Assembly (NCBI RefSeq): GCF_007988805.1
Contig: NZ_BJUV01000015.1
Coordinates: 1 to 64,000 of the forward strand
Direction: 5' to 3'
Length of the DNA stretch: 64,000 nucleotides
Source: Frigoribacterium faeni
Lineage (GTDB): Bacteria; Actinomycetota; Actinomycetes; Actinomycetales; Microbacteriaceae
This document shows positions 1-64,000 of the stretch, piece by piece (positions within the stretch are counted from its first letter, which is position 1; each line of letters opens with the position of its first letter). A program made the translations under genes and the position numbers. A model generated the notes under the pieces. That model searched no databases, was not told the DNA's origin, and was given only the letters and a program-made list of their open reading frames with translations.

Positions 1-53
1 CGCGCCGCGCGGCCGGCGCGCCGCGCGGCCGGCGCGCCGCGCGGCCCGCGCGC
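1..53. repeat. GC-only 16-bp tandem repeat at window edge
   Basis: About three copies of a 16-base unit (CGCGCCGCGCGGCCGG and close variants), made only of G and C. The unit is close to self-complementary, so the array could fold on either strand. It runs off the left edge, so its full length is unknown. No coding role is visible. Confidence 0.7.
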
Positions 54-114
54 ATCGAGGTGACCCGACGGGGGTCGCGGGAGGCCGCTCCTGCCCCCGT
101 CGGGTCACCTCGAT
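54..114. repeat. 61-bp perfect inverted repeat, ATCGAG termini
   Basis: Arms of 21 bases at 54-74 and 94-114 pair perfectly around a 19-base loop. The ends read ATCGAG...CTCGAT, the same termini and almost the same total length as the 60-bp hairpin family at 22.4-47.0 kb, but the inner arm (GTGACCCGACGGGGG) differs. It may be a second subfamily. It lies downstream of the leftward glycosidase gene and could also act as its terminator. Confidence 0.7.
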
Positions 115-168
115 GGTCACGGGAGCAGGAGGCACGCGGCGCCTGCCTGCCGACCCGCGCCTCCCCGA

Positions 169-1860
169 TCAGACCAGTCGCTTCTCGTCCGCCCGGAGCA
201 CGCGGAGCCACCGGAATCCGTAGCCCTCGAGCTCGATGCGGTGGTGGCCGTCGTCGGCCGGCGCCTCGGGGGTGGACCGCTCGGCGAGCAGATCGACGAG
301 GCGGGGTGCGTCGGCGCCCGCGTCGCCGCCGTCACCCGCAGCCGCGCCGAGCAGCCCGCTCAGATCGAGGTCGACCGATCGGCCGTCCGGCGCGAAGTTG
401 TGCACGGCGACGAGCGTCCCCGTGCTGCTGACGACGGCGTGGGCGAGCACGCAGTCGTGCCCGGACGCGAGGAGCGTCAGTTCGCCCCAGCCGATCTCCG
501 GCGACGAGCGGTAGTGCCGGATCAGGTCCTGCACGAATCGCAGCATCGAGTCGGGCTCGTGCCGTTGCCGCGAGACGTTGACGTGCTCCGGAGCCCAGCC
601 CTCGTCGGCGAGCGGTGCGACGAGGTCGTCGGCGTCGGCGCGCGAGAAGCCGCCGCCGGTCTCGTCGGTCCACTGCATGGGCGTGCGGACGGCCCCGCGT
701 CCGCTGACGGCGGGGTTCTCGCCCATGCCGATCTCCTCGCCGTAGAAGAGCACCGGCGCTCCGGGGGTGGAGAACATGAGGCTGTAGACCATGCGGATGC
801 GTCGCGGGTCGCCGTCGAGCATCGGCGGCAGACGACGAACGATGCCGCGACCGTGGATCCGCTGCGACTCGAGCGGCGCGAACGCCTCGAACACCTCGTC
901 GCGTTCGTCGTCGCTCAGCTGGTCGAGGGTCAGCTCGTCGTGATTGCGCACGAAGTTGCCCCACTGGTTGCCGCGCGCCAACGCCGGTCGTGCGGCCAGG
1001 GCCGTCGCGAGCGGGGTGGCGTCCTGCCGGGCGAGAGAGAGGTAGAGCGCCTGGTTCGCGACGAAGTCGAACTGCATGGTGAGCTCGTCGCCGTCGTCGG
1101 CGCCGAAGAAGGGAACCATCTCGTCGTAGGGCAGGTTGACCTCGCCGAGCATCATGCCGTTCCCGCTGCGCCTCGAGACGTACCCGCGGAGCGCCTGCAG
1201 GAAGCCGTGCTCGGCGCCCTCGTCGGTGTCGATGAGGTGCGGCACGGCGTCGACCCGGAACCCGTCGATGCCGAGCTGCAGCCAGAAGCCGATCACCTTG
1301 GCGATCTCGTCGCGCACCTCCTGACGGTCGGTGGCGAGGTCGGGCTGGTGCGAGTAGAACGAGTGCCGGTAGTACTGACCGGCCGCTTCGTCGAACGACC
1401 AGACGCCGTCCTCGACGTCGGGGAACATGTTCTCGGGCTGGTCGTCCGGCACGTCGTCGCGCCACTGGTAGTAGTCGCGGAACCGGCTCGACGGGTCGCT
1501 GCGTGCGGCCTGGAACCAGGGGTGCTGGTCGCTCGTGTGGTTGACGACGAGGTCGACGATCACCCGCATGCCCCGGTCGTTCGCAGTGCGCACGACCTCG
1601 ACGAAGTCGCCGAGGTGCCCGTAGCGCGGGTCGACGCCGTAGTAGTCCGAGATGTCGTAGCCGTTGTCCTGCTGCGGCGACGGGTAGAACGGCGCCAGCC
1701 AGAGGCAGGTGACGCCGAGCTCGGCGAGGTGGTCGAGTCGGTGGGCGAGCCCCTCGAGGTCGCCCACCCCGTCGTCGTTCCAGTCGAGATACGTCTCGAC
1801 GTCGAGGTTGTAGAAGACCGCGGTCTTCCACCAGAGGTCGCTCGTGTCGGTGACCCTCAT
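169..1860 (-). CDS. GH13 alpha-amylase family glycosidase (trehalose synthase-like)
   Basis: A 563-residue protein with a complete GH13 (beta/alpha)8 catalytic domain. Seen directly: the N-terminal segment around SDLWWKTAVFYNLDVE, DLVVNHTS near residue 107, nucleophile motif GFRVDAVP (Asp204), acid/base motif MLGEVN (Glu240) and RNHDE (Asp308), followed by a C-terminal beta domain. GH13 enzymes with this start hydrolyse or rearrange alpha-glucosidic sugars, and trehalose synthases or glucosidases are the nearest kinds. No signal peptide is seen, so it is likely cytoplasmic. The frame stays open far upstream, but homology begins at the ATG at 1858-1860, so that start was used; no strong ribosome-binding site precedes it. 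Substrate cannot be told from sequence. The maltokinase fusion or partner gene usual for the trehalose-glycogen route is not adjacent. Confidence 0.88.
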   Translation of the reverse strand: MRVTDTSDLWWKTAVFYNLDVETYLDWNDDGVGDLEGLAHRLDHLAELGVTCLWLAPFYPSPQQDNGYDISDYYGVDPRYGHLGDFVEVVRTANDRGMRVIVDLVVNHTSDQHPWFQAARSDPSSRFRDYYQWRDDVPDDQPENMFPDVEDGVWSFDEAAGQYYRHSFYSHQPDLATDRQEVRDEIAKVIGFWLQLGIDGFRVDAVPHLIDTDEGAEHGFLQALRGYVSRRSGNGMMLGEVNLPYDEMVPFFGADDGDELTMQFDFVANQALYLSLARQDATPLATALAARPALARGNQWGNFVRNHDELTLDQLSDDERDEVFEAFAPLESQRIHGRGIVRRLPPMLDGDPRRIRMVYSLMFSTPGAPVLFYGEEIGMGENPAVSGRGAVRTPMQWTDETGGGFSRADADDLVAPLADEGWAPEHVNVSRQRHEPDSMLRFVQDLIRHYRSSPEIGWGELTLLASGHDCVLAHAVVSSTGTLVAVHNFAPDGRSVDLDLSGLLGAAAGDGGDAGADAPRLVDLLAERSTPEAPADDGHHRIELEGYGFRWLRVLRADEKRLV

Positions 1861-2111
1861 CGGGCGGCGCCGATCACGAGGTCGCGCTCGGCGCGAGGGG
1901 TGCGGGCGCGGGAGGCGCGGGTCGGGTGGGTCATCTCGGCTCCGTCTCGGGTGGGTCGCTCCCGCCCGACGGTACGCACGGGGTCGGTCCCGGGCCCTGT
2001 CAATCGCCTGTGCCGGGGCTGAGAACCCGACCCGCGCCTCCTCGGCCGACCCGATGCGACCCGTCGCGGAGGGCGGACCGCCGCCGCCGCTTGCGACGAG
2101 TCGTCGCGCCC

Positions 2112-3200
2112 CTAGGGGATGAGGCGCGCGGCGCGGTAGCGCTCGAAGAGGTCGACGAAGGCCTGCTCGGTGCGGCGGTACCGCGTGAAGCCGGCATCGC
2201 GTGCCTTGCCCATGTCGGTGACGACCTCGATGTCGCGGCCGAGGTCGCCGTCGGTGTGCCACCACGACGCCACGCGCGACAGCTCGGGTTCGGCGAGGCC
2301 GTGCTCGGCGACGAGGTCGCGCCACTCCTGCTCGAGGCCGACCATCTGCTGCTCGAGCGGTCGCGGCTCGCCCTCGAAGCCCTCGACCAGCGCGGGGTCG
2401 ACGCCGAGGTGCGCGGCCAGTCGCGGCCACAGCCAGCGCCAGCGGAAGACGTCGCCGTTGACGATGTTGAACGGCTCGTCCGCACCGGCCGGGTCGGTCG
2501 CGGCCCAGATCATCTGCTCGGCCAGGACCCCGGCGTCGGTCACGTCGACGAGCGAGTTCCACTGCGTCTCGCTGCCGGGGAACACGAACGGCCGGCCGAG
2601 GCGCGTGCTCAGCGCGGCCTGCACGGCGAGCGTCAGCCCCATGTTCATCGCGTTGCCGACGGCGAACCCGATGACGGTGTGCGAGCGGTGCACCGACCAG
2701 GTGAAGCCCTGGCGCGCGGCGGCGGCGAAGAGCTCGTCCTCCTGCGCGTAGTAGAAGTTCGGGTAGGGCAGGCGCTCCTCGTCCTCGTGGAACGGGGTGT
2801 CGGGCATGTTCCCCGTGCCGTAGGCCTCGAACGGGCCGAGGTAGTGCTTGAGGCCGGTGACGAGCGACACGTGCCGCACCGGGGCGTGATCGAGCGCGGC
2901 CAGCAGGTCGCGCACCATGCCGCCGTTGACCTCGATGTTCTCGGCCTCCGTGTCGCGCTTCTGCCAGGCGGCGAAGAACACGTGGGTCGGCTTCGCGTCG
3001 GCGAGGGCCGAGCGCAGGCTGTCGGCGCTGGTGAGGTCGGCGGCGATCCCGGTGACGCCGTCGGCCGAGGAGGCGCGGCGCGACAGGGCGAGCACGTCCC
3101 AGCCGTCTCGGGTCAGCTGGTCGACGAGCGCGGTGCCGGTGATGCCGCTCGCGCCCACGACGAGCGCGGTGCCGGGAGGGGAGGTCTGGTTGTCGGTCAT
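2112..3200 (-). CDS. SDR-family NAD(P)-dependent reductase, PRISE (progesterone 5-beta-reductase/iridoid synthase-like)
   Basis: A 362-residue short-chain dehydrogenase of the atypical/extended type. The dinucleotide motif GASGITG lies near residue 17. The long segment with YGTGNMPDTPFHEDE and the NFYYAQED motif is typical of the PRISE (VEP1-like) group, in which that Tyr replaces the usual SDR catalytic Tyr. Plant members reduce enone double bonds with NADPH; bacterial relatives probably do similar ene reductions, but the substrate is unknown. The start is the ATG at 3198-3200, immediately before the Rossmann fold. It faces away from the next rightward gene. The roughly 250 bases between its end and the glycosidase hold two copies of the short GC-rich oligomer repeat (about 1911-1926 and 2029-2045) and nothing else I can support. 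Confidence 0.85.
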   Translation of the reverse strand: MTDNQTSPPGTALVVGASGITGTALVDQLTRDGWDVLALSRRASSADGVTGIAADLTSADSLRSALADAKPTHVFFAAWQKRDTEAENIEVNGGMVRDLLAALDHAPVRHVSLVTGLKHYLGPFEAYGTGNMPDTPFHEDEERLPYPNFYYAQEDELFAAAARQGFTWSVHRSHTVIGFAVGNAMNMGLTLAVQAALSTRLGRPFVFPGSETQWNSLVDVTDAGVLAEQMIWAATDPAGADEPFNIVNGDVFRWRWLWPRLAAHLGVDPALVEGFEGEPRPLEQQMVGLEQEWRDLVAEHGLAEPELSRVASWWHTDGDLGRDIEVVTDMGKARDAGFTRYRRTEQAFVDLFERYRAARLIP

Positions 3201-3365
3201 CCAGGCTCCAAGTCCTGCGCGCCTCCTCGCATTCCCTCGGCCCCGCGGCCGGCCGGCCCACGCGCACGGCTCGGTCCGCCGTCCGCCCGGGGGCCGCACG
3301 TCCGGTGCCGGTCGTCCTGTCCCCCGGCTGACAGTCCCCGCGCCGCCGTCGCGTACGGTGCAGCG

Positions 3366-3746
3366 ATGGATCAGGACGCGAACGAGCCCACGCCCGAACG
3401 GACCCCCGAAGAGGAGGCCGCGGCTCTCGCGCTCGTCGTCGTGTCGCAGGCGTCGGCCATCACGCAGGGCGATCCCGACGCGCTCGACGCGAGCGAGGAG
3501 AACCTCCGGGACGTCGTCTCGGGCCTCTCGGACGCGCCGTTGACGCCCCGCCAGGAGGACGTCGTCGCCACCCTCGGCGCCGCCGGCGGCAGCCTCGCGG
3601 CGGGACTCTCCGAGGCGCTCGCGCGCGAGAAGGGCATCGACGCGGGTCGCGTGCTCGGGTCGGCGGCCGAGGCGATCCTGGCTCAGACGCAGCCCGAGAC
3701 GACGTTCGTCGAGCGCGACGAGGACGACCCCGACCACGCGTCGTAA
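3366..3746 (+). CDS. Small acidic hypothetical protein
   Basis: 126 residues, strongly acidic at both ends (Asp/Glu/Pro-rich start, DEDDPDHAS end), with a helical Ala/Leu-rich centre. No signal peptide, membrane segment or recognised domain. Codon third positions are G/C as in neighbouring genes and the frame is clean, which supports it being real. The ATG at 3366 follows a weak GTGCAGCG leader with no clear ribosome-binding site. About 165 bases separate it from the divergent reductase gene and would hold promoters for both. Function unknown. Confidence 0.6.
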   Translation: MDQDANEPTPERTPEEEAAALALVVVSQASAITQGDPDALDASEENLRDVVSGLSDAPLTPRQEDVVATLGAAGGSLAAGLSEALAREKGIDAGRVLGSAAEAILAQTQPETTFVERDEDDPDHAS

Positions 3747-3842
3747 GGCCGGCCCGACACCCGAGCGAGCGGTTCTCCTCCAGCGCCCCGCGCCTCCTAG
3801 ACTCGACGCGAATCGACCGATGCGACCGATCGGAGCCCGCCT

Positions 3843-5408
3843 GTGAGCGAACCCCGGACACCGGGTCGACCCGGACGACCGGACCGACCGGAGCGACCCG
3901 AACGCCCCGCCCCGAGAGCGAAGGGGCGGCCCGCGCGGCCTCCGCGGGCCCGTGCCCGCAACGTGAACCCGCACGAGATGCGCGACGTCCGCGCCCGCCT
4001 GCGCGGCACCCTCTACGAGGGCACGACCCCCGAGCACGGCATCGGAGGCGACCTCTACTCGCCGCGACAGATCGTCGACTTCTGCCTCGACCTCGGAGAC
4101 GTGATGCTGTCCTCCGGCGCCGACGTGCGGAGCACCGAGGTCGCGATCGTCGCGGTCAGCACGAAGTGGAACCTCGCCCCGCTCGAGCTCGACATCACCG
4201 GAACCGCCATCACCGTGCAGTACACGCCCGTCGAGGGCCCGCCCCTGATCAAGACCCGGGTCATCTACGCCGAGGGGTCGAACCTGCACCGCCTGTCGCG
4301 GGTGTACCAGATCGTCGACGACCTGCTGCACGACGACCGCGACATGACGACCGCCGTCGCCGGGCTGGTCGACGTGCTGCGGTCTCCCCCGCGCTGGCCC
4401 TCGTGGATCACCGATCTCGCGATGGGACTGCTCGGCGTCTCGGTCACCCTGCAGGCCGGCGGGACCTGGCAGGCCGCCCTCGGCGCGTTCGTGCTGATGA
4501 TCGGCGTCATGATGACCGGACGCGGGCTGGCGGCCCGGGGCATCCCCCCGTTCTTCGTCGTCGGCGTCCAGGCCGGCGCCACCGCCGCCCTCGGCACGGT
4601 CGCGATCTCGCTCGACGCCCTGTCGGCAGGAGGCGCGGCCGCCATGGTCGCGGCGGTGGTCGTGCTCGTCCTCCCGCACCCGACCATCGTCACCTGGGCG
4701 CAGGACGCCATCTCCGGGTTCCGGGCGATGGCTCTCGGCCGCGCGCTCGTCATCGGCCTCATCGTGGCGGGCATCGTCTGCGGGATCCCCGCCGGCCTGG
4801 CGGTGACGGGGTTCGTCGACATCGAGGTCGACCCGACCGACATCACGCTGCAGGCCCTGCCGCTGTGGCTGTCGCTGATCTCCAGCTTCGTCGCCGCGTC
4901 GGCCAACGCCGTGGCCCAGGGGTCGAGCGCGCGCGTGATCCCGGTGACGATCGGCGTGGCGCTGGTCGGCAACCTCTCGCTCTTCACGCTGCGCACCCTC
5001 GGTCTGCCGCTGATGGGGGCGACCTTCCTGGCCGCCACGCTGCTCGGCGCGCTGTCCACGATCGCGGCCGCGCGCCTCCGGACGGCCGCCACCGTGATCG
5101 CCGTCCCGGCGTTCTGCGGATCCCTGCTGCCGTCGCTCGCGGTCGCCTCGGCGCTGCTGAACGTCATGTCGGGCACCGACGGCGCCGAGGTCGACTTCGT
5201 CTTCTCGATGCTCACGACCCTCGCCATCGGCGCCGGGCTCGTGCTCGGCAGCCTGCTCGCGACGCCCGGCGCGCGACGCTGGCTGCGACGGCGCAAGAAG
5301 GTCTGGGTGCAGTCGCTGCACAGCGACACGACGCCGATCAACGTCATCGTGCCCGAGCCGACCGTCGACCCGGCCGCCCCCGACCCGGAGCGGCGACAGG
5401 CCGACTGA
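3843..5408 (+). CDS. Threonine/serine exporter family protein (ThrE-like)
   Basis: 521 residues. The first 45 are Pro/Arg-rich and probably disordered and cytoplasmic. A soluble DUF1212-type domain follows, with the family segment from FCLDLGDVMLSSGADVRSTE through GTAITVQYTP. From about residue 180 there are roughly ten hydrophobic segments matching the two ThrE membrane domains. ThrE of corynebacteria exports L-threonine and L-serine by proton-driven efflux; substrate here is inferred from family only. Start is the GTG at 3843. Just after its stop lie two tandem copies of the short GC oligomer. Confidence 0.87.
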   Translation: MSEPRTPGRPGRPDRPERPERPAPRAKGRPARPPRARARNVNPHEMRDVRARLRGTLYEGTTPEHGIGGDLYSPRQIVDFCLDLGDVMLSSGADVRSTEVAIVAVSTKWNLAPLELDITGTAITVQYTPVEGPPLIKTRVIYAEGSNLHRLSRVYQIVDDLLHDDRDMTTAVAGLVDVLRSPPRWPSWITDLAMGLLGVSVTLQAGGTWQAALGAFVLMIGVMMTGRGLAARGIPPFFVVGVQAGATAALGTVAISLDALSAGGAAAMVAAVVVLVLPHPTIVTWAQDAISGFRAMALGRALVIGLIVAGIVCGIPAGLAVTGFVDIEVDPTDITLQALPLWLSLISSFVAASANAVAQGSSARVIPVTIGVALVGNLSLFTLRTLGLPLMGATFLAATLLGALSTIAAARLRTAATVIAVPAFCGSLLPSLAVASALLNVMSGTDGAEVDFVFSMLTTLAIGAGLVLGSLLATPGARRWLRRRKKVWVQSLHSDTTPINVIVPEPTVDPAAPDPERRQAD

Positions 5409-5412
5409 CGGG

Positions 5413-5446
5413 GAGGCGCGGGTCGCCCGACGGAGAGGCGCGGGTC
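5413..5446 (+). repeat. Tandem pair of the GAGGCGCGGGTC oligomer
   Basis: GAGGCGCGGGTCGCCCGA occurs twice with a 22-base period directly after the exporter stop codon. Each core (5413-5424 and 5435-5446) is the oligomer found many times in this window on both strands. It is not a hairpin here, so it is not a simple terminator. Confidence 0.8.
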
Positions 5447-5510
5447 GCCCGATTCGCGCAACCAGCCATGTCAGCACGGCGTATGCTCCCGGACCGGCTA
5501 CCGTTGCACC

Positions 5511-7337
5511 ATGAGCCACACCACCGAACAAGCCCCGAGCGACGCCACCGAGCAAGCCGACACGCCGCCGACGTTCGCCGATCTGGGCTTGAGCGACCAG
5601 GTGCTCAAGGCGATCAAGGACATCGGATACGAGACCCCTTCGGCCATCCAGGCCGCCACCATCCCCACTCTGCTCGACGGCCGCGACGTCGTCGGGCTCG
5701 CCCAGACCGGCACCGGCAAGACGGCCGCCTTCGCGCTCCCGATCCTCTCGCGCCTCGACGTGAGCGCGAAGAAGCCGCAGGCCCTCGTCCTCTCGCCCAC
5801 CCGGGAGCTCGCCCTGCAGGTCTGCGAGGCGTTCGAGCAGTTCGCGTCCGGCATGCGCGGCGTGCACGTGCTCCCGGTCTACGGCGGACAGGCCTACGGC
5901 GTCCAGCTCAGCGCCCTGCGCCGTGGCGTCCACGTGGTCGTCGGCACGCCCGGTCGCATCATGGACCACCTCGCCAAGGGCACCCTCGACCTCTCCGAGC
6001 TCAAGTACCTCGTGCTCGACGAGGCCGACGAGATGCTCAAGATGGGCTTCGCCGAGGACGTCGAGACGATCCTCGCCGACACCCCCGATGACAAGCAGGT
6101 CGCCCTCTTCTCGGCGACGATGCCCGCGCAGATCCGCCGCATCTCGAAGCAGTACCTGAACGACGCCGAAGAGATCACGGTCAAGCAGAAGACCACCACG
6201 TCGGTCAACACGACGCAGCGCTACCTGATGGTGTCGTACCCGCAGAAGGTCGACGCCCTCACGCGCATCCTCGAGGTCGAGAACTTCGAGGGCATGATCA
6301 TCTTCGTCCGCACCAAGAGCGAGACCGAGACGCTCGCGGAGAAGCTCCGCGCCCGCGGCTACTCGGCCGCCGCCATCAGCGGCGACGTCGCGCAGGCTCA
6401 GCGCGAGCGCACGGTCAACCAGCTGAAGAGCGGCAAGCTCGACATCCTCGTCGCGACCGACGTCGCCGCCCGCGGTCTCGACGTCGACCGCATCAGCCAC
6501 GTGGTCAACTACGACATCCCGATCGACACCGAGTCGTACGTGCACCGCATCGGCCGGACCGGTCGTGCCGGTCGCAGCGGTGCCGCGATCAGCTTCGTCA
6601 CGCCGCGCGAGCGACGTCTCCTCGGCGCGATCGAGAAGGCCACCCGTCAGCCGCTGACGCAGATGCAGCTCCCGTCGGTCGACGACGTCAACAGCACGCG
6701 CCTGACCCGCTTCGACGACGCCATCACCGAAGCCCTGTCGCAGGAGGCGCGCATCTCGGCGTTCCGCGACATCATCAGCCACTACGTCGAGCACCACGAC
6801 GTTCCCGAGGCCGACGTCGCCGCCGCCCTCGCGGTCGTCGCCCAGGGCGAGACGCCGTTGCTGCTCGACCCGAAGGACGAGCGCCCGCAGCGCGACGAGC
6901 GCCCGATCCGCGAGCGTGACGACCGCGCCCCGCGCGCCGGTCGCGACGACGACCGCGGTGAGCGTCGCGAACGCGGCCCGCGCACGTCGAAGCCGATGAC
7001 CTCGTACCGCATCGAGGTCGGTCGCCGTCACCGCGTCGAGCCCCGTCAGATCGTCGGCGCCCTCGCCAACGAGGGCGGCCTCAGCCGCGACGACTTCGGC
7101 GCCATCGCGATCCGGCCCGACTTCTCCATCGTCGAGCTGGCGTCCGATGTGAGCCGCGACATGCTCGACCGACTGAGCGACACCCGCATCAGCGGCAAGC
7201 TCATCGAGATCAAGCCCGACCGTCGTGGCGGCGGCGGTGCCGCCCGTCGCGACGACCGCGGTGACCGGCCCGACCGCGGCGACCGCCCCGAGCGCTCGTA
7301 CGGCTCCGACCGTCCGGCCCGGAAACCCCGCCACTAG
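5511..7337 (+). CDS. DEAD-box ATP-dependent RNA helicase with DbpA-type RNA-binding tail
   Basis: 608 residues. Q-motif region FADLGLSDQVLKAI, motif I AQTGTGKT (64-71), motif II DEAD (170-173), motif III SAT (201-203) and motif VI HRIGRTGRAG (near 345) are all present. A basic/acidic Arg-Asp-rich linker follows, then a DbpA-type RNA-binding domain from about residue 495 (SYRIEVGRRHRVEPRQI), then an RGG-like Arg/Gly/Asp-rich tail. This is the CsdA/DeaD arrangement, acting in cold adaptation, ribosome assembly and mRNA decay in the cytoplasm. Start ATG at 5511. A strong hairpin follows the stop. Confidence 0.95.
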   Translation: MSHTTEQAPSDATEQADTPPTFADLGLSDQVLKAIKDIGYETPSAIQAATIPTLLDGRDVVGLAQTGTGKTAAFALPILSRLDVSAKKPQALVLSPTRELALQVCEAFEQFASGMRGVHVLPVYGGQAYGVQLSALRRGVHVVVGTPGRIMDHLAKGTLDLSELKYLVLDEADEMLKMGFAEDVETILADTPDDKQVALFSATMPAQIRRISKQYLNDAEEITVKQKTTTSVNTTQRYLMVSYPQKVDALTRILEVENFEGMIIFVRTKSETETLAEKLRARGYSAAAISGDVAQAQRERTVNQLKSGKLDILVATDVAARGLDVDRISHVVNYDIPIDTESYVHRIGRTGRAGRSGAAISFVTPRERRLLGAIEKATRQPLTQMQLPSVDDVNSTRLTRFDDAITEALSQEARISAFRDIISHYVEHHDVPEADVAAALAVVAQGETPLLLDPKDERPQRDERPIRERDDRAPRAGRDDDRGERRERGPRTSKPMTSYRIEVGRRHRVEPRQIVGALANEGGLSRDDFGAIAIRPDFSIVELASDVSRDMLDRLSDTRISGKLIEIKPDRRGGGGAARRDDRGDRPDRGDRPERSYGSDRPARKPRH

Positions 7338-7356
7338 CGAGACCCCGCTCCGCTTC

Positions 7357-7390
7357 GACGCCGACCCCGCACACCGCGCGGGTCGGCGTC
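7357..7390 (+). terminator. GC-rich hairpin after the helicase gene
   Basis: An 11-base perfect stem (7357-7367 with 7380-7390) around a 12-base loop that can pair further, 20 bases after the helicase stop. There is no U-tract, as is common in high-GC actinobacteria, so termination is inferred from stem strength and position. Confidence 0.6.
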
Positions 7391-7487
7391 GTCGCGTCGG
7401 CCCACCCGTCCCCCGGCCGCCCGGCGCTCGTCGTCCGGCGGCCACCGCCAGGCGCCCCCGCCGCCCCGATCGCCGAGGAGACCGCTC

Positions 7488-7880
7488 ATGAGCGCGACGA
7501 CCGCCCCCACCGGAACCGACGCCCTGTTCGGGGTGGTGCAGACGGCGCTGACGATCGGCAGCGTCATCCCGCTGGTGCTCGCGGTCGTCGCGCTGGTGAT
7601 CCTCGTGCGCACCCGGCGTGCGGCGGGCGGTGCGGGCTCGACACCGGACCGGTCGTCGGAGCACGCACGACGCCTGCACGACCTGGCCCGGGTGTCGTTG
7701 CTCGGCTCGGCGTTCGGTCTCGCCCTGCTGCTGGTCGGACAGCTGATCGTCGGACTGGGGACGAGCATCGGCCTGGTGGCGGCGTTCGCCGGGCCGCTCG
7801 TGCCGGCGAACATCGGGGCGATCGCGCTCACGGTCGTGGCCGCGGCCGCGTACGCGGCATCCCCCGCCCCGGGTCGCTGA
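7488..7880 (+). CDS. Small integral membrane protein
   Basis: 130 residues with three likely membrane spans: roughly 20-42 (IPLVLAVVALVILV), 71-96 (GSAFGLALLLVGQLIVGLG) and 100-125. A basic loop with a Ser/Asp-rich stretch lies between the first two. ATG at 7488 is preceded by GAGGAGACCGCTC, an acceptable ribosome-binding site. No family recognised; a role in the membrane is all that can be inferred. It stands alone between hairpins on both sides. Confidence 0.65.
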   Translation: MSATTAPTGTDALFGVVQTALTIGSVIPLVLAVVALVILVRTRRAAGGAGSTPDRSSEHARRLHDLARVSLLGSAFGLALLLVGQLIVGLGTSIGLVAAFAGPLVPANIGAIALTVVAAAAYAASPAPGR

Positions 7881-7926
7881 CCCTCAGCCGAAAGCCCCGA
7901 CCGCACCGAGTGTCGCGACATGCCGC

Positions 7927-7945
7927 CCGTCTCCGGGGGAGACGG
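7927..7945. terminator. Bidirectional hairpin between convergent genes
   Basis: CCGTCTCC and GGAGACGG form a perfect 8-base stem with a 3-base loop, in the 93-base gap between a rightward gene ending at 7880 and a leftward gene ending at 7974. It would serve both as a terminator. Confidence 0.6.
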
Positions 7946-7973
7946 CCTCCGGTGGCTCCTCGAGGCGGCGGGG

Positions 7974-8981
7974 CTAGGCCGAGGCGAGGAGGGCGCGCAG
8001 CTCGTCGACCGTGACGGTCAGCATGGATCCGGCGGGGTTGACGACGATGCCCGCGTGCCCGCGATCGATCGCGACCTTCGCGATGAGATCGAGGCGCGTC
8101 GCCCGGGCTCGGGCCGTCGGGGCCCAGGCGCCGACCTCGGCCGGGGAGGTGAGCAGCACCGAGTAGGTGTCGCCTCCGTTCGACGTCACCGTGGCGACGC
8201 CGGCGGACGTCAGGACGCCCTCGTCGTCCTCCTCTTCGAGGGCCGCGATGTAGAGCGCCGGGGCGTCGCGCAGCATCTCGAGCATCGTGATCCACGGGAT
8301 CCGCCTCTCGGCCATGGCGCGCTTGACCCGCGTGTTCTCGGCCGGGTCGTCCGTGAGGCCGGTGACGAGCTCGTCGGTGTAGCCGATCCACTGGGTCTCG
8401 GGCGAGCCGGGGTCGAGCACGAGGCCGTCGTACTTCGAGGTCGCCATCGCGACGACCGCCGGCGCCGACTCCACCAGCGAGACGGGGTCGGGGGTCTTGC
8501 GGTAGAAGCCCAGCCGGTCGCCGCTGGTGAAGGCGAGCAGCACCTTCTTGCCGTTGTTGTCGACCTGGTGGGCGATCGAGATCGTGTCGCCCTTCTGCGG
8601 TCCGACCGTGGGGTCGGCGATCGACGACGACCCGATGTCGAGCAGCAGATCGCCCGCCGCGAGCTCCTTGATGACCGAGTACATGGTCTGGATGTTCTTC
8701 TTCTCTCCCCAGCCGGCCAGCGCCTCCTGCAGGGACGTGTGCACGACGGGTGCCGCCGCACGGTGCTCGGGCACGGGCGGGGCGGAGGCGTCGGTCGCGG
8801 GCGTCTCCGGCGCGGCGGGGGTCGCGGGGGCGGGCACCGCGGGTGCGGACGCGACTCCGTCGGGCGCGCCGGGGGCCTCCGGGGCGATCGGCTGCGGGCC
8901 CGGGGACGGCGTCGGGGTGTCGCCCCGTGCCTCTCCGGTGTCGGCGGCGGACGTGTGCTTCTTGCGCGAGAAGATCCCCAT
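7974..8981 (-). CDS. SseB-like domain protein
   Basis: 335 residues. An N-terminal FSRKK stretch is followed by a Pro/Ala-rich linker to about residue 75. A globular part then starts at LQEALAGWGEKKNIQTM. The segment KVLLAFTSGDRLGFYRK resembles the N-terminal SseB domain (enhanced serine sensitivity family), where the VLLAFTS strand is typical. A second domain of about 120 residues closes the protein. No signal peptide or membrane span. It lies 9 bases beyond the stop of the large leftward nuclease gene and may be co-transcribed with it. Function unknown; the SseB assignment is tentative. Confidence 0.7.
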   Translation of the reverse strand: MGIFSRKKHTSAADTGEARGDTPTPSPGPQPIAPEAPGAPDGVASAPAVPAPATPAAPETPATDASAPPVPEHRAAAPVVHTSLQEALAGWGEKKNIQTMYSVIKELAAGDLLLDIGSSSIADPTVGPQKGDTISIAHQVDNNGKKVLLAFTSGDRLGFYRKTPDPVSLVESAPAVVAMATSKYDGLVLDPGSPETQWIGYTDELVTGLTDDPAENTRVKRAMAERRIPWITMLEMLRDAPALYIAALEEEDDEGVLTSAGVATVTSNGGDTYSVLLTSPAEVGAWAPTARARATRLDLIAKVAIDRGHAGIVVNPAGSMLTVTVDELRALLASA

Positions 8982-8990
8982 GCGTCGAGC

Positions 8991-11900
8991 CTAGGGCGAA
9001 GCGGGGTGCTCGACGGGCGCGACGAGGTCGATGAACCGCGAGAGCAGGCCGAGACCGGCGATCGTCGTCGGCATCGAGGCGGCCAGCGCGGGCGAGTGCA
9101 CCAGGTATGCCGCCCACTGGGCGCGCGAGATCCCGACGTTGAGCCGGTTCGGCAGGAGCAGGAACTCGAGCCCCCGGGGGATGTCGGCGGCGCTCGACGC
9201 GGCCAGCGAGAGGATCGCGACGACGGCCTCCCTCCCCTGGAAGAGATCGACGGTGCCGACGGTCGTGCCGCGGAACCCGGCCGCGTCGAGCGCCGCGCGG
9301 ACGACGGCTCCGTGCGCGTTGTAGGGCGCGACCACGATCACGTCGTCGTCGGTCAGAGCCCGGGTCCGCCCGTCGCCGTCGGTCCAGCGACGACCGACCA
9401 CGTCGGCGACGAGCGCGACGACGCGCTCGGCCTCCTCCGGCGACGACGTCGTGTTGCCGTGGTGACGCACCGCCTCGACGTGCAGGCCGGGGGCGATGCC
9501 CTCGAGATGCCGCTCGGGCGCCCGCGATGCGAGGGCGCCGTCGTACGACAGTCGCGAGACGGGGGCGGTCAGGGCCGGGTGCATGCGGTAGGTGCGCGAG
9601 AGGAAGTACCCGAGCTCGGGCGGCAGCACGTCGTGTCCGTCGGCGAGCCAGCCGAGCGCGGACCGGTCGACGGGTTCGGGATGCGAGCCCTGGCTCACCT
9701 GCGGCAGCTGCTGCGGGTCGCCGAGCAGCAGCAGCCGCTGGGCGGCGACCGACGACGCGATGGTCGGGGCGAGCGAGAACTGCCCGGCCTCGTCGATCAC
9801 GAGCAGATCGAGCGATCCGCGCGCGATGGTGTCGGCGTTGGCGAAGGTCCACGCCGTGCCGCCGACGACTCCCCCGGTCCCGCCCGGTCCGGTGAGGAAC
9901 CCGGCGAGCTCGGCGCCGTTCCTGACGGCCGTCCAGGCGGCCGCCTCGACCGCCTCGGGGTCGGCGCCGCTCTTCGGCACCTTGACCACGCGCTCGGGGT
10001 CGACCCCCTTGCCGACCACGGCCTCGAGGAAGTTCTCGACGACCGCGTGCGACTGGCCGACGACGCCGACCCGCCAGCCGTGCTCGCGGACGAGCCGGGC
10101 GACGACGGTCGACCCGACGAAGGTCTTGCCTGTGCCGGGAGGCCCCTGCACCGCGAGATACGACCGGTCGAGCCCGAGCAGGGTCGCGGTGACCGCGGCC
10201 ACGGTGTCGTCGCCCTCGACCGGCACCACCCGGCCCCGGGGCGGCACCCGGCGGAGCAGGTCGAGCGCGGCGTCGGCGACGAGGCCCGGCAGGCCGTCGA
10301 GCACCCGGCGCCCCCACTCCGAGATGGCCGCCGGCTGCGGAGCGGCCCGAGGAGGCGCGGCGGGCGTCAGAGCCACCGGGAACGCGTCGTGCGTCTCCGC
10401 ACCGACCGGCACGGTCTCGGTCAGCAGCAGCACGACCCGGCGGCCGTCGGTCTCGGCGTCGACGACCGTGCCCCGGGCGGCCCAGCCCCGGGATCCGGGG
10501 CCGGCCCGGTTCGCCGAGGCGGGCAGAGGCGTGTCGTAGACGACCATCGGACTCGCGCCGATCGGCAGGCGGCTGCCCGGGGCGAGCGAGCCGACCAGTC
10601 GGAGGTCGCGGGAGAGCGTCCGCTTGCGCGGCGGTCTCTGCCAGTCGCGCACCACCTCCGCGCGGTCGACGACGAAGACGTCGCGGGCGTCGGCCCACTC
10701 GTCGATCGGGTTGCGGAGCCGGTCGAAGTGCTCCTGCCAGAAGGTCTTGGCCTCGCGACGGTGATAGTCGATGGCGGCCGCCGCGAGGGCGAGCGCCGTC
10801 TGGTCGGGTGTGCGGTCGAGAGGGTCGACGTCGGCGAGCTGAGCCGAGAGCTCGACGAAGACGGGATCGGGCTCGGCACGGACGCGCTCGTCGTCGACGA
10901 GGTCGAGGGTGCCGTCGGTCGACGAGCCGGCCGGAGCGAACGCGAGCAGCCAGTCGCGCAGGCGCAGGGTCGAGCGGCAGTCGTACTCGTTGTAGTCGGC
11001 GACCTGATCGAGGCGGGCCTGCCCGGAGGGGTCGCCCGCCCGCAGCGCCGCGGCGGCCTCGACGTAGGCGTCGATGCTGTCGGTCGCGGTGACGACCCCG
11101 CCGTCGTCGCGGAGGTCGGCGCCCATGTAGAGCGGCTCGAGCTTCTTGATCGAGTAGCTGCGCGATCCGACGAGCAGCGCCTTGCGGACGATCGGGTAGA
11201 GGTCGACGAGCACCCCGTCTCGCAGCAGGTCGTCGACGTCGTCTTCGCCGACGCCGTGCCGTGCGGCCAGCGAGAGCAGATGACTGCGCTCGTACGAGGC
11301 GTAGTGGTAGACGTGCATGCCCGGATGGGCGGCGCGTCGCTCGCGGACGTAGGCGAGGAAGTCGATCAGCGCCCGGCGCTCGTCGCGGAGGTCGTGCGCC
11401 CAGAACGCGGTGAATCGCGCCTGGTCGTCGACCAGGCCGAAGAGGTAGTCGAGCCCCCACACCGTGCCGTCGCCCTCGGTGTAGAGCGGATCGCCCTCGA
11501 AGTCGAAGAAGACGTCGCCCGGGTCGGGGGCGGGGATCGCCGCGAGGGCCCCCGCGTCGACCAGGCGGATCTCGGGCGCCGAGCCGTGCTCGCTGGCGAT
11601 CTGCAGCTCCGCCTGACCCCGGAGGCGCGCCAGGGCGGTCGACCCCACGCCCGCCACCGGCCCGGTGCTCGCGGCGAGGGCATCGATGCTGGCGATGCCG
11701 GCGTCGATGAGGCTGGTCCGCTGGCCGAGGGTCAGCCCGGCGACGAGCACGAGGTCGCGGTGCTCGTCGACCTGCTCGGCGCAGGGGCCGCACCTGCCGC
11801 AGGCGCGGACGCCGGGTGCGCCCCAGGCGAGCGCGCCCTCGGCCCGCCGACGTTCCTCCACGGCGGCCCGCAGCCGGTCGCGTTGGGCCCGGTAGACGGG

Positions 11901-12467
11901 CGCGATGTCGGCGAGCTCGTGGCTCGAGGTGGCCCCGTCTCCGAGAACGAGATGGACCAGAGGCCCGACCGCGACGCCGCGCGCGGCGATCTGCTCGGCG
12001 TAGGCGGCCAGCTGCAGCAGGGCGGGGATCTTCGCGTGCCGGGCGAGCTTGGTGTCGTAGACCTCGTACGCGCCGTCGTCGGTGCGGATCAGGAAGTCGG
12101 AGAACCCGATGAACGTGCCGTCGAAGAACGTGGCCTGGTACAGCACGGGGGCTCCGTCGCGCAGGGCGCGCTCGGCGGCGTCGGCGGCCGCCGGGTAGTC
12201 GGCCCGATCGGGGCGCTCGAACTCGACCACCTCGTGCGTGCGGCGCAGCTGCTCGAGGAACCGGATCTCGTGGTCGTCGCCCAGGCGGGCCGTGCGGTCG
12301 AGCATCGAGTCGGCCGCGTCGGCGATCGGGTCGATGCGGCCGAGCTTCGCGTCGAGACGCCGGAGGAACGCCCACTCGCACGCCGCCCAGGTGCTGAGGT
12401 CGGACGGGCTCGTGACCACGGTCTCGTCGTCGATGTAGATGGTGTGCCTCTCGATCGCGCCTCGCAC
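8991..12467 (-). CDS. TM0106-family RecB-like nuclease fused to SF1 DNA helicase
   Basis: 1158 residues. The N-terminal part is a RecB/Cas4-type nuclease with YEVYDTKLAR, an early Cys (TWAACEW) and a CxxCxxC cluster (CGRCGPC, near residue 220), the set expected for a 4Fe-4S cluster in this fold. The middle holds an RNase H-like block (FFDFEGDPLYTEGDG). The C-terminal half is a UvrD/Dna2-type helicase with Walker A QGPPGTGKT near 773, DEAGQFSLAPT and GDPQQLPQVSQG. Family members are bifunctional nuclease-helicases presumed to act in DNA repair or nucleic-acid processing; none is well characterised. A GTG start at 12467 is used because the conserved part begins close behind it. That start lies inside a 10-base-stem hairpin. 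Confidence 0.88.
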   Translation of the reverse strand: MRGAIERHTIYIDDETVVTSPSDLSTWAACEWAFLRRLDAKLGRIDPIADAADSMLDRTARLGDDHEIRFLEQLRRTHEVVEFERPDRADYPAAADAAERALRDGAPVLYQATFFDGTFIGFSDFLIRTDDGAYEVYDTKLARHAKIPALLQLAAYAEQIAARGVAVGPLVHLVLGDGATSSHELADIAPVYRAQRDRLRAAVEERRRAEGALAWGAPGVRACGRCGPCAEQVDEHRDLVLVAGLTLGQRTSLIDAGIASIDALAASTGPVAGVGSTALARLRGQAELQIASEHGSAPEIRLVDAGALAAIPAPDPGDVFFDFEGDPLYTEGDGTVWGLDYLFGLVDDQARFTAFWAHDLRDERRALIDFLAYVRERRAAHPGMHVYHYASYERSHLLSLAARHGVGEDDVDDLLRDGVLVDLYPIVRKALLVGSRSYSIKKLEPLYMGADLRDDGGVVTATDSIDAYVEAAAALRAGDPSGQARLDQVADYNEYDCRSTLRLRDWLLAFAPAGSSTDGTLDLVDDERVRAEPDPVFVELSAQLADVDPLDRTPDQTALALAAAAIDYHRREAKTFWQEHFDRLRNPIDEWADARDVFVVDRAEVVRDWQRPPRKRTLSRDLRLVGSLAPGSRLPIGASPMVVYDTPLPASANRAGPGSRGWAARGTVVDAETDGRRVVLLLTETVPVGAETHDAFPVALTPAAPPRAAPQPAAISEWGRRVLDGLPGLVADAALDLLRRVPPRGRVVPVEGDDTVAAVTATLLGLDRSYLAVQGPPGTGKTFVGSTVVARLVREHGWRVGVVGQSHAVVENFLEAVVGKGVDPERVVKVPKSGADPEAVEAAAWTAVRNGAELAGFLTGPGGTGGVVGGTAWTFANADTIARGSLDLLVIDEAGQFSLAPTIASSVAAQRLLLLGDPQQLPQVSQGSHPEPVDRSALGWLADGHDVLPPELGYFLSRTYRMHPALTAPVSRLSYDGALASRAPERHLEGIAPGLHVEAVRHHGNTTSSPEEAERVVALVADVVGRRWTDGDGRTRALTDDDVIVVAPYNAHGAVVRAALDAAGFRGTTVGTVDLFQGREAVVAILSLAASSAADIPRGLEFLLLPNRLNVGISRAQWAAYLVHSPALAASMPTTIAGLGLLSRFIDLVAPVEHPASP

Positions 12468-12486
12468 GGGTGTCGGCCCGTGCGAG
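12461..12486 (-). terminator. Hairpin between lacI-type gene and nuclease gene
   Basis: CTCGCACGGG (12461-12470) and CCCGTGCGAG (12477-12486) form a perfect 10-base stem with a 6-base loop. On the minus strand it follows the LacI-type stop by about 20 bases and covers the GTG used for the next gene. It could end the regulator transcript or limit read-through and translation of the nuclease. Confidence 0.55.
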
Positions 12487-12507
12487 TCACGCTAGCGTCG
12501 ACCACCG

Positions 12508-13566
12508 TCAGCGCGACGAACGGCCCTTCAGGAGGCGCGGTGCGAGCGTGACCCGCCGCGCGCCTCCCGCATCGCCCCCGCCCGTCGACCCGAGCGCGTC
12601 GAGCAGCAGCCGGACGGCCTCGCGCCCCATGGCGGGCCAGGGGTGTCGGAGCGTCGTGATGTCGCGGTCGTCGCCCTCACCGAACGAGACGTCGAGCAGG
12701 CTCGCCACCTGGACGTCGTCGGGGACGGCGACGTCGCCGAGCCGGAGCACGGTGACGAGACCGTGCGCGACGTCGTCGTTGGCGCAGACGATCGCGTCGA
12801 CGCGGCGGCCGTCCACCACGAGCCCCGCGCCTCCGTCCGGCCCGGCCGGGTCGCGGGAGGCGAGCAGCCGGTTGGCGGCGGCCACCCCGCCGGCCAGGAC
12901 CGCGTCCGCCGGGAGCGCCGCGACGAAGGCCGTGCCCCGCGAGTCGCACGAGGCGCGCACGGCCGCGATGCGTCGGGCGTCGGCGTGGTCGGCCGGCGAC
13001 AGGCCGACCGTCGCGAACGACCGGGCCCCGCCGTCGGCCAGCGAGCCGACGAGCAGGTCGGTGGCCCGGTTGTCGTCGAGACCCACCGAGTCGGTGCCGT
13101 CGCCGAAGATGTGCCGGCCGACCTGCACCACCGGCACGCGGGCGGCGGCGGCGATGGCGTCCCGGCTGACGTCCTCGGAGGGCGGGCAGACGATCAGCCC
13201 GTCGACGCGGCGGTTGAGCAGCGACTCGACGGTCTCCACGTCGTGGTCGTCGCCCTCGGCCGAGTAGCGCAGCACGAGCGACAGCCCCGCGTCGTCGAGG
13301 GCGGCGCTGACCGACTCGATCAGCGCCGAGAGGAACCCCGTGGTGTACCGGGGCAGGATGAGCCCGACGGTCTCGGTGCGTTGGCTGCGCAGGGCGCTCG
13401 CCACCGCGTTGTGCCGGTAGCCGAGGTCGGCGATCGCCTTGCGCACGGCCCGCGATCGCGACTCCGAGACGTGCTGGGCGCCGGAGAGCACGCGCGACGC
13501 CGTGGCGATCGAGACCCCCGCCCTCTGGGCCACGTCGACCAGGGTGGGCTCCGTGGTCTGGTTCAC
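12508..13566 (-). CDS. LacI-family transcriptional regulator
   Basis: 352 residues. A LacI DNA-binding domain spans about residues 8-57 (TLVDVAQRAGVSIATASRVL, then the hinge segment RHNAVASALRSQRT). A periplasmic-binding-protein-like effector domain begins at VGLILPRYTTGFLSALIE. It begins with GTG overlapping the creatininase stop by 4 bases (GTGA), so it is the last gene of the leftward arm of the divergon. It probably binds the two GTAA-CG-TTAC operators between the arms and represses both until a substrate appears; this is inference from position and operator type. Effector unknown, possibly a nucleoside or degradation product. Confidence 0.9.
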   Translation of the reverse strand: MNQTTEPTLVDVAQRAGVSIATASRVLSGAQHVSESRSRAVRKAIADLGYRHNAVASALRSQRTETVGLILPRYTTGFLSALIESVSAALDDAGLSLVLRYSAEGDDHDVETVESLLNRRVDGLIVCPPSEDVSRDAIAAAARVPVVQVGRHIFGDGTDSVGLDDNRATDLLVGSLADGGARSFATVGLSPADHADARRIAAVRASCDSRGTAFVAALPADAVLAGGVAAANRLLASRDPAGPDGGAGLVVDGRRVDAIVCANDDVAHGLVTVLRLGDVAVPDDVQVASLLDVSFGEGDDRDITTLRHPWPAMGREAVRLLLDALGSTGGGDAGGARRVTLAPRLLKGRSSR

Positions 13567-14324
13567 CGCGCCTCCTCGGCTCGGCCGCGGAGCACGTCGG
13601 CGACGAAGTCGGCGAGCACGGCCATCGACCCCTCGACGGTCGCGTCGAGCAGTCGCTCGCCCTTGTCGGCGGTGGCCGGCGACGGGTCGCCGAACACCCC
13701 GGACGGCGAGAACGGGTGCAGCTGCATCGGACGCGTGCCGAAGTCGGAGGGGAACGCCGGGTAGCAGGCCCCGTAACGGTCGGTCCGCACGTCGTCGGGG
13801 GCGAGCCGCAGCATGATCGAGGTCTCGATCTCCTCCGCGTGCGCGAGACCCGCGGCCGCGGGGCGACTCTCGCGGACCTCGTCGATCGCGGCGTCCATCC
13901 CGGGGTGGTCGAGCGTGATCGCGGGCAGCACACCCTCGTCGAGCAGGAGGCGCGTGGCCGTGTACAGCGGCCCGCGGTTCCCCCAGTCCCCGTTCACCAC
14001 GACGAGCCCGCCCGCCCCGGAGCGCGCGAGGGCGCGACCCAGGTCGACCACGATCGCCGTGACGGTCGCCGATGAGAGCGACAGGGTGCCGCGGTAGCCG
14101 GCGGTGTTCCAGGTGTCGCCGTAGTGCACCGGAGGCAGCAGCACGGCGTCGAGGCGCTCGGCGAGACGGCGGGCGACCTCGGCCGCCGTGGCGGTGTCGG
14201 TGCCGAGCGGCAGGTGCGGGCCGTGCTGCTCGAACGCGCCGAACGGCAGCACGGCGAGACCCGCGCCCCGGTCGAAGGCGGCGGCCACGTCGGGCCAGGG
14301 CGTGCGGTCTGCGTCGATCATCAT
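13563..14324 (-). CDS. Creatininase-family amidohydrolase
   Basis: 253 residues. The creatininase fold is shown by the metal-site segments FGAFEQHGPHLPLGTD near residue 26 (Glu/His/Asp ligands) and VVNGDWGN, GLAHAEEIETS further on. The family includes creatinine amidohydrolase, FAPy amidohydrolase and the mycofactocin peptidase MftE; all cleave C-N bonds with metals. The ATG at 14322-14324 shares one base with the TGA of the upstream deaminase gene (TGATG), so the two are translationally coupled. With a deaminase-type partner and a nucleoside-type importer opposite, a ring-opening or amide-cleaving step on an N-heterocycle is the likeliest role. The exact substrate is not known. Confidence 0.85.
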   Translation of the reverse strand: MMIDADRTPWPDVAAAFDRGAGLAVLPFGAFEQHGPHLPLGTDTATAAEVARRLAERLDAVLLPPVHYGDTWNTAGYRGTLSLSSATVTAIVVDLGRALARSGAGGLVVVNGDWGNRGPLYTATRLLLDEGVLPAITLDHPGMDAAIDEVRESRPAAAGLAHAEEIETSIMLRLAPDDVRTDRYGACYPAFPSDFGTRPMQLHPFSPSGVFGDPSPATADKGERLLDATVEGSMAVLADFVADVLRGRAEEAR

Positions 14325-15757
14325 CAAGGAGCGTAGGTCTGAATGGTGCTCCCGTGCGACCGGTCGGTGAGGCCGGGCAGTCTCGCGTTCATCTCGGTCA
14401 TCAGCGCGTCGAGGTCGGTGTCGACCAGCCGGCCGCCGTCGACCACGATGCGGCCGTCGACGATCACCGTCTCGACGTCGCTCGCCCGGATGCTCAGCAC
14501 CAGGGCTGCGGCGAGGTCGTTCATCGGCTGCAGGTGGGGCTTCCAGGGGTCGATCAGCACGATGTCGGCCGTGTACCCGGGGGCGAGGGCGCCGAGGTCG
14601 TGCTCGCGGCCGATCGCCTGCGCGCTCTGCCGGGTGAGGAGGTCGAGCGCGTGCGAGCTGGTCAGCCAGGTCGCGTCGCGCGAGGCCGCCTTCTGCACGA
14701 GGGCGGTCGCGCGCACGCTCTCGAACATGTCGAGCGTGTTGTTCGAGGCGCAGCCGTCGGTTCCGATCCCGACCGCGATGCCGGCGTCGTGCAGCAGTCG
14801 GATCGGCGTGGAGGTGTGCGTGTGCTTCTGGTAGACCTTGGCGCAGCACGCGACGCCGACGCGGTCGGCGTACGGGGTCAGCCACGCCAGGTCGCTCTCG
14901 ACGATCCCCGTGCCGTGCGCGATCAACGCGCCGGCCTCGAGCATGCCGGTGTCGTGCAGCACCTGGATCGGCGTCGCGCCCCGTCGCGCGAGCGAGGACT
15001 CGGTCTGGTGCATCGTCTCGGCGGCGTGCACGTGACTGCGCACGCCGATCGAGCGGGCGAGCTCCGCCGTGCGGACCAGGTCGGCGTCGTCGACCGTGTA
15101 GACCGCGTGCGGCCCGAGCATCGTGGTGATGCGGCCGCCCGCGGCGCCGTCGTGCTCGGCGGCGAACGCGGCGCTGCGCTCCAGGCCCTCGGCGCCCTGC
15201 GACGAGAAGTACGTCTCGGCGAGCACCGCCCGCATGCCGCCCTCGTCGACGGCGCGGGCGATCTGCGTCATCGAGAAGTAGTGGTCGGCGACCGTCGTGA
15301 CCCCGCCGAGCAGCATCTCGGCGACGGCCAGGCGGGCGCCGAGCAGGACGTCCCGGTCGGTCAGGTTCACCTCCATCGGCCAGATGTGGTCGTTGAACCA
15401 GGAGGCGGTGGGCACGTCCTCCGCGGAGCCCCGGAAGTAGGTCATCGACGAGTGGCTGTGCGTGTTGATCAGGCCCGGGACGGCGACGCGTCCGGGTGCG
15501 TCGACGACCCGCGCCGCGCCCAGGTCGGCGGCCGTCAGGTCGGCGTCGGGACGGATCCAGGCGATCACGGAGCCGACCACGCCGATCGCCTGGTCGGCGA
15601 GGAACGTCGCAGGACCGGGCCGGGCCGCGTCGTCGGGCGCGAGGTCGGGGTAGGCGGCGACCGGACGCCGGGTCGGCGCCAGCACGGTCACCCTCCGGAT
15701 CACGAGATCGACGGCGGGCGCCGGATCGACGGCGGGGGCGGAGGGATCGGTCGTCAT
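14324..15757 (-). CDS. Amidohydrolase, deaminase type (TRZ/ATZ, SAH/guanine deaminase-like)
   Basis: 477 residues. Metal-binding motif NTHSHSSMTYFRG, second His site HAAETMHQ, and GTDGCASNNTLDMFE with the catalytic Asp are all in place for the TRZ/ATZ and S-adenosylhomocysteine/guanine deaminase group. These zinc or iron enzymes release ammonia from purine- or triazine-like rings. Domain homology starts at the ATG at 15755-15757; the frame continues upstream but into promoter sequence. First gene of the leftward arm; the operator GAAAACGTTTAC is centred about 38 bases upstream. Likely feeds imported nucleobase or nucleoside derivatives into catabolism together with the creatininase-like enzyme. 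Confidence 0.87.
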   Translation of the reverse strand: MTTDPSAPAVDPAPAVDLVIRRVTVLAPTRRPVAAYPDLAPDDAARPGPATFLADQAIGVVGSVIAWIRPDADLTAADLGAARVVDAPGRVAVPGLINTHSHSSMTYFRGSAEDVPTASWFNDHIWPMEVNLTDRDVLLGARLAVAEMLLGGVTTVADHYFSMTQIARAVDEGGMRAVLAETYFSSQGAEGLERSAAFAAEHDGAAGGRITTMLGPHAVYTVDDADLVRTAELARSIGVRSHVHAAETMHQTESSLARRGATPIQVLHDTGMLEAGALIAHGTGIVESDLAWLTPYADRVGVACCAKVYQKHTHTSTPIRLLHDAGIAVGIGTDGCASNNTLDMFESVRATALVQKAASRDATWLTSSHALDLLTRQSAQAIGREHDLGALAPGYTADIVLIDPWKPHLQPMNDLAAALVLSIRASDVETVIVDGRIVVDGGRLVDTDLDALMTEMNARLPGLTDRSHGSTIQTYAP

Positions 15758-15789
15758 GACGTCAGGCTGACACAGCGAGTCACTCCGAT

Positions 15790-15801
15790 GAAAACGTTTA
15801 C
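15790..15801. promoter_or_regulatory. LacI-type operator O1
   Basis: GAAAACGTTTAC differs at one base from the palindrome GTAAACGTTTAC typical of actinobacterial LacI operators. It sits 33 bases in front of the deaminase start in the divergent promoter region. The centre-to-centre distance to O2 is 122 bases, compatible with looping by a LacI tetramer or two dimers. Confidence 0.65.
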
Positions 15802-15828
15802 TCCACTCCTTACCTGTTCGAAACACAG

Positions 15829-15851
15829 CCGTAACACGCCCCCGGTTACGG
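15829..15851. promoter_or_regulatory. Inverted repeat CCGTAAC-N9-GTTACGG between the two operators
   Basis: Perfect 7-base arms with a 9-base spacer, in the middle of the divergent promoter region. It differs from the LacI operators and may be a site for a second regulator or part of a promoter. No protein can be assigned. Confidence 0.4.
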
Positions 15852-15911
15852 TTGTCGCACCCTCACCATCCCTCCGATCCCTCGAGAACCCGGCCCCTCG
15901 TCCTCGATCAG

Positions 15912-15923
15912 GTAATCGTTTAC
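15912..15923. promoter_or_regulatory. LacI-type operator O2
   Basis: GTAATCGTTTAC, one mismatch from GTAAACGTTTAC. It lies immediately upstream of the ribosome-binding site of the BMP lipoprotein gene (start 15938), where bound repressor would block RNA polymerase. Confidence 0.65.
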
Positions 15924-15937
15924 TTCTTGGAGTCCCC

Positions 15938-16981
15938 GTGCCCACACTGCGTCCCCGCCGCCTCCTGCTCGCCTCCGCGACCACCCTGACGGCCACCCTG
16001 CTGCTCGCCTCGTGCGCCGGCCAGACGGCCGCCACCGCGCCGTCCGCCGACCCCGACGCCGCCACCGTCGCCCTGCTCTACGGGACGACCGGCGACTACT
16101 CGATCATGGACGGCGGCTACGCCGGCTTCACCGCGGCGGAGGAGAAGCTCGGCTTCTCGCCCCTCGAGCTGTCGAGCCCGAACACCGACGACTACCAGGA
16201 CCGCCTCGACCTGGCCGTGTCGCAGGGCGCCGACCTCGCGGTCGGCATCGGGTTCCAGTTCGCCCAGCCCATGGAGACCACCGACCACCCCGACACGGCC
16301 TTCGTCGACGTCGACACCGACATCGGGACCGAGATCGACGGCGTGACGACGATCTCGTTCGCGGCGAACGAGTCCTCGTACCTGGTGGGCGTCGCCGCGG
16401 CGCTGACCTCGACCACCGGCCACATCGGCTTCGTCGGCGGCGTCGACCAGCCCTCGATCCAGAACTTCTTCGTCGGCTACGAGGCGGGCGCCAAGTCCGT
16501 CGACCCGTCGATCACGATCGACTCGACCTACCTCTCGCCGCTCGGCGACTTCACCGGCTTCTCCGACCCGACCAAGGGCAAGGAGGCCGCCGCCTCGATG
16601 TACGCCGGCGGCGCCGACGTCGTCTACGCGGCGGCGGGCGGCTCCGGCCAGGGCGTCTACGAGCAGGCGGCCGCATCGAGCACCGACGACGCCAAGGTCT
16701 GGGCCATCGGCGTCGACGGCGACGCCTACGAGCAGGTCGACGACGACATCAAGCCGTTCATCCTCACCTCCGCGCTGAAGAACGTCGACGTCGCGGTCGA
16801 AGACGTCATCACCTCGTTCGACGCGGGCACCCTCGAGACCGGCGAGCAGGTCTTCGACCTCGAGACCGGCGGCGTCGGCTACTCGACCAGCGGAGGGTTC
16901 GTCGACGCCATCTCCGACCAGCTCGACGACGCCGAGGCCGCCATCGTGGCCGGCGACGTCACCGTCCCGACGGCGCTCTGA
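15938..16981 (+). CDS. BMP-family ABC transporter substrate-binding lipoprotein
   Basis: 347 residues from a GTG at 15938 with GGAG 5 bases upstream. A basic n-region and hydrophobic stretch lead to a lipobox LLASC with Cys26 as the lipidation site. The mature part is a BMP/PnrA-like (TmpC) domain: VALLYGTTGDYSIMDGG, GIGFQFAQPM, GFVGGVDQPSIQNFFVGYEAGA, DVVYAAAGGSGQGVYEQA and WAIGVDGDAYEQ. Members capture purine nucleosides at the outer face of the membrane. The ATPase and two permease genes follow, completing the importer. Confidence 0.92.
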   Translation: MPTLRPRRLLLASATTLTATLLLASCAGQTAATAPSADPDAATVALLYGTTGDYSIMDGGYAGFTAAEEKLGFSPLELSSPNTDDYQDRLDLAVSQGADLAVGIGFQFAQPMETTDHPDTAFVDVDTDIGTEIDGVTTISFAANESSYLVGVAAALTSTTGHIGFVGGVDQPSIQNFFVGYEAGAKSVDPSITIDSTYLSPLGDFTGFSDPTKGKEAAASMYAGGADVVYAAAGGSGQGVYEQAAASSTDDAKVWAIGVDGDAYEQVDDDIKPFILTSALKNVDVAVEDVITSFDAGTLETGEQVFDLETGGVGYSTSGGFVDAISDQLDDAEAAIVAGDVTVPTAL

Positions 16982-16985
16982 CCCG

Positions 16986-18554
16986 ATGACGGTGCACGAG
17001 GCGTCGGTCCGGCTGACCGGGATCGTCAAGCGTTTCGGGACGTTCACGGCCAACGACCGGATCGACGTCGTCGTGCGCCCCGGCACCGTCCACGCGATCG
17101 TCGGCGAGAACGGCGCCGGCAAGTCCACCCTGATGAAGGTGCTGGCCGGCGAGGAGCGCCCCGACGAGGGCACGGTCGAGGTCGACGGCATCACGCACGA
17201 GTTCCGGTCGCCCCGTCAGGCCCAGCAGGCCGGCGTCGGCATCGTGCACCAGCACTTCCTGCTCGCCGACGCCCTCCGCGTGTGGGAGAACGTCGTGCTG
17301 GCGGACGAGCCGGGGACCCCGTGGCGCCTCGACTCGTCGGCCGCCCGCGAGCGGGTCTCGGCCCTCGCGGCCGAGAACGGCTTCGAGGTCGACGTCGACG
17401 CGTTCGTGTCCGACCTCGGGGTCGGCGACCGGCAGCGCGTCGAGATCCTCAAGGTCCTGTACCGCGAGGCGCGCGTCATCATCCTCGACGAGCCCACCGC
17501 GGTGCTGGTGCCGACCGAGGCGACCGCGCTGTTCCGCTCGATCCGCGCCCTCACCGCACGGGGCGCCTCCGTCGTCTTCATCTCGCACAAGCTCGACGAG
17601 GTCCTCGCGTTCGCCGACGAGATCACCGTGATCCGCGCCGGCCGGGTGGTCGGTCGCACGACGCCGGCCGAGACGACGCCGCGCGAGCTGGCCGGGCTCA
17701 TGGTCGAGGTCGCCATGCCGACCGTCGAGCCGCGCACGACTCCCCCCGGCGACGACCTCGTGCTCGCCGTCGCCGATCTCACCGTCGGCCGCCCCGGCGA
17801 GCGCCCCCTGCTCGACGCCGTGTCGCTCTCGGTGCGTTCCGGCGAGATCGTCGGCGTCGCCGGGGTCGAGGGCAACGGCCAGTCCGAGCTGCTCGCGGCT
17901 CTGCTCGGCCGGGTCGAGTACGACGGGGCCGTCTCGATGGGCGGTCGGTCGATCGACGCCCTGTCGACGCGCGAGCGCCGGGCGCTCGGGCTGGCGTACA
18001 TCCCCGAGGACCGGCATCGCGACGGCGTCGTGCTCGACTTCACGCTGGCCGAGAACGCCGCCCTCGGCTATCAGCAGCGCGCCCCGATCCGGCGCGGCTG
18101 GTGGTTCAGCCGGTCGGCCGCGTCGTCGACGGCCTCGGCCGTCATCCGGCGCTTCGACGTCCGCGGCGGCGGACCCGGCACGCGCGCCCGCGCTCTGTCG
18201 GGCGGCAACCAGCAGAAGTTCATCATCGGGCGCGAGCTCGGCAGCGACCCGACCGTGCTGGTCGCGGCGCATCCGACGCGCGGCGTCGACGTCGGGGCGC
18301 AGAGCGCCGTCTGGCGCGAGCTCGTCACCGCCCGCGACACGGGTCTCGGCACGCTGCTCGTGTCGGCCGACCTCGACGAGCTGCTCGCCCTGAGCGACCG
18401 GCTGCTCGTGATGTACGGCGGTCGCGTCGTCGCCGAGCTCGATCCCCGCACCGTGACCGCCATCGACCTCGGAGAGCACATGACCGGCGCCCACGCCCCG
18501 TCCCCCGGCGACGCGCCGCCGTCCGATCGGGCACCCCGAGGAGGCGCGGCGTGA
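16986..18554 (+). CDS. BMP-type ABC transporter ATP-binding protein (two nucleotide-binding domains)
   Basis: 522 residues with two ABC domains in tandem, as in sugar and nucleoside importers. First domain: Walker A GENGAGKST (40-48), LGVGDRQRVEILK signature and Walker B VIILDEPTAVLVP. Second domain: a degenerate Walker A GVEGNGQSE and signature LSGGNQQKF; the second site is normally non-hydrolytic in this family. It starts 4 bases after the lipoprotein stop and overlaps the next gene by 4 bases. It powers import of the substrate bound by the BMP lipoprotein. Confidence 0.93.
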   Translation: MTVHEASVRLTGIVKRFGTFTANDRIDVVVRPGTVHAIVGENGAGKSTLMKVLAGEERPDEGTVEVDGITHEFRSPRQAQQAGVGIVHQHFLLADALRVWENVVLADEPGTPWRLDSSAARERVSALAAENGFEVDVDAFVSDLGVGDRQRVEILKVLYREARVIILDEPTAVLVPTEATALFRSIRALTARGASVVFISHKLDEVLAFADEITVIRAGRVVGRTTPAETTPRELAGLMVEVAMPTVEPRTTPPGDDLVLAVADLTVGRPGERPLLDAVSLSVRSGEIVGVAGVEGNGQSELLAALLGRVEYDGAVSMGGRSIDALSTRERRALGLAYIPEDRHRDGVVLDFTLAENAALGYQQRAPIRRGWWFSRSAASSTASAVIRRFDVRGGGPGTRARALSGGNQQKFIIGRELGSDPTVLVAAHPTRGVDVGAQSAVWRELVTARDTGLGTLLVSADLDELLALSDRLLVMYGGRVVAELDPRTVTAIDLGEHMTGAHAPSPGDAPPSDRAPRGGAA

Positions 18555-19660
18555 TCCGCCGGGTCGCGGTCACCACCGCGGGTCCCGTCGTCTCGGTGCT
18601 GCTCGCCCTCGGCGTCACCGCGCTGTTCCTGACCGCCGGCGGCTACAGCGCCTCCAGCGCCTTCTCGGTCATGTGGTCGTACGGCATCGAACCGAACTCG
18701 CTCGTGTCGAGCCTGAACGACGCCGTGCCGCTCTACCTCGCGGCCGTCGCGGGCGCCTTCGCGGTGCGGATGGGCCTGTTCAACATCGGCGTCGACGGCC
18801 AGTACCGCATGGCGGCCCTCGCCGGCGCGGTCGCCGCGGCGTCCCTGCCGTTCCCCCTCGCCATCCGCCTGCCGCTGACGCTGCTGATCGCCTGCGCCGT
18901 GGGCGCGCTCTGGGCGCTGATCCCGGCGCTGCTCAAGATCCACCGCGGTGTGAACGAGGTCATCACGTCGATCCTGCTGAACGCCATCGCGACGACGGTG
19001 GTGGCCGTGCTGCTGAGCGACGTCTTCCGCTCGGGCGGCGGACAGAACACCGGCACGGCGGTCATCGACCCGTCGGGCCTGATGCCGACGCTGCCCGGCA
19101 CCGGCTCGGGCCAGGGCTCGGTCTCGAGCTTCGTGATCGTCGCGCTGGTCGTCGGCATCGTCTACCACCTCGTCATCGACCGCAGCGTGTTCGGCTACTC
19201 GCTGCGCGTCGCGGCCCGGTCGCCCGAGGCGGCCGAGTCGGCCGGCATCCGCGTCGACCGCAAGATCGTGCAGGCGATGCTGATCAGCGGGGCCGTCGCC
19301 GGTCTCGTCGGGCTGCCGCACATCCTCTCGGTCGCCGGCCGGTTCGACGGCACGCTCCCCACCGACCTCATGTTCACCGGGCTCGCGGCCACCCTGCTCG
19401 GGCGTCAGCACCCGATCGGCATGGCCCTCGGCGCCTTCGTGCTCGCCTTCGTCGAACGCAGCGCCCAGGTGCTCGGGCTGGTGCAGCTGCCGACCGAGGT
19501 CGGCCAGGTGTTCCTCGCCGTCGTGCTGCTGTCGTCGGCGGTGGGCTACTGGCTCACCGAGCGGGCCGACCAGCGCATCGCGCTGGCCACGGCCCTGCGC
19601 CGTCGCCTCCGATCCGGCGAGAGCACGCCGCCGGCCGCCACCGAAGGAGCAGCACGATGA
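18551..19660 (+). CDS. BMP-type ABC transporter permease 1
   Basis: 369 residues with about eight to ten membrane spans. The family landmarks MGLFNIGVDGQYRMAALAG and HRGVNEVITSILLNAIA mark it as the first permease of nucleoside-type importers (BPD_transp_2). It starts at a GTG overlapping the ATPase stop by 4 bases. Its C-terminal tail (RSGESTPPAATEGAAR) is hydrophilic and cytoplasmic. Confidence 0.92.
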   Translation: MIRRVAVTTAGPVVSVLLALGVTALFLTAGGYSASSAFSVMWSYGIEPNSLVSSLNDAVPLYLAAVAGAFAVRMGLFNIGVDGQYRMAALAGAVAAASLPFPLAIRLPLTLLIACAVGALWALIPALLKIHRGVNEVITSILLNAIATTVVAVLLSDVFRSGGGQNTGTAVIDPSGLMPTLPGTGSGQGSVSSFVIVALVVGIVYHLVIDRSVFGYSLRVAARSPEAAESAGIRVDRKIVQAMLISGAVAGLVGLPHILSVAGRFDGTLPTDLMFTGLAATLLGRQHPIGMALGAFVLAFVERSAQVLGLVQLPTEVGQVFLAVVLLSSAVGYWLTERADQRIALATALRRRLRSGESTPPAATEGAAR

Positions 19661-20976
19661 CGACCGGGCCCGAACCGCTGACCACCGTGACGCCCTCGGG
19701 CGCCGAGCCTCCCCGCGCGTCGGTCGCGCGCCTCCGGCCGTCCGTCCGGCACGTGCGGGCCGCGCTCCGCTGGACCCTGCTCGGCCTCGGTCTGCTGATC
19801 CTCGCCCGGTACCTCGCCGACGCCCCCGGCATCACGGCGTCGTCGACCTGGGGCTCGGCCCTGCGGCTCACCGTGCCGATCGCCCTGGTGGCGATGGGCG
19901 GCCTGTTCTCGGAGCGCGCGGGCGTGATCAACGTCGGCCTCGAGGGCATGATGATCGGCGGCACCTGGACGGCGGGCCTCTTCGGAGCGATCGCCGGGCC
20001 GTGGGCGGCCCTCGCCGGCGGCGTCGTCGGCGGTCTCGTGTTCGGCGTGCTGATGGCGGTGCTCTGCATCGAGATGGGCATCAACCAGCTGATCGTCGGC
20101 GTCTCGATCAACGTGATCGCGGCCGCCGTCGCCCGGTTCTTCTCGGACATCGTCTTCTCGGGCATGGAGGGCGGCACCATCGCGCGGTCGCCGCGCATCG
20201 GGGCCGACGTGCCGCACCTCTCGCTGCCGTTCGTCAGCGGCGGCCTCGGCACCCCCGACCTCAGCCGCACGATGGAGGGCTCCGACCTCCCGGTCGTGGC
20301 GCAGATCGGCGGCCTGCTCGGCGGACTCACCCGCGACGTGTCGCTCGCCGCCGTGATCGGCCTGCTGGTCATCCCGATCGTGGCGTGGATCCTCTGGAAG
20401 ACGCCGTTCGGTCTGCGCTGGCGCGCGGCGGGCGAGGAGCCGGCCGCGCTCCAGGCCCTTGGCGGCAGCGTGCACCGCACCCGCTGGATCGCGGTGCTGG
20501 TCGGCTCCGGCCTCGCCGGGTTCGCGGGCGGCTATCTGACCCTGATCTCGCAGGGCTACATCGAGAACCAGACCGCGGGCCGGGGGTTCATCGGCCTCGC
20601 GACGCTGATCTTCGGCAACTGGACGCCGTCCGGCGTGTTCTTCGGCGCCTCCCTCTTCGGCATCAGCGACGCCGTCGGGATCGGGCGACCCGAGACGCTG
20701 CGCGCCCTCGTCTTCGTGCTCGCCGTCGTCTTCGCCGTGCTCGGGCTCGTGCGTCTGCGGCGCGTCGTCCCCGGGCGGCGCCTGCGCGAGGGGCTGCCGC
20801 CGCTCGTCGTCGGCGTCGTGCTGCTGGTCGTCTTCGTCGCCGTCCCGCTGCCGGCCGCGATCTCGAGCGCGACGCCGTACGTCGTGACGCTGGCGGTGCT
20901 GGTGGTGGCGGGCACCCGGATGCGGCCGCCCGCCGCACTCGGCAGGCTCGTGCCCCGCCGGACGCGCCGCAGCTGA
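19657..20976 (+). CDS. BMP-type ABC transporter permease 2
   Basis: 439 residues. After a 38-residue cytoplasmic N-terminus, membrane spans follow with SERAGVINVGLEGMMIGG and GINQLIVGVSINVIA, the hallmark of the second permease. Ribosome-binding site AAGGAG precedes ATG at 19657, which overlaps the previous stop. Three extra hydrophobic segments at the C-terminus (after RRVVPGRRLREGL) make it longer than common homologues of about 310 residues; the extension adds probable spans with no known role. Confidence 0.92.
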   Translation: MTTGPEPLTTVTPSGAEPPRASVARLRPSVRHVRAALRWTLLGLGLLILARYLADAPGITASSTWGSALRLTVPIALVAMGGLFSERAGVINVGLEGMMIGGTWTAGLFGAIAGPWAALAGGVVGGLVFGVLMAVLCIEMGINQLIVGVSINVIAAAVARFFSDIVFSGMEGGTIARSPRIGADVPHLSLPFVSGGLGTPDLSRTMEGSDLPVVAQIGGLLGGLTRDVSLAAVIGLLVIPIVAWILWKTPFGLRWRAAGEEPAALQALGGSVHRTRWIAVLVGSGLAGFAGGYLTLISQGYIENQTAGRGFIGLATLIFGNWTPSGVFFGASLFGISDAVGIGRPETLRALVFVLAVVFAVLGLVRLRRVVPGRRLREGLPPLVVGVVLLVVFVAVPLPAAISSATPYVVTLAVLVVAGTRMRPPAALGRLVPRRTRRS

Positions 20977-21036
20977 CCCGGTCGGCCGACCCGCGCCTCC
21001 TCGACTCCCGCCCTCCACCGATCCGCTAGGAACCCC

Positions 21037-22368
21037 GTGCACCGCCTCTCCTCCCCCACCACCCTCGTCGGCGTCGACGTCTGGGACGGCCACGACCACC
21101 TCGGCCCGCACGAGGTGACCTGGGGTCCGCACGGGTCGGGCTCGGCGCCCGACGCCGTCGTCACCGAGCTCGGCGCCGTCGGCCCGTCGGCCGCGTTCGC
21201 GGGGCTGTCGCTGATCCCCGGGCTGATCGACACGCACGTGCACCTGATCGGCAACGCAGGAGGCGCGGCGTCGGGATTCCTGACCTGGCCGCTGGTCACT
21301 CCCCCCACCGAGCAGGTGCTGCACGGACTCGCGCACGCCCGCCGCGCGCTGGCCGGCGGAGTCACGACGCTGCGCGACCTCTCGGCCGACGAGGTCCAGT
21401 TCTCCCTGGCCCGCGCGGTCGAGGCCGGGCTGGTCGAGGCGCCGCGGCTGCTCGCGCACGGCATGGTGAGCATGACCGGAGGACACGGCGACATGTTCGT
21501 GCCGCCGGGCGTCGACCCCCGGCTGCGCAAGCCGACCGCCGACGGCGTCGACGCCTGCCGTGCGCTCGTCCGCGCGCACGCCCGGGCCGGGGCGACCGGC
21601 ATCAAGATCGCGACGAGCGGCGGGCTGCTCTCCGACGGCGACAAGCCGTCGTGGCGGAACCACACCACGGCCGAGATCGACGCCATCGTCGACGAGGCGC
21701 ACGCGCTCGGCCTCCTCGTCGCCGCTCACGCGCACACCGACGAGGGCATCCGGATCGCGCTGCGCGCCGGGGTCGACTCGCTCGAGCACGCCACGCAGCT
21801 CGACGGCGTGCTGGCCGGCGAGGTCGTCGAGGCCGGTCTGCCGGTGGCGCCGACCCTGCTCATCAACGACGCGATCGCCGACGGCTCGGTGCCGGTCACG
21901 GCCGAGCAGCAGGAGGCGGCCCGGGCGCTCGTCGTCGACCGCGACGCGGGCTTCCGCGCGGCCGCCGACGCCGGGGTCGACTTCGTGCTCGGCACCGACG
22001 CCAACGGGTTCCACGTGCGGTTCGGCGATCAGATGGCCGAGCTGCGGCGGATGGGCGAGGTGCTCGGCTGGTCGGCTGCGCGGGTGCTCGAGGCCGGCAC
22101 GTCGCGGGCGGCCGTCGCGATCGGGCGCGGGGCCCGCGCGGGTTCGGAGTCCGCGAAACCGGGCTCGGGATCGGGCTCGGGCTCGGGCTCGACCGTGGTC
22201 TCGGCCTCGGGCGGGCCCGTGCTCGGGCGCATCGCCGTCGGCGCCGCCGCGGACTTCGTGCTGCTGCGCGGGCGCCCCTGGCTCGACGTCGACGCGCTCG
22301 ATCCGGCGAACATCGTGGCCGTGGTGGCGCGAGGGCGCGTCGTGGCCGGGAGCCTCCCGACCGCCTGA
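21037..22368 (+). CDS. Metal-dependent amidohydrolase
   Basis: 443 residues. Motifs LIDTHVHL (first metal His pair), ATSGGLLSDGD, AAHAHTDEGIRIAL, DSLEHATQLDG and LGTDANGFH fit the imidazolonepropionase/Xaa-Pro-dipeptidase-like branch of the amidohydrolase superfamily. GTG at 21037 follows AGGA. It is the last gene of the transporter arm, 60 bases behind permease 2, so it probably acts on the imported compound. A GSGSGSGSGS stretch near residue 377, coded by a CGGGCT microsatellite, interrupts an otherwise conserved C-terminal region and may vary in length. The short GC oligomer overlaps the stop codon. Confidence 0.83.
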   Translation: MHRLSSPTTLVGVDVWDGHDHLGPHEVTWGPHGSGSAPDAVVTELGAVGPSAAFAGLSLIPGLIDTHVHLIGNAGGAASGFLTWPLVTPPTEQVLHGLAHARRALAGGVTTLRDLSADEVQFSLARAVEAGLVEAPRLLAHGMVSMTGGHGDMFVPPGVDPRLRKPTADGVDACRALVRAHARAGATGIKIATSGGLLSDGDKPSWRNHTTAEIDAIVDEAHALGLLVAAHAHTDEGIRIALRAGVDSLEHATQLDGVLAGEVVEAGLPVAPTLLINDAIADGSVPVTAEQQEAARALVVDRDAGFRAAADAGVDFVLGTDANGFHVRFGDQMAELRRMGEVLGWSAARVLEAGTSRAAVAIGRGARAGSESAKPGSGSGSGSGSTVVSASGGPVLGRIAVGAAADFVLLRGRPWLDVDALDPANIVAVVARGRVVAGSLPTA

Positions 22369-22426
22369 CCCGCGCCTCCTCGGGCCCCGACGCTCGTCGC
22401 GCGCCCGCATCCGGGCCAACCTGGTG

Positions 22427-22486
22427 ATCGAGTGGTCCGAAGATGCTCGTCCCGCGCGAGCGACGAGCATCTTCGGACCACTCGAT
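22427..22486. repeat. 60-bp hairpin element, copy 1 (perfect arms)
   Basis: Arms of 25 bases (22427-22451 and 22462-22486) pair without mismatch around a 10-base spacer; termini ATCGAG and CTCGAT. It lies between convergent genes. This is the only copy outside the 39-47 kb cluster. Just to its right (22503-22535) is a small 11-base tandem repeat, GCTCGACGCGG, three times. Confidence 0.9.
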
Positions 22487-22559
22487 CGCTACCGCACGAG
22501 CGAGCTCGACGCGGGCTCGACGCGGGCTCGACGCGGGCGGGAGAACGACGACGCGCGGG

Positions 22560-23519
22560 CTACGCCTCGTCCGCGAGCACCCGCCCGAGCCACGCGGCGA
22601 GCGTGGCCGCCGCCGACACCGACGACGCGCGCTCGACGTCGGGGTTGTAGTTGGTGTTCGTGTTGACGTCGTACGGGACGGACCGGCCGTCGGCGGTCTC
22701 GATGAACTCGATCCCCGCGACCTCGATGCCCTGCTCGGCGACGAACGCCTCGAGCCGACGGACGAGCGGGTGCTCGGCCGTCACCGAGGCGCGCACCGCG
22801 AACGGCGCGAAGGTGGCCGGGTCGGCGCCGTCGGGCACGACGCAGGCGTCGGCCGGGCAGAGCTCGAAGCTCCCCGCCGACGTGTCGACCCGCACGGCGT
22901 AGACGAACCGTCCGCCGACGAACTCGACGCGCGTGTTGAACGGCTCCTCCGCCTCGAGGAACTCCTGCAGCAGCGTGATCCCGTCGATGGGCACCTCGAA
23001 GTCCGGGCCGTCCACGTAGGCGTCGAAGGAGGCGAGGTCGTCGAACCGGCGCACACCGAGGCCCTTCCCGCCCTGGTTGTGCTTCGTGATGAACGGCAGC
23101 GTCTGCTCGCGGGCGCGCGCCTTCAGGTCGTCGGTGCCGAACACCGCCGTCGTGGCCGGCACGTCGAAGCCCGCCTGCGCCAGCGCCAGGTACTGGGCGA
23201 CCTTGCTCACCTCGAGCTCGACGACGCCGCTGCCGTTGATCGTCCGCCGACCGTGTCGCTCGGCCCAGCGGAGCGTCGCCCTCGCCACCTCCTTGGCCGT
23301 CGACCGGCCCCGCGTGTGAGCGGACCCGCTGAGGCGGGACCAGAACACCCCGGCAGGAGGCGCGGCGGACAGATCGAACGCGTACCCGTCGAGCAGGTGC
23401 TCGCGATGCGGGACGCCCGCGGCGTCGAGGGCGGCGACGAGCGGGGGCAGCCACTCGGCGTTGTCGTGCAGGATGTGGACGACGGGTGTCGGGTCGGTGA
23501 CGTCGGAGCGGGAGGTCAT
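22560..23519 (-). CDS. ATP-grasp (RimK-like) ligase
   Basis: 319 residues. ATP-grasp features are the Lys-bearing strand FITKHNQGGKGLGVRRF, hinge region ITLLQEFLEA and metal-binding end with EVAGIEFIET and DVNTNTNYN. This group joins an amino acid or similar group to a carboxylate using ATP; RimK, glutathione and lysine-biosynthesis ligases are relatives. The ATG at 23517-23519 (MTSRSDVTDP) is preferred over one 13 codons upstream because homology begins there and GGGATGACC-type spacing fits better. It is alone, divergent from the jet operon by about 140 bases. Substrate unknown. Confidence 0.82.
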   Translation of the reverse strand: MTSRSDVTDPTPVVHILHDNAEWLPPLVAALDAAGVPHREHLLDGYAFDLSAAPPAGVFWSRLSGSAHTRGRSTAKEVARATLRWAERHGRRTINGSGVVELEVSKVAQYLALAQAGFDVPATTAVFGTDDLKARAREQTLPFITKHNQGGKGLGVRRFDDLASFDAYVDGPDFEVPIDGITLLQEFLEAEEPFNTRVEFVGGRFVYAVRVDTSAGSFELCPADACVVPDGADPATFAPFAVRASVTAEHPLVRRLEAFVAEQGIEVAGIEFIETADGRSVPYDVNTNTNYNPDVERASSVSAAATLAAWLGRVLADEA

Positions 23520-23660
23520 CCCTCGAGACTGCACCACCCGCCTCCGTCGATCCTCCACATGTCGACGCGTGACGCGTGACGCGCGGCGAGGCGGCGCACG
23601 CGGCCGGACGGGAGGCGGCCAGTTGGTATCCTCGTCCGACGACTGCCGGAGGTCCGCTTG

Positions 23661-25418
23661 GTGAACGAATCGTCAGGGCACGACGACGCCCTGAGCCGCG
23701 ACGACGTGCGCGCGGCGTACGAGGACGACCCCACCTGGGCTCTGCTCCGCAGCTACAACAGCCGCTGGATGCTGCCGCTGTTCTCCCGCCACCTCGAGCA
23801 CGCCGAGGGGCCCGTCTCGGCCGACTGGTTCCACCAGCGGGTCGCCGTCGCCCTGGAGCGGAACGCGGCCGAGCAGGCCGAGCAGCAGGCGTCCGCCGCG
23901 CAGGCGGGAGAGCACGGCACGCTCCCGGAGGAGGCGCGGGTCGCGTCGACCGCGGACCCCGCCGCTCCGGGCGCCCCGGCCCCGCACTCTCCCGACGCGG
24001 CCGCCCCCGATCCGGCCGCCGCCCCCGACGCCCGCACGACGCCCGCCGACTACTGCCGGAGCTGGGTCGACAGCCGCTGGCTGATCCGCACCCGCGCCTC
24101 CTCGGAGGACGGCGACGGGCGCGGCGACGACGGCGGTCGCGACCGCACCGGCGGCGACTCCCGTGCCCGCTACCGTCTCTCGCCGCACGCGCTCAAGGCG
24201 CTGCGGATCGTCCGCGAGCTCGTCGAGCAGGACAACGCGGTCAGCGAGGCCCGCCTCGGCAGCATCGCGCACGCCGTCGGCCAGCTGGCCGGCCTCGCCG
24301 ACCCGAGCCGCGACGCCCAGGTCGCCCGCCTCGACGAGCAGATCGCCGAGCTGCAGCGCCGTCGTGACCAGATCGAGCAGCATGGCACCGAGCCGGTCAG
24401 CCCGGACGTGCTCAAGCGCCAGGTGCGCGAGGTCGTCCGGCTGACCGCGTCGCTGCCCGAGGACTTCCGTCAGCTCAGCCAGATGGTCGAGCAGCGGCAC
24501 CGGCTCGTCGCCCGCAGCGCGTCGATGGACCACGTCGGCAAGGGCGCCCTGGTCGAGCAGTACCTCCGCGAGAACGACCTGCTCGAGCAGACCCCCGAGG
24601 GCCGGGCCTACCGCGGCTTCGCGCAGATGCTGTCGTCACGCGAGATCGACGTGATGCGGGCCGACATCGACGCGATCCTCTCGCACCCGGCCGCCGCCCG
24701 GCACCTGACGGACCGGCAGCGCACGCAGCTCGAGTCGCTCATCTCGTCGCTGCTCGCCGAGGAGCAGTCCGTCCAGGAGACGTACGGGCGCTGGACGTCG
24801 TCGCTCCGCCGGTTCCTCAGTCGCACGAGCGCCGAGAGGCACCAGCGGCTGCTCACCCTCGCCGAGCGCGCCCTGCACGCCGGCGGCGTCTGGGCCGAGC
24901 GCCGCCCCGGTCCCGCGACGATGCCCGAGGACGTCCTCGGTCTCGGCGCCCTCGACGTGGTCGACATCAGCCAGGCGCAGCTCCACAGCGATCGCGGCCG
25001 TCCGACGGTCGACGTGACGGTCTCCGACGCCGGGGCGAGCCTGCCCGCCGCCGACCGCGCCGCGTTGCGCCTCACCTCCGGCACGAGCACCGCGGCCGTC
25101 TCGGCGACGCTCGACCGGCTGCTGCTCGAGCGCGACGAGGTCACCAGCGCCGACGTCTACGAGGCCACCGAGCCCGAGTTCCGCCGCCTCGGGCTCGTGC
25201 TGAGCATGCTCGACCTCGCACTCGACCGGGGCGCCGTCGACGACGAGACCGAGACGGTCACGCTGTCGGCGGACGACGCGAGCCCCGGAGGCGCGGGTCG
25301 GCGGGTCACGCTGCCCCGCCTGGTCTTCCGTCGCCACGCCGCGCCCGACGACGCGGCCGCGCCCGCTCCCGCCCCCACCCCCGCTCTCGCGCCGCACGAC
25401 CCGAAGGACCCCGCATGA
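23661..25418 (+). CDS. jetA: Wadjet/Mks subunit JetA (DUF3375; MksF/kleisin-like)
   Basis: 585 residues. The start WALLRSYNSRWMLPLFSRHLE and the long winged-helix/coiled-coil body with DQIEQHGTE and FRQLSQMVEQRHRLV match DUF3375. This is the kleisin-type subunit that closes the SMC ring in Wadjet (JetABCD) and MksBEF complexes. GTG at 23661 has GGAGG 8 bases upstream; a TTG one codon before is an alternative. Two copies of the GC oligomer are read in frame inside a Pro/Ala-rich insertion (EEARVAS and TRASSED, around residues 90-150), a poorly conserved loop. It overlaps jetB by 4 bases. Known role of the complex: recognising and cleaving or restricting plasmid DNA, or organising chromosomes. 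Confidence 0.88.
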   Translation: MNESSGHDDALSRDDVRAAYEDDPTWALLRSYNSRWMLPLFSRHLEHAEGPVSADWFHQRVAVALERNAAEQAEQQASAAQAGEHGTLPEEARVASTADPAAPGAPAPHSPDAAAPDPAAAPDARTTPADYCRSWVDSRWLIRTRASSEDGDGRGDDGGRDRTGGDSRARYRLSPHALKALRIVRELVEQDNAVSEARLGSIAHAVGQLAGLADPSRDAQVARLDEQIAELQRRRDQIEQHGTEPVSPDVLKRQVREVVRLTASLPEDFRQLSQMVEQRHRLVARSASMDHVGKGALVEQYLRENDLLEQTPEGRAYRGFAQMLSSREIDVMRADIDAILSHPAAARHLTDRQRTQLESLISSLLAEEQSVQETYGRWTSSLRRFLSRTSAERHQRLLTLAERALHAGGVWAERRPGPATMPEDVLGLGALDVVDISQAQLHSDRGRPTVDVTVSDAGASLPAADRAALRLTSGTSTAAVSATLDRLLLERDEVTSADVYEATEPEFRRLGLVLSMLDLALDRGAVDDETETVTLSADDASPGGAGRRVTLPRLVFRRHAAPDDAAAPAPAPTPALAPHDPKDPA

Positions 25419-26311
25419 CCCCCGCATCGCCGCTCGACGAGTCCCCGGGGTCGGACGAGACCCGCGCCTCCTCCGCCTTCGAGGCCTCGGACCCGCCCGG
25501 GGCCGGGACCGACGTCGGCGACCTCGACGCCCGCGCCGACGCCGGGCTGCGCGCACCGGACGAGCTGCCGCTCGCCGGCCGGAAGGCGCTCGTCACCCTG
25601 CTGACGCACCGCTTCGTCTCCCGGGCGAAGCAGGGCGAGGCCTGGGCCGGCCTGCTGGCCTACGAGCCCGAGATCCGGGCGCGACTCGACGAGATGTTCC
25701 TCGTGCTGACGGTCGACCACGAGTACGAGGTGGCCTTCAAGCGCCAGAGCGGGCGGGACGACGTCCCCGTGCTGCTGCGACGGGAGAAGCCGCTGTCGCG
25801 CGACGCGTCGCTGCTGATGGTCTTCCTGCGCCGCGAGCACGCGTACAGCGACGCGCGGGACGAGGCCGTCGTGGTGTCCCGCGACCAGGTCGCCGAGTTC
25901 CTGAGCCGGTACCACGACGACGCCGGGCAGGACGAGATCCGCTCGATGCGACGGGTCGACGCGGCCATCGCCGCGATGGTGCACCGCGACCTCCTCGAGC
26001 CCGAGCCCGACGACCCGAGCCTGTTCGTCGTCGCCCCGGCGATCGTCCCGCTGATCACCGTCGAGCAGCTCGCGCACGTCGAGCGGGTGTTCCTCGAGGC
26101 GGCGGGGGCGGAGGCGCCGGCCGACGAGCCCGACGCCTCGATCGACGGCGCAGCCGAACCCGACGCCCTCGACGACGACGCCGGCGACGAACCCGGGCAC
26201 GCCGACGACGGCGCCGACTCCGACTCCGGCGACCCCGACGACACCGCCGAGCCCGACCCCACCGCCGTCGCCCTCGACCTCCCCCTCGACCCGGAAGCAG
26301 ACCAGGCATGA
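25415..26311 (+). CDS. jetB: Wadjet/Mks subunit JetB (DUF4194; MksE/KITE-like)
   Basis: 298 residues. The core from LPLAGRKALVTLLTHRFVSR through DEMFLVLTVDHEYEVAFKRQ, then the paired winged helices up to EQLAHVERVFLEAA, fits DUF4194, the KITE-type subunit that binds kleisin. The first 45 residues, with the in-frame oligomer peptide TRASS, and the last 70 (Asp/Glu/Pro-rich) are probably disordered extensions. ATG overlaps the jetA stop (ATGA) and its stop overlaps the jetC start the same way, so the three subunits are coupled. Confidence 0.88.
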   Translation: MTPASPLDESPGSDETRASSAFEASDPPGAGTDVGDLDARADAGLRAPDELPLAGRKALVTLLTHRFVSRAKQGEAWAGLLAYEPEIRARLDEMFLVLTVDHEYEVAFKRQSGRDDVPVLLRREKPLSRDASLLMVFLRREHAYSDARDEAVVVSRDQVAEFLSRYHDDAGQDEIRSMRRVDAAIAAMVHRDLLEPEPDDPSLFVVAPAIVPLITVEQLAHVERVFLEAAGAEAPADEPDASIDGAAEPDALDDDAGDEPGHADDGADSDSGDPDDTAEPDPTAVALDLPLDPEADQA

Positions 26312-29300
26312 CCCCGGCCGACCCCACCACGCCTCTCGCCGACGAGACCGGCGCCTCCCCGGATCTCGGCATGTTCCACTCGGGCCAGTACCGCATCGAG
26401 CTCGTCCAGCTGCTCAACTGGGGCGGCTACGCGGGGCTGCACCGCATGCCCGTCGGCCGGGGCGGCATCGCGATCCTCGGACCGACCGGACGGGGCAAGT
26501 CGACCGTGCTCGACGCGATGGCCGCGGTCATCATGCCGAACCCGCAGGAGTTCAACCGCGCCGCCCGCGACGACACCCGTCAGCGCTCCGAGCGCACCGT
26601 CTACAGCTACGCCCGCGGCAAGACCGACGAGGTCCGCGACGCCGGCACGGACCGGACGACGACCCGGTTCCTCCGTCCGCTCGGTCAGGCGTTCGCCAGC
26701 GGGGCCGCGATCACGTACAGCACCGAGCTCGGTCAGACCGTCACCGCGGTGCGCCTGGCCTGGATCGCCGCCGACACCTCGAGCCAGGACGACGTGACCC
26801 AGGCGAGCGTCTACCTGCTCGTGCGCGGCCGCTTCGACCTGAGCCGGCTGAACGACGTCCAGCGCGACGGCACGAGCACCAGTCCGCTGACCAAGGGCTC
26901 CCTCGGCCGCCTGGTCGACCCGACCCGCGACCTGGTCACCTACTCGCAGCCGGAGCTGCGGGTGCAGCTCTGCGCCGAGCTCGGCATCGGCGGCAGCGAC
27001 GAGTCGCAGCTGAAGGCCCTCACCCTCCTGCGCCGGGCCCAGGCGTCGAAGGGCGTCTTCTCGATCGACGAGCTGTTCAAGCAGTTCGTGCTGACGCAGC
27101 CCAAGGCGCTCAGCCGGTGGGAGACCACGCTCGGCACCTACCGGGAGGCCTCCGCGCTCTACGACGTCTTCGAGACCACGCGCAAGAAGCTCGGCGTGCT
27201 CGAGAACGTGCCCGCGCTCGCCGACCGGTACGAGCTCGCCGGGCACGACGCCTCGGCGAAGCGCCGCCTCCTGGTCGACGACGCCGGCCCCAGCCGGCTG
27301 CGCGTCTGGCTGGCCGAGAGGGTCGGCACCTGGGTCAGCGGCGAGGTCGACCGGGTGACGGCCGACAAGCGCCGGCAGACCGAGGCGAGGAGGAGCGCCG
27401 CGGCGGACGAGGACGCCGCGTTCCGGGGCCGCGAGAGCGCCCTGGCCCAGATCGCCGATCTCGGGGGCGACCCGTCGCAGTCGCTCCGCGAGCACGTGGC
27501 GCACGCCGAGCGAGGGCTCGCGCAGATCGAGCGCGAGCGCGGCCGGCTGGCCGCCGTGCTCGACGGCACCGGCGAGGCCCTGCCGCGGTCCGCCGACGAG
27601 CTCGCCGCCCTGCAGCAGCGGGCCGACCGGCTCGCCGACGACGACGCCGTCGCCCGCCGGGCCGGCGCCGACGAGCGAACCGAGCTGGCCGCGCGCATCA
27701 GCGAGGCGAAACGCGCCCTCGCCGCACGTCGGAAGCAGAAGCAGTCCTTCGAGCAGCGACGCAGCAACGTGCCCGACGACGCCGTCGAGCGACGCCTGCG
27801 GATCGCTCAGGGGGCCGGCGTGCCGGTCTCGAGCCTGCCCTACGCCGGCGAGCTGTTCGAGGTCGCCCCGGAGCACGAGGGCTGGTCGGTGGCGATCGAG
27901 CGGGTGCTCGGCGATCTGGCCACGCACCTCCTGGTCGACCGTGCGCGGTTCGACGCGGTGCGCCGCTTCGTCAACGACAACGACATGCGGGGGCGCCTCA
28001 CGCTCGTGCCCGCGACGACCGGCGTCCGCCCGCAGCGCGAGGCGATCGAGCGGACCGTGCCGGCGATGGTGCAGCTCGACGAGTCGAGCCCGTTCGCCGG
28101 CTGGCTGCACGACGAGCTGGTCGGCGACCGCAGCGTGCTCTGCGTCGAGGAGGCCGATCAGCTCGACGAGCCGCTGCCCTCCGGGGTCACGGGCGCCGTG
28201 ACCCGCACGGGCCTCCGCACCGGGGCGCGCCGTCGCGTGGTCAAGGACGACCGGCGCACGCGCTCGTGGATCGGCTTCGACAACGGCTCGCGCATCTCCG
28301 AGTTGTCCGACGAGATCGCGACCCTCGACCGCGACCTGGCCGAGGCCCGCGCCGCCTGGGACGCCGCCGAGGCCGAGGCGACCGAGCGTCGCCGCGTGCA
28401 GCAGGCCGTGGCGCGGTCGACGGAGTTCACCTGGGCCGACCTCGACGCCGCCCCCGCCCGGCGGCGCCTCGACGAGCTGACCGCGCAGCTCGACCGTCTC
28501 GCCACCGAGCGGCCCGAGATCGGCACGCTGCAGGCGGAGGCGGCGAAGCACGACGACGACCGGCTCGCCGCCGTGCGACGCGGCTCGGCCGTGCAGCAGC
28601 TGCTCGACCAGCTCGAGGCGACGCACGCCACCCTCGTCGACATCGAGGACGCCTTCAGCGACGCCCTGGCGCTGGCCGAGGCCGAGCCGCTCACCGACGA
28701 CGAGCGCGCGCTGCTCGCCCCGCTGCCGTTCGCGGCACCCCGCGAGGTCGCCGACGTCGAGCGCGCCTACCGCGACGCCGCCGCCCAGCTGCGCTCCCAG
28801 GTCGACGCCCACGATCGGGAGCGGAGCCAGACCGAGAACACGCTGGTCGTGGTCTTCGAGCGCTACCTCGAGCTCGACCGCTCGGCCGGCATCGACGCCA
28901 CGATCGACAGCCTGCCCGCCGTGCGGGCGATCCATCGGACCCTGCTCGACGACGACCTGCCCCAGGCGAAGCAGCGCTGGCTGGAGAAGGCCGGCAGCGA
29001 CATGGGCGACAGCCTCCGGGCGCTCCTCGTGCAGATCGAGGAGGACGGCCACGTGATCAGGCGCGGCGTCCGGCCGATCTCGCAGGCGCTGCGGGCCATC
29101 GAGTTCCGTCAGGGGTCGACGCTCGACATCGAGCCCCGGCCGGTGTCGAACGGCGACCTGCAGGAGTTCCGGCGGACGCTGCGCGAGCACACGTCGGGGG
29201 CCGCCGGCGACGCGACCCGCGCCTCCTCGGATCCCGACGTCGTCGAGCGGCGGTTCCTCGCCCTGCGGCACGACCTCGCGCACCTCGAGGAGCGCTCGCG

Positions 29301-29772
29301 GGCGGGCGAGGCGTGGCGCCGCCGGGTCCTCGACGCGCGCGAGCACTACCAGTTCCGGGCGATCGAGACGCGTCGGGACGGCACGCAGATCGTGCACGAG
29401 GGCGTGGCCGGCAAATCGGGCGGCGAGGGGCAGGAGCTGATCGCGTTCGTGCTCGGCGCGGCCCTGAGGTTCCGGCTGGGCGACGGCACCGACCGGGTGC
29501 CGACCTACGCGCCGATCGTGCTCGACGAGGGCTTCGTCAAGGCCGACAACGAATACACCGGTCGGTCGTTGGCGGCCTTCCGGTCGTTGGGGTTCCAGCT
29601 CGTCGTCGGCGCGCCGCGCGACAAGGTCAACGCGTTCGAGCAGCACGTCGAGAGCGTCGCGTACATCTCGAGCGACCCGTCGGACCCCGAGCTGTCGCGC
29701 ATCTACCCCCTCACGATCCGCCAGGCGATGGAGGTCGAGCGGCACGGTCTCGACCCCGCCGCGCTCGACTGA
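26308..29772 (+). CDS. jetC: Wadjet/Mks SMC-like ATPase JetC (MksB-like)
   Basis: 1154 residues. Walker A GPTGRGKST (58-66) follows the N-terminal strand pattern YRIELVQLLNWGGY typical of MukB/MksB/JetC heads. A long coiled-coil arm runs from about 330 to 900 with a hinge-like break. The C-terminal head has signature KSGGEGQ (1036-1042) and Walker B PIVLDEGF (about 1069-1076), then a D-loop-like region. It is an ATP-driven loop-extruding motor in characterised systems. The oligomer appears in frame (DATRASSDP, near 970) in a head insertion. A convergent hairpin follows. No jetD (DUF3322/DUF2220 toprim nuclease) lies on either side, so DNA cleavage activity cannot be assumed. Confidence 0.9.
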   Translation: MTPADPTTPLADETGASPDLGMFHSGQYRIELVQLLNWGGYAGLHRMPVGRGGIAILGPTGRGKSTVLDAMAAVIMPNPQEFNRAARDDTRQRSERTVYSYARGKTDEVRDAGTDRTTTRFLRPLGQAFASGAAITYSTELGQTVTAVRLAWIAADTSSQDDVTQASVYLLVRGRFDLSRLNDVQRDGTSTSPLTKGSLGRLVDPTRDLVTYSQPELRVQLCAELGIGGSDESQLKALTLLRRAQASKGVFSIDELFKQFVLTQPKALSRWETTLGTYREASALYDVFETTRKKLGVLENVPALADRYELAGHDASAKRRLLVDDAGPSRLRVWLAERVGTWVSGEVDRVTADKRRQTEARRSAAADEDAAFRGRESALAQIADLGGDPSQSLREHVAHAERGLAQIERERGRLAAVLDGTGEALPRSADELAALQQRADRLADDDAVARRAGADERTELAARISEAKRALAARRKQKQSFEQRRSNVPDDAVERRLRIAQGAGVPVSSLPYAGELFEVAPEHEGWSVAIERVLGDLATHLLVDRARFDAVRRFVNDNDMRGRLTLVPATTGVRPQREAIERTVPAMVQLDESSPFAGWLHDELVGDRSVLCVEEADQLDEPLPSGVTGAVTRTGLRTGARRRVVKDDRRTRSWIGFDNGSRISELSDEIATLDRDLAEARAAWDAAEAEATERRRVQQAVARSTEFTWADLDAAPARRRLDELTAQLDRLATERPEIGTLQAEAAKHDDDRLAAVRRGSAVQQLLDQLEATHATLVDIEDAFSDALALAEAEPLTDDERALLAPLPFAAPREVADVERAYRDAAAQLRSQVDAHDRERSQTENTLVVVFERYLELDRSAGIDATIDSLPAVRAIHRTLLDDDLPQAKQRWLEKAGSDMGDSLRALLVQIEEDGHVIRRGVRPISQALRAIEFRQGSTLDIEPRPVSNGDLQEFRRTLREHTSGAAGDATRASSDPDVVERRFLALRHDLAHLEERSRAGEAWRRRVLDAREHYQFRAIETRRDGTQIVHEGVAGKSGGEGQELIAFVLGAALRFRLGDGTDRVPTYAPIVLDEGFVKADNEYTGRSLAAFRSLGFQLVVGAPRDKVNAFEQHVESVAYISSDPSDPELSRIYPLTIRQAMEVERHGLDPAALD

Positions 29773-29787
29773 TCCGCGCCTCCCCGG

Positions 29788-29821
29788 CCCGCGCCTCCCC
29801 GGCCCGCTCAGGAGGCGCGGG
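29788..29821. terminator. Hairpin made from two opposed oligomer copies between jetC and tetR-type gene
   Basis: CCCGCGCCTCC (29788-29798) pairs perfectly with GGAGGCGCGGG (29811-29821) around a 12-base loop, in the 49-base gap between convergent genes. A further direct copy of the oligomer sits at 29775-29785. It could terminate both transcripts. Confidence 0.6.
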
Positions 29822-30454
29822 TCAGCCCGTGAAGGAGGCGCCGGTCTCGTGCTCGAGGAACGTGCACATCCACTGCAGCGCCAGCTCGCTCGTCAGCCCG
29901 GGAGCCTTCTGCGCGAGCTGCGTGGCGAGGCCGTCGCTGTAGGCGGCCAGCTTGAGGGCGAGGGCGGAGGGATCGGCGGTGGTGAAGCGGCCGTCCGCGA
30001 CGCCGCGCCGCAGGGTGCGGGTCAGGCAGGCCTCCCAGACCCGGATCCGCTCGACGTACTCGGCGGCGACGGCGGGCTTGCGGGCCACGGCCGTCCAGTA
30101 GTCCGACCAGAGCCGCCAGTGCTCGTCCGTCTCGTCCGTCGCCGCGAAGAGCGGATCGACCAGCATCCGGACGCCGACCACGGGGTCGGGCTCGGCGTCG
30201 ACGGCCTCGATGATCGAGGAGTAGAACCGCGCCGTCTCGAGCACGACGACCTCGTTCAGGATCTCGGCGACGCTCGCGAAGTGGTAGGTGACCGTGCCGA
30301 TCGACACGCCGGCCCCGGCCGCGATGTCCCGCAGGCGGGTGGCCCCGAGCCCGTCGCGCAGGATGACCCCGCGCGCGGCCTCGACGATCAGCGCCCGGCG
30401 CACGGCCGGCTTCTGCCGCGTGCCCGGGGGCGGTGTCGCCGCCGCCGCGCTCAC
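29822..30454 (-). CDS. TetR/AcrR-family transcriptional regulator
   Basis: 210 residues from a GTG whose first bases overlap the hydrolase stop (GTGA). HTH: RDGLGATRLRDIAAGAGVSI then GTVTYHFASVAEIL. The C-terminal ligand domain ends EHETGASFTG. Last gene of a six-gene leftward operon for a peptide-type importer and hydrolase. The inverted repeat TTATCGTT-N6-AACGATAA directly in front of the operon is a likely binding site, giving negative autoregulation of the whole unit; inferred from position. Confidence 0.87.
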   Translation of the reverse strand: MSAAAATPPPGTRQKPAVRRALIVEAARGVILRDGLGATRLRDIAAGAGVSIGTVTYHFASVAEILNEVVVLETARFYSSIIEAVDAEPDPVVGVRMLVDPLFAATDETDEHWRLWSDYWTAVARKPAVAAEYVERIRVWEACLTRTLRRGVADGRFTTADPSALALKLAAYSDGLATQLAQKAPGLTSELALQWMCTFLEHETGASFTG

Positions 30455-32792
30455 GCCGACGTCCGCGGCACGCGCTCGTCGAACGAGCGCTCGGCGACCA
30501 GCACGACCTCGGCCTCGGGCCCGCCGTCGCGCGCCCACGCCGTGACGGTGTTCTCGACCCGGAACTCGGCGGCCGACGCCGTCACCCGCGAGCTCGTCTC
30601 GAGCCAGGCCCGCCAATCGGGCTTCTCGAGCCCGATCGCCCAGCGCGACTCGGCGGACGCCGACAGCGGGTCGCCGTCGACGATGCGGTAGGTCTCACGG
30701 CTGTCCTCGGTGAAGACGAGCCCGTCGGGGTAGACGCGCCCGCCGCCGTAGCCGGGATCGACGTCGAGCACCCACTCGCCCGTGCCCACGTCGTGCGACA
30801 CGCTGCGCTGCGGCAGGTCCGAGGTCGCCGGCAGGGCGCGGATCGCCAGGGGCTCCGCCCGCTGAGGGGCCTCGAAGACGATGCCGTCGTCGACCGGCCC
30901 CTCGTCGCGCCCCCGGGTCCAGACGGGCAGGGTCACGCTGCTGCGCTCGGGTGCGACGGTCAGGGTCGCCTCGACGGGGTGCGGCCAGACCCACGGCCAG
31001 TAGGCCGACGAGACGGCGATCCGGAGGCGGTGGCCGGCCGGGAGGGAGTGCCCGGTCGAGACCAGCTCGACCCGCACGGTCTGCTCGACCCGCGCCTCCA
31101 TCGGGTCGTCGGCGCGATCGCGCCCGTTCCTCTTGTTCAGGTTGAGCACTCCCCGGGTCACGAGGGTGGAGGCGCCGTCGGGGGCGACGTCGCAGAGCCG
31201 CACGATGACGGTGGCGTCGGGCACGTCGCTCGTCACGGCGAGGTCGACGACGACCCGGCCGAGCAGGTCGAGGGGCGCGTCGCCGCCGTCGCCGACCACC
31301 AGGTCGAAGCAGACCGAGCGGCCGTCCTCCGCGCGCTGATCCGGCGGCAGGTCGGTGGCGTTGCCGAACGGGAAGAACCGGCCCGCATCGAGCCCGGTGC
31401 TCTGCGGCGAGCGGACGACGACGTCGCCGTGCCCGCCGCCGCGCAGCGCGCTCAGCGGCACGGTGCGGGCGTCGGTCTCCCGTGCCGGCCAGGACGACGC
31501 CGCGACCCAGCGCCCCGTGCGGTTCGCGTAGTAGGTCGCCGGCGGCTCGGAGTCGTTGATCCAGGCGCGGAGGGCGGGCTCCTCGTCGACGCCGGTGGGG
31601 ATGCCCTGCAGCCAGCGGTCCCACCAGCGCAGGGTCTCCTGCAGGAACCCGATGCCCGGTCCGGGAGCGAGCCCGCGGTCCGGGTACTGGTGCGACCAGG
31701 GTCCGATGATGCCCTTGACCGGGGCGTCGACGTTCTCGACCAGACGAAGGACCGCGTCGCGGTACGGGTCGGCCCAGCCGCCGACGGCGAGCACGGCGGC
31801 GCGGATCGACGAGTGGTCCTCGCAGACGCTGCCGTGACGCCAGTAGTCGTCGCGCTCCTGGTGCGAGAGCCAGGTGGTCGTCATCGGGCGGTTGTGCTCG
31901 AGGCGCTCGCGCCAGCGGGCGATCCAGTCGGCCCCGACGACCTCCGGCCGCGGGGGTCGCGAGTTGAAGGCGAACATGGTGCCGCCCCACGAGGCCATGT
32001 CGATGCCGAGCACGGCGCCGCCCATGTAGTGCACGTCGTTGTCGTAGCGGTCGTCGGTCGAGCAGACGGTGACGATCGCCTTGAGCGCGGCGGGGGCGCG
32101 GCCGGCGAGCTGGAGGGCGTTGAACCCGCCCCACGAGATGCCGAACGCGCCGACGGCGCCGGTCGACCAGGGTCGCGCGGCGAGCCACTCGATCAGGGCG
32201 ACGCCGTCGGCGAGCTCCTGCTCGGAGTACTCGTCGTCGAACAGCCCGTCGCTCGACCCGGTGCCGCGGATGTCGACCCGGACCGAGGCATAGCCGCGGG
32301 CGGCGTACCAGGGGTGCCGCTCGCTGTCCCGCGGGGCGGTCCAGTCGTCGAGGCGGTAGGGCAGGTACTCGAGCAGCACGGGCACCGGCTCGTCGGTGAT
32401 CGGCGCCCAGATGCGGGCGTGCAGCCGGGTGCCGTCGGGCATCGGCACCCACTCGTCGCGGACGGCGACCGGCAGGACGCCCTGCGCGTTCAGCTCGCGG
32501 GCGCCGGCCTGGACCCGGGCGTCGTCGAGGAGGCGCGCCTCGGCTCGTCGACGCCGCTCGCGATCGGCCTCGACCTCGGCCCGGTCGGGGAACGGGAGCT
32601 CACGGAGGACCCGGTCGCCCGTCCCGTCGCCGCCGCCGCCGTCGGCTGCTCCGGACTCCTGCCGCCGCTCGGTGCCGCCCACGCGATCCGCCGCCGGATC
32701 TCCGGAGTCGCCGACCCGCGACGGGTCCGGGCGTCCTGAGTTCTCGACCCGCGCCTCCTCGGCTCGTTCGTCCGTGCTCGTGGCGTCGTGGG

Positions 32793-32796
<4 letters not shown>
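30451..32796 (-). CDS. CocE/NonD-family serine hydrolase (X-Pro dipeptidyl-peptidase-like)
   Basis: 781 residues. The alpha/beta-hydrolase domain begins near residue 108 (VAVRDEWVPMPDGTRLHARI), with nucleophile elbow GISWGG (219-224, Ser221), a helical cap with GGWADPYRDAVLRL and HQYP near the catalytic His, and a C-terminal jelly-roll domain (WPWVWPHPVEATL). This S15/CocE group hydrolyses acyl or peptidyl ester/amide bonds. Residues 1-65 are a disordered, Gly/Asp-rich extension that includes the oligomer peptide EEARV. GTG start overlaps the ABC ATPase stop by 4 bases. No signal peptide: it probably acts inside on what the adjacent importer brings in. Confidence 0.87.
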
Positions 32797-34702
<1,906 letters not shown>

Positions 34703-34706
<4 letters not shown>

Positions 34707-35680
34707 GAGACCGCCCCTTTCTGCGCGCGGTCGACGCCCAGCGACTTGCTGAGCCCGTCCGCGCTGAGGTTGAGCCCGATCACGAGCGTGGCGAGGGCGA
34801 CGACGGGGGCGAGCGTGCCCCACGGGACGACGGTCAGGGCGGTGCGGTTCTCCTGCACCATCAGCCCCCAGTCGGGCGTCGGCGGGTTGGCGCCGAACCC
34901 GAGGAACGACAGGGTCGAGATCAGCAGCACGATCCAGGAGGCGCGCATCGCGTACTCCACGAGCACCACGTCGGTCACGTTCGGCAGGATCTCGCGGAAC
35001 ACGACGCTCAGCGGCTTCTCGCCGCGGGCGCGGGCGGCGGTCACGTAGTCCTGCGTGATGACGGTGCGCGCCGCTCCGCGCACGACGCGGGTCACGGCGG
35101 GCGCGTAGATCACCGTGACGGCGAGCACGATCACCCAGAGCCCGGAGTCGAACACGGTGACGACGACCAGCAGCGCGAGGATCGACGGCACGCTGAGCAG
35201 CGCGTCGACGATGCGCATGACGACCTCGTCGAACCAGTCGTCGGCGTACGCGGTCACGCAGCCGAGCACCGTGCCGATCGCGACGGCGATGGTCGTGGCG
35301 AGGAACGTCACGACGAGGGCGTAGCGCCCTCCGTTCAGGGTGCGCGACAGGATGTCGCGCCCGTACTGGTCGGTGCCGAGCCAGTGCGCCCCGCTCGATC
35401 CGGTCAGGGCGGCGGTCGAGTCGGTGGCGACCGGGTCGTGCCCCGAGATCACGGGGGCGAGCACGGCCAGCAGCACGTGCAGGGCGATCAGGCCGAGTCC
35501 GATGCGCAGGGCCGAGGAGGCGCGGAGGCTGCTGGTCAGACCGGTCGCCATCCCGTGCAGTCGCCGGGGCAGGCCGCCGGGGGTCTGCGGTCCGCCGGGC
35601 CGTCCCGTGGGGGCGACGCGCGCCTCCTCGGTCCCGACGCCGCCGCGGCCGCCGGTGCCTCCGCTGTCCGTCGTGCTCAT
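34703..35680 (-). CDS. Peptide-type ABC transporter permease (DppC-like)
   Basis: 325 residues. After a cytoplasmic Gly-rich N-terminus of about 60 residues, which contains the in-frame oligomer peptide TEEARVAP, come about six spans. The segment HWLGTDQYGRDILSR and the EAA loop TAARARGEKPLSVVFREILPN are standard for DppC/OppC. ATG at 35680 overlaps the DppB-like stop. Confidence 0.92.
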
Positions 35681-36786
35681 GAGCGGGCCTTCCGTCGGGT
35701 GCGCAGTCTCGGATCGAGCGCGAGGGCGATGAGGTCGGCGGCCAGGTTGCAGACGACGTAGACCAGGGCGCTGACCACGGCGATCGCCTGGATCGTCGGC
35801 AGGTCGCGGTTGAAGACGGACTCGAGCATGAGCTTGCCCATGCCCGGGTAGTTGAAGACGTTCTCGACGACCACGACTCCCCCGAGCAGCCAGGCGACGT
35901 TCAGCGCGACCACGTTGAGCGTCGGCAGCAGCGCGCTCGGCACCGCGTGTCGCCAGACCACCTGACGCGTCGACAGGCCCTTGAGCTCGGCCGTGGTGAC
36001 GAACTCGCTCGCCATCACGTCGATCGTCGACGACCGCGCGGTGCGCACGATGTAGGCGGCCATCGCGAGGGTCAGCACGATCACGGGCAGCCAGACGCTC
36101 GGCAGCAGCTCGGCGACGGTGGCGCTGTCGCCGCGGAGCACGACGGCCGGGAAGATCGGGATGGCGATCGCGAACAGCAGCACGAGGATCGTCGCGACCA
36201 TGAACTCGGGCACGCTCATCACGACCAGGCTGATCAGCGAGATCGCGTGATCGCTCGGGCGTCCGCGGCGGACCCCGGCGATCACGCCGAGGGTCAGTGA
36301 CAGGGTGACTCCGACGATCATCGCCGGCAGCGCGATCAGCATGCTGTTGCGGAACGCGATCAGCAGGTCGGGGCCCACCGGGGCGCCGCTGACCAGCGAG
36401 AGCCCGAAGTCGCCGCGCACGGCGCCGAGCAGCCACTCGCCGTAGCGGGCCCAGACGTTCTGGTCGAGGCCGAGCGTCTCGCGGAGCGCGGCGAGCGCGT
36501 CGGGCGTGGCGTCCTGCCCGAGCAGCTGCTGGGCGACGTCGCCGGGCAGCGCCTGCACGGCGAAGAAGACGAAGAACGACGCGAGCAGCACCGTCAGGAG
36601 GGCGGTGCCGACGCGGCGGGCGACGACGATCAGCGTCGCCGCGACCGCGGGGCCGGTCGAGGAGGTGCGGGTCGGGCCGGGCTCCGCCGTCTCGCTCTCG
36701 ACGGCCCGCATCGCGTCGCGGCCGCGCGTGGCGGCGGAGCGCGGGGTCGGCGGGGTCGTGCGGTCCGCGTCGGTCGTGGGGCTCAT
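35677..36786 (-). CDS. Peptide-type ABC transporter permease (DppB-like)
   Basis: 369 residues. A 50-residue cytoplasmic N-terminus precedes a first span (RVGTALLTVLLASFFVFFAV) and DppB hallmarks: ALPGDVAQQLLGQDA, RYGEWLLGAVRGDFG, the EAA loop TAELKGLSTRQVVWRHAVPS and VVVENVFNYPGMGKLM. ATG at 36786 overlaps the substrate-binding protein stop by 4 bases. Confidence 0.92.
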   Translation of the reverse strand: MSPTTDADRTTPPTPRSAATRGRDAMRAVESETAEPGPTRTSSTGPAVAATLIVVARRVGTALLTVLLASFFVFFAVQALPGDVAQQLLGQDATPDALAALRETLGLDQNVWARYGEWLLGAVRGDFGLSLVSGAPVGPDLLIAFRNSMLIALPAMIVGVTLSLTLGVIAGVRRGRPSDHAISLISLVVMSVPEFMVATILVLLFAIAIPIFPAVVLRGDSATVAELLPSVWLPVIVLTLAMAAYIVRTARSSTIDVMASEFVTTAELKGLSTRQVVWRHAVPSALLPTLNVVALNVAWLLGGVVVVENVFNYPGMGKLMLESVFNRDLPTIQAIAVVSALVYVVCNLAADLIALALDPRLRTRRKARS

Positions 36787-38396
36787 GCGCGCAGTCCGAT
36801 CTGCAGGTAGTCGAACTCGAAGCCGTACTCGCGGTAGTTGACGACCTCGCGTGACAGCCCGACGAGGCGGTCGCCGAACATCGGGGTCATGTCGGCGCTG
36901 TCCTCGACGACGATGCGCTGGGCGTCCTGGTAGAGGGTGCGGCGGCGGTCGTCGTCCATCTCGGCGCGGGCGTCGTCGAGCAGGCCGTCGAAGGTCGGGT
37001 TCGACCAGGCGCTCTCGTTGTACGACGAGCCCGTGCGGAAGATCTGGTTGAGCAGCTGATCGATCGGGCGACCGGTGAACCAGTAGCTGACCATCAGCGG
37101 CTTCTGCATCCAGATCTGCGTGTAGTACGAGTCGGACGAGGCGTTCCGCACGGTCAGGTCGACGCCGGCGTCGCGGACGGCGTCGCGGTAGGCGACGGCC
37201 ATCGGGGTGAAGACCGACTCGTAGCTGGACGTGTAGATCTCGGTGCGGAGCCCCTCCCGGCCGGCCCGCTTCAGCAGGGCGCGCGCCTTGTCGGGGTCGT
37301 ACTCGCGCTGCTCGTCGAGCCAGACGGCCTGCGAGGGAGGCACGGGGTTGTCCCAGCCGGGCGAGCCGGTGCCCTGCAGGGCGGTCGCGACGACCGCCGT
37401 CGGGTCGTAGGCCAGCTTCATCGCCTGGCGCACGAGCGGGTCGCTGAACTCGTCGCTCGTGGCGAGCATCGGGATCGTGTACCACTGCGCGTCCGGGGCC
37501 CGGGCGACGGTCGCCCCGGCCGAGGCGCTGACGACCTGGGCGGTGGCGAAGTCGAGGTTGGTCTGGCTGATCAGGTCGATCTGGCCGGCGAGCAGGGCGT
37601 TGACCCGCGCCGTCGTGTCCTGGATCGAGTAGAAGTCGATGCCGTCGAGCACCGGGCGGCCGGCGAAGTGGTCCTCGAACGCCTCGACGCTGCCGGTGCC
37701 CGCGGGCTCGAAGCCCGACAGCCGGAACGGCCCGGTTCCGATGCCGGTGCGTCCGATGCCGCCGCCCTCGGCGGGGTCGGCGCTGCCCTCGGGGATGATG
37801 TAGCACTGGTACGCGGTCAGCAGCGAGGGGAACTCGGCGTTCGGCGTCAGCAGGTCGATGCGCAGGGTGAGAGGATCGGGGGCGCTCATGCCGCCGGGGC
37901 CGATCATGGCGGCGAGCACCTCCCCCTGGGGCGAGGCCGTGTCGGGGTCGAGGATGTGCTCGATCGAGTAGATCGCGTCGGCGGCGGTGAAGCGGCGTCC
38001 GTCGTGGAACCGCACGCCCTCGCGCAGCCGGAAGGTCCAGCTCGTGCCGTCGGCGTTCGCGGACCAGTCGGCGGCGAGGTCGGGCACGGTGACGCCCGCG
38101 TCGTCGAGCTTGACCAGGCGGTTGTAGAGCGCGCCGAGGTACTCGTAGGCCGAGAGCGAGCTGGCGGAGTCGAGGGTCTCGGCCGCGGATGCGGCGGGCC
38201 GGGCGATGCGGAGGCGCCCGCCCCGGGCGGCGGTGCCCGTCGCGGCGGCCTCGGGGATGGTCGGCGTGCTGCGGGCCGGCGCGCATCCGGCGAGCGTGAG
38301 GAGCCCGGCCAGGCTCGCGAGGCCGGCGGCGCCGGCCAGCACGGTGCGGCGACTCGGCTGCGACCGGTGGTCGGAGGAGGGGACGAGCGGTGTCAT
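36783..38396 (-). CDS. Peptide-type ABC transporter substrate-binding lipoprotein
   Basis: 537 residues. The N-terminus has a twin-arginine (SRRTVLAG) and a lipobox LAGC, so it is probably a Tat-exported lipoprotein anchored outside. The SBP_bac_5 fold shows LRIARPAASAAETLDSASS, LAADWSANADGTSWTFRLRE and GVRFHDGRRFTAADAIYSIE. It captures peptides, glycosides or similar solutes. First gene of the leftward operon, with the inverted-repeat operator 19 bases ahead of its ATG, so operator occupancy would control all six genes. Confidence 0.92.
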   Translation of the reverse strand: MTPLVPSSDHRSQPSRRTVLAGAAGLASLAGLLTLAGCAPARSTPTIPEAAATGTAARGGRLRIARPAASAAETLDSASSLSAYEYLGALYNRLVKLDDAGVTVPDLAADWSANADGTSWTFRLREGVRFHDGRRFTAADAIYSIEHILDPDTASPQGEVLAAMIGPGGMSAPDPLTLRIDLLTPNAEFPSLLTAYQCYIIPEGSADPAEGGGIGRTGIGTGPFRLSGFEPAGTGSVEAFEDHFAGRPVLDGIDFYSIQDTTARVNALLAGQIDLISQTNLDFATAQVVSASAGATVARAPDAQWYTIPMLATSDEFSDPLVRQAMKLAYDPTAVVATALQGTGSPGWDNPVPPSQAVWLDEQREYDPDKARALLKRAGREGLRTEIYTSSYESVFTPMAVAYRDAVRDAGVDLTVRNASSDSYYTQIWMQKPLMVSYWFTGRPIDQLLNQIFRTGSSYNESAWSNPTFDGLLDDARAEMDDDRRRTLYQDAQRIVVEDSADMTPMFGDRLVGLSREVVNYREYGFEFDYLQIGLRA

Positions 38397-38414
38397 TCGG
38401 GAATGGCCTTCCGT

Positions 38415-38436
38415 TTATCGTTCCGCTGAACGATAA
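38415..38436. promoter_or_regulatory. Perfect inverted-repeat operator TTATCGTT-N6-AACGATAA
   Basis: 8-base arms, 6-base spacer, AT-rich against the surrounding sequence, 19 bases upstream of the first gene of the importer operon. Size and form match TetR-family operators, and a TetR-type gene closes that operon. Confidence 0.7.
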
Positions 38437-38502
38437 GGCAGATCCGTGACGACCACGAACCCGGGCCCCACCTTTTACGCACTCGTTACACCGCCCGACG
38501 CA

Positions 38503-38591
38503 CCCCGCGCCTCCTGGGCTCCTGACCCCGCGCATCCTCGGCACGGCTCCCCATCTGCCGGGCACCGGCCGGACGCCGAGGAGGCGCGGGG
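38503..38591. repeat. Opposed 13-base oligomer copies flanking 63 bases
   Basis: CCCCGCGCCTCCT (38503-38515) and AGGAGGCGCGGGG (38579-38591) are perfect reverse complements, in the divergent gap before the phosphatase gene. The sequence between is GC-rich without other features; promoters for both sides should lie in this 217-base gap. Confidence 0.6.
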
Positions 38592-38613
38592 CTGCGGTAA
38601 CGTGCGTCACCTC

Positions 38614-39228
38614 ATGAGACTCCTGCTGATCCGCCACGGCGAGACCGCCGACAACGTCGCCCGCACGATCGGGTCGCGGCCTCCCGGCCCGCCCCTCTCC
38701 GAGCGTGGCCTCGAGCAGGCCACGGCCCTCGCCGCCTCGCTCGCCGGGACGCCGCTCGCCGCCGTGCACTCGTCGCGGGCCCTGCGGGCGGTGCAGACGG
38801 CGTCGGTCGTGGCCGAGGCGCTCGACGTGCCGCACGTCGAGCTCGACGGTCTGCTCGAGATCGACGCCGGCGACCTCGAGGGCCTCCCCTACGCCGAGGC
38901 GATGCAGGGTTACGCCGGCACGATGCAGCGCTGGTGGGTCGACCCCGAAGCGCGGATCCCGGGCGGCGAGAGCGGCGTCGGGTTCATGGCGCGCTTCGAC
39001 CGGGCCGTCGCCGCCGTCGAGGCCGCCGCCGGGTCGCCCGACGCGACGGTCGCGATCGTCTCGCACGAGGCCGCGATCTGCGTCTGGGCGTCGAGCACGG
39101 CGACCAACCTCGACGCGGAGTTCAGCCGCACGCATGGCGTCGCGAACACGGGCGTCGTCGTGCTCGAGGGCTCGAGCGTCGACGGCTGGCGCGCCGCCGA
39201 GTGGGACGGCGAGCCGCTCTCCGTCTGA
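38614..39228 (+). CDS. Histidine phosphatase family protein
   Basis: 204 residues. RHG motif LLIRHGETADNVAR near the start, the second active-site Arg/Glu region SSRALRAVQTA and LLEIDAGDLEG, and the later catalytic His in IVSHEAAICVW. These phosphoglycerate-mutase-like enzymes form a phosphohistidine and remove phosphate from small molecules or proteins. ATG at 38614 starts right at the fold; a GTG four codons upstream is possible. Substrate unknown. Confidence 0.9.
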   Translation: MRLLLIRHGETADNVARTIGSRPPGPPLSERGLEQATALAASLAGTPLAAVHSSRALRAVQTASVVAEALDVPHVELDGLLEIDAGDLEGLPYAEAMQGYAGTMQRWWVDPEARIPGGESGVGFMARFDRAVAAVEAAAGSPDATVAIVSHEAAICVWASSTATNLDAEFSRTHGVANTGVVVLEGSSVDGWRAAEWDGEPLSV

Positions 39229-39245
39229 CCGCGTCGGCCCCGGGG

Positions 39246-39305
39246 ATCGACTGGTCGGAACATGCTCTTCCCGGCGCCACGAAGAGCATCGTCGGACCAC
39301 TCGAC
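39246..39305. repeat. 60-bp hairpin element, copy 2 (degenerate)
   Basis: Same length and layout as the other copies but with several mismatches between arms (left ATCGACTGG, right CCACTCGAC). Between convergent genes. Confidence 0.8.
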
Positions 39306-39378
39306 GGCCAGGGCGGCGAGGCGGGTCCGCGGGAGACGAGCACCCGAGGGCGCCCGGCTCGGGCGGACCCGCCCGGGA

Positions 39379-40599
39379 TCACGCGCTCGCGTCCTCCGCG
39401 GCGGGGCGAGCGGACGCCAGGACGAGCGACACCGCGAGCAGCACCCCGACGACGCCCGCGACGACGACCAGCGTCGTCGGCGCCCCCGCCGCCTGGATCA
39501 GCACGCCCGCTCCGGCGCTGCCGACCGAGCCGCCGAGGTTGTGCCCGGTGTTCACCCAGGTCGTGGCCGAGTTCTGCCGGTGCTCGCCGCCCGCCGCGTG
39601 GGCGGCGACGTACGCGACGATCATGATCGGCGAGAAGAACAGCCCCGCGACGGCCAGCACCACGCTGACACCGACGGCCCCGCCGACGACCGCGACGAGC
39701 GACGTCACCCCCATCAGCGCCGCCGCGAGGACGACGAGCTGTCGAGCGGGCGACCCCGGCACCCGCATCGCGCCGAACAGGAGCCCGCCGAGCGCGCTGC
39801 CGCCCGCGAACACGCCGAGCGCGATGCCGACCGCGGCCGGACCGCCCCGGTCCGCGAGCACCACGGGCACCGCGATGCCGATCGTGCCCGAGACCCCGCC
39901 GGCGACGACCGCCGGCAGCAGCAGTCCGACGAAGCGACGGTCGCGCAGCAGCGATCCGCCCCGCCCGCGACGGTGCGGAGCGACGCCGCGCACGCTCATC
40001 TCGCCGACGGTCGGCGTGGCGACGAACGCGAGACCGCCGACCACGACGAGCACGGCGGGCACGAACAGCGCCGCCCCGGGAGCCACGATGGCGAGGGCGA
40101 GCCCGGCGAGCGCCGGCCCGGCCAGGTAGAGCAGCTCCTCAATGACCGCGTCGAAGCTGAGGCCGGTCCGCAGCATCTCGTCGTCGGGCGTGAGCCGCCC
40201 CCAGGCGACGCGCATGGTGGGTCCGAGCGGAGGCGCGCACGCCCCGGCGAGCCCCGCGAGCACGATGAGCAGGGTGCCCGGGGCGCCGAGGAGGGAGGCG
40301 GCGGCGATCCCCGCCACCCCGGCTCCGAACGAGACGATCAGCACGGCGAGCACGGGTCGCGCGCCGTGGCGGTCGATCAGCCAGGCGCGGCCCGGGGCGA
40401 GGAGGCTGGCGGTCGCGCCGTACACGGCGACGGCGGTAGCGGCGAGGGCGATGGATCCGGTGGCCTCGGTGACGGCGTAGAGCAGGGGCAGGAGGACGAG
40501 CGCGTACGCGGCGCGGCCGACGAGGGCGGCGGAGAAGGTGAGCGGTACGCGGGGTAGAGCGAGCACGTCGAGATGACGTGCGGTCCGGGTGGACGGCAT
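39379..40599 (-). CDS. MFS transporter
   Basis: 406 residues with about twelve hydrophobic segments. The loop between spans 2 and 3 has WLIDRHGARPVL, a form of the MFS signature loop. The N-terminal half starts LDVLALPRVPLTFSAALVGR. ATG at 40597-40599 has GGAG 9 bases upstream and is preferred to a GTG nine codons earlier. Probably an efflux or sugar-type proton antiporter at the inner membrane; no substrate evidence. Alone, with hairpin elements on both sides. Confidence 0.87.
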   Translation of the reverse strand: MPSTRTARHLDVLALPRVPLTFSAALVGRAAYALVLLPLLYAVTEATGSIALAATAVAVYGATASLLAPGRAWLIDRHGARPVLAVLIVSFGAGVAGIAAASLLGAPGTLLIVLAGLAGACAPPLGPTMRVAWGRLTPDDEMLRTGLSFDAVIEELLYLAGPALAGLALAIVAPGAALFVPAVLVVVGGLAFVATPTVGEMSVRGVAPHRRGRGGSLLRDRRFVGLLLPAVVAGGVSGTIGIAVPVVLADRGGPAAVGIALGVFAGGSALGGLLFGAMRVPGSPARQLVVLAAALMGVTSLVAVVGGAVGVSVVLAVAGLFFSPIMIVAYVAAHAAGGEHRQNSATTWVNTGHNLGGSVGSAGAGVLIQAAGAPTTLVVVAGVVGVLLAVSLVLASARPAAEDASA

Positions 40600-40752
40600 G
40601 GCGGATGACTCCAGGGGAACGAGCACGCCGAGCGGCGTGCTGATGAATGAGATCGGGTGGTCCGCACCTCGAGGAGGCGCGGATCCCGATCAATCCCCGG
40701 CGTTGAGCATGCCCGCAGCCTAGCGTCGCCTCGCGTCACTCGTGTTGCCGAG

Positions 40753-40812
40753 ATCGAGTGGTCCGAAGATGCTCTTCCCGGCGCGACGACGAGCATCTTC
40801 GGACCACTCGAT
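40753..40812. repeat. 60-bp hairpin element, copy 3
   Basis: Arms pair with one mismatch next to the spacer; flanking GAG/CTC extends the symmetry to 40750-40815. It lies between divergent genes (MFS leftward, phosphatase rightward), so it is not a terminator for either. Confidence 0.88.
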
Positions 40813-40845
40813 CTCCCGAGCGGCGCGGGGCCCTACGGTGGAGCG

Positions 40846-41613
40846 ATGGACGACATCGATCTGGCCGGACGACTCGTACGGGAGGCCGCCGGCCTCGCGA
40901 TCAGGATGCGCGGCGAGGGTCTCGCCTCCGAGCGCAAGACCTCGAACGCCGACCTGGTGAGCGCCGCCGATCGAGCGGCCGAAGATCAGGTCAGGCGCAC
41001 GCTGCTCGACGCTCGGCCAGGCGACGGCCTGCTCGGAGAGGAGGGCGCCTCGACCCAGTCGAGGAACGGCCGTCAGTGGGTCGTCGATCCGATCGACGGC
41101 ACGTTCAACTTCCTGTCGGGGCTGGCATCGTGGTGCAGCGCGGTGGCCCTCGAGGTCGACGGCGACCTCGCGCTCGGAGCCGTGCACCGCCCGGCCCTCG
41201 ACGAGACCTGGCTGGCCGACGCCGACGGCACGCGGCTGAACGGCCACCCGGTCGAGCGCCTGGTCGATCGGCCGCTGGCGGAGTGCGGCGTGGCCACGTT
41301 CGTGAACGCGTCGGATCTCGGGGACGCGACGAGCGTGGCCGTGATGGCGCGCCTCCTCGGGTCCTCGGCGACGGTGCGGGTCAGCGGGTCGGGCACCTGC
41401 GACCTGGCCGACGTCGCCGCGGGGCGGATCGGGCTGTGGGTTCAGGCGGACTGCGACGACTGGGACTGGCTGCCCGGGCGGGCGCTCGTCGAGGGCGCCG
41501 GCGGCCTCACCGAGGTCCTGGAGCACCTCGGGCGTCGCTGGCAGATCGCGGGGTCCGCTCGGGCCGTCGGCGAGGCCGTCGCGCGCGTCCGCGAGGTCGA
41601 GCGCCCGGGCTGA
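40846..41613 (+). CDS. Inositol monophosphatase family protein
   Basis: 255 residues. Metal-site motifs GEEG (64-67) and DPIDGT (81-86), and the later CDDWDWLPG corresponding to the WDxxAG motif, define the lithium-sensitive Mg-dependent phosphatase family (inositol-, histidinol- or 3'-nucleotide phosphatase). The usual AG of the third motif is PG here, a conservative change. ATG at 40846 follows GGTGGAG. Substrate not determinable. Confidence 0.88.
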   Translation: MDDIDLAGRLVREAAGLAIRMRGEGLASERKTSNADLVSAADRAAEDQVRRTLLDARPGDGLLGEEGASTQSRNGRQWVVDPIDGTFNFLSGLASWCSAVALEVDGDLALGAVHRPALDETWLADADGTRLNGHPVERLVDRPLAECGVATFVNASDLGDATSVAVMARLLGSSATVRVSGSGTCDLADVAAGRIGLWVQADCDDWDWLPGRALVEGAGGLTEVLEHLGRRWQIAGSARAVGEAVARVREVERPG

Positions 41614-41643
41614 GCGTCGTCGCGCGTCCCTCGCATCGCGGAG

Positions 41644-41703
41644 ATCGAGTGGTCCGAAGATGCTCCTCCCGGCACAACGAAGAGCATCTTCGGACCACTC
41701 GAT
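41644..41703. repeat. 60-bp hairpin element, copy 4
   Basis: Near-perfect arms, between two rightward genes (phosphatase and acetyltransferase). Confidence 0.88.
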
Positions 41704-41761
41704 CCCGCGGACGGGCTCGCGTTCGGGAGCTCGAGGTGTCCGGCGCCCGTAGGCTCGTGGG

Positions 41762-42193
41762 GTGGAAATCACTCTTCGTCCGAGCACCGCCGACGATCTC
41801 GACTGGCTGCTCGAACTGCGGGCGGACGTCATGCGCGACGACCTCACGCGTCTCGGCGTCTACGACGAGGTGCGGGTGCGCCAGCGCATGCGCGACGCCT
41901 ACGATCCGGCGTGCACCCGGGTGATCGTGGTCGACGGTCGCGATGTCGGGTCGATCGCCGTGCGTCCCACCGAGGAGGCGCGCTGGATCGAGCACTTCTA
42001 CCTCGCCCGGGCGCTCCAGGGCCGACGCGTCGGCGAGCACGTGCTGCGCTCGGTGCTCGCCGAGCCGGGGGCGGCGCCGTTCCGCCTGAACGTGCTGGTC
42101 GGCAGCGCGGCGCGTCGTCTCTACGAGCGGCACGGGTTCGTGCTCGACACCGAGGACGCCGTCGACGTCTTCATGACCCGCCGCGACCCCTGA
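41762..42193 (+). CDS. GNAT-family N-acetyltransferase
   Basis: 143 residues from a GTG at 41762. GNAT features: starting strand ITLRPSTADDLDWLLELRA, central YLARALQGRRVGEHVLRSVL (acetyl-CoA pyrophosphate loop, in RRVGEHV form) and RLYERHGFVLD near the end. Transfers an acetyl group from acetyl-CoA to an amine of unknown nature. Complete and the usual length. Confidence 0.87.
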   Translation: MEITLRPSTADDLDWLLELRADVMRDDLTRLGVYDEVRVRQRMRDAYDPACTRVIVVDGRDVGSIAVRPTEEARWIEHFYLARALQGRRVGEHVLRSVLAEPGAAPFRLNVLVGSAARRLYERHGFVLDTEDAVDVFMTRRDP

Positions 42194-42214
42194 CTCCCGA
42201 CCGCGACGGGCGCG

Positions 42215-42274
42215 ATCGACTGGTCCGAAGATGCTCTTCCGACGCGTCTGACGAGCATCTTCCGACCAGTCGAT
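42215..42274. repeat. 60-bp hairpin element, copy 5 (compensatory variant)
   Basis: Left arm starts ATCGACTGG and right arm ends CCAGTCGAT, where most copies have ATCGAGTGG/CCACTCGAT: a double change that keeps the pairing. Between convergent genes. Confidence 0.88.
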
Positions 42275-42297
42275 CGGAGTCGACGCGGCGAGACCCG

Positions 42298-42807
42298 TCA
42301 GCCGAGGAGGCGCGGGTCGACCCGCAGGCTCGTCACCTCCCCGTCGGGTGAGGTCGCCACGAACGTCAGCTCGTCGCCCTCCGGGCGCGCCCAGCTCCAC
42401 GTCGCGACCCAATCGGTGCCCGAGCCGCCGACGGAGACGACCCGATCATGGCCATGTCCACCATGCCCGGGGTGCCCGTCGTGGCCGTCCGCCCCGTCGC
42501 CCAGCCGGACGTCGACCTCCGTCATGACGAGCCCCGGCTCCTCCGGCGGGTCGCCCGCGGCATCCCACCCGTCCGTCGCGACGAGGTCGCGCCAGGCCCG
42601 ACCTGCCGCCCTGAACTCGGTCGTCAGGCGTTCGGTGAAGGCGTTCGACAAGGCGCGGGCATGCAGCCAGACACGCGCATCGGTGATCTCGACCCGCTCG
42701 GCGACCACGACGACCTCGCCCACCGCCCCGAGGACGTGCGGCGTGTTCAGCACGAACGCCGTGCGCCGCTCGACGTCGGGAGGCGACCAGCTCGGATACT
42801 CGTCCAT
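42298..42807 (-). CDS. Hypothetical protein with His/Gly-rich loop
   Basis: 169 residues. A beta-rich pattern (VLNTPHVLGAVGEVVVVAERVEITDARVWL split over two strands) suggests a small globular domain. A loop with HDGHPGHGGHGHD (about 116-128) could bind metal. No signal peptide or known family. Its C-terminus (DPRLLG) is encoded by an oligomer copy at 42302-42318. Codon use matches neighbours, so it is probably real. Confidence 0.68.
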   Translation of the reverse strand: MDEYPSWSPPDVERRTAFVLNTPHVLGAVGEVVVVAERVEITDARVWLHARALSNAFTERLTTEFRAAGRAWRDLVATDGWDAAGDPPEEPGLVMTEVDVRLGDGADGHDGHPGHGGHGHDRVVSVGGSGTDWVATWSWARPEGDELTFVATSPDGEVTSLRVDPRLLG

Positions 42808-42878
42808 GCGCCGACCCTAGCGACCCGCGCCTCCTCGGGGACACCGCGAGCACCGCACCCGACCCGCATCGGCGGGGG

Positions 42879-43595
42879 TCACTTGTCGCAGGCGATCCCG
42901 TCGCCGTCGCGGTCGAGGTCGTAGACGTCCGACCCGACCACGGTGACCGGGCCCTCGGTGTAGGCCGGGCCGTTCCCGCTGCCTCCGGCGCAGTCGACGT
43001 CCGACGCGATCGGCACGCAGGCGCCGCTGTAGTTCGTGTCGCAGCCGGAGCCCCCGGCGACGGGAGCCGGGGCGGGTGCCGCGACGGGAGCCGGGGCCAC
43101 GTACGGCGCCTTCGACCCGACGTTGGTCACCTGCTGCACCGGAGGGACGGTGACCGATTCGCCGGCGAGCTCGCGCGCGGACTCGACGCCGTCGGTGTAC
43201 GTGACGTCCCACGACCGGACGAGCGTCCCCGCGCGGCCGGCGACGGTGATCGAGCTGCTTCCGACGTCCATCGTCGGGTCGTCGACCGAGATGGAGTCGA
43301 AGGCGACGGCCTCGCTCACGTCGACCCGCTCGACGGTGACGACCGGTGTCGGGGTCGGTCTCGCTGTCGGGGTCGGAGCGGCCTTCGGTGTCGCCGTCGC
43401 GCGGGGCGACGCGGCCTCGGTCGTCGCGCCGTCCACGTGGGCCACACCGGCCGCCGTCGAGGTGTCCGGGAGGCTGTCGGCCAGACCGACGGCGGCGACG
43501 TTGAGCGGGACTCCCACCACGAGCATCGCGCCGGTGAAGCCCACGGCCACGAGCACGCGCCCCTTGTTCGTCAGTCCGTGCCACCAGCGCTTCAT
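42879..43595 (-). CDS. Secreted or membrane-anchored G5 and excalibur-domain protein
   Basis: 238 residues. One N-terminal membrane segment (about 13-37), a Thr/Pro-rich linker (60-84), a G5 domain (about 85-160, DVTYTDGVESARELAGESVT), an Ala/Pro linker, and a C-terminal excalibur calcium-binding domain (185-238, with Cys residues and DRDGDGIAC). G5 domains bind cell-wall sugars and are found in surface or resuscitation factors; excalibur domains bind calcium. Likely at the outer surface. No enzymatic domain is present, so it may serve as a wall-associated binding protein. Confidence 0.88.
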   Translation of the reverse strand: MKRWWHGLTNKGRVLVAVGFTGAMLVVGVPLNVAAVGLADSLPDTSTAAGVAHVDGATTEAASPRATATPKAAPTPTARPTPTPVVTVERVDVSEAVAFDSISVDDPTMDVGSSSITVAGRAGTLVRSWDVTYTDGVESARELAGESVTVPPVQQVTNVGSKAPYVAPAPVAAPAPAPVAGGSGCDTNYSGACVPIASDVDCAGGSGNGPAYTEGPVTVVGSDVYDLDRDGDGIACDK

Positions 43596-43712
43596 CGCGA
43601 ATCCCCGTCTCGCCCCGTGACGTCTTCATAGGGCCCGCACAGCATCGTCGACGGACACGACCCCTGGCAGGCCCCGTTCAGGGGTAGAACGCGACGGGCC
43701 CCGCCGACCGTC

Positions 43713-43772
43713 ATCGAGTGGTCCGAAGATGCTCTTCCCTCGCCCGCGACGAGCATCTTCCGACCACTCGAG
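43713..43772. repeat. 60-bp hairpin element, copy 6
   Basis: Between two leftward genes; a few arm mismatches (GGTCCGAAG against CTTCCGACC). Confidence 0.85.
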
Positions 43773-43834
43773 CCGGACGACGACGCGAGGGCGGGCGGCT
43801 CCCGGCCCGAGGAGGCGCGGCTCGCCCGGGCCCG

Positions 43835-44386
43835 CTACAAGACCAGCGAGTACCAGCGGTCCGAGTACGGCTCGTCGTTGAAGGGCGCGACGCGTTCGAA
43901 GCCGAGCCGTTCGTAGAGGGCGCACGCCTCTACGAGGTCGGCGCGGGTGTCGAGCCGGAGCGTCCGGATGCCGCGGGCCCGGCAGACCCGCCCCACCTCG
44001 GCGATGAGCAGAGTGCCGAGCCCCTGGGAGCGGAAGGCCGGCAGAGTGAAGACCTTGGTCAGCTCGCCGACGGTCTCGAGGCGGGCGCTCGTCACGGTCC
44101 GTCCGCCGACGCCACCGCCACCGTCGGCATCGGCGCCAGCGCCATCCCCACCCGCCGAGACGAAGCGCACCCCGGCGCAGGCCGCCGGCCCGTCGCCCGT
44201 CAGCGCGACGAGGAGCCGCCCGCTGTCGCCCTCGAGGTCCTCGAACGGTTCGTCGCGGAGCGCCTGCTCGATCTCCTCGGGCGTGGCCGGGCGACCGTGG
44301 TACCTCGACGCCACCTCGATCAGATACGCCGTGATGATCTCCTGCGCCGCCGGCTCCCCTGGGCGGACGACCTCGACGCTGTACAT
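43835..44386 (-). CDS. GNAT-family N-acetyltransferase
   Basis: 183 residues. Acetyl-CoA loop FRSQGLGTLLIAEVGR and C-terminal YERLGFERVAPFNDEPYSD are classical GNAT segments. A Gly/Asp-rich insertion (GGDGAGADADGGGGVGG, about residues 79-95) is coded by a GC repeat and is probably a flexible loop. Acceptor unknown. Flanked by hairpin elements. Confidence 0.87.
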   Translation of the reverse strand: MYSVEVVRPGEPAAQEIITAYLIEVASRYHGRPATPEEIEQALRDEPFEDLEGDSGRLLVALTGDGPAACAGVRFVSAGGDGAGADADGGGGVGGRTVTSARLETVGELTKVFTLPAFRSQGLGTLLIAEVGRVCRARGIRTLRLDTRADLVEACALYERLGFERVAPFNDEPYSDRWYSLVL

Positions 44387-44413
44387 GAGACGTCACCCTA
44401 GGCCCCGCTCGCC

Positions 44414-44473
44414 ATCGAGTGGTCGGAAGATGCTCTTCCCGGGCTCGCGACGAGCATCTTCCGACCACTCGAT
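44414..44473. repeat. 60-bp hairpin element, copy 7 (compensatory variant)
   Basis: GGTCGGAAG in the left arm is matched by CTTCCGACC in the right, a compensated change relative to GGTCCGAAG/CTTCGGACC. Between divergent genes. Confidence 0.88.
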
Positions 44474-44602
44474 GCCGTCGAGCGAGCGAGAGTCGAGCGA
44501 GGGACGTCGAGCGAGAGCACGCCGGGCGAGGTGGTGTCGACGGGAGGGCGCGGGTGACGTCGACCCGCGCCTCCTCGACGGGGGTCCCGTTAAGCTGCAC
44601 GC

Positions 44603-45802
44603 ATGGCGCGGATCCGGGCGGTGGGGTTCGATCTCGACGGCACCCTCTTCGATCACCGGGGGTCGGCGCGGGCCGGGGTCGACGCGTTCGTCGCGTCGCT
44701 CGGCGTCGCGCCGTCGGACGCCGTCCGCGAGGCCTGGTCGGCAGCCGAGCGCGAGCAGTTCGAGCACTGGCGTGCGGGGCGGATCGGCTTCGCCGAGCAG
44801 CGCCGGCGCCGCCTGCGGCAGGTCCTCCCCGGTCTCGGCGTGTCCACCCCCACCGACGACGCCGGGCTCGACGCCCTCTTCGAGCGCTACCTCGACGCCT
44901 ACCGCGGGGCCTGGCGGGCGTTCTCCGACAGCGCCGACGAACTCCGGCGTCTGCGGCACGACGGCTACCGGCTGGGCATCCTGACGAACGGCACGGACGA
45001 GCAGCAGCGCGACAAGCTCCACGTGATCGGCCTGACCGACCTCGTCGACGTGATCTGCACCTCCGAGAGGATCGGCGTGGCCAAGCCCGATGCGCGGGCG
45101 TTCCACCACCTCGCGGGCGAGCTCGGCGTCGAGCCGTCCGAGTGCCTCTTCGCCGGCGACGACGCCGAGCACGACGTCGCGGGGGCTCGGGCGGCCCGGA
45201 TGTCGGCGGTGCTCGTCGACCGAGGCGCCGACGACGGTGAGCACGCTCTGGCGGGAGCGCTCGCGTCGATGCTCCGACCGGCCGGCGCGCGACCGTCGCG
45301 AGGCAGGACGACGGCACGACGGTCACCCGCGCCCCGCACCTCCCTCGCGCCGGCTCGACCCGCGGACGAGCGGGACGTCCGCGCGTTCCTCACCGAGGCC
45401 GATCTCACCCTCGCCGGCCTCGACGCGCCGGGCCTGCGCCTCTGGCTCGAGCGCGACAGCGCCGGCGCCGTCGTCGGCAGCACCGGCTTCGAACTCAGCG
45501 CCGACGGCGAGCACGCTCTCGTCCGCAGCGTCGCCGTCGCACCGAACCTCCGAGCCGACGGAGCCGGCACCAGCCTGGCGACCCACGCGCTCGCCGAGGC
45601 CGCTGCTGCAGGAGCTGAGCGCGCCTGGCTCTTCTCTCGTCGCTCGGGGCCGTTCTGGCAGAAGCTCGGCTTCGTCCCCGCGGATCGCGACGCCCTCGCC
45701 GGAGCGCTCGCCGACACGCACCAGGTCCAGCTCTTCCGCGCCACCGGCCAGCTCGCCCGCGAGGTCGCCTGGACGCGCCCCCTCGCCGATCTGCGCCCCT
45801 GA
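44603..45802 (+). CDS. HAD-family hydrolase fused to GNAT (ArsN2-like) acetyltransferase
   Basis: 399 residues in a continuous frame. Residues 1-225 form a HAD phosphatase: DLDGTLFD (nucleophile), LTNGT, KPDARAF (Lys) and FAGDDAEHDVAGA. After a linker rich in Arg, Pro and Ser (228-250), residues 250-399 form a GNAT domain with DLTLAGLD, GAVVGSTGFEL and a SVAVAPNLRADGAGTSLA acetyl-CoA loop, most like arsenic-resistance-type ArsN2 acetyltransferases. The domains normally occur as separate proteins, so this may be a gene fusion. What links phosphate removal to acetylation is unknown. A sequencing-induced fusion is possible but no frame break is seen. Confidence 0.85.
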   Translation: MARIRAVGFDLDGTLFDHRGSARAGVDAFVASLGVAPSDAVREAWSAAEREQFEHWRAGRIGFAEQRRRRLRQVLPGLGVSTPTDDAGLDALFERYLDAYRGAWRAFSDSADELRRLRHDGYRLGILTNGTDEQQRDKLHVIGLTDLVDVICTSERIGVAKPDARAFHHLAGELGVEPSECLFAGDDAEHDVAGARAARMSAVLVDRGADDGEHALAGALASMLRPAGARPSRGRTTARRSPAPRTSLAPARPADERDVRAFLTEADLTLAGLDAPGLRLWLERDSAGAVVGSTGFELSADGEHALVRSVAVAPNLRADGAGTSLATHALAEAAAAGAERAWLFSRRSGPFWQKLGFVPADRDALAGALADTHQVQLFRATGQLAREVAWTRPLADLRP

Positions 45803-45875
45803 CCGACCAGCCGAGGAGGCGCGGGTCGCGCCCCGAGGACGCCCCCGCCCGCTGGCGCTCGCGAGTCGAACCGAC

Positions 45876-45935
45876 ATCGAGTGGTCAGAAGATGCTCTTC
45901 CTCGACGCGCGAAGGACATTTTTCGACCACTCGAT
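45876..45935. repeat. 60-bp hairpin element, copy 8
   Basis: First of four copies between the convergent HAD-GNAT and lipoprotein genes; left arm carries GGTCAGAAG, with arm mismatches. Confidence 0.83.
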
Positions 45936-45967
45936 CGGGCCGCGAACCCGCTCGCGGGCTAGACGAC

Positions 45968-46027
45968 ATCGAGTGGTCAGAAGATGCTCTTCCTCGACGC
46001 GCGAAGGACATCTTTCGACCACTCGAT
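45968..46027. repeat. 60-bp hairpin element, copy 9
   Basis: Part of the tandem cluster. The 17 bases before it (ACCCGCTCGCGGGCTAG region) recur before copy 11 with a period of 146 bases. Confidence 0.83.
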
Positions 46028-46081
46028 CGGGCGAACGATGCTCTTCACGGACGCGCGACGGACATGTTCCGACCACTCGAT
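46022..46081. repeat. 60-bp hairpin element, copy 10 (overlapping, left arm degenerate)
   Basis: Shares six bases with the right end of copy 9. The inner part and right arm fit the family; the outer left arm has lost the ATCGAG start. Confidence 0.65.
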
Positions 46082-46113
46082 CGTGCGACGAACCCGCTCG
46101 CGGGCTAGACGAC

Positions 46114-46173
46114 ATCGAGTGGTCAGAAGATGCTCTTCACGGACGCGCGAGGGACATCTTCGGACCACTCGAT
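46114..46173. repeat. 60-bp hairpin element, copy 11
   Basis: Last of the cluster. The segment from 46088 repeats that from 45942 (CGAACCCGCTCGCGGGCTAG and on), pointing to a 146-bp tandem duplication. The rest of this 394-base gap (45803-46196) holds an oligomer copy at 45811-45827 and nothing coding. Confidence 0.85.
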
Positions 46174-46196
46174 GGGGCCGCGGACCCGCCTGCGGG

Positions 46197-46949
46197 TCAG
46201 GGGATCGGGACGACGTCCCAGACCGCGGAGTACTCGAGGAGGAACACCTGGCGATCGGGATCGGGATCGGGCCGGAAGCTCGAGCTCACGCCGAACGTCA
46301 TTCCCTTCTCAGAAGGGAGCTCCGCGCTCGCACCGACCCGCCCCACATCCAGCGGCGAGGCGTTCGGCGCGTCGGCGATCTCCTGCTGCAGCTCCCTCGC
46401 GGAGTCCCCCGGCAGACCGAGCTCGGCGAGCGCCTCCTCGTAGCCGGCCTGGCCCGCCTCGGCTCCCTCGAGGGCCGGAGTGCTGACCCGGAGCGAGTAC
46501 CGCCGCCCCTCGGGCACCAGGACCTCGCCCGTCCGCGGGTCGGTGACGCCCTCGGGCGAGTCGTTCAGCTGGAAGACCACATCGTGGGCTCGCAGGTCGA
46601 CGGTCCGATCTCCGGGCAGCTCGAACCGCACGGGCCGCCCTCCGCCGCCGTGCGAGCTGTAGCCGCCCACGGCGAAGCTGCTGACCGGATCGTCGCGCTC
46701 GGCGATGCCGAACGCCTCGGCGCTCGGAGGGACGGTGAGATCCCAGACCTCGACCCCGTCCTCGATCGTCATCGCGGTCGGTGGCGGTCCGCTGTGGGTC
46801 ATGGGGCTGGGGCTCCGCTCCGAGGCGGGGGTGCATCCCGCGAGCAGGCCCGCGGTCGTCGCCACCAGCACGGCGGCGATCCCCCGCCGGACCGAGCGCC
46901 TCATCACCCGCGTCGTCGCACGCCTCCGACCCCCGGCGAACACCGTCAT
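46197..46949 (-). CDS. Putative lipoprotein of unknown function
   Basis: 250 residues. A basic N-terminus, hydrophobic stretch and lipobox GLLAGC predict a lipoprotein. The mature part is beta-rich (VEVWDLTVPPSAEAF, HDVVFQLNDSPEG, FLLEYSAVWDVVPIP) with no known domain. ATG at 46947-46949 has GGGGGAGG 6 bases upstream and is preferred to an internal ATG 15 codons later. Stands alone between hairpin elements. Confidence 0.75.
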   Translation of the reverse strand: MTVFAGGRRRATTRVMRRSVRRGIAAVLVATTAGLLAGCTPASERSPSPMTHSGPPPTAMTIEDGVEVWDLTVPPSAEAFGIAERDDPVSSFAVGGYSSHGGGGRPVRFELPGDRTVDLRAHDVVFQLNDSPEGVTDPRTGEVLVPEGRRYSLRVSTPALEGAEAGQAGYEEALAELGLPGDSARELQQEIADAPNASPLDVGRVGASAELPSEKGMTFGVSSSFRPDPDPDRQVFLLEYSAVWDVVPIP

Positions 46950-46979
46950 GCGAACCTCCCCCTCGTCAGCCCCGCGAGC

Positions 46980-47039
46980 ATCGAGTGGTCCGACGATGCT
47001 CTTCCTCGTCGCGCGAAGAACATCTTCCGACCACTCGAT
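46980..47039. repeat. 60-bp hairpin element, copy 12
   Basis: Between divergent genes (lipoprotein leftward, small membrane protein rightward), 30 bases ahead of the lipoprotein start. Last copy to the right in this window. Confidence 0.86.
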
Positions 47040-47117
47040 CGGGTGGCGGCTTCGAACGCGATCCCCGACCTTCACCCTAGAGCCATCGGGCGGAAGAGGA
47101 CCCCCTAGTCTGTGCAC

Positions 47118-47417
47118 ATGACGAAGGCCGAGAAGCAGCTCATCGTGATCCTCAGCGTCACGGCCGTCTTCGCGATCGTCCTGATCGCCCTCGGACAGCC
47201 CATCGGCTGGCTGATGCTGATCTCGGGTGCGGGGTGCCTGACGTACTTCGGCCTGATGATCCGCAAGCGCCGGCGCGACGAGCAGTCGCCGACGAACGGC
47301 ACGGCGCCCGCGACCGACGCCGCACAGGCGACGGACGTCCCTCGTCGGACCGGCACCGCGCACCAGGACGCCGCCGCCCGCCCCGCCGACGAGCCCCGCT
47401 CCCCCTCCGCGAACTAG
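47118..47417 (+). CDS. Small two-span membrane protein
   Basis: 99 residues. Two hydrophobic spans (about 6-27 and 33-50: IVILSVTAVFAIVLIAL, then WLMLISGAGCLTYFG), a basic RKRRR stop-transfer and a Thr/Ala-rich tail of 45 residues in the cytoplasm. ATG at 47118; a GTG two codons earlier is possible. No family recognised. Confidence 0.62.
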   Translation: MTKAEKQLIVILSVTAVFAIVLIALGQPIGWLMLISGAGCLTYFGLMIRKRRRDEQSPTNGTAPATDAAQATDVPRRTGTAHQDAAARPADEPRSPSAN

Positions 47418-47541
47418 ACCGACCAGGGCACCACTCGACCCGGGCACGACTCGACCCGGGCACGACCCGGCCAGCTGTCCGAGCCACGGTCCGCGGCGCC
47501 GCACGCGCCACGGCCGGGACGACGACCCAGGCCACGGCGCA

Positions 47542-47625
47542 GCCCTCGGACCGCACGGCGGCCTCGGCCACGACTCGGCCCTCGGACCGCACGGCGGCCG
47601 GGGCCACGACTCAGCCCTCGGTCCG
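47542..47625. repeat. 36-bp tandem repeat running into a gene 3' end
   Basis: Units starting GCCCTCGGACCGCACGGCGG at 47542 and 47578, with a partial third at 47614 that lies inside the last codons of the leftward regulator gene (stop at 47611-47613). The copies are near identical over about 30 bases. The rest of the 193-base gap (47418-47610) is low-complexity GC repeat (GGGCACGACTCGACCC). Confidence 0.7.
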
Positions 47626-48450
47626 CACCGCGCGCACGTACCGGTACACCGTCGGCTCGGACACGCAGAGCGCCGAGGCCACCTGCGCGACGGCGCCCTT
47701 CAGCAGGAACAGCCCCGCGCGCTCGATCTCGCGCACGGCGGCGATCTTCTCGTCCGGGGTCATGCGCTGCGGGTCGACGCGCTGCGCCGCCACGATGCGC
47801 GCGACGCCGTCGAGGGCGAGCTCGTCGACGTTCATGCTCAGGCGCTCCGCGACCGTCGTGGGTGACGGGCCGACCGGGCCCGCGCCTCCTCGGCTCCCGC
47901 CCTTGACGAGACCCGTGGTCGCGGTGATCGCCTCGAGCAGGTCGCGGGCCCGGGTGAGCGGCTCGTCGTCGATGTTGATGCAGAGCATGCCGACCACCTC
48001 GCCGTCGGCGTCGCGGATGAAGAACGTCGACGAGCGGAACGTGCCGCCCGTGCGCGACTCCGCCAGGTAGTTGGCGAGGTAGTCCTGGTCGTCGTGCTCG
48101 TGGTTCTGCAGCACCTTCAGCACCAGGTCGGTCGCCGGACCGCCGACGCTGCGACCGCTCACGTGACCGTTCGTCAGGGCCACGATCGACCGGCTGAGGT
48201 CGCTCGTGTCGTGCAGCACCACCTCGGTGCGCGGACCGAGCAATTCGGCCAGGAAGTCCATCATCGGCAGATAGGGCCCGAACTCCGCACGCAGCACACG
48301 GCTGCGGTCGACCTCGGTCGCGCTGCCCGAAGCCCCGCCCGCCGCCGCGCCCGCCGCCGCGCCCACAGCCGCCGCGCCTGCCGCTGCGCCCTCAGCCGCC
48401 GCGCCCGCGGCCACCGCACCCGCGGCCGCCCCACCACCGTGATTCGTCAT
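47611..48450 (-). CDS. YheO/DauR-like PAS-HTH transcriptional regulator
   Basis: 279 residues. From about residue 53 (VLRAEFGPYLPMMDFLAELL) comes a YheO-type PAS domain with VVLHDTSDLSRSIVALTNGH and SSTFFIRDADGEVVGMLCIN, then a DNA-binding HTH at the C-terminus (EIERAGLFLLKGAVAQVASA then LCVSEPTVYRYV). DauR represses D-arginine catabolism genes in Pseudomonas. Here it is divergent from an amino-acid importer operon and probably regulates it. The first 48 residues are an unusual Ala/Gly repeat coded by a GCC-type microsatellite; the true start could be later, for instance a GTG close to VLRAEF. Confidence 0.83.
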   Translation of the reverse strand: MTNHGGGAAAGAVAAGAAAEGAAAGAAAVGAAAGAAAGGASGSATEVDRSRVLRAEFGPYLPMMDFLAELLGPRTEVVLHDTSDLSRSIVALTNGHVSGRSVGGPATDLVLKVLQNHEHDDQDYLANYLAESRTGGTFRSSTFFIRDADGEVVGMLCINIDDEPLTRARDLLEAITATTGLVKGGSRGGAGPVGPSPTTVAERLSMNVDELALDGVARIVAAQRVDPQRMTPDEKIAAVREIERAGLFLLKGAVAQVASALCVSEPTVYRYVRAVRTEG

Positions 48451-48470
48451 GCCCCCAGGGTACCGACGTG

Positions 48471-48500
48471 TGACCAGATCCTCGCACTGTGATAATTTCT
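48471..48500 (+). promoter_or_regulatory. Candidate promoter of the amino-acid transporter operon
   Basis: In the divergent gap, GATAAT at 48491-48496 with upstream TGT resembles an extended -10; TGACCA at 48471 is a possible but too close -35. The gap also holds GTGTGA/TCTCAC half-sites that could bind the DauR-like regulator. Suggestive only. Confidence 0.35.
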
Positions 48501-48561
48501 TCTCACGCTGCCTGACATCCGGCCAGCGCGATGACCGACGATGTTCACGAAAGGCTCGACC

Positions 48562-49536
48562 ATGACCCGATCCCGCTCCCGCTCCGCCCTCTGGGGCACC
48601 GTCGCCACGGGCGCCGTCCTGGCGCTGACCCTCACGGCGTGCGGCGGACCGAGCGCCCCGCAGCCGGGTGACGCCGGCGGCGGCTCCACCGACGACGCCT
48701 CGTCGTCGACCATCCCCGACACGAGCGCGCTGCTCGCCGGCGTCGAGGTGGACGACTCCCTGGCCGGGCAGGTCCCCGCCGACATCGCCGAGGCCGGCAC
48801 GCTGAACGTGGGCTCGTTCGTGCAGTCGCCGCCGAACAACTTCTACGCGGCCGACGGCTCGACGGTGATCGGCTCCGACCACGACCTGATCACGGCGATC
48901 GGCAGCAAGCTCGGCCTCGACGTCGAGTACCAGAACCAGGACTTCGGCTCGCTGATCACCGGCCTGCAGTCGGGTCGCGTCGACGTGACCATCGCGGCCA
49001 TGAACGACACCGCCGAGCGTCAGGAGGCGATCGACTTCGTCGACTACCTCACCTCGGGCATCACGCTGATGGTGCAGAAGGGCAACCCGGCCGACATCAC
49101 CGGCCCCGACACCCTCTGCGGCAAGTCGATCGCCGTCGTCACCGGCACGAGCCAGCAGGAGTTCGCCGAGGCGACCAGCACGCAGTGCGAGTCCGACGGC
49201 GGCGACCCCCTCGACATCACCGTGACCGACAGCGACAGCCAGAACCAGACCCAGCTGCGCACCGGCCGCATCGATGCGATCGTCAACGACCTGCCGAGCG
49301 CCGTCTACATCTCGAAGACGGCGCAGGACGGCGAGGCCTTCGAGGTCGTGCCCGGCGACGTCATCGACGGCGCGCCCTACGGCATCGGCGTCAACAAGGA
49401 CGACCCCGAGCTGCGCGACGCCATCGCCGCGGCCCTCGACTCGCTGATCGACGACGGCACCTACGGCGAGATCCTCGACGCCTGGGGCATCACCTCGGGC
49501 AGCGTCACCGAGGCGACCGTCAACGGCGGCGAGTAG
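48562..49536 (+). CDS. Polar amino-acid ABC transporter substrate-binding lipoprotein
   Basis: 324 residues. Start ATG at 48562 follows AAAGG; one seven codons earlier is possible. Lipobox LTLTAC with the Cys as anchor. SBP_bac_3 fold: [60 protein letters not shown] and [15 protein letters not shown]. Binds a polar amino acid outside. First gene of a five-gene operon with permease, ATPase, PLP enzyme and RidA. Confidence 0.92.
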
Positions 49537-50529
49537 GTGGCGACCGGACGACCGACGGGCGCCGGCACGGGGGCGGGCGCCGACGTCGGAGACGCGACCC
49601 GCGCCTCCTCGGCTCCCCGTCAGCTGCTCCCCCAGGTCCGCCTCAAGCACTGGGGCCGGTGGATCAGCGCCGCCGTCATCGTGGTGCTGCTGGTCGCGCT
49701 GGTCTACGGGGCGTCGCAGGGCGACATCTCGTACCGCGACATCCCGTACTACCTGGTCTCGCCGATCATCCTGCAGGGCCTCGTCGGCACCATCGTGCTG
49801 GCCGTGGCCGCGCAGGTGAGCGCGATCGTCATCGGCGTCGTCATCGCCCTGATGCGCATCTCGAAGAACCCGGTGGCGCAGGCGTTCGCGTCCGGCTACA
49901 CCTGGCTGTTCCGCGGGCTGCCCGTGCTGCTGCAGATCCTGCTCTGGTACAACCTGGCGCTGATCTTCCCGCGGCTGCAGCTCGGGGTGCCGTTCACCGA
50001 CGTCGTGTTCGTCGACGTCAGCACGAACGACATCATGACCACGTTCGTCGCGGCGTTCCTCGGCCTCGCCCTCAACGAGAGCGCGTACATGGCCGAGATC
50101 GTCCGCGCGGGGTTGAAGAGCGTCGACCGCGGTCAGATCGAGGCCGCGCAGTCGATCGGCCAGACCCCGATGCAGCGCATGTCCCGCATCGTGCTGCCGC
50201 AGGCGATGCGGATCATCATCCCGCCGACCGGCAACGACTTCATCAACATGCTGAAGGGCACGGCGATGGCGTCGGTGATCGGCTATCTCGAGCTGATCAA
50301 GGCCGCGAACAACATCGCGTCGTTCAACCTCCAGGTGATGGAGACCCTGATCGCCGCGGCCATCTGGTACATGGTCATCGTCAGCGTCGCGAGCGTCGGC
50401 CAGTTCTACCTGGAGCGCGGCTTCGACCGACAGGACCGCCGCCCCGGCGGTCCGCCGAACGCGCGCGCCCTGCGCCGCAGAGTCGCCGCCGACCTCGGCC
50501 GCGCACCCCTCGTGAGGAGCACCCCATGA
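49537..50529 (+). CDS. Polar amino-acid ABC transporter permease
   Basis: 330 residues from a GTG directly behind the preceding stop. A 40-residue hydrophilic N-terminus carries the in-frame oligomer peptide DATRASSAP. Five or six spans follow with the EAA loop [20 protein letters not shown] and [11 protein letters not shown]-like [15 protein letters not shown], both typical of HisM/GlnP-type permeases. One permease gene only, so the channel is probably a homodimer. Confidence 0.92.
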
Positions 50530-51341
50530 CCGCGACGACGGCGACGACATCAGGAGGCGCGGGTCGCGACGGCAACGCCGCCCCCGTCCTCGAGGCCATC
50601 GGCATCGGCAAGTCGTACGGCAGCCACGAGGTGCTCCGCGACGTCTCGATGACGGTGCGCAGCGGCGAGGTGGTCTGCATCATCGGCCCGTCGGGAGCCG
50701 GCAAGTCGACGTTCCTCCGCACCCTGAACCGGCTGGAGGAGCCCGACACCGGCGAGGTCTGGGTCGGAGGCGAGCCGATGGGCTTCGAGCTCCGCGACGG
50801 GAGGCTGCACGAGCTCAGCGAACGCCGGCTCTCGGCGCAGCGGGCGCGCACCGGCATGGTGTTCCAGCACTTCAACCTGTTCCCCCATCTGACCGTGCTC
50901 GGCAACATCGTCGAGGGTCCGGTGCGGGTGCAGAGGCGGAATGCGAAGGAGGCGCGGGCCGAGGCCGTCGAGATCCTCCAGCGGGTGGGACTCGGCGACA
51001 AGGTCGACGCCTACCCGGGCCAGCTCTCGGGCGGGCAGCGGCAGCGGGTCGCGATCGCGCGGGCCGTCGCGATGAAGCCGCTGTTCCTGCTGTTCGACGA
51101 GCCGACCTCGGCGCTCGACCCCGAGCTGGTCGGCGAGGTGCTCAAGGTGATGGGCGATCTGGCCCGTGACGGGATGACGATGCTCGTCGTGACGCACGAG
51201 ATCCAGTTCGCCCGCGAGGTCGCCGACCGGGTGGTCTTCATGGCGGACGGCGGGATCGTCGAGCAGGGTCCGGTCGAGCAGGTGCTCGGTGCGCCGCGGG
51301 AGGCGCGCACGAAGCAGTTCCTGCAGCGGGTGCTCTCGTGA
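50526..51341 (+). CDS. Polar amino-acid ABC transporter ATP-binding protein
   Basis: 271 residues. Walker [11 protein letters not shown]-loop [12 protein letters not shown], signature [14 protein letters not shown], Walker [14 protein letters not shown] and H-loop VVTHE are all intact, in GlnQ/HisP form. The first 20 residues contain the oligomer peptide SGGAGRD. ATGA overlap with the permease; GTGA overlap with the next gene. Confidence 0.94.
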
Positions 51342-52477
51342 CGGCGGACGCCGGCACGGGCTCGTCGCTCGACGCCTACCTCGCGTCGTTCGCCGAGCCC
51401 GTCGGCTACCTCAACTTCGGCAGCTACGGTCCGCCGTCGCGGGTGGTGATCGACACGATCACGCGGCTGGCGACGGCGGCGAGCGCCGGGGTCCCCTCGT
51501 CGGGCCTGCACGCCGAGGACGAACGCGCCCTCGCGGCGGTCTCGCGTCTCTCCGGGTTCGACCGCAGCGGCGTCGTGCTGGCGAGCAGCACCTCCCTGGG
51601 GCTGATGCAGGTCGCGTTCGGTCTGCCCCGCGGCGAGGTGCTGGTGAGCGGTGCCGAGTTCCCGTCGAACCTCTACGCCTGGTGGCGGTCCGAGGAGGCG
51701 GGGCTCACCACGGTGCGCACCCTGCCTCCGGTCCCCGGCCGACCGCTGGCGCCGGTGACGCCGGAGCGCGTGGCCGACGCCGTCGGTCCGGACACCGTGG
51801 CCGTCGCCATGAGCGCGGTCGACTTCCGCACGGGTGCCGTCGCCGACCTGGCGGGTCTCCGCGAGGCGGTGGGCGACCGTCTGCTCGTGGTCGACGGCAT
51901 CCAGGGCTTCGGCGTGATCGAGGCCGACTGGACGCTCGCCGACGCGCTGGTCGTGGGCGGTCAGAAGTGGTTGCGCGCGGGCTGGGGCACGGGTTTCGTC
52001 GCGTTGTCCCCGCGGGCGCTGGACCGGCTGCGGCCGGTGCTCGGCGGCTGGACCGGGGTGGAGGGGGCGTCCCGGTACGACGGGTCGCCGCATGCGCCGT
52101 TGCCGGGGGCGCAGCGTCTGTCGGTGACGAACGGGTCGCCGTTCGCGTCGGGGGCGCTGGCCGCGGCGCTGTCGCAGGTGGAGTCGGTCGGGGTCGGCAT
52201 GATCGCGTCCCGGATCGGCGACACGGCGGGGGCCCTGATCGAGCGGCTCGAGGAGGCCGGGGTGCCGGTGCTCTCGCCGGTCGCTCGGGAGGAGCGGGCC
52301 GGCATCGTCGTGGCGGGTGCGCCGTCGGGCTCGGCGGCCTCGCTCGGTGCTCGGCTCGAGGCGGCCGGTGTGACGGCGACGATCCACGGCGACGACCGGG
52401 TGCGCCTGAGCGTGCACGCGACGACCACTCCGGCTGCGCTCGACGCGGCTCTGACCGTCCTGGGAGGACGCGCATGA
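51338..52477 (+). CDS. Class V aminotransferase-fold PLP enzyme
   Basis: 379 residues. The fold-type I class V layout is visible: an N-terminal [17 protein letters not shown] segment, [17 protein letters not shown] in the cofactor phosphate region, [15 protein letters not shown] with the Asp/Gln that contact PLP, and the Lys of [19 protein letters not shown] that forms the Schiff base. Relatives include aminotransferases, cysteine desulfurases and isopenicillin-N-epimerase-like racemases. It follows an importer and precedes RidA, so it probably attacks the imported amino acid and makes an enamine/imine. Substrate unknown. Confidence 0.88.
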
Positions 52478-52878
52478 CCCTGTCTCCTGATTCCGTCCGC
52501 GCGGTGCACACCGAGGCGGCTCCGGCCGCGATCGGGCCCTATTCGCAGGCCGTCCGGGTCGGGGACCTCGTCTTCGTCTCGGGGCAGCTGCCGATCGATC
52601 CGGTCTCGGGCGAGTTCGCGGGTCCGGGGGTCGCCGAGGAGGCGCGCCAGTCGCTCCGGAACGGGGCGGCGATCCTCGAGGCGGCCGGCTCGGGCATCGG
52701 CCAGGTCGTGAAGACGACGGTGCTGCTGGCCGACATCGCGGACTTCGCGGTGGTGAACGAGGTCTACGCCGAGGTGTTCTCGGGCGGGGTGCTGCCGGCG
52801 CGGGCCGCCTACCAGGTGGCGGCGCTGCCGAAGGGGGCCCGGGTCGAGATCGAGTTCGTGGGGGCGGTCGTCGCCTGA
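52474..52878 (+). CDS. ridA: RidA family enamine/imine deaminase
   Basis: 134 residues, the usual length. Motifs [20 protein letters not shown], a central [15 protein letters not shown] and the Arg in [21 protein letters not shown] near position 106 that contacts the substrate. RidA hydrolyses reactive 2-aminoacrylate-type intermediates made by PLP enzymes, which fits its place right after the class V enzyme. ATG overlaps the preceding stop (ATGA) and has GGGAGG upstream. End of the operon; microsatellite CGGGCT/CGGGTT follows. Confidence 0.92.
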
Positions 52879-52981
52879 GGGGGGGGCCGGGCTCGGGTTC
52901 GGGGTCGGGCTCGGGCTCTGGGTCGTGCCCGGCGCGGCTCCGCCGGGTGACACGGGCGCCTGGCCGCCCTATCCTCAGCCC

Positions 52982-53269
52982 ATGGAGTCTTCGACGACGC
53001 GGCGGTCGAGCCTGGCCCGTCTGGGCGTCGTGCTCGGGGTGTTCGGCGTCGTCGCTGGTGTCGCGTCGGTGCTGATCCAGGACATGGCGTTCCGGTCGGC
53101 CGGTTCGACCGCGGTGTACACGTCGGAGCAGCCGTTCGACTGGTTCGCGTTCTCGCTCACCGTCTCCGCTGTGCTGATCCTCGCCGCCCTGGTGGCCGTC
53201 GCCGTCGCTGCGGTGATCGCCTCCGTGCTGCTCGTCCGCTGGGCCCGCCGCTCGCGCGAAGCGGCTTGA
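52982..53269 (+). CDS. Small two-span membrane protein
   Basis: 95 residues. Two hydrophobic segments (about 13-34 and 57-86) with a short outside loop (AFRSAGSTAVYTSEQPF). Start ATG at 52982; a GTG at 52925 would add 19 residues. No recognised family. Between RidA and another membrane protein, both co-directional. Confidence 0.6.
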   Translation: MESSTTRRSSLARLGVVLGVFGVVAGVASVLIQDMAFRSAGSTAVYTSEQPFDWFAFSLTVSAVLILAALVAVAVAAVIASVLLVRWARRSREAA

Positions 53270-53331
53270 CACCGCCGAGACCGTCCGCGCTGGAGTGGAT
53301 GGACGGCGCTCGACAGAATCGACGACACGAC

Positions 53332-54033
53332 GTGACCCCACCCGACCACCAGCCGGCCCCGTCGCGGGAGGTGCCGTTCGGTGGTCTCCCGCACCCGCGC
53401 CTCCCTGTCTTCCGGGCTCCTGACGGCGAGTGGTACGTGGACCGCGACGGGCTCGGGCCGGGGAGCGAGCGGCGCTGGCGGGCGGCGTTCGATGCGGCGA
53501 CCGTCCGTCGACGGAGGCTTCTGGCTGGGCTCGGGGTCGTGCTCCGCTCGGTGCTGCTGGCGGTCGCCTGCGCGTCGGCCGGCGCGTTGGTCGGTGTCGT
53601 CGTCGGTGGGTCGGGCGTGCTGCCCGGGGTCGGAACTCGGGGCGCGGACTTCGCGTCGGCCGGTGATCCGACGGGGGTGATCGTCGGGGGTGCGCTGGGG
53701 CTGCTGGTCGGGATCGGGGTGGCGATCGGGGTGATGCTGGCGACGCAGCCGGACGGGGCGCCGGGGCCTGTGGTGAGGGTCCCCGAGGAGGTGCTGGTCG
53801 CCGACGTGGACGGCCCGCCTCCGCGACGTGTCTGGCTCTGGAGCACGGCGTTGGACGCCGAGGCGACGGCTCGTCGGACGATCGGGTACGAGGTGGAGGT
53901 GGAGCGTCCGGCCCAGGCGGCGTCGGCTGCTCGGGCGCGTGCTCGCTATGCCGCGATCTACGGGGCCTCCGTCGAGGCGGCGCGTGATCTCGGGATCCCG
54001 CCGCGAGCGCCGGCGATCCCGCTCGAGCCGTAG
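53332..54033 (+). CDS. Membrane protein of unknown function
   Basis: 233 residues if started at GTG 53332; ATG 53299 (11 codons earlier) is equally possible. A cytoplasmic N-terminus containing PDGEWYVDRDGLGPG is followed by two spans (about 61-85 and 112-134), then a soluble C-terminal part with EVLVADVDGPPPRRVWLWS and an Ala/Arg-rich helix. No known domain. Gly-rich repeats after the stop (GGGGCGGGTC) lead into the noncoding repeat region. Confidence 0.65.
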   Translation: MTPPDHQPAPSREVPFGGLPHPRLPVFRAPDGEWYVDRDGLGPGSERRWRAAFDAATVRRRRLLAGLGVVLRSVLLAVACASAGALVGVVVGGSGVLPGVGTRGADFASAGDPTGVIVGGALGLLVGIGVAIGVMLATQPDGAPGPVVRVPEEVLVADVDGPPPRRVWLWSTALDAEATARRTIGYEVEVERPAQAASAARARARYAAIYGASVEAARDLGIPPRAPAIPLEP

Positions 54034-54101
54034 GCGGGGCGGGTCGGGGCGGGGCGGGTCAGGGCGGGTCGGGGCGCTGTAGCCCGGGCCCCTGCTGTGC
54101 A

Positions 54102-54439
54102 GGGTGGCTGCAACGCTCGCGAGCTATTACGCATCGATGCGGAGGAACCGTGCGCCGAGTGCCGCGTCCGGCGACTGTCTGCCGTAGCGGTGACGTGTCG
54201 GGTGACCGCCTTCCGCGCCCGTGCCGTGCCGTGCCGTGCCGTGCCGTGCCGTGCGGGGTGGCTGCATCGCTCGCGAGCTATTACGCATCGATGCGTAGAA
54301 ACCGCACGGCGAGTGCCGAATCCGGTGGCTGCATGCCGCAGCGGTGCCGTGTCGGGTGACCGCCTTCCGCGCCCGTGCCGTGCCGTGCCGTGCCGTGCCG
54401 GGTGACTGCATCGCTCGCGAACTATTACGCATCGATGCG
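54102..54439. repeat. Tandem about 150-bp repeat with TACGCATCGATGCGTA palindrome
   Basis: Three units start GGGTGGCTGCA or similar at 54102, 54256 and 54400 (periods 154 and 144). Each contains GCTCGCGAGCTATTACGCAT followed by the palindromic core CGCATCGATGCG (54130-54141, 54282-54297 extended to a 16-base perfect palindrome, 54428-54439). Units 1 and 2 end in GTGCC runs (six copies at 54221, five at 54375). The short open frames across this region are products of the repeat, so I see no gene between 54034 and 54849. Confidence 0.75.
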
Positions 54440-54531
54440 GAGGAGCCGAACGGCGAGTGCCGCATCCGGTGACAGCCTGCAATGTCGGTGCAGGGCCGAG
54501 TGTCTGTGCTCCGCGACCGTGCCGGGTCAGG

Positions 54532-54627
54532 CCACCGCATCCCGCCCGCGCCGCGCCGAGTCACCGCATCCCGCCCGCGCCGCGTCGAGTCACCGCATCC
54601 CGCCCGCGCCGCGTCGAGTCACTGCAT
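54532..54627. repeat. 29-bp tandem repeat
   Basis: A little over three copies of a 29-base unit beginning TCACCGCATCCCGCCCGCGC (unit starts at 54561, 54590 and 54619, with a variant first copy). Directly next to the palindrome array. No coding or known regulatory role. Confidence 0.72.
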
Positions 54628-54640
54628 CCCGCACCAGCTG

Positions 54641-54658
54641 TTACGCATAGACGCGTAA
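54641..54658. repeat. Fourth palindrome, TTACGC-N6-GCGTAA
   Basis: TTACGCATAGACGCGTAA has perfect 6-base arms and shares TTACGCAT with the three palindromes to its left. The spacer differs (ATAGAC). It closes the repeat region; about 190 bases further on begins the next gene. Confidence 0.6.
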
Positions 54659-54849
54659 TAGCCGCAGACCGATGGCGCGCCTCCCCGGAGGCCTCACCGG
54701 CCGCGGAGACGAGCTGCTCGCCCGTCCCACTCGAGGACTGAGCCGTCCGTCGGAACGAGGGCGTCGCGCCGCCGAATCCGTCCGCGAGGACGACCCCGCT
54801 GCGACCTGCGGACGACGAGGTCGGCGGCGGATCTCTCTAGCGTCGAACC

Positions 54850-55380
54850 ATGACCCTCACCCCCGCTGTCAGCGCCGACGTCGACCCGAGCCCGACCACG
54901 GCGACGCCGACGCCGACGCCGACGACACGGAAGCAGTCGACGCTGCTCTCCGTCCTGCCCTGGACGACGGCGTGGGGAGGCGCGGCGGCGGTCTGCCTGG
55001 TGCCCATCGGCTTCGCACTCGTCGCGCTGGTCTTCTCGGGTTCGGCCGAGGGGCTGCAGGTCCTCGCGGTCGCCTACCCCGTGATGCTCGGCGGCGCGCT
55101 GGCGCTCTGGTTCTACGGGCTGGTGGCGGGCCTCCTCGCGGGTCTGCCTGACTGGCTGCTGCGGAGGCGGCCGGAGCTGCGCCTCCTCGGTGCCGTGCTC
55201 GCGGTCGTGGTCATCACGGTGATGGTGACGGTGCCGTGGGCGATCGTGGTGACCAAGGTGACCGACCTGTCGTGGCTGTCGCCGACCGGCGTCTCGTCGT
55301 CCGCGACCGTCGCGGCGGCCGCGGCGCTCGCGACGACGGTGGTGGTGGCGCTGCAGCGACGGAGGGCCCGCCGGGTTTGA
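54850..55380 (+). CDS. Four-span membrane protein of unknown function
   Basis: 176 residues. Pro/Thr-rich N-terminus (TATPTPTPTT), then four hydrophobic segments (about 40-62, 71-97, 110-133, 145-166) and a basic end RRRARRV. ATG at 54850. Downstream, 55381-55594 is a 214-base gap with an AT-richer patch (GAGAAAATTAGCTGG at 55449) that may contain the promoter of the next gene; nothing coding seen there. Confidence 0.62.
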   Translation: MTLTPAVSADVDPSPTTATPTPTPTTRKQSTLLSVLPWTTAWGGAAAVCLVPIGFALVALVFSGSAEGLQVLAVAYPVMLGGALALWFYGLVAGLLAGLPDWLLRRRPELRLLGAVLAVVVITVMVTVPWAIVVTKVTDLSWLSPTGVSSSATVAAAAALATTVVVALQRRRARRV

Positions 55381-55594
55381 TGCCGCTCCAGACCCGGCCC
55401 GTCGAGATCGGTTCCGACCTCGACGCATCGGGCGACCACCGCGCGGGGAGAAAATTAGCTGGCTTGTCGAGTCGGCCTTGTGCGAGGATCAGTCATTTCC
55501 ATCGGCGCCGCTGAAGCTGAGCCGATGAATCGACTCCTCGTCGCGCCCGTGCGATGAGCCAGATGACGGCGATGACGCTGTGATGGAGCCTCCG

Positions 55595-56914
55595 ATGACA
55601 TGGTCCACCCGAATCATCGCCGTGACGTTGGCATCTACGCTCCTGCTGGGTGCTGGCGGAACCGCAGCGATGGCGGCCGAGAACCCGTCTCCCATCGTGA
55701 CGAGCGGGCAGAGTTCAGCCCCGGCCATCACGAACGTCGTCATCGCCGGGAACGCCACCGGCTTCTCCATCGACTTCGACTTCCAGCAGCCCCAGTCCGG
55801 ATGGGCCCCGGTAGCGCTCGGCATCTACGAGGGGTCGAGCACCCGATATCCGTTCTCGACGTCCACGTACACGACCTACAACCTGGGGTCCAACACGCAC
55901 ACCACCGAGTGGACCGATGACGACGTCCTGGTGCCGTATCCGACCCCCTCGGGACACATCTCCCGGACATACACGCACTCTCGCTCCGGACCGATCACCG
56001 TCATCCTCTTCGCGCCGGAGCGGGCGTGCGATTGCAGTCTGGGCTTGACGTTCGTGGCCGGCACCACGATCGCGCCGCTCACGTCGACCTTGAAGACGCT
56101 CACGTCCACACCCGTGCCCACGCTCTCCGGCCCGACCAAGGTCGGATCGACCCTGACCGCCGCGCCCGGCACATGGGCACCCGCCCCGGTCGGACTGACG
56201 TACCAGTGGGCTCTCGACGGAGTCGCCGTCTCAGGTGCCACCGGATCGACCTTCACCCTGCCGACATCCGCCGCCGGCAAGAAGGTCACCGCCTCGGTGA
56301 CCGGCACCAAGACCGGCTACGCCACCGTGAAGAGGACGAGTTCGCCGACCGCCCCCGTGACTCGAGCGCTCACCGCGAGTCCGGTGCCCACGCTGTCGGG
56401 ATGGGTCAGGGTCGGCTCCACTCTGACCGTCACGCCCGGCACCTGGGCCCCCGCACCGGTGGCGCTGACCTACCAGTGGTCGGTTGACGGGCTGGTCGTC
56501 GCGGGTGCGACAGGACGCACCTTCACGTTGCCCGCGTCTGCAGCCGGCAAGAAGGTGACCGCCGCCGTGACCGGCACCAAAGACGGCTTCTCCACTACGA
56601 GGATGGTCAGCGCTCCGACCGCTCCGGTGAATCGAGCGTTGACGTCCACGCCCGTGCCGAAGATCTCGGGCACGGTCAGAGTGTGGTCCACCCTGACGGC
56701 GACACCCGGAACCTGGTCCCCCGGACCGGTCGGGCTGTCGTATCAATGGAACCTGAACGGGGTCGCCGTCTCGGGCGCGACCGGGCGGACCTTCATCCTG
56801 CCGAAGGCCGCGGCCGGGAAGAAGGTCACCGTCTCCGTCACCGGCACCAAGGCCGGTTACGCGACCGTGAAGACGACGAGCACCCCGACCGTCGCCGTGA
56901 AGCCACGCAGCTAA
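55595..56914 (+). CDS. Secreted protein with three 90-residue Ig-like repeats
   Basis: 439 residues. Signal peptide with likely cleavage after AMA (about residue 27). A unique domain (30-165) includes two close Cys (ACDC). Three repeats of 90 residues follow, starting at 172, 262 and 352 (P-x-LSG/ISG, VGSTLT, PGTWAP, LTYQW, TGTK-GY). These are bacterial Ig-like/VGST-type repeats common in actinobacterial surface proteins. ATG at 55595 has GGAG 6 bases upstream; ATG 55583 and GTG 55580 lie just before. No sorting signal is visible, so it is probably released or loosely bound. DNA copies of the repeats are similar enough to allow recombination. Confidence 0.82.
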   Translation: MTWSTRIIAVTLASTLLLGAGGTAAMAAENPSPIVTSGQSSAPAITNVVIAGNATGFSIDFDFQQPQSGWAPVALGIYEGSSTRYPFSTSTYTTYNLGSNTHTTEWTDDDVLVPYPTPSGHISRTYTHSRSGPITVILFAPERACDCSLGLTFVAGTTIAPLTSTLKTLTSTPVPTLSGPTKVGSTLTAAPGTWAPAPVGLTYQWALDGVAVSGATGSTFTLPTSAAGKKVTASVTGTKTGYATVKRTSSPTAPVTRALTASPVPTLSGWVRVGSTLTVTPGTWAPAPVALTYQWSVDGLVVAGATGRTFTLPASAAGKKVTAAVTGTKDGFSTTRMVSAPTAPVNRALTSTPVPKISGTVRVWSTLTATPGTWSPGPVGLSYQWNLNGVAVSGATGRTFILPKAAAGKKVTVSVTGTKAGYATVKTTSTPTVAVKPRS

Positions 56915-57111
56915 GGCGCCGGCGCACGGAGAGGCCATTGTCCGTGACGTTCTCCGCTTTCGCTAGGGGACGATGGAGCCCTCGCAGTCAGCGAGCTACT
57001 GCCCGATGTCTCCGGGCATCTCACGAGGATTCTCACTGCCCCTGCCTTCAGGACACCAGAACTGGGTCCGAACGATCCTGAGGATCGGTCACACGAGTCC
57101 ATGCGCATGAA

Positions 57112-57137
57112 TTAGTGTCATGAGAAACCGTCACTAA
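57112..57137. promoter_or_regulatory. Inverted repeat TTAGTG-N14-CACTAA before nuclease gene
   Basis: Perfect 6-base arms ending 11 bases upstream of the HsdR-N-like start, in an AT-richer stretch. It could be an operator controlling a toxic nuclease. The rest of the gap (56915-57148) shows no other feature. Confidence 0.45.
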
Positions 57138-57148
57138 AGGGGATAACG

Positions 57149-58243
57149 ATGGAGTTCGCCGAGCGGCTCGCCGCACTCGCATTGAAGGTCAAGAACCAGC
57201 GCGAGGCCATTCAGACCGAAGAAGCGACGAAGAACGCGTTCATCATGCCGTTCATCTCGACGATCCTCGGCTACGACGTCTTCAACCCGCTCGAGGTGGT
57301 GCCCGAGTTCACGGCCGATGTCGGTGTGAAGAAGGGCGAGAAGATCGATTACGCGATCATGCGCGACGGCGAGGTGCAGATCCTCATCGAGTGCAAAAAA
57401 TCGACGGAGCCCCTCCGCATCGAGCACGCTTCGCAGCTCTACCGCTACTTCGCCGTGACGAACGCTCGGATCGCTGTGTTGACCAACGGCGAGAGCTACC
57501 ACTTCTACACGGACCTCGACGCGCCGAACCGGATGGACGACAAGCCCTTCCTGGTGCTCGACCTGTCCGACATCGACGAGACCCTCCTGCCCGAGCTGAG
57601 CAAGCTCACGAAAGACGTCTTCGACCTCGACTCCGTCATCAGCGCCGCCGAGGAGCTCAAGTACGTCGGACAGCTCAAGCGGGCCATCGCTGCTCAGTTC
57701 CGCGAGCCGTCGGACGACTGGGTCAAGTTCGTGACCACGCGGGTCTACGAGGGGTCGTTCACGCAGAAGGTGCGCGAGCAGTTCACGCCGCTCGTGACGA
57801 AGGCGTCGAAGCAGTTCCTGAACGACCAGGTCAACGACCGCCTGAAGACCGCGCTGGGCTCATCGAGCTTCCCGTCGATCCCGGCGGAGGCGCCCACCGG
57901 CGCGGTGACGAGCGAGGCCGTCGTCGAGGCGGACCTGGACCGGGACACGGAGACCGAGACCACCCTGGAGGAGCTCGAGGGCTACCAGATCGTCAAGGCG
58001 ATCGCGTGCAGCGAGGTCAAGCCGCAGCGGGTGGTGCACCGTGATGCGAAGTCGTACTTCGCGGTCCTGCTCGATGACAACAACCGCAAGCCGATCGCGC
58101 GCCTGCACTTCAACGGCAAGAAGCAGAAGTACCTCGGCCTCTTCGACGCGGCCAAGGTCGAGACCAAGCACGCCATCGAGTCCCTCGACGAGATCTACTC
58201 CCACGCCGAAGCGATCCGCGAGTCCGTCAAGGCCTACGCCTAG
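57149..58243 (+). CDS. Orphan type I restriction HsdR-N-domain nuclease-like protein
   Basis: 364 residues, much shorter than a real HsdR (about 1000). The N-terminal PD-(D/E)xK nuclease fold has Glu53, Asp67 (KIDYAI) and E81-C-K83 (LIECKKS), so catalytic residues are present. The ATP-dependent helicase part of HsdR is missing. Residues 260-364 form a second region (ARLHFNGKKQKYLGLF) known from similar stand-alone proteins. No hsdM or hsdS lies nearby. ATG at 57149 follows AAAGGGGAT. Less GC-strict codons than neighbours (AAAAAATCG, GTTC) hint at acquisition. Possibly a DNA-cleaving effector or sensor of a defence module with the next two genes. Confidence 0.85.
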   Translation: MEFAERLAALALKVKNQREAIQTEEATKNAFIMPFISTILGYDVFNPLEVVPEFTADVGVKKGEKIDYAIMRDGEVQILIECKKSTEPLRIEHASQLYRYFAVTNARIAVLTNGESYHFYTDLDAPNRMDDKPFLVLDLSDIDETLLPELSKLTKDVFDLDSVISAAEELKYVGQLKRAIAAQFREPSDDWVKFVTTRVYEGSFTQKVREQFTPLVTKASKQFLNDQVNDRLKTALGSSSFPSIPAEAPTGAVTSEAVVEADLDRDTETETTLEELEGYQIVKAIACSEVKPQRVVHRDAKSYFAVLLDDNNRKPIARLHFNGKKQKYLGLFDAAKVETKHAIESLDEIYSHAEAIRESVKAYA

Positions 58244-58399
58244 GCACGCACCGTCGACGCGACAGGGGCGCATGCACCCGTCGACCGTGTCAGCCCGGTC
58301 CCGGCAGCACTTGCGCCGAATTGCACATCTGCGAGTCGCTGGGCGAGAGCCTGCGCCGCTCACACCACTACGACCTCTCGAACTGCACTGGAGCCACTT

Positions 58400-60193
58400 G
58401 TGACAACAGCCCCCATCCTCGTCTTCCTCCATGGCGTCGGCGACGGCGATCAAGACGACAAGTGGAAGGCCACCCTGTCGGAGTCTCTGGTCCGCTTGGG
58501 GTACCCCGGTCTCGAGTCGGCGGAGGTCGTGGCCCCGAAGTACGCCCATGCGCTGAAAGACTGGGATGTCCGCGAGACACTCCCTGACTACACCGGGAAG
58601 GCTCCGACTCGCGAAGCGGCGAAGACCAACCGCCGGGCCTTCGAAAGCCGGATGGGTGCTGTCGAATGGCGCCTGGGCAAGCACGCGCGGGGAAACGGCC
58701 TGCTGGGGTTGGACACCGCCGTGAGTGCTGCCGTCGCCGTGCCCTACTTCAAGCAGGCCCGAAACTACCTGTCAAACCCGCAGATCCGCGCTCAGGTGCT
58801 CAACCGGGTGTTGAACGCCCTGCCGTCGACGGGTCGCATTGTCCTCGTGGGCCATAGCCTCGGCTCGGTCATCGCGGCCGATCTCCTGCGCCGCCTTCCT
58901 GCCGGGGTCGAGGTGGTCGGGATGGTCACGATCGGGAGCCCTCTCGCGAACGGCGCCTTCGACGTCGACAAGTTGAAGGACGGCCTGAAGGAGCCTCCCT
59001 TTAACCTCGCCTGGTGGGTCAACTTCTGGAACGCGTCGGACCCCGTCGCGGCTCACCGCGGGCTGTCGTCCGTGTTCCCGTGGATGGTGGACTTCCGCAT
59101 CGCCACGACTCCGTCATTCGTCCGAGGGCACCTCGCCGAGGAGTACCTGGGATCAGACGCTGTCGGCGCCGCGATCGGGTACGCCCTGTTCGGCTCCTTG
59201 TCGACCGAGCTCGAGGCGGTGGAGAGGGGTGTCGACATCCCTCTCGATCCGGCTGAGTCCATGGCGATCATGGCGCTGCGATATGCCCACCTCATGCGGA
59301 GGCGACTGAAAGGCGACGAGCTGGACCGGTTCACCGGCGCACTCCGCCGCGTCCAGACCGACGTCGTGACGGACATCATCGCGCGCAATGAAGCTGAGGG
59401 CCGACAGGTTCCCGTCAACGTGACGCGGCTCATGGTCCATCCGCCAAGCCCAACAGGTGACCTCGTCGAACCGCAACCGGGGCGCTACCTGGGCAAAGAC
59501 GAGGCGGTCGTTCTCCTCACCGTGCTGGCGGCCGAGAACGTCCTCCGCCCCTTCGAGATCGATCTGCCGCGTGAGAAGTGGCTCGAGGCGATGAAAGAAC
59601 TCTGCGCCGAAATGGGGCTGGGCACGCAGTACGGCATCGACATCTTCGAGGCCGCTAAGCGCGCACGCAGTGTCCTCAGCCCTGGTCGTGGGGCGGGTTG
59701 GATCAAGTGGGGAGCCCTCAGCGTGGGCGCCGCAGCCATCGTCGTCGCGACCGGCGGCCTGGCGCTCGCAGCGGCCCCCGGCGTCGCTGGAGCAGCTGCG
59801 GTCACGAGCGCCCTCGCGGCGTTCGGACCAGGTGGGATGATCGGCGGCCTCCTGACGGCCGGAACCCTCGTCTCGGGAGGCGGCGGTGGCATCGCGTACG
59901 GTCTCGCCGGGCAGGGCACGACGGCCGAGACCCTCGAGGCCATCGTCGAGCGTCGCCTGGCCGCGACCATCCTGAGGCAGCTGCAGGGCCTCGAGCCTGA
60001 TCCCGCAGTCTGGAGCGTCCTCGCGCAGATCGAGATCGATGTCCGCCGCCAACACGAACGCATGGACGAGTTCAGCGACGAGTCCGCACCGGGCCTGAAA
60101 GACCTGAAGCGGAAGATCCTCACCGTCGAGAGAGCGCTGCGCTATCTGACGGAGAACGGTCTGGAGCCCGGAGCAGTCTCCGCACAGCAGTGA
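58400..60193 (+). CDS. Alpha/beta serine hydrolase with Gly/Ala-rich membrane segment
   Basis: 597 residues from a GTG at 58400. Lipase-like start ILVFLHGVGDGDQDDKW (oxyanion side) and nucleophile elbow GHSLGS (Ser153). Catalytic Asp/His are plausible after VTIGSPLANGA and near SVFPWMVD or VAAHRG. The middle is a helical part of about 150 residues. Residues about 433-508 are a glycine-zipper-like hydrophobic stretch (VGAAAIVVATGGLALAAAPG, GGMIGGLLTAGT) able to insert in a membrane. A coiled-coil tail follows. Serine hydrolase plus pore-like segment suggests a membrane-damaging effector such as a phospholipase. Not assignable to a known named system. Confidence 0.75.
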   Translation: MTTAPILVFLHGVGDGDQDDKWKATLSESLVRLGYPGLESAEVVAPKYAHALKDWDVRETLPDYTGKAPTREAAKTNRRAFESRMGAVEWRLGKHARGNGLLGLDTAVSAAVAVPYFKQARNYLSNPQIRAQVLNRVLNALPSTGRIVLVGHSLGSVIAADLLRRLPAGVEVVGMVTIGSPLANGAFDVDKLKDGLKEPPFNLAWWVNFWNASDPVAAHRGLSSVFPWMVDFRIATTPSFVRGHLAEEYLGSDAVGAAIGYALFGSLSTELEAVERGVDIPLDPAESMAIMALRYAHLMRRRLKGDELDRFTGALRRVQTDVVTDIIARNEAEGRQVPVNVTRLMVHPPSPTGDLVEPQPGRYLGKDEAVVLLTVLAAENVLRPFEIDLPREKWLEAMKELCAEMGLGTQYGIDIFEAAKRARSVLSPGRGAGWIKWGALSVGAAAIVVATGGLALAAAPGVAGAAAVTSALAAFGPGGMIGGLLTAGTLVSGGGGGIAYGLAGQGTTAETLEAIVERRLAATILRQLQGLEPDPAVWSVLAQIEIDVRRQHERMDEFSDESAPGLKDLKRKILTVERALRYLTENGLEPGAVSAQQ

Positions 60194-60299
60194 CGGTGCC
60201 GCATGGCACGATGACAACAGCAGCACCAGGGGGAATCGAAAGGGGCGCGTCGAGCGACGCGGTCACAGGGTCTCCCGAACACCGCACCGGGAGGCGCAC

Positions 60300-63200
60300 G
60301 TGAGCACCAGCATCACGAACCACGAATACGTCGGACGAGCCGTCACCGAACTCGCCCGTGGACTGCAGCCGGTCGTCGCCGACGCTCTCGCGCCGCATCT
60401 GCTGGCGGGGATGCCGTGGACGACTCTGCTCGAACGACGCGACGAAGCCGGCGGCAGAAGCGGCGGCGTCTACACCGAGACCGACCTCCAGGTCATCCTC
60501 CGCACCATGACCGAGTCGCTCGGCGCGCTCGGCCGCCCCTTCGAGGCCCTGCTCGGTCGGGCGGGCACACGTCTCGCCGGTGAGCTCCGCGAGGTCCGCA
60601 ACGACTGGGCCCACAACGTCGCCTTCGACGACGCTGACGCCTACCGCGCAGTCGACTCCGCCCAACGCCTTCTCACCATCTGCGGCGCCACCGCGAGCGC
60701 CGACGCGCTCAGCACCCTCCGGCGCGACCTCCAGGTGCGGATGGCCACCACGACCCCGTCAGCGACTCCGACACCAGCCGCCACGACGCCTGACCGGCCC
60801 GCGTCTCTGACACTCGCGCCTCCGCCCCAGACTCCCCCGCGCCTCCCGACGCCTCCGGCCGTCCCCGCCTCGATGCCACCCGCGCCCGCACCCGCGGCGA
60901 CCACGCCCGCAGTCCCGGCGTCGACACCGCCCACACCCACCCCCGCGTTGACACCGCCCACACCCGCCCCCGCGCCGGCAGCCCCCGCGTCGACACCGCC
61001 CGCCCGCGCCTCCTCACCCGTCACCGTCTCCATCTCCTGCGCCCCGGTCATCAGCTACGCGATGGCGCACAACGGCCTGACCGTCATCTCCGAGGTGACC
61101 CTGACGAGCCCGACCACGACGGCCCGAGGCGCACGACTGACCGTGGGCATCGAGTCGGCCGCCGGGCCCATCGGGGCTCCCACCGAGTACTTCGTCGATC
61201 TCGTCGCAGGGTCCGAGACGCTGCTTCCCCAGCTCGACATCAAGGTCGACCCCGCGGTGATGCTGGGCATCGAGGAGGCGCGGCCTGCCAGAGTCGTCGT
61301 CGCCGTCGTCCACGACGACCTCGAGCTCGGCCGCGGCACCGTCGATGTGCTGCTCCTCGCCGCGAACCAGTGGCTCGCCCGTCCGACCCTGATGTCGCTC
61401 GAGATGCTCGCGGCGCACGTGCAGCCCAACCACCCCGCCCTCGAGTCCCTCGTCGCCGAGGCCGCCGACGAACTGGCCAGGCAGACGGGGAGCGGCGCCC
61501 TGGTCGGATACCAGCAGGGTCCCGAGCGGGTGGATGCGACCGTCGACGCGATCATGACGGCAATGCGCGCCCGGTCGATCCGGTACAGCGTGCCGCCGGC
61601 CAGCTGGTCGGACGACGGGCAGAAGGTCCGCACGCCCCACGAGGTCCTCGTCGGCCGGTTGGGCACCTGCCTCGACACGACCGTGACACTCGCCGCGGCC
61701 CTCGAGCGGGTCGGCATCCGCCCCATGCTGGTCGTCGTCGAAGGCCACGCCTTCCTGGCGTACTGGCGCGAGGAGACCTCGCTGGCGAGCCCGGCGACCA
61801 CGAGCGCGTTCGCGCTCCCCAACCTCGTGCGCACCGACTATGCCCGGGTGATCGAGACGACCATGCTCACGGAGGACCACGCAGGCGTCGGTCTCCACGA
61901 CATCCGCCGACTGCCGCTCGAACAGCACCTCTCCGGCGACCTCGACCGCGTCGTCGGCATCACCGACGTGCACCAGGCGCGCACGAGCAGGGTCTACCCG
62001 CTGCCGGCGCGTGTGACATCCGAAGACGGAGCCGTGGTCGTGGTCGACTACCAGGCCGTCCACTCGCGTCCCGCCGCGTACGTGCCCGAACTCCGAACGG
62101 ACGACGACGGTCAGACCGACGCCGCACCCGTCCCGCCCCGCGTCCAGCGCTGGAAGAACTCCCTCCTCGACCTCAGCCTCCGCAACCGCCTCATCAACTT
62201 CGCCGACCGAGCACGATTCCCGCTGCACGTCGCCGAAGAGGGCCTCGCCGAGTTCGAGGACTACCTGAACGGCGGCAAGGCCTTCGAGCTCCTCCCGTCC
62301 GACGCTCTCCCGGCCGTCGAGGTGCAGCGCGGAGTCCGGTGGGGACGCGACCTGTCGTCCGACGACCGCGCCGATCTGTTCCACACGAAGCATCAGCTCT
62401 ACACGGACGCGTCGACCGAGGCGTACCCGCGCCTCCTGCGGGCCCTCGCCTACAAGGCCAAGACCGTGCTCGACGAGACCGGCGCCAACAACCTGTACAT
62501 CTCCATCGGCTCGCTCGTCTGGAAGGTCAAAGACAAGACGGTCCGCTCCCCCCTCATCCTCGTACCGGTGACGCTGCGGGCGAAGGGCAAGTCCGGCGGG
62601 TATCAGGTGGTCCTCGACGATGCCGGGGCCTCGACCCCGAACTACTGCCTGCTCGAGAAGCTCCGCGCCGAGCACGGGCTCCGCATCCCCGCTCTGGCCG
62701 ATCCCGCCGGCGACGCCTCCGGCATCGACATCCAGCGCGTGCTGACCGAGACGCGTCTGGCCATCCTCGAATCGGGCATCGAGGCCAATGTCGAGCCGAC
62801 CGTCGATGTCGCGATCCTCCAGTTCGCCAAGTTCCGACTCTGGAAGGACCTCGACGACAACTGGGAGGCGCTGGCCGGCAACGATCTGGTGCGTCACCTG
62901 ATCGAGTCCCCCACCGAGCCGTTCGTCGACGCGTCGACCGCTGCGGCACAAGGCGTGTCCGAGCCGGCGCGCACGGATCTCGACGCACTCCTCGCGACGC
63001 TCCCCGTCTCGGCCGACTCGTCTCAGGCCGCGGCCGTCGCGGCCGCCACGGCAGGGCGCACGTTCGTCCTCGAAGGCCCGCCCGGCACCGGCAAGTCCCA
63101 GACGATCACGAACCTGCTGGCCAAGGCCATCACCGAAGGCAAGAAGGTGCTGTTCGTCGCCGAGAAGCGGGCGGCGCTCGAGGTCGTGCAGAGGAGGCTC

Positions 63201-64000
63201 GCCGGCGTCGGTCTCGGGCCCTTCACGCTCGACCTGCACGACAAGGGCAGCAAGCCGGCGCCCCTTCGCGAGCACCTGCGGACCTCTCTGGCGCAGCGCG
63301 CCTCCGCGGACTCCGAGGGCCTCGCCCGCGCGACGGACTCGATGGACTCCGCCCGCCGTCGCCTGGCCCGGTACACCGGCCAGGTCCACGAGGTCAACAC
63401 GACCGGTCACAGCCTCTACTCCGCCCACGTCGCCGAGCTGGTGCATGCCGAGGCGGCCTTCGAGCTCACCGTCCCCGAGCACTTCGCGGCCACCGCCTCC
63501 GCCGATGATCTGCATGCGGTGCGCACCGCGCTCCGCGAACTGGCCGACCACGCCGGTCGCGCCCGCCCCGCTGCCCGGCACGCCTGGAGCTTCGTCGACG
63601 TGACCGAGAGCGACACCGTCGACGAGGCGTCCCTTCTCGCCTCCGTCGCCGAACTCGACGACGCCCTCGACGCGGCGAGCGCCGACGAGGCGACGGCCGC
63701 CGTCCTGGAGACGGCCTCGACGGTCGCCGAACTCCGCACGCTGGTGGGGACGCTCAACGGAGGCGGCGTGAGCCGATCTGTCCTGAAGGAGGCGCGCACG
63801 GCGAACTGGCGGACAGAGACTCAGCGACTGCTCACCGAGCTCGAGGGTCTCACCCCGGCGTTCGGCGATGTGCTGACGGTCGTCGAGCCCGACATCCTGG
63901 CGCTCGACCTCGACCGCATCGCGCATGAGGCGACGGTCGCGCACTCCTCCGGGTTCTTCGGACGCAAGAAGCGTCGACGAGCCGTGGCCGCCTCCTTCGC
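60300..64000 (+). CDS. Giant Swt1-HEPN / transglutaminase-like / DUF4011 SF1 helicase protein (partial, runs off window)
   Basis: At least 1233 residues, open at the window end. GTG at 60300 has GGGAGG 5 bases upstream. Order: a Swt1-type HEPN domain (1-130) with RNDWAH at 100-105, matching the Rx4-6H ribonuclease motif; a Pro/Ala/Thr low-complexity linker (145-235), including the oligomer peptide PARASS; a beta-rich middle; a transglutaminase-like block with Cys457 (GTCLDTT) and His483 (VEGHAFLAYW); DUF4011 from about 617 (RWKNSLLDLSLRNRLINF); and an SF1 helicase with Walker A GPPGTGKS (926-933). Family members often go on to DUF3320 and a Vsr-like nuclease, but that part is outside the window. 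Probable role: nucleic-acid sensing with RNA cleavage, in defence; inferred. Confidence 0.87.
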   Translation, partial: MSTSITNHEYVGRAVTELARGLQPVVADALAPHLLAGMPWTTLLERRDEAGGRSGGVYTETDLQVILRTMTESLGALGRPFEALLGRAGTRLAGELREVRNDWAHNVAFDDADAYRAVDSAQRLLTICGATASADALSTLRRDLQVRMATTTPSATPTPAATTPDRPASLTLAPPPQTPPRLPTPPAVPASMPPAPAPAATTPAVPASTPPTPTPALTPPTPAPAPAAPASTPPARASSPVTVSISCAPVISYAMAHNGLTVISEVTLTSPTTTARGARLTVGIESAAGPIGAPTEYFVDLVAGSETLLPQLDIKVDPAVMLGIEEARPARVVVAVVHDDLELGRGTVDVLLLAANQWLARPTLMSLEMLAAHVQPNHPALESLVAEAADELARQTGSGALVGYQQGPERVDATVDAIMTAMRARSIRYSVPPASWSDDGQKVRTPHEVLVGRLGTCLDTTVTLAAALERVGIRPMLVVVEGHAFLAYWREETSLASPATTSAFALPNLVRTDYARVIETTMLTEDHAGVGLHDIRRLPLEQHLSGDLDRVVGITDVHQARTSRVYPLPARVTSEDGAVVVVDYQAVHSRPAAYVPELRTDDDGQTDAAPVPPRVQRWKNSLLDLSLRNRLINFADRARFPLHVAEEGLAEFEDYLNGGKAFELLPSDALPAVEVQRGVRWGRDLSSDDRADLFHTKHQLYTDASTEAYPRLLRALAYKAKTVLDETGANNLYISIGSLVWKVKDKTVRSPLILVPVTLRAKGKSGGYQVVLDDAGASTPNYCLLEKLRAEHGLRIPALADPAGDASGIDIQRVLTETRLAILESGIEANVEPTVDVAILQFAKFRLWKDLDDNWEALAGNDLVRHLIESPTEPFVDASTAAAQGVSEPARTDLDALLATLPVSADSSQAAAVAAATAGRTFVLEGPPGTGKSQTITNLLAKAITEGKKVLFVAEKRAALEVVQRRLAGVGLGPFTLDLHDKGSKPAPLREHLRTSLAQRASADSEGLARATDSMDSARRRLARYTGQVHEVNTTGHSLYSAHVAELVHAEAAFELTVPEHFAATASADDLHAVRTALRELADHAGRARPAARHAWSFVDVTESDTVDEASLLASVAELDDALDAASADEATAAVLETASTVAELRTLVGTLNGGGVSRSVLKEARTANWRTETQRLLTELEGLTPAFGDVLTVVEPDILALDLDRIAHEATVAHSSGFFGRKKRRRAVAASF

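What the first reader, a model, noticed from the sequence alone, without database searches (positions are those of the whole stretch)
23661..29772. Wadjet/Mks operon jetABC lacking the JetD nuclease
DUF3375, DUF4194 and SbcC/MukB-like genes with 4-base overlaps make a complete SMC complex. The expected JetD (DUF3322/DUF2220 toprim nuclease) is absent: upstream is an ATP-grasp gene, downstream a TetR gene in the opposite direction. The catalytic motifs of JetC are intact, so the motor seems functional. Either JetD was lost or moved, or this complex works without cleavage as an MksBEF chromosome organiser or with another effector. The junction after jetC is built of three oligomer copies, a plausible deletion scar.
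Basis: partly seen in the sequence, partly recalled or inferred. Interest (0 to 1): 0.72.

Follow-up and report, generated by a model that had tools for sequence, protein, structure and literature searches.

The report
Wadjet SMC motor without its nuclease
A bacterial DNA-looping machine related to a plasmid-cutting defence has lost its cutting enzyme but is still kept intact, so it probably helps organise the cell's own DNA.

Summary
Window 23661-29772 is a three-gene operon jetA-jetB-jetC (DUF3375, DUF4194, SMC) with two 4-base overlaps and no jetD. No JetD domain or JetD-like protein was found in the own draft genome. The genus is Frigoribacterium. All 16 genomes held carry jetA; the operon is readable to its end in 15, all without jetD. 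The two species that have a JetD carry it in a second, separate jetABCD operon. The same operon in Leifsonia lacks jetD in 10 of 11 genomes. The eleventh has an intact jetD directly after jetC; its sister, about 92% identical on both sides, has some 30 bp there instead. The outgroup Kibdelosporangium has jetD at the same place. jetABC is under purifying selection and lies 47-70 kb from scpA in the 14 genomes where both share a contig. Best reading: a type I Wadjet that lost its nuclease and persists as an MksBEF-like second SMC complex beside Smc-ScpAB. The 'deletion scar' is not supported: it is a hairpin built of a short oligomer with 444 copies in this genome. Nuclease-free Wadjet-group complexes are already in print. 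A role in chromosome organisation is inferred, not shown.

The parts
23661..25418 (+). jetA / mksF: kleisin (DUF3375), GTG start
   Evidence: PF11855 E 2e-66; PADLOC JetA1 986 bits; PDB JetA chains E 2e-19
25415..26311 (+). jetB / mksE: KITE subunit (DUF4194) with a low-confidence N-terminal leader and C-terminal tail
   Evidence: PF13835 E 2e-30; predicted fold matches Wadjet JetB 8as8_C, Z 16.4, rmsd 3.6, 185 aligned; 4-base overlaps on both sides
26308..29772 (+). jetC / mksB: SMC ATPase
   Evidence: PF13555 and PF13558; PDB JetC 8as8_A E 8e-60 over residues 28-1120
26479..26505 (+). Walker A of JetC, GPTGRGKST (motif name from general knowledge)
   Evidence: invariant in the 5-row alignment including one Leifsonia
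29413..29427 (+). ABC signature of JetC, KSGGE (motif name from general knowledge)
   Evidence: invariant in the 5-row alignment
29518..29529 (+). Walker B of JetC, VLDE (motif name from general knowledge)
   Evidence: invariant in the 5-row alignment; PF13558 covers residues 1006-1092
   Evidence: fold -39.8 kcal/mol, z -4.04; inverted repeat 15 nt, 93%; against a terminator: the scan for a hairpin with a T-run finds none
29822..30616 (-). TetR-family regulator (true start probably further in), not part of the operon
   Evidence: PF00440, PF13977
22560..23558 (-). ATP-grasp-like gene, divergent neighbour, not part of the operon
   Evidence: RimK 19.5 bits, below the cut-off of 21; a member of its cluster lies in 10 of 16 fetched genus stretches, not always next to jetA

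Best explanation
This is a type I Wadjet (JetABC) core that descends from a four-gene jetABCD operon and had lost the JetD nuclease before the Frigoribacterium species held here diverged. It has been kept as a three-subunit, nuclease-free SMC complex. Shown by sequence: the three intact genes, no jetD found in the genome nor beside this operon in the genus, jetD at the matching place in relatives, conserved position, purifying selection. Inferred: JetC dimers with JetA (kleisin) and JetB (KITE) use ATP to capture DNA and extrude loops; without JetD no cut follows, so the motor acts on the chromosome as a second condensin beside Smc-ScpAB, in the manner of the MksBEF of Pseudomonas aeruginosa.
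For: (1) JetA in 16 of 16 Frigoribacterium genomes, JetD in 2 of 16 and there in a second operon. (2) Complete three-gene operon and no JetD hit in six frames of the fetched stretch in 15 of 15 loci not cut by a contig end. (3) jetD follows jetC in 2 of 2 Kibdelosporangium loci and in 1 of 11 Leifsonia operons; both JetD Pfam domains in the Leifsonia one and in L142 (L144 not put to Pfam). (4) L169 and its sister L172 match at 92.6% to 6 bp past the jetC stop, then at 92.0% from 1165 bp (L169) or 37 bp (L172) past it. (5) L169 JetD groups with Kibdelosporangium JetD (100/99); JetC/JetD identities of 47.4/45.7% fit the co-divergence of other jetABCD pairs. (6) dN/dS for JetC is 0.05-0.14 in six close Frigoribacterium pairs and 0.30-0.32 in the two pairs with the window. 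(7) The operon lies 47-70 kb from scpA in 14 of 16 genomes, the other two having them on different contigs (positions); ScpA in 16 of 16. (8) No gene besides jetABC recurs in all 16 fetched genus stretches; the next most frequent cluster is in 10. (9) P. [quoted passage not shown] PMC7485682 passages).
Against: No functional data exist. In Leifsonia the operon is patchy (window type in 11 of 28 genomes), more like an accessory system than a core condensin. L169's jetD could be a regain: parsimony needs 2 changes for one loss plus one regain against about 6 independent losses (my count on that tree). The JetB leader motif is retained in 18 of 21 other JetD-less operons (7.0 expected from shuffles), so its erosion in Frigoribacterium does not prove loss of JetD docking. 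JetB evolves fast (dN/dS 0.31-0.48). In C. glutamicum the Mks system acts in plasmid defence, while Smc-ScpAB has the chromosome role (PMC10123090 passages).
Confidence: 0.6

Rival explanations
1. Nuclease-free anti-plasmid complex: JetABC still recognises small circular DNA by full loop extrusion but compacts, silences or mis-segregates it instead of cutting it, as proposed for Smc5/6 on viral circles.
For: Intact motor and purifying selection; patchy presence in Leifsonia resembles a defence system; Smc5/6 model in the review passage (PMC10586767).
Against: Presence in 16 of 16 genomes and a constant position in Frigoribacterium are unusual for a defence system; all four Wadjet subunits were needed to suppress plasmid transformation in B. 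subtilis (review passage).
Confidence: 0.2
2. JetABC works with another effector encoded elsewhere in the genome (a different nuclease or topoisomerase), so it is still a cleaving defence.
For: JetD-less operons elsewhere in the family keep a conserved JetB leader motif (18 of 21), which might serve some partner.
Against: No neighbour recurs in all genus stretches; 10 genes next to JetD-less operons put to Pfam are LacI (2), carboxylesterase, HAD, DUF2231, citrate synthase and response regulator, and 3 without a match; no JetD-like protein in the own genome. Unrelated nucleases elsewhere in the genome were not searched for.
Confidence: 0.12
3. Disarmed remnant: jetD was lost to relieve self-damage or plasmid exclusion, and jetABC is on its way out without a function.
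For: JetABC without JetD recurs: 26 of 46 family JetA hits have no JetD close by; the JetB leader varies freely.
Against: The three reading frames are intact in 15 of 15 complete loci; dN/dS well below 1; ATPase motifs invariant in 5 rows.
Confidence: 0.08

Closest known systems
Wadjet type I, JetABCD (MksFEBG; E. coli GF4-3, P. aeruginosa PA14, C. glutamicum)
   Same: Same three families in the same order with overlapping genes; JetA and JetC sequences and the JetB fold match solved JetABC chains.
   Different: No jetD/mksG found in the operon or the genome.
MksBEF of Pseudomonas aeruginosa
   Same: Kleisin, KITE and SMC subunits beside Smc-ScpAB; [quoted passage not shown] segregation role, passages).
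   Different: A separate actinobacterial lineage; its sequence relation to the P. aeruginosa MksBEF was not tested; no phenotype known. Strain PA14 is described with an mksFEBG operon (PMC10123090 passage).
MukBEF of enterobacteria
   Same: SMC, kleisin and KITE without MksG/JetD (PMC7617805 passages).
   Different: Replaces Smc-ScpAB there (review passage), coexists with ScpA here; the JetB model is closer to JetB (Z 16) than to MukE (Z 11).
Second jetABCD operon of two Frigoribacterium species (L075, L086)
   Same: DUF3375/DUF4194/SMC plus JetD, in the same genus.
   Different: JetC only 29% identical to the window's, on another branch of the tree, and with JetD.

Membership tests
Wadjet type I (JetABCD) | JetA kleisin, DUF3375 | tested here: met
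   PF11855 225 bits, cut-off 28.6; JetA1 in PADLOC
Wadjet type I (JetABCD) | JetB KITE subunit, DUF4194 | tested here: met
   PF13835 106 bits; fold match to 8as8_C, Z 16.4; the model has mean pLDDT 67.5
Wadjet type I (JetABCD) | JetC SMC ATPase with intact motifs | tested here: met
   PF13555, PF13558; motifs invariant in 5 rows; PDB JetC E 8e-60
Wadjet type I (JetABCD) | JetD nuclease (DUF3322 + DUF2220/toprim) in the operon or genome | tested here: not met
Wadjet type I (JetABCD) | cleavage of circular plasmid DNA | not testable with these tools
   needs bench work
MksBEF-type condensin without nuclease | SMC + kleisin + KITE operon without MksG | tested here: met
MksBEF-type condensin without nuclease | coexists with Smc-ScpAB | tested here: met
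   ScpA in 16 of 16 genomes; Smc and ScpB were not searched
MksBEF-type condensin without nuclease | role in chromosome folding or segregation | not testable with these tools
   no phenotype data
MukBEF | belongs to the MukB/MukE/MukF families rather than DUF3375/DUF4194 | tested here: not met
   Pfam at E 0.001 lists only DUF3375, DUF4194, AAA_29, AAA_23 and SbcC_Walker_B for the three proteins

The most novel reading that the evidence does not exclude
In this actinobacterial family Wadjet is repeatedly disarmed. jetD is removed cleanly while jetABC is kept under selection, and in Frigoribacterium the nuclease-free motor has become a fixed chromosomal gene set that handles DNA by loop extrusion alone, either as a second condensin or as a non-cutting silencer of circular DNA. 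The jetD-plus/minus sister pairs (L169/L172 in Leifsonia, L113/L100 in another genus) would catch a defence-to-housekeeping change in the act.
Probability: 0.4. Interest if true: 0.65.

Novelty: new member of a known kind. Interest (0 to 1): 0.42.

Why it matters
It has been proposed that MksBEF and MukBEF condensins arose from Wadjet defence, MksBEF by loss of the nuclease (review passages). This clade gives a close comparison: an outgroup with jetD, a genus where 1 of 11 operons still (or again) has it, and a genus where it is gone and jetABC is universal among the 16 genomes held. Sister pairs that differ at the operon mainly by jetD let the role of JetABC with and without its nuclease be tested in closely related backgrounds.

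Tried and rejected
Deletion scar after jetC: rejected. The repeats form a hairpin, the oligomer is genome-wide, and sister junctions differ.

Trans jetD or another effector next to the operon: searched by two JetD Pfam models, an own JetD profile in six frames of the fetched stretches, and the Leifsonia JetD protein, and by a conserved-neighbour check and Pfam on 10 neighbouring genes from 10 of the 37 JetD-less loci: nothing. The one weak six-frame hit among JetD-less loci was L095, E 0.34.

JetB leader motif as proof of lost JetD docking: the review names an IFDR motif at the JetB N-terminus that contacts JetD. A generous hydrophobic-aromatic-acidic regex hits 10 of 15 JetD-bearing family operons (3.5 expected from shuffled leaders; of the 5 misses two look like wrong starts and three like another JetB type), 2 of 2 Kibdelosporangium (0.7), 1 of 1 Leifsonia with JetD (0.2), 7 of 10 Leifsonia without (2.5), 6 of 15 Frigoribacterium (1.5) and 18 of 21 other JetD-less operons (7.0). 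Read by eye, AFG[DE] is in 10 of 11 Leifsonia (not L167) and 0 of 15 Frigoribacterium; the regex anchor failed in L170 and L174. Since most other JetD-less operons keep the motif, it is no clean JetD marker. That LF.GD or AFGD corresponds to IFDR is my inference; the first residues of the PDB JetB chains were not shown. Inconclusive.

Retention versus regain of jetD in L169: not settled.

Rows left out of counts: three JetA hits below cut-off in the family; four loci without a usable JetC call left out of the 52-row tree (L077, L121, L124, L128).

NCBIfam names neither jetA, jetB nor the L139 JetD and gives jetC only SMC matches far below cut-off. The T-run terminator scan found none. phmmer of JetB alone found no PDB chain; a six-row profile that included it did. 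One search for a published oligomer of this kind listed 10 of 1,160 papers, none of the 10 with 'DNA uptake sequence'; it decides nothing. An earlier count gave 137 as the lowest copy number of the oligomer; the right figure is 141.
Full report
What is there. The window carries jetA (23661-25418), jetB (25415-26311) and jetC (26308-29772) on the + strand, with two 4-base overlaps. Pfam identifies DUF3375, DUF4194 and the two ends of an SbcC/SMC ATPase; PADLOC calls them JetA1, JetB1 and JetC1. JetA and JetC match the solved Wadjet chains by sequence. JetB alone has no sequence match in the PDB, but its predicted fold matches JetB of E. coli and P. aeruginosa (Z 16.4 and 15.8) above MukE (Z about 11); the model is moderate (mean pLDDT 67.5, 89 of 298 residues under 50). 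The ATPase motifs GPTGRGKST, KSGGE and VLDE are invariant in five aligned JetC proteins; the motif names are general knowledge.

JetD is absent. PF09983 finds nothing in the own genome (83 contigs, completeness 99.99 as given by the tool). In the genus both JetD domains occur in 2 of 16 genomes. The intact JetD of the closest relative, used as a query up to E = 1, finds only the same two genomes. In those two (G001, G011) JetD belongs to a second jetABCD operon whose JetC is 29% identical to the window's.

Who has it. A scan of named genomes (21 loci) gives Frigoribacterium records whose contig lengths equal those of the genus genomes (for instance 467643, 1588767 and 1374484 bases), so I take the genus to be Frigoribacterium (Microbacteriaceae). 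The nearest other operons are in Leifsonia (JetC 65-67%) and Kibdelosporangium (46%). All 16 genus genomes have JetA. In 15 the whole operon is readable and ends with jetC; in the 16th (G003) the contig ends after jetA. By the positions the operon lies 47-70 kb from scpA in 14 of 16 genomes; in the other two (G000, G003) they are on different contigs. This points to vertical inheritance at a fixed chromosomal place. In a sample of 394 genomes of the class no other match exceeds 421 bits (the window itself 2330), so the clade seems narrow; that search scored at most two candidates per genome.

JetD was lost. jetD follows jetC in both Kibdelosporangium loci and in one Leifsonia, L169 = L139, L. 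shinshuensis DP-L11; L139 and L142 have both JetD domains. Of 28 Leifsonia genomes 13 have JetA; 11 carry the window's type and 1 of these 11 has jetD beside it. L169 and its sister L172 match at 92.6% through the end of jetC and at 92.0% beyond; between them L169 has jetD and L172 about 30 bp. The L169 JetD is sister to the Kibdelosporangium JetDs (100/99). JetC and JetD have diverged about in step (47.4 and 45.7%), as in other jetABCD pairs, and G+C is alike (jetD 72.4, jetC 72.7%; third positions 0.892 and 0.926). These points favour retention in L169 and several losses, but the JetC tree needs only two changes if jetD was lost once and regained, so I leave this open. On either reading the Frigoribacterium state is most likely derived by loss.

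Not a freak of one genome. In a sample of 199 genomes of the family, 46 JetA hits pass the cut-off; 19 have JetD within 8 kb and 27 do not, one of which (G188) is split over contigs and has a JetD on another contig, leaving 26. One of the 19 (G160) is a fragment. A tree of 52 JetC proteins needs five changes of JetD state, four of them forced by well-supported branches (quick method, with long branches flagged). A second close pair, L113 with and L100 without JetD, matches at 91.7% over the operon. Of 10 genes next to JetD-less operons put to Pfam, 7 match ordinary unrelated families and 3 match none.

Still under selection. NG86 dN/dS for JetC in six close Frigoribacterium pairs is 0.05-0.14; in the two pairs with the window it is 0.30-0.32. 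Over these eight pairs JetA lies at 0.19-0.37 and JetB at 0.31-0.48, its leader and tail being variable. Three Leifsonia pairs give JetC 0.05-0.09. The complex is therefore probably in use.

Mechanism. By its families it should be a DNA loop-extruding SMC complex. Wadjet needs JetD to cut (review passages), so this complex should not cut. Since ScpA is also present (16 of 16), the likeliest role is a second condensin, as for P. aeruginosa MksBEF (passages). A non-cutting action on circular DNA is the main rival. No tool here can decide between them.

The 'scar'. The stretch after jetC contains direct and inverted copies of GGAGGCGCGGGT or near forms. They fold into a 15-bp hairpin between two convergent genes. 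The same oligomer occurs 22 times exactly in the window, and a 13-base form occurs 223 + 221 times in the genome against 2 + 0 for the reversed pattern. It is a genomic feature of Frigoribacterium, not a mark of a deletion.

Against known systems. It fails the JetD criterion of Wadjet and fits MksBEF-type complexes without MksG. Such complexes are in print: the review (passages) derives P. [quoted passage not shown] Its Data S1 may list these operons; I could not read it. Searches showed no held paper on a JetD-less operon in Frigoribacterium, Leifsonia or Microbacteriaceae; of the 19 papers of one search I saw the 10 listed.

Noticed in passing
window, 22 exact copies such as 1911, 5412, 23930, 24090, 25287, 25460, 29215, 29811, 42306, 45815: A dispersed oligomer, consensus about CCGAGGAGGCGCGGGTCG: 41 copies at up to 1 mismatch in the window against 2.95 expected; the 13-mer GGAGGCGCGGGTC has 444 copies in the own genome and 141-553 in each of 16 Frigoribacterium genomes, nearly strand-balanced, reversed control 0-3; no exact GACCCGCGCCTCC in the Leifsonia loci. 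In 16 loci 47 of 60 exact 12-mers lie in called genes, which cover 93% of the bases, in several frames, often read as TRASS, GGAGR or TRASG. It resembles a DNA uptake sequence; function unknown and untested.
   Followed up: partly
L075:5044-6535 and L086: Two Frigoribacterium genomes carry a second jetABCD operon about 33 and 51 kb from the JetD-less one; in G001 its jetA is split into two open frames, a frameshift or a sequencing error.
   Followed up: partly
L113 and L100: A second close pair with and without JetD in another genus of the family, 91.7% identical over jetABC with mostly unrelated flanks.
   Followed up: partly
L091-L112 (without L109): JetD-less operons of other genera keep an LFEGDEG-like motif in the JetB leader (regex 18 of 21, 7.0 expected from shuffles), so the motif may have a role beyond binding JetD.
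   Followed up: partly
window 23900-24150 (jetA) and 25415-25560 (jetB): Alanine/proline/aspartate-rich linkers in JetA and JetB, the JetB leader mostly longer in Frigoribacterium than in Leifsonia, partly containing copies of the dispersed oligomer.
   Followed up: no
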